DNA from: an uncultured Gemella sp.
GTDB taxonomy: Bacteria > Bacillota > Bacilli > Staphylococcales > Gemellaceae
Direction of reading: 5' to 3'
Assembly: GCA_927911695.1 (NCBI GenBank)
Contig: CAKMQO010000219.1
Coordinates: forward strand, 1-11,270
Length of the DNA: 11,270 bases
The notes under the pieces were generated by a model. The model ran no database searches and had not been told where the DNA came from. It saw only the letters and a list, made by a program, of their open reading frames with translations. A program made the translations under genes and the position numbers. Shown here in pieces: positions 1 to 11,270 of the stretch (position 1 is its first letter; every line of letters starts with the position of its first letter).

Positions 1-163
1 CTATTCAAATATTTTAAGTATGGTGGCGGACGGTTCCATCTACTTTAATTGTCATTTAGACAATTTAAAGTGGATATTACACCTTGAAATTAAGCTTAAA
101 ATCTTAATTTCACCGATGGAACTTTTTCAAGTTCCATTATCACCATTACAAAATATTTGAGTA
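1..163 (+). ncRNA. Candidate structured RNA element 1 (cloverleaf with loop-to-stem complementarity)
   Basis: No ORF is evident here, but almost every base can pair. The closing stem has two parts, 2-15 with 150-163 (14 bp, one U-G wobble) and 20-25 with 141-146 (ATGGTG/CACCAT). Inside lie three hairpins: A, 42-53 with 59-71 (12 bp, one bulged base); B, 85-94 with 103-112 (10 bp, 8-nt loop); C, 115-124 with 129-138 (10 bp including one G-U, 4-nt loop). The loop of B, CTTAAAAT at 95-102, is the perfect complement of ATTTTAAG at 11-18 in the 5' closing strand. Bases 33-40 (GTTCCATC) can also pair with 115-122, competing with hairpin C. Both wobble pairs (U4-G161, G115-U138) are valid only in plus-strand RNA. 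I do not recognise a known RNA family. It could also be a DNA-level palindromic mobile element. It may start before base 1. Confidence 0.5.
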
Positions 164-185
164 AAATTAATAATACTATTTAAAA

Positions 186-210
186 ATTAATCAATTTATT
201 TATTAATCAA
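186..210. repeat. Short direct repeat ATTAATCAA in the linker
   Basis: ATTAATCAA occurs at 186-194 and again at 202-210, a 16-nt period. It lies in the AT-rich linker (164-221) between the two folded elements. In such AT-rich DNA this may be chance. I see nothing else definite in the linker. Confidence 0.3.
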
Positions 211-221
211 GTTTATATTTT

Positions 222-366
222 TCTTACTGTTTTGTAGTAGCTGAAGTGAAACACTTTTGTGTTTCACTGCGAGAAAATGAGACTACAGGCTCATTTTCTA
301 ACCTCCATATCCTTTTGAGATAACAAAAGATATGGAGGTGTCGCAAGCTACACTAAACAGAAAAGA
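222..366 (+). ncRNA. Candidate structured RNA element 2, same architecture as element 1
   Basis: The two-part closing stem is 227-232 with 355-360 (CTGTTT/AAACAG) and 237-242 with 346-351 (GTAGCT/AGCTAC), with a small internal loop between. Three hairpins follow: A, 245-254 with 259-268 (10 bp, TTTT loop); B, 272-281 with 290-299 (10 bp, 8-nt loop); C, 301-310 with 330-339 (10 bp) continuing after one bulged C as 312-317 with 324-329 (6 bp). Loop B, ACTACAGG at 282-289, can pair with 231-238 in the 5' closing strand as six Watson-Crick pairs plus two G-U pairs that exist only in plus-strand RNA. Element 1 has the same relation at the equivalent position, and B is a 10-bp stem with an 8-nt loop in both, although the sequences are unrelated by eye. 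No known family recognised. A mobile palindromic repeat is the main alternative. Confidence 0.5.
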
Positions 367-368
367 AA

Positions 369-398
369 ATAATAGAAGTTATAAGAATGCAGTATCAA
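369..398 (-). promoter_or_regulatory. Possible minus-strand promoter facing element 2
   Basis: On the minus strand TTGATA (393-398) and TATTAT (369-374) are separated by 18 bp, each 5 of 6 to the sigma-A consensus. Transcription would begin near 362, almost exactly at the edge of element 2. This conflicts with the plus-strand orientation suggested by the G-U pairs, and near-consensus boxes are common in DNA this AT-rich. Confidence 0.3.
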
Positions 399-406
399 TC
401 AACACA

Positions 407-447
407 AAAAAACTGATAAAGGAACATTATTCCTCTATCAGTTTTTT
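407..447. terminator. Bidirectional intrinsic terminator after pgi
   Basis: Stem 407-418 with 436-447 (six A-T pairs plus ACTGATA/TATCAGT, sharing the junction A-T pair) continues, after an A-C mismatch, as AGGAA/TTCCT (420-424 with 430-434) around a 5-nt loop. T runs follow the stem on both strands. On the minus strand it ends the rapZ-yvcK-pgi transcript shortly after the pgi stop. On the plus strand it would end any transcript coming through the two folded elements. Confidence 0.85.
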
Positions 448-460
448 ATTTTATTCTAGA

Positions 461-1808
461 TTATTTTAATCTTTCTTCTAATTCTGCTTTTAAGTCTTCA
501 ATCCTGGTTTTCCAAGAAGAGCAAACATATTTTTCTTATACGCTTCTACTCCTGGTTGGTCAAATGGATTTAGACCTTGCATATATCCAGAAATACCTAC
601 AGCTTTTTCGAAGAAGTATACTAAGTATCCGAATGTAAACTCACTCATATCTGGAAGTTCTACTACAAAGTTAGGTACTCCTCCATCAGTGTGAGCAAGA
701 AGAGTTCCTTCAAATGCTTTAGTATTTACAAAATCCATAGTTTTTCCAGCTAGGTAGTTAAGTCCATCTAAGTTATTTTCAGCTTCTTTAAGTTCAATAT
801 CTTTATTTGGAGATTTAACTTTTAAGATAGTTTCAATTAGAATACGACGTCCTTCTTGAACATATTGTCCCATAGAGTGAAGATCAGTTGAGAAGCAAAC
901 ACTTGATGGGTATAATGCTTTTCCGTCTTTACCTTCAGACTCACCGTAAAGTTGTTTCCACCATTCGTTGAAGTAAACCATTGATGGTTCGTAAGAAACA
1001 AGAATTTCAATTAATTTACCTTTTGTTGTAATACGTTACGCATTACAGCATATTGGTAAGCAATGTTAGTACTTAAATCTGGTGAAGAAAGTTCATCTTG
1101 AGCTAATTTAGCTCCAGCCATCATTTTATCAATATCAATTCCACTTACAGCAATTGGAAGTAATCCTACTGCAGTAAGAACTGTGAAACGTCCACCGATA
1201 TCATCAGGTACTACAAATGTTTCATATCCTTCATCATCAGCTAATGATTTTAATGCTCCACGAGCTTTATCAGTAGTAGCGAAGATTCTTTCTCTTGCTC
1301 CTTCTTTTCCATATTTTTCTTCAAGTAATTCTTTGAAGATACGGAATGCAATCGCAGGCTCAGTAGTTGTACCAGATTTAGAAATTACGTTTACAGAGAA
1401 ATCTTTTCCTGTAGTTTTTAAGTAATTCACTAATTCTTGAGTATAACTTGAAGAAATAGTGTGACCTACGAAAAAGATTTGAGGAGTTTTTCTATCTTTT
1501 TCATAGAAGTTATAGAAACTATCATTAAGCATTTCAATTGCTGCGCGAGCTCCTAAGTAAGATCCACCAATTCCGATAACAACAAGTACATCAGAATTAC
1601 CTTGAATTTTTTTACTAGCTTCTTTAATTCTAGCGAATTCTTCTTTATCGTAGTTAGTTGGTAAATCAACCCATCCTAAGAAGTCACTACCAATTCCAGT
1701 TTTATTGTGTAATTGATCGTGAGCAACTTTCACATAACCTTCCATATTTTTCACTTCTTGTTCGTTAAAGAAGTTAAGTGCTTTCGAATAATCAAATTTT
1801 AAGTGCAT
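461..1808 (-). CDS. pgi: Glucose-6-phosphate isomerase, interrupted by two single-base frameshifts
   Basis: Interconverts glucose-6-phosphate and fructose-6-phosphate in the cytoplasm, serving glycolysis, gluconeogenesis and supply of fructose-6-phosphate for amino sugars. The start at 1808 (MHLKFDYSK) has AGGAGA at 1815-1820; an in-frame ATG at 1835 overlaps the yvcK stop and is unlikely. Visible motifs are GIGGSYLGA (about residues 79-87), SKSGTTTE (143-150) and [14 protein letters not shown]. Two base losses break the frame. The first, at 1021-1024, joins ...NVLQQK to [17 protein letters not shown]. The second, at 500-501, restores the end as [14 protein letters not shown] or similar, with the stop at 461-463. 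After correction the protein is 449 aa, and the catalytic Glu (GESEGK), His (DLHS) and Lys (VEAYK) fall at 290, 311 and 425, the numbers I recall for the Geobacillus enzyme. That argues for sequence error. It is last in the operon, 23 nt after yvcK. Confidence 0.95.
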
Positions 1809-1831
1809 TTTTGTTCTCCTTATTTGTTTTC

Positions 1832-2815
1832 TCACCTTTTATTATAAATCATTGTTGGCTTATCGTCTATAATATAATCGTAAATTAATTCAGAAACTTT
1901 ATCTGCATTATGTCTAATCGTATTATTATCAACGATTCCAACGTCATTATTTTTTATTAATTTTATTCCCAACTCTTCAATTTTTTCATGATCGATTTTG
2001 ACCGGTTCTTGTTTTTCTTTGTGATATTTCGATAAAATACTATCATCAAACTCACGTGAATTAGCAATTACTAAGTCAAATATGTTCTCTTCAACATGTT
2101 TATTAATCGCAAGGATATGATCGCAAACCGAATAATTATCTGTTTCACCATGTTGCGTCATGACATTACAAACATATATCTTCTTAGCATTACTTTCTCT
2201 AATCTTTTCCGACACATTAGAGATTACTAAATTAGGAATTATAGAAGTATATAGACTTCCAGGTCCCATAATAATATAATCTGCCTCTTCTATTGCTTTA
2301 AGTACATCTTCATTAGGTTTAACTCTTGAAGGCGTAATATAAACATGATCTATAACTCCGCCTGCTTTTGTAATTGAAGATTCTCCACGAATAATCTCTC
2401 CATCTGATAATACAGCATTTAATGTCGCTATATCATTAGTAGTCGGCAATACAGTTCCACGTACATTTAAAATTCTACTCATAACTTTTACCGCTGTAGA
2501 AAAATCTCCATGAATATCCGTCATGGCAGCTATCATTAAATTACCAACTGGATGCCCCTTTACTTCACCGCTATCAAATCGATATTGGAACATTTTTTCC
2601 AAATATGGTTCAACATCCGATAATGCTGCAATAACATTTCTTATATCACCTGGAGAAGGAATATTCATGTCACTTCTTATTTTTCCAGAACTTCCTCCAT
2701 CATCTGCTACCGTTACTATAGCAGTTATTTCAAGAGGGTACTTTTTTAACCCTCTCAAAAGAACTGATAATCCAGTTCCTCCACCAATAGCAACTACTTT
2801 TATTTTAGTACTCAT
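1832..2815 (-). CDS. yvcK: YvcK/GlmR family UDP-sugar-binding regulator (gluconeogenesis factor)
   Basis: Intact 327-aa cytoplasmic protein of the YvcK/CofD-like family. The nucleotide-sugar site is visible near the N terminus: IGGGTG (residues 10-15), ADDGGSSG (37-44) and SPGDIRN (54-60). PGSLYTS, which is typical of the family, lies in the middle. In B. subtilis YvcK binds UDP-GlcNAc, supports growth on gluconeogenic carbon, stimulates GlmS and affects placement of PBP1. These roles are family knowledge, not visible here. The ATG at 2813-2815 lies 4 nt after the rapZ stop, so translation is probably coupled; the Shine-Dalgarno is a weak purine stretch inside the rapZ end. The usual Firmicutes order continues with whiA, but here pgi follows. 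No frame damage. Confidence 0.95.
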
Positions 2816-2819
2816 TTTT

Positions 2820-3679
2820 CTACCTACCCTTATTGATATCGCGATGCTCTAAATACACCCTATATCCTAATTTTGAAATATCTTCATGTAATCTTCTTGC
2901 TACGCTAACAGAACGGTGTTTACCACCTGTACATCCAACTGCTATAGCAACTTTATCACGACCTTCATATTGATACTTATCTACCATAAACTTCATAAGT
3001 TCTAAATACTTATCATAAAATTCCTGAGTAACTTCATCCTCAAAAACATAATCATATACTTCACTATCTTGACCAGTTTTTTCTCGTAATTCATTTATAT
3101 AAAAGGGATTTCTCAAGAAACGAACATCGACAATATTATCTGCATCTATAGGAACCCCATATTTGTAACCAAAACTTGAGATTGTAATATGATAACTATC
3201 TTTTTTCTCAATTCCGAAGTCTTCCAATATTTTTTTCTTCAAATCTTTTACAGAAGTATTTGTAGTATCATAAATATAATTTGCAATCCCTTTGATGTCA
3301 TTCATATCTTTTCTCTCTTGAGCAATACCTTCAAGTAAGCTAAACTCAGTAGATAAAGGATGATTTTTTCTAGTTCTTTATATCTATTGACCAATACTTG
3401 ATCATCACTATCTAAAAATAAGATTTTAACATCAAAGTACTCACTTTGTTGTAGTTTTTTTAATAATTCCTTTAAATCAACAAAAATGTGTTTACTTCTT
3501 ATATCAATACTTATCGCTGTTTTATCAATATCTTTTTCTTCTATTATTCTCAAGAAATCTTCAACAACTAATCCCGGTAAATTATCTGTACAAAAATACC
3601 CTTGGTTTTCAAAGACTTGTAATGCTGTATTTTTCCCTGCTCCACTTATTCCTGTAATTATAACTAATTTTTTCTTCAT
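2820..3679 (-). CDS. rapZ: RapZ (YvcJ) nucleotide-binding adaptor, one frameshift
   Basis: RapZ/YvcJ family, about 286 aa once one lost base near 3370-3373 is restored, a normal family length. The N-terminal domain has a Walker A loop, GISGAGKNT (residues 10-18), and the strand ILFLDSDD. The C-terminal domain shows FGYKYG (about 170) and the signature GCTGGKHRS (about 249-257). The frame break falls inside KELRKNHPLS and leaves a 125-aa and a 161-aa piece. In E. coli RapZ senses GlcN6P and directs decay of the GlmZ RNA; B. subtilis YvcJ hydrolyses nucleotides and affects competence. Which role applies here is unknown. Oddity: the Walker A has Asn where the family has Ser or Thr after GK. It is first in the rapZ-yvcK-pgi operon. 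The Shine-Dalgarno before ATG 3679 is weak (GGATGTGAAG). Confidence 0.93.
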
Positions 3680-3767
3680 AGCTTCACATCCATCTTTATA
3701 ATAATATAAGTTTTATGGAATAATATATTCAGTTTAACAAAGAATAAATAAACTGCTCCATTTCTAT

Positions 3768-3796
3768 ATTGTACACCATTTCTAAATTTTTGTGTA
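3768..3796 (-). promoter_or_regulatory. Candidate promoter for rapZ-yvcK-pgi
   Basis: Minus strand TACACA (3791-3796), 17-bp spacer, TACAAT (3768-3773). The -35 is only 4 of 6, the -10 is 5 of 6. It lies between the PBP terminator and rapZ, where an operon promoter is expected, and leaves a leader of roughly 80 nt. Other weak boxes exist nearer rapZ. Confidence 0.4.
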
Positions 3797-3812
3797 GTAT
3801 TTTAAAACTACA
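3793..3812. promoter_or_regulatory. Palindrome overlapping the candidate rapZ -35
   Basis: TGTAGT (3793-3798) and ACTACA (3807-3812) flank an 8-bp AT core. The left arm overlaps the -35 box, so it could be an operator. It may also be chance, or part of the adjacent PBP terminator region. Confidence 0.25.
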
Positions 3813-3855
3813 ATAAAAAGAAAACTACTGCAAGAAATTCAGCTTACAGTAGTTT
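3812..3855 (-). terminator. Intrinsic terminator of the PBP gene
   Basis: Stem AAACTACTG (3822-3830) with CAGTAGTTT (3847-3855), extended inside by AAG/CTT. On the minus strand it is followed by TCTTTTTATT. It begins 10 nt after the reconstructed stop codon of the PBP gene at 3865-3867. Confidence 0.8.
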
Positions 3856-3864
3856 AAATTCTAA

Positions 3865-6401
3865 TTATCTCGTATTTCTATTTGTATTGTTATTAACACC
3901 ATTATTTACTCCATTATTGTTTCTTCCACCTGGAGTTGTAACAGTAGTGTTATTATTGTTTCCTCTTGATGATTGATTATTGTTATTGTCATTTGACGCA
4001 TCATTTGGTTATTATTTGAATTGTCATCATCAGAGTTATTATTACGATTATTGTTATTCTTATCACGACTTCTTTCTTCTTGTTCACGTTTATTTTGTTC
4101 TTCTATTTGACGACGTTCACTATCAGAAATAACTTTAACCCCACCATTTATAGATCCAACATTTCCTGGAACAGAGAATCCTTTTGGCGGATGTATTCTA
4201 ACAATATTCTGCATATTTATTCGATACAATGCTTGTGTCTTCTGAGTATCATCTTGGGTCATATACTTCGTAGGACCATCTATTGCATCGAATCCTTGCC
4301 ACACAGCCATTGTATAGTTACTTGTATAGCCTATCGTCCATGAATCTTTCGAATAGTTATTTATATCGAAACCGAATTTCTGAGCTTCACCTTCACCAAA
4401 AGTAGTAGTACCAGTTTTAACTGCCATATCCGCTCCACTAATTCGTGCATTTGCAGCAGTCCCATTAACTACATTTCTTAAAATAGATGTCATGATATAT
4501 GCTGTAGAATCTTTAATAACTCGTTTTCTATCATCAGTACTGAAACTTTTTACTTCAGTTCCTTCACTATCGTATACTTTCTTAATTGCTTTAGGTGTTG
4601 CATAATATCCACCGTTACTAAATGGAACATATGCTCCTGCCATTTGTAATGGTGAGAAGCCATCACTACTTCCTCCAATTGGAGTTGTAATTGAATCATC
4701 TGTAATATTCATTCCAACATTAGCTGCGTATTGTTTTACTCTATTGAATCCTACTTCTTGATAAGTCTTAATAGCAGGTATATTATACGACCATACCAAT
4801 GCATTATTAATAGTTATATTACCATGGAATTGTCTATCCCAGTTCTGGATTTCTGAACCTTGGATTTTAGTATCATTAACAGTATGATCTGATCCCCAGT
4901 TTAAGTACTCAATTGCAGGTCCATATGCAAGTATTGGTTTAATTGATGAACCAGGTTGCAATTTAGCTTGGGTAGCAATATTGAAGCCATGGAATGTTTG
5001 TTTTTTACCACCATATAATGCTGCAATACCACTATTTTCATTATTTAAAACAACCATCGCTACATTACTTGCTTGTTTTATCCCAGCATAGTTTGCATTA
5101 ACACTTTCTGTTAATGTATCTTGAATCTTAGAATCAAAGTTTGTGTAAATTTTCAGTCCTAAGTTTAAGACGTCACCTTCATAATCCTTGTATTCTTTAC
5201 TATTCTTCAATTCATTAACAATTTGGTTCATGTAAGAAGTATATTTTGAATCAAATTCACTTGATAATAATACACGTTCACTTTCATCACGCTGTATAAT
5301 TCCTGATAATACATCAGTTTTTTGTGCGGCTTGTGAATCTGCTTCTGAGATTTTACCATGATATTGCATTAAGTAAAGTACCGTATCACGACGTGCTTTA
5401 GCCGCTTCTGGATTATCATAAGGATTATATGTATTAGGGTGCTGTGGCATCCCTGCTAAAAGAGCCATTTGTGGAAGAGTAAGTTGGTCTAATTCTTTTC
5501 CATAATAATATTTAGCGGCTGTTTTTAGCCCATATACACCATCAGAATAATAAATTCTATTTACATACATTGTAAATATTGATTCTTTATCGTAGTTTTG
5601 TTCAAGTTTATAAGCAAGATATGCTTCTTGAACTTTACGTTTTACACTCTTATTATCATCAAGGAATGTTCTCTTAATTAACTGTTGAGAAATAGTTGAT
5701 GCCCCTTGTGATCCAAAACCACTAGTTAAGTTTGATACAACAGCTCCTACTAAACGTCTAAAGTCTACCGCACCATGCTCAAAGAATCTATTGTCCTCTG
5801 TTGCTAAGATAGCATCTTGCATTTTTTGCGGTATGTCAGCAGTTTCTAGGTTCTCACCAATTTGGTTACCTAATTTCGCTACCTCATTATTATTTGTATC
5901 ATAAACAATTGTTCTTGAATTATTATCTAATATCTTAGAATCAAATGCCGGTGCTTGATATATCCAGAACACACACAATAAGAAAATTGATATAATAGCA
6001 ACACTTGCCACATATAAACCATATCTAATAATCTTCATCCATAATGCTTTATTATTCTTTTTAGAATTTGGATTACTTATTCTATTTGGACCTACCGGTC
6101 TTCTTGGCCCACCTGGACCTCCTGTTCTATTACCTCTAGCTGATTGCTGAGGATTTCTTGGTTGCACTGGTGGTACGCCTTGTCTTTGATATGTACCTTG
6201 AGGCCTTTGTGGTTGGATAGGACGACTTTGCCCTTGTCCACTTCGTCTCATTATTTCTTCATTTGTTAACGGTCTTCTTTGTTGATCATTATTCGTTGGA
6301 TTAGAATTTCCTCTAGATATATATCCACCTGGCATAACACTCTTTCTTTCTTGAGAGTGTCTATCTCTTCTCGATAACCGATTGTTATTATTCTCTGCCA
6401 T
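3865..6401 (-). CDS. pbp1A: Class A penicillin-binding protein (PBP1A/PonA type), C-terminal frameshift
   Basis: Bifunctional peptidoglycan synthase: glycosyltransferase plus transpeptidase, anchored in the membrane with the catalytic part outside. Order: a cytoplasmic tail rich in Arg, Pro, Gln and Asn (1-119), one transmembrane segment (about 121-147), GT51 domain with ATEDNRFFEHG (catalytic Glu202), then the transpeptidase with SSIK (Ser485), SYN (538-540) and KTG (662-664). After about residue 770 comes a charged stretch, then an Asn-rich tail. The open frame ends at 3906 after an odd run, MTITIINHQEETIITLL. One lost base near 4006-4012 accounts for this: the other frame reads NDASNDNNNNQSSRGNNNN and stops at 3865, giving about 845 aa with an Asn/Gly/Thr-rich end typical of such PBPs. 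The ATG at 6401 has GAGAGGAT upstream. It is monocistronic, with its own promoter and terminator. Confidence 0.95.
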
Positions 6402-6480
6402 AGTATATCCTCTCTTTATATATATTTAAACTTTCACTTTATTCATATTAATTTTTCATAATAAAATGTTATAATATACT

Positions 6481-6515
6481 ACATTAATTTTAATGTATAT
6501 TGGGAAAAAAATCAA
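6481..6515 (-). promoter_or_regulatory. Candidate promoter and overlapping palindrome for the PBP gene
   Basis: Minus strand TTGATT (6510-6515), 17-bp spacer, TAAAAT (6487-6492). The -10 lies inside an inverted repeat, ACATTAA at 6481-6487 and TTAATGT at 6490-6496. The leader is about 80 nt. The rest of the 6402-6650 intergenic stretch is AT-rich and shows nothing else I can support. Confidence 0.45.
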
Positions 6516-6650
6516 TTTACTTTGCATATATTAACTATTATTTAACAATATTGTAACATAAGCCAAGTTCTTTCAATTATAAGCTTACTAATTAATATCA
6601 AATTTAAATAATTTACTATTATACTCTAAAACTCATTATAATACATAAAT

Positions 6651-6681
6651 AAAGAAGCTATCTTTTTTTGATAGCTTCTTT
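6651..6681 (-). terminator. Intrinsic terminator of the ccpN-ppsR-ppdK operon
   Basis: A perfect 12-bp stem, AAAGAAGCTATC (6651-6662) with its complement at 6670-6681, and a 7-nt T loop on the plus strand. It starts 10 nt after the ppdK stop. The downstream T tract on the minus strand is short and broken (TTTATTTAT). Confidence 0.75.
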
Positions 6682-6691
6682 AATAGACATA

Positions 6692-9328
6692 TTATTTATT
6701 TTCTGCTGCTTCAACATTTTTTATAGCTGCTTTAGCTGCCGCAATTCTAGCAATAATTACCCTATATGGTGAACATGATACATATCCTAATCCTATTTTA
6801 GAGCATAATAATATTGATTTTTCATCTCCACCATGTTCCCCACAAATTCCAAGCTTAATACCTGGTTTAGTAGTTTTTGCTTTTTCAACTGCAAGTTTCA
6901 TAAGTTCTAATACTCCACTATCATCAAGATGAACAAATGGATCTGAATCTAAGATATTTTTTTTCTTATAAATATCAATGAATTTTTCAGCGTCATCTCT
7001 AGAGTAACCAAATGTTAATTGAGTTAAGTCATTAGTACCGAAACTGAAGAAATCTGCATGTTCTGCAATCTTATCAGCAATTAGACAAGCTCGAGGAATT
7101 TCAATCATCGTTCCTACTTTGTATTTAAAGTCTGCATTGTACAATTGAATTTCTTTTTCCACAAGTTCAACGATTTGTTCACGTAACACTGCAAGTTCTT
7201 TTTCTAATCCTACTAAAGGAATCATAATTTCAACATTTACTTCAATACCATCTTTACGAGCTCTAATAGCTGCTGAACTAATAGCTTTCGCCTGCATTAA
7301 GTAAATTTCCGGATATGTAATACCTAGTCGACAACCACGATGTCCCATCATAGGATTGAATTCTGCAATGCTAGCTATTTTCGCTTCTAATTGATTAACA
7401 CTTATACCTATTTCCTCGGCAATAAGCTTAACAGTATTTTCATCTTTTGGTAAAAATTCATGAAGCGGTGGATCTAATAATCTTATATTAACAGATTTAC
7501 CTTGAGCTTCTTTAAAAATCTTATAGAAATCTTCACTTTGAATTGGTTGTAATCTATCTAAGAATCTAACTCTCTCATTAGTATCACTTGCTAAAATCAT
7601 TTTTCTAACTAGACTAATTCTATCTTCTTCAAAGAACATATGCTCTGTTCTACATAATCCTATTCCTTCAGCTCCAAACTCAAAAGCAACTTTAGCGTCA
7701 GTTTCATTATCTGCATTTGCTAGTACTTTAAGTTCTCTAATTTCATCAGCCCATCCTAAAAGTTTATTGAATCTATCGCTAAATTTGGCATCAACTTTAT
7801 CTACTTCACCAAGATATACTTTACCACTGCTTCCATCAACTGAGATTATATCACCTTCATGTAATGTTACCCCAGCAATTTTCAGAGTTTTTTCAGCATA
7901 ATTTATAATCATGTTTTGGCAACCACAGACACAACATTTACCCATTCCTCTTGCTACTACAGCAGCATGTGATGTCATACCTCCACGTAAAGTTACAATA
8001 GCCTCTGAGCTAATCATACCTTCAATATCTTCTGGAGAAGTTTCTTCTCTTACCAAAATAACAGGTTTTGTTTTCGCCGCTGCTACGGCTTCTTGCGCTG
8101 TGAAATAAATACCACCGACTGCAGCACCAGGTGATGCTGCTAACCCTTGAGTTAATTGTTTAGCTTCTTTTAATGATTTTTCCTCAAATGTAGCATGAAG
8201 AAGTTTATTAATCTCCTCTGTTCCCACTCTTAGAATCGCTTCTTCTTTAGAAATTACACCTTCTTCTGCTAGTGATACCGCAACTTCAACCACTGCATTT
8301 GGTGTTCTTTTTGCGTTTCTTGTTTGAAGAATATACAATCTTCCATCTTCAATAGTAAACTCGATATCTTGCATATCTTTATAGTGTTGTTCTAATTTTT
8401 TAGAAATCTCAACAAATTCTTTATATAAATGTGGCATGTCATCTTTTAGAATACTAATATTTTTAGGAGTTCTTATACCTGCTACAACATCTTCCCCTTG
8501 CGCATTAATTAGATATTCACCAAAAAGTTCATCCTCTCCAGTTACAGGGTTTCTACTAAATGAAACTCCAGTACCACAATTATCTCCCATATTACCAAAC
8601 ACCATAGCTTGAATATTTACAGCAGTACCAAGTTTATCACTAATATTGTGTAGTCTTCTATATACTTTAGCACGATTATTATTCCATGATTTAAAAACAG
8701 CTTCAATAGCTAGCATAAGCTGCTCTTTTACACTCATAGGAAACTCTCGACCTACTTCTTTTTTATAAATTTCCTTAAACTCTTCAACAATATTGAATAA
8801 ATCTTTCTCATTTAATTCACTATCTTGCTCATAGCCATTAGCAGTTTTAACTCTAGTTAAAACTTCCTCAAACTTATATTTTTCTACATCCATAACAACA
8901 TCTGAGAACATTTGAATAAATCTTCTATAACTATCATAGGCAAAACGATAGTTATTATTCTTCTTAGCCAATGCTATAGTAGTTTCATCATTTAATCCCA
9001 GATTTAAAATAGTATCCATCATTCCTGGCATAGAAAATACTGCACCACTGCGAACAGACACTAATAAAGGACTTTCTATACTTCCTAATTTTTTCCCAAT
9101 ATTTTCTTCTAAAATTTGAAGTTGTTCATTAATCTGTTTTAAAATCTCAGGTTTAATTCTTTCCCCATTTTCATAATAACTATTACAACTTTCTGTAGTA
9201 ATAGTAAAACCAGGAGGAACACTAATCCCTAAACCTTTCATCTCTGCAAGGTTTGCTCCTTTCCCTCCTAATAAAGATTTCATATCTTTATTTCCTTCAC
9301 TGAAATTATAAACATATTTTTTTGACAT
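6692..9328 (-). CDS. ppdK: Pyruvate, phosphate dikinase
   Basis: Cytoplasmic enzyme interconverting pyruvate + ATP + Pi and PEP + AMP + PPi. Depending on conditions it serves PPi-linked glycolysis or makes PEP for gluconeogenesis. Intact, 878 aa, normal family length. The N-terminal ATP-grasp part shows GGKGANLAEM (21-30) and RSGAVFSMPGMMDT (93-106). The swivelling domain has GGMTSHAAV with phospho-acceptor His454 and the regulatory Thr452. The C-terminal barrel has GTNDLTQLTFGYSRDD and GICGEHGGD with catalytic Cys829. The ATG at 9328 follows a GGGGGA Shine-Dalgarno (9337-9342). It lies 63 nt after ppsR, whose product should phosphorylate and dephosphorylate Thr452. No frame damage over 2.6 kb, unlike most neighbours. 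Confidence 0.98.
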   Translation of the reverse strand: MSKKYVYNFSEGNKDMKSLLGGKGANLAEMKGLGISVPPGFTITTESCNSYYENGERIKPEILKQINEQLQILEENIGKKLGSIESPLLVSVRSGAVFSMPGMMDTILNLGLNDETTIALAKKNNNYRFAYDSYRRFIQMFSDVVMDVEKYKFEEVLTRVKTANGYEQDSELNEKDLFNIVEEFKEIYKKEVGREFPMSVKEQLMLAIEAVFKSWNNNRAKVYRRLHNISDKLGTAVNIQAMVFGNMGDNCGTGVSFSRNPVTGEDELFGEYLINAQGEDVVAGIRTPKNISILKDDMPHLYKEFVEISKKLEQHYKDMQDIEFTIEDGRLYILQTRNAKRTPNAVVEVAVSLAEEGVISKEEAILRVGTEEINKLLHATFEEKSLKEAKQLTQGLAASPGAAVGGIYFTAQEAVAAAKTKPVILVREETSPEDIEGMISSEAIVTLRGGMTSHAAVVARGMGKCCVCGCQNMIINYAEKTLKIAGVTLHEGDIISVDGSSGKVYLGEVDKVDAKFSDRFNKLLGWADEIRELKVLANADNETDAKVAFEFGAEGIGLCRTEHMFFEEDRISLVRKMILASDTNERVRFLDRLQPIQSEDFYKIFKEAQGKSVNIRLLDPPLHEFLPKDENTVKLIAEEIGISVNQLEAKIASIAEFNPMMGHRGCRLGITYPEIYLMQAKAISSAAIRARKDGIEVNVEIMIPLVGLEKELAVLREQIVELVEKEIQLYNADFKYKVGTMIEIPRACLIADKIAEHADFFSFGTNDLTQLTFGYSRDDAEKFIDIYKKKNILDSDPFVHLDDSGVLELMKLAVEKAKTTKPGIKLGICGEHGGDEKSILLCSKIGLGYVSCSPYRVIIARIAAAKAAIKNVEAAENK

Positions 9329-9391
9329 TGTAAAATTCCCCCATAAAAAAAATTATTATTTTATATAATTATTTCTTTTTATTATTTTTGT

Positions 9392-10205
9392 TTAAACCTT
9401 CAGACCTCTTTCTCTCATAATCCCAATTATTAATTCAGCCGTCTCCTCAATAGCTTTATTTTGAACATCTATTATAGGACATCCAAGTTTTTCCATAATC
9501 TCTAGAGCATATTCTAACTCTTCAAAAATCTGTATTTCATCAGTATAATCCGAATTCCCTGATACGCCTAGAGTCTTCAATCTTTCTTCCCTCAACTTAT
9601 TAAGTTGTTTTACTGAATTTGTTAAACCTATTACTTTTCTTTTTACTTCATATAATTGTTCTGGAAGTATCAAGTCTTGAATAATAGGAACATTCATAAC
9701 TTTAATATTTCTATTGGCTAAATATAAGCTTAATGGTGTTTTAGAAGTTCTCGATACACCTAAAATTATAACATCTGCTTCTTTTAGACCATTTATATCT
9801 TTCCCGTCATCATACTTCACAGCAAATTCTAAAGCATCTATTCTCTTAAAATACTCCGCTCCCATCTTTCTATTTAAACCAGGATTCCCTTCAGCTTTTA
9901 CTCCTAATTTTTCTTCAAAAGTACTAAGCATCTCACTTAATAGATCTATAACTTTTATATTTTTTTCTAATCCTTTTTCTTTTACATAGCTTGCTAAAGC
10001 ACCATCAACTAATGTTTGAACAATTACATCTCCCTCATTTACATTGGATTATAATACAATTCTATTTTTTTCTTTTGTACAAACATTTGAGTTTTTTAAG
10101 TACCTTATACTTCTTATTCTTATAAGAAAACTGCACGAGTGCTGCATCAACCACATCCTTTGCAGTGTTTCCTATTGAATCTGAAATTATATGTACAGTT
10201 AACAT
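9392..10205 (-). CDS. ppsR: PPDK regulatory protein (DUF299 kinase/phosphorylase), N-terminal part frameshifted
   Basis: Bifunctional enzyme of the YqfL/PpsR/PDRP family: ADP-dependent phosphorylation of the PPDK threonine inactivates PPDK, and Pi-dependent removal restores it. The intact part (179 aa) has FAVKYDDG and the P-loop GVSRTSKTPLS, then LEYALEIMEKLGCPIIDVQNKAIEETA at the C terminus, seen as conserved blocks. The true start is ATG 10205, MLTVHIISDSIGNTAKD, 1 nt after the ccpN stop and behind GGAGGG, so coupled translation is likely. The segment between is broken. The simplest repair is an extra base in the T6 run (10092-10097), another in the T7 run (10065-10071), and one lost in TT (10044-10045). 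It yields KEKIELYYNPNVNEGDVIVQ and about 270 aa, the family length. I cannot prove which indels are real; a true null allele remains possible. Confidence 0.9.
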
Positions 10206-10206
10206 A

Positions 10207-10825
10207 TTATCCCTCCAGTATTTCCAATAATAACTTAATTAATGTAGTTTTCGATATTTTCCCGACGATTACCTTACCATCTTTTTCGTCCCTTACAACA
10301 GGTAAGCAATCAATCTCATGTAAAATTAATTTTCTTAATGCATCAGTAACTAACTCATCTTCATATATATATATAACGTTTGGAACACGAGTCATCGCTA
10401 ATACTATAGGAAGATTTTTGTCCATCAGCATTCCTAGATAATTTCAGCATATCCTTTCTAGATGTTACACCAGCAAGGTGATTATTCTCATCGACAATAA
10501 AAATAGTTCCTACATCATAAATAAATAATTTTGATAATACCTCAGAAAAATTCGCTGTACTCTTAGCAGTTATAGCTATTCCCATTACATCTTTAACTAA
10601 TTTACTTTTTATTTCTTCACGTTGTTCTCCTGGTGAAAAATTATAATTGTAATAGTAACCTACATTGGGTTTTGCTTCCAAAATCTCTAACATTCCTAAG
10701 ACCGCAAGGTCATTTCTTAAAGTAGATTTCCCCAAAGAAAGCTTTTCTGCAATTTCATCACTTGTTATCGGTTCAAAATTCTTTACTATTTCAATTATAG
10801 CTTTATGTCTCTCAGTAAGTTTCAT
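10207..10825 (-). CDS. ccpN: CcpN-type repressor (HTH plus two CBS domains), one frameshift
   Basis: Related to B. subtilis CcpN (YqzB), a repressor of gluconeogenic genes such as gapB and pckA that responds to energy state. The N terminus carries a winged-helix/HTH segment, ITSDEIAEKLSLGKSTLRND (20-39), then KPNVGYYY. CBS domain 1 spans about 78-133 (VGTIFIVDENNHLAGVTSRKD). CBS domain 2 is in the second piece (MTRVPNVIYIYEDELVTD and IDCLPVV). The frame breaks near 10433-10437, just after SRKDMLKLS. Alignment by eye to CcpN favours two missing bases, but one extra base is equally simple. Repaired length is about 205-206 aa, against about 212 for B. subtilis. Shine-Dalgarno AAGGAGG before ATG 10825. 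It heads the ccpN-ppsR-ppdK operon; ccpN next to ppsR (yqfL) is the arrangement in B. subtilis too. Confidence 0.92.
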
Positions 10826-10853
10826 TGCTCCTCCTTCTTGTATTATATTTTTT

Positions 10854-10882
10854 ATTATACAATATGTTACACATTAATTCAA
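10854..10882 (-). promoter_or_regulatory. Promoter of ccpN-ppsR-ppdK
   Basis: Minus strand TTGAAT (10877-10882), exact 17-bp spacer, perfect TATAAT (10854-10859). The start would be near 10847, giving a leader of about 20 nt that carries the AAGGAGG ribosome site. Confidence 0.8.
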
Positions 10883-10906
10883 GCTTTATCATTAATTAAT
10901 GTGTAA
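10867..10906. promoter_or_regulatory. 13-bp perfect inverted repeat over the ccpN promoter (candidate operator)
   Basis: TTACACATTAATT (10867-10879) and its exact complement (10894-10906) are separated by 14 bp. The inner end of the left arm covers part of the -35 box and most of the arm lies in the spacer, a position suited to repression. The heptamer ACATTAA/TTAATGT recurs in the palindrome at the PBP promoter (6481-6496). The regulator is unknown; CcpN itself is one possibility. Confidence 0.55.
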
Positions 10907-10986
10907 TAATATTTTTAATGTATTCTATTATTTGCTTTTAAAATGGATATATTATGTGATATTAATAACATTTATTACCAAATTAT

Positions 10987-11015
10987 TAAAATAGAGTTAC
11001 TCGATATCTATTTTA
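10987..11015. promoter_or_regulatory. Inverted repeat upstream of the divergent gene
   Basis: TAAAATAGA (10987-10995) and TCTATTTTA (11007-11015) flank an 11-nt centre. It ends right against the candidate -35 box (11016-11021), so it may be a regulator site. It could also act as a weak terminator-like hairpin. Confidence 0.35.
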
Positions 11016-11044
11016 TTTAAATTTAAATATTTATATGTTATAAT
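11016..11044 (+). promoter_or_regulatory. Extended -10 promoter of the plus-strand gene
   Basis: TTTAAA (11016-11021), 17-bp spacer, TATAAT (11039-11044) preceded by TG at 11036-11037, which makes an extended -10. The gene's Shine-Dalgarno GAGGGG is at 11062-11067, 9 nt before the ATG. Confidence 0.75.
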
Positions 11045-11076
11045 TAATTTAATAATATATTGAGGGGAAAAATTGT

Positions 11077-11270
11077 ATGTCAAAATTATCAAAACTATTT
11101 GCAATCGGTACAGGAATAGCCATTGCTAACTATTATTCAAAAAATCCAAATAAAGTAGAAGATCACACTGAATACGTTAAGAAAAAATCTAAAGATTACT
11201 ATGGTTACACACGTTGTATGATTCGCTACACTAAGAAAAACGGTGTTGAAGAAGCGGCAATCTACCTATA
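11077..11270 (+). CDS. Unrecognised protein, N-terminal part (runs off the window)
   Basis: The frame is open from ATG 11077 to the last base: 64 complete codons and no stop. A strong Shine-Dalgarno and an extended -10 promoter support it. The product starts MSKLSKLFAIGTGIAIANYY, a short hydrophobic patch after two lysines. It is too short and too Gly/Asn-containing for a confident signal peptide or membrane anchor. A Lys/Tyr-rich hydrophilic stretch follows, YVKKKSKDYYGYTRCMIRY, then KNGVEEAAIYL. I do not recognise the family and propose no function. It is the only plus-strand gene here and is divergent from ccpN across 251 bp, so the two may share regulation. Confidence 0.8.
   Translation, partial: MSKLSKLFAIGTGIAIANYYSKNPNKVEDHTEYVKKKSKDYYGYTRCMIRYTKKNGVEEAAIYL

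What the first reader, a model, noticed from the sequence alone, without database searches (positions are those of the whole stretch)
1..366. Two adjacent cloverleaf elements with the same fold and different sequence
Elements 2-163 and 222-366 share a two-part closing stem, three hairpins in a row, a middle hairpin of exactly 10 bp with an 8-nt loop, and that loop's complementarity to the 5' strand of the closing stem (95-102 with 11-18; 282-289 with 231-238). The sequences look unrelated, so the shared design is hard to explain as a recent duplication. It suggests selection on structure, as in a tandem structured RNA. The loop pairing cannot fully coexist with the closing stem, so it implies a pseudoknot with partial opening, or a switch. 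I know of no named family that fits.
Basis: partly seen in the sequence, partly recalled or inferred. Interest (0 to 1): 0.75.

Follow-up and report, generated by a model that had tools for sequence, protein, structure and literature searches.

The report
Mobile cloverleaf repeats targeting gene terminators
The two look-alike folded pieces are an inverted pair from one family of small mobile DNA repeats in Gemella and Streptococcus; in Streptococcus these repeats insert at the stop-signal hairpins at gene ends and leave the whole hairpin duplicated, an unusual insertion mark.

Summary
The fold is real. The two elements are an inverted pair of one repeat family: element 1 read on the minus strand aligns with element 2 (0 of 500 shuffles as good); on the plus strand it hardly does (local 313 of 500, global 24 of 500). 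Relatives were found in 6 of 9 Gemella genomes, 31 of 40 genomes of a genus taken as Streptococcus and three further Lactobacillales genera. On a 32-sequence alignment 43 of 45 base pairs show changes on both sides. Copy number reaches at least 50 per genome. Loci with pneumococcal BOX do not match (0 of 12); Rfam holds a partial relative, SSRC8. In Streptococcus the family is mobile and targets terminator-like hairpins: 4 of 13 loci examined give clean filled and empty sites with the whole 25-26 nt hairpin duplicated; 37 of 80 copies have matching flanks above the control 99th percentile, and in 23 of the 28 best the palindrome axis is at the centre of the duplication. Eight Gemella sites tested show no duplication. 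No enzyme was found.

The parts
1..164 (-). Element 1: one complete cloverleaf unit of the family, read on the minus strand (5' end at 164, 3' end at 1)
   Evidence: CM R3 match 120.1 bits on the minus strand (it is in the training set of R2 and R3); orthologues at the same place in 3 of 9 Gemella genomes
2..15 (-). Element 1 outer closing stem, 3' arm in family orientation (partner 150-163)
   Evidence: inverted repeat I4, 93% complementary; helix 1 of A6 covaries
150..163 (-). Element 1 outer closing stem, 5' arm in family orientation
20..25 (-). Element 1 inner closing stem ATGGTG, pairs with 141-146 CACCAT
   Evidence: helix 2, 98.9% cells paired
141..146 (-). Element 1 inner closing stem partner
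116..137 (-). Element 1 hairpin 1 (9 bp, 4-nt loop)
85..112 (-). Element 1 hairpin 2: 10 bp, 8-nt loop ATTTTAAG on the minus strand; the G004 orthologue has loop ACTACAGG, the element 2 loop
32..83 (-). Element 1 hairpin 3 (3-bp base 32-34/81-83, internal loop, long stem)
165..217 (.). AT-rich spacer between the two 5' ends; the pair stands 5' end to 5' end
   Evidence: same order in G001, G004, G009
218..370 (+). Element 2: complete cloverleaf unit, plus strand
   Evidence: R3 match 129.9 bits at 219-370 (in the training set); orthologues in G001, G004, G009 and a second copy in G004
237..242 (+). Element 2 inner closing stem GTAGCT, pairs with 346-351 AGCTAC
346..351 (+). Element 2 inner closing stem partner
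245..268 (+). Element 2 hairpin 1 (10 bp, 4-nt loop)
   Evidence: I12, 100% complementary
272..299 (+). Element 2 hairpin 2: 10 bp, loop ACTACAGG
301..339 (+). Element 2 hairpin 3; at 304-306 the window has TCC where the 4 other e2 copies have GGA, which makes the stem fully paired
406..447 (.). Hairpin with A tract and T tract (terminator-like, after pgi on the minus strand), next to the 3' end of element 2
   Evidence: sequence, by eye; a like hairpin stands there in G001, G004, G009

Best explanation
The region is an inverted pair of non-coding, MITE-like interspersed repeats. Each unit is a ~150-nt cloverleaf whose helices are kept by compensatory change while most letters drift. SHOWN in relatives: the family is dispersed and multicopy in Gemella and in a genus taken as Streptococcus. 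In the latter the whole unit is ~240-260 bp with imperfect terminal inverted repeats, and it has inserted at terminator-like hairpins so that the complete hairpin stands on both sides. INFERRED: the element moves in trans by an unencoded enzyme that recognises the target as a hairpin (extruded cruciform or single strand) and cuts opposite strands at its two feet, so gap filling copies the hairpin; the cloverleaf is the element's own structural recognition part. A new copy keeps a terminator on each side, which would make insertion nearly harmless to neighbouring genes. For the window's own two copies, membership is shown; that they arrived by the same terminator-targeted route is only inferred, since they stand beside two terminator-like hairpins between convergent genes but without a duplicated hairpin.
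For: Inverted pair. Structural family: 32 of 45 predicted pairs with two-sided changes on 12 Gemella copies aligned without structure; 43 of 45 pairs and 96.5% of cells paired on 32 sequences, shuffles 69.6%, slid partners 40-47%. Dispersal: more copies in G001, G004, G008, near-identical copies at different loci in G003 and G007. The same 5'-to-5' order in a G003 composite (L068 1501-1650 minus, 1650-1778 plus at E 3.5e-7). Matches in 31 of 40 streptococcal genomes, 356 in all, up to 50 in one. Terminator target: 14 of 20 G067 copies have a terminator-like hairpin within 85 nt of the 3' side, random stretches of the same loci 114 of 811. Hairpin duplication: 4 loci with empty sites, duplicated target 25, 26, 26, 25 nt; 37 of 80 copies above the control 99th percentile; of the 28 best the palindrome axis is within 2 nt of the centre in 23, median 0.5 nt. 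G450 carries the element at one of these sites in the opposite orientation to G067 (L226 versus L225). Limits and terminal inverted repeats.
Against: No transposase or autonomous partner was found, and none was searched for by protein. Forty-three of 80 copies lack a matching flank above the control; the control maximum was 44, as high as good own scores, since orthologous loci of G067 and G224 were left in the control. At two loci with a hairpin at an empty site (L209, L216) the filled G067 site has the hairpin on one side only (own scores 14 for the same copies L169, L176). None of 8 Gemella sites scores above 22 (control 99th percentile 26), and G003/G007 composites have other ends (TATATATTTATATAC...) and several lie just before genes. 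The window's 3-base hairpin-perfecting difference suggests that templated mutation inside hairpins can make two-sided changes without selection, so covariation is not proof of function. G-U pairs exceed A-C mismatches 45 to 15, which suggests that one strand matters (RNA or single-stranded DNA), not a symmetric cruciform alone.
Confidence: 0.8

Rival explanations
1. The cloverleaf is a functional structured RNA (sRNA or 3'-UTR element) that is transcribed into the neighbouring terminator, spread by duplication, and kept for its RNA fold.
For: Covariation. In 18 of 20 G067 loci the gene on the element's 3' side ends towards it, and 14 of 20 have a terminator-like hairpin there. Rfam RF02616 SSRC8_2, an S. 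pyogenes RNA seen by Northern blot (PMC3675131, passages), matches all 11 streptococcal loci given, below its gathering score: 10 at E 6e-11 to 6e-8, one at 2e-5; 0 of 4 Gemella loci given. G-U exceeds A-C 45 to 15.
Against: G-U is only 1.2% of standard pairs (45 of 3701), low for a structured RNA as I recall typical values; no RNA control was run. Left neighbour genes read towards the element in only 12 of 20 G067 loci. Empty sites and hairpin duplication show mobility. Matches vary from 0 to 50 per genome within one genus.
Confidence: 0.25
2. A lineage of the pneumococcal BOX repeats.
For: Similar size, inverted ends, several hairpins, location between convergent genes and a parasitic, dispersed distribution as described for BOX (PMC3049150, abstract and sections 5, 7, 10).
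Against: R3 finds 0 matches up to E 1 in 12 loci with the boxC pattern. Copy numbers do not go together in the genomes compared: G440 50 versus 0, G224 47 versus 1, G458 9 versus 93. In L240, L241 and L248 BOX copies stand between a stop codon and a single terminator-like hairpin, without hairpin duplication (by eye). The boxE/boxF and other S. suis modules of that paper could not be compared: their letters are not in the text read.
Confidence: 0.1
3. The two-sided changes come mostly from hairpin-templated mutation (quasipalindrome correction), not from selection; the repeats are passive.
For: The window's element 2 differs from the 4 other e2 copies by TCC for GGA in hairpin 3, making it perfectly paired. 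Few one-sided changes.
Against: The outer stem, with arms about 130 nt apart, has two-sided changes in 9 of 9 pairs. Hairpin 2 keeps 10 bp and a loop of 7-8 nt in all 32 rows of A6, an alignment fitted to the structure.
Confidence: 0.2

Closest known systems
BOX elements of Streptococcus pneumoniae / S. suis (PMC3049150)
   Same: Short structured, non-coding, multicopy, intergenic repeats with inverted ends, enriched between convergent genes
   Different: No match to the family model in 12 BOX loci; no hairpin duplication in the three copies looked at; many copies in different genomes
SPRITE (S. [quoted passage not shown]
   Same: Streptococcal repeat linked with terminators
   Different: SPRITE is itself one 18-bp duplex with a T-rich tract; here the repeat is a cloverleaf that inserts at host hairpins
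SSRC8 / Rfam RF02616
   Same: Contains the hairpin 2 - hairpin 3 core (about 147-209 of 281 in most matches)
   Different: Described as an sRNA of S. pyogenes; the present family is dispersed in several genera and all 11 matches stay below Rfam's gathering score
CRISPR spacer integration by Cas1-Cas2 (recalled)
   Same: A palindromic target is duplicated whole because opposite strands are cut at its two ends
   Different: No Cas1 link was looked for; targets here are unrelated hairpins, the insert is a fixed repeat
REP sequences and RAYT (TnpA-REP) transposases (recalled)
   Same: Non-coding hairpin units, often in inverted pairs, thought to be mobilised in trans
   Different: REPs are single short hairpins; no RAYT was sought here; no hairpin duplication known to me
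Group IIC introns (recalled)
   Same: Insert beside intrinsic terminators
   Different: They are ribozymes with their own reverse transcriptase and leave no target duplication

Membership tests
MITE (as described in PMC3049150) | Short, non-coding, AT-rich, highly base-paired | tested here: met
   Element GC 0.29 and 0.36; fold z -12.67; no open frame of 60 aa or more overlaps 1-370
MITE (as described in PMC3049150) | Terminal inverted repeats | tested here: met
   Imperfect ends in streptococcal copies and in G003/G007 composites; for the window copies only the outer stem
MITE (as described in PMC3049150) | Target-site duplication on insertion | tested here: met
   Streptococcus: 4 loci with clean empty sites, 25-26 nt, a whole hairpin. 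Gemella: not seen in 8 sites, so not met for the window itself
MITE (as described in PMC3049150) | Mobilised by a transposase of a related IS | not tested
   No targeted search for a partner was run
BOX element | boxA/boxC sequence modules | tested here: not met
Rfam SSRC8_2 (RF02616) | Reaches the gathering score over the model | tested here: not met
   Best 49.6 bits against 72 in streptococcal loci; no match in the window
Known Rfam RNA family | Match in window 1-370 | tested here: not met
   3 matches up to E 1 in the whole window, none in 1-370, all below gathering scores
REP/RAYT element | Short single hairpin with a Y1 transposase partner | not tested
   Recalled only

The most novel reading that the evidence does not exclude
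A mobile element that is read by shape, both as donor and as target: an enzyme recognises the cloverleaf by its fold and extruded terminator hairpins by theirs, cuts at both feet of the target hairpin and so duplicates the whole terminator. The target duplication would then have no fixed length; it equals the hairpin. This would be integration set by DNA structure, comparable only to CRISPR repeat duplication.
Probability: 0.35. Interest if true: 0.88.

Novelty: new variant of a known kind. Interest (0 to 1): 0.7.

Why it matters
It unites scattered intergenic structures of Gemella, Streptococcus and a few related genera in one mobile family and gives a context to a piece of a catalogued sRNA (SSRC8). 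If the target duplication is set by the hairpin, it points to an unidentified integration enzyme that works on DNA shape, and to a way in which a parasite can spread with little harm: each insertion leaves a terminator on both sides. That is directly testable in non-pathogenic oral streptococci.

Tried and rejected
Rejected: (1) duplication on one strand: element 1 forward versus element 2 is little better than shuffles (local 313 of 500, global 24 of 500 as good). (2) Named RNA family: nothing in 1-370. (3) BOX: 0 of 12 loci. (4) Plasmid or phage carriage: no match for one streptococcal unit (L186) in phages or plasmids; for unit 2 of one G003 composite with flanks one 64-nt match (E 1e-6) in an Arcobacter plasmid, under a response-regulator gene, which is the gene beside that copy; one exact pattern each for a streptococcal and a Gemella form in viral contigs gave 0 and 0. 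(5) Loop to 5'-strand pseudoknot: not kept. (6) The pattern hit in Alkalicoccus (L013) has no such element around it, by eye. (7) A hairpin-only model (R1) gave hits judged false by eye (L038, L045, L046).

Limits: R2 and R3 were trained on sequences that show the fold, and A6/A8 are fitted to it; alignment A5 (MAFFT, no structure given) gave 32 of 45 predicted pairs with two-sided changes by itself. In large searches only 7 candidates per genome were scored, in the Gemella family 150 of 1563-3047, so absences are weak. The matches in genera g181 and g171 (E 1e-9 and 2.6e-7) were not inspected. In some searches, 3 of 40 copies (L179, L181, L189) lacked the anchoring motif and were dropped; one search dropped 6 of 55 copies of its first two sets for the same reason and stopped with an error at the third set; one search replaced it with all 80 copies fetched. 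These 80 are the better-scoring of 356 matches in 40 genomes (G067 20 of 32, G224 20 of 47, G440 15 of 50, G446 5 of 18, G444 12 of 30, G450 8 of 37). The gene orientation count uses 20 of the 32 G067 copies and open frames only. Genus names other than Gemella are inferred: g38 is taken as Streptococcus from the boxC pattern and the Rfam name.

Full report
WHAT IS THERE. The window is from Gemella: the nearest held genome, G001 (40% of sampled words), has a contig of the same length (127780) as G. haemolysans DNF01167 with the same match. Bases 1-370 lie beyond the terminator-like hairpin of pgi; in relatives the next gene on the other side is convergent and ends after a hairpin of its own, so the pair stands between two convergent genes. 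I read that gene as a GntR/UTRA-type regulator by eye; it was not tested.

THE PAIR IS INVERTED. Element 1 on the plus strand hardly resembles element 2 (local 313 of 500 shuffles as good, global 24 of 500), but its reverse complement does (global score 40 against shuffles -10.7 +/- 11.5, 0 of 500; local 47, 0 of 500). The G004 orthologue of element 1 carries, on the minus strand, the very loop of element 2, ACTACAGG. So 'same fold, different sequence' is one family seen on opposite strands. Both are found at this place in G001, G004 and G009. G008 keeps a short hybrid of the two 3' ends in the opposite orientation relative to pgi; G002 and G006 have short intergenic regions without it.

A FAMILY. 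A hairpin model and then a full model found further copies at other places: in G001, G004 and G008, and near-identical sets in G003 and G007. Strong matches (E 1e-3 or better) are in 6 of 9 Gemella genomes; G005 has one at 0.57, G002 and G006 none; 0 of 6 genomes of the sister genus. In G003 and G007 the mobile unit is again two cloverleafs standing 5' end to 5' end (shown by model for L068; by eye for others), bounded by TATATATTTATATACAAAATATT and its near complement. A search of 398 Bacilli genomes gave matches in G001 and in 10 genomes of one other genus, g38; in 395 Lactobacillales, 68 genomes of 4 of 80 genera matched. Two copies from one of the three smaller genera were read and fold alike. 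g38 is taken as Streptococcus because 116 of 284 of its genomes hold the boxC pattern and its loci match an Rfam family named from Streptococcus. In 40 genomes of g38, 31 match, with 356 matches in all, and five genomes carry 30 or more.

STRUCTURE. Before any structure-fitted alignment, MAFFT alignment A5 of 12 Gemella copies gave 45 predicted pairs, 32 with two-sided changes. On A6 (32 sequences, two genera) 43 of 45 pairs have two-sided changes, 96.5% of cells pair, shuffled 69.6%, partners slid by 1-3 columns 40-47%. Hairpin 2 is paired in 100% of cells. On 91 rows there are 3656 Watson-Crick, 45 G-U, 15 A-C and 115 other cells. For the 3' junction 20 of 2000 do, from streptococcal loops such as ACCTTAGG with CCTAAGG; several members lack it.

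MOBILITY AND TARGET. Forty copies from G067 and G224 were fetched; 37 with the anchoring motif were aligned. Conservation falls off at about 90 nt before and 20 nt after the cloverleaf, and the two limits resemble each other as inverted repeats. Outside them often stands the same hairpin on both sides. Own left-right flank similarity exceeds the 99th percentile of pairs between loci in 37 of 80 copies from six genomes: G067 10 of 20, G224 9 of 20, G440 9 of 15, G446 5 of 5, G444 3 of 12, G450 1 of 8 (control maximum 44, orthologous loci not removed). In the 28 highest-scoring, the matched length runs from 18 to 39 (median 25; some of the longest may include similarity of the element ends), and the palindrome axis lies within 2 nt of the centre in 23. 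Orthologous loci in other genomes supply empty sites. Of 13 loci examined (12, in G215 and G577; the L208 locus), four give a clean empty site with one hairpin where G067 has hairpin-element-hairpin: L205, L207, L221, L208; the duplicated target is 25, 26, 26 and 25 nt, the insert 238-258 nt. At L209 and L216 an empty site has the hairpin but the filled G067 site has it on one side only. At L212 and L219 in G215 and at L216 in G577 a broken remnant stands, which my script labelled EMPTY because its motif was lost. The other loci (L210, L211, L213, L214, L215) were filled in each genome found. At the L208 locus G450 has the element in the opposite orientation. In 18 of 20 G067 loci the gene on the element's 3' side ends towards it; 11 of 20 lie between convergent genes. 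A terminator-like hairpin stands within 85 nt of the 3' side in 14 of 20, against 114 of 811 random stretches of the same loci, most of them coding.

WHAT THIS SAYS OF THE WINDOW. Membership of the window's two units rests on model scores (129.9 and 120.1 bits; both were in the training set) and on the direct alignment; the streptococcal hits found with the Gemella-only model R2 are the independent part. Their 3' ends face two terminator-like hairpins, as in Streptococcus, but the two differ, and 8 Gemella sites score 16-22 for flank similarity, below the streptococcal control level of 26. Either the Gemella insertions are old, or this branch inserts otherwise.

MECHANISM. Most likely a non-autonomous DNA element, moved in trans. 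A duplication that is symmetric about the hairpin suggests cuts at both feet of the hairpin on opposite strands; that its length follows the hairpin rests on the flank matches, while the four loci with empty sites all give 25-26 nt. The cutting step, the enzyme and the role of the cloverleaf are inference. The scarcity of G-U pairs fits selection on DNA; the excess of G-U over A-C fits one strand. A caution: the window's element 2 carries a three-base difference that perfects hairpin 3 and is absent from the 4 other e2 copies, a sign of hairpin-templated mutation.

LITERATURE. Searches for BOX/RUP structure, cloverleaf MITEs, Gemella with BOX, SSRC8, S. suis BOX repeats, target duplication with terminator hairpin, RepSU1, Rho-independent terminator with target-site duplication, and interspersed repeats with cruciforms listed no paper whose title or abstract start describes this family or whole-terminator duplication; long lists were seen only in part (15 of 363). 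Seen beyond listings: PMC3049150 (outline with abstract, passages, sections 5, 7, 10), PMC3675131 (passages), PMC10969869 (passages). Supplements and subscription papers were not seen.

Noticed in passing
window about 490-1030: pgi is split in two frames; by eye against L030 the window lacks one A in a run of five near 1021 and one T in a run of three near 501, so sequencing errors in runs are likelier than a dead gene.
   Followed up: partly
window 2820-3679: A rapZ-like gene (named by eye) is also split into two frames (2820-3305 and 3302-3679).
   Followed up: no
window 304-306 against L001-L003, L009: TCC for GGA in element 2, only in the window, turns the hairpin 3 internal loop into a full stem: looks like hairpin-templated mutation.
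   Followed up: partly
L080 about 1558-1735, L033 about 688-890, L121 left flank: A second repeat (GGGAGTGAYTCAAAAATCGTGATTTCG ... AATAAACCAYTGCGTCTATGA) stands in place of or beside hairpin 2 of some Gemella copies; a similar stretch lies beside a streptococcal copy (by eye).
   Followed up: no
L081 minus strand, oriented 1150-1900: In one G003 composite hairpin 2 and the first unit are enlarged by further nested hairpin modules (by eye).
   Followed up: no
L030 about 700-775 (G008): Short hybrid of the left end of element 1 and the right end of element 2 at the pgi site, inverted relative to the other genomes.
   Followed up: partly
L058, L064, L065, L068 (G003, G007): Composites lie directly before start codons with ribosome binding sites, so they may sit in 5' leaders (by eye).
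   Followed up: no
L240, L241, L248 against L245: BOX elements inserted between a stop codon and a terminator-like hairpin, with a short target mark at most (by eye).
   Followed up: no
L213 against L277: A second locus where the element may be inverted between two streptococcal genomes.
   Followed up: no
L326, L327 (G781, G958): Members in another Lactobacillales genus carry GAGACCTTAGGCTC of the streptococcal hairpin 2 letter for letter.
   Followed up: partly
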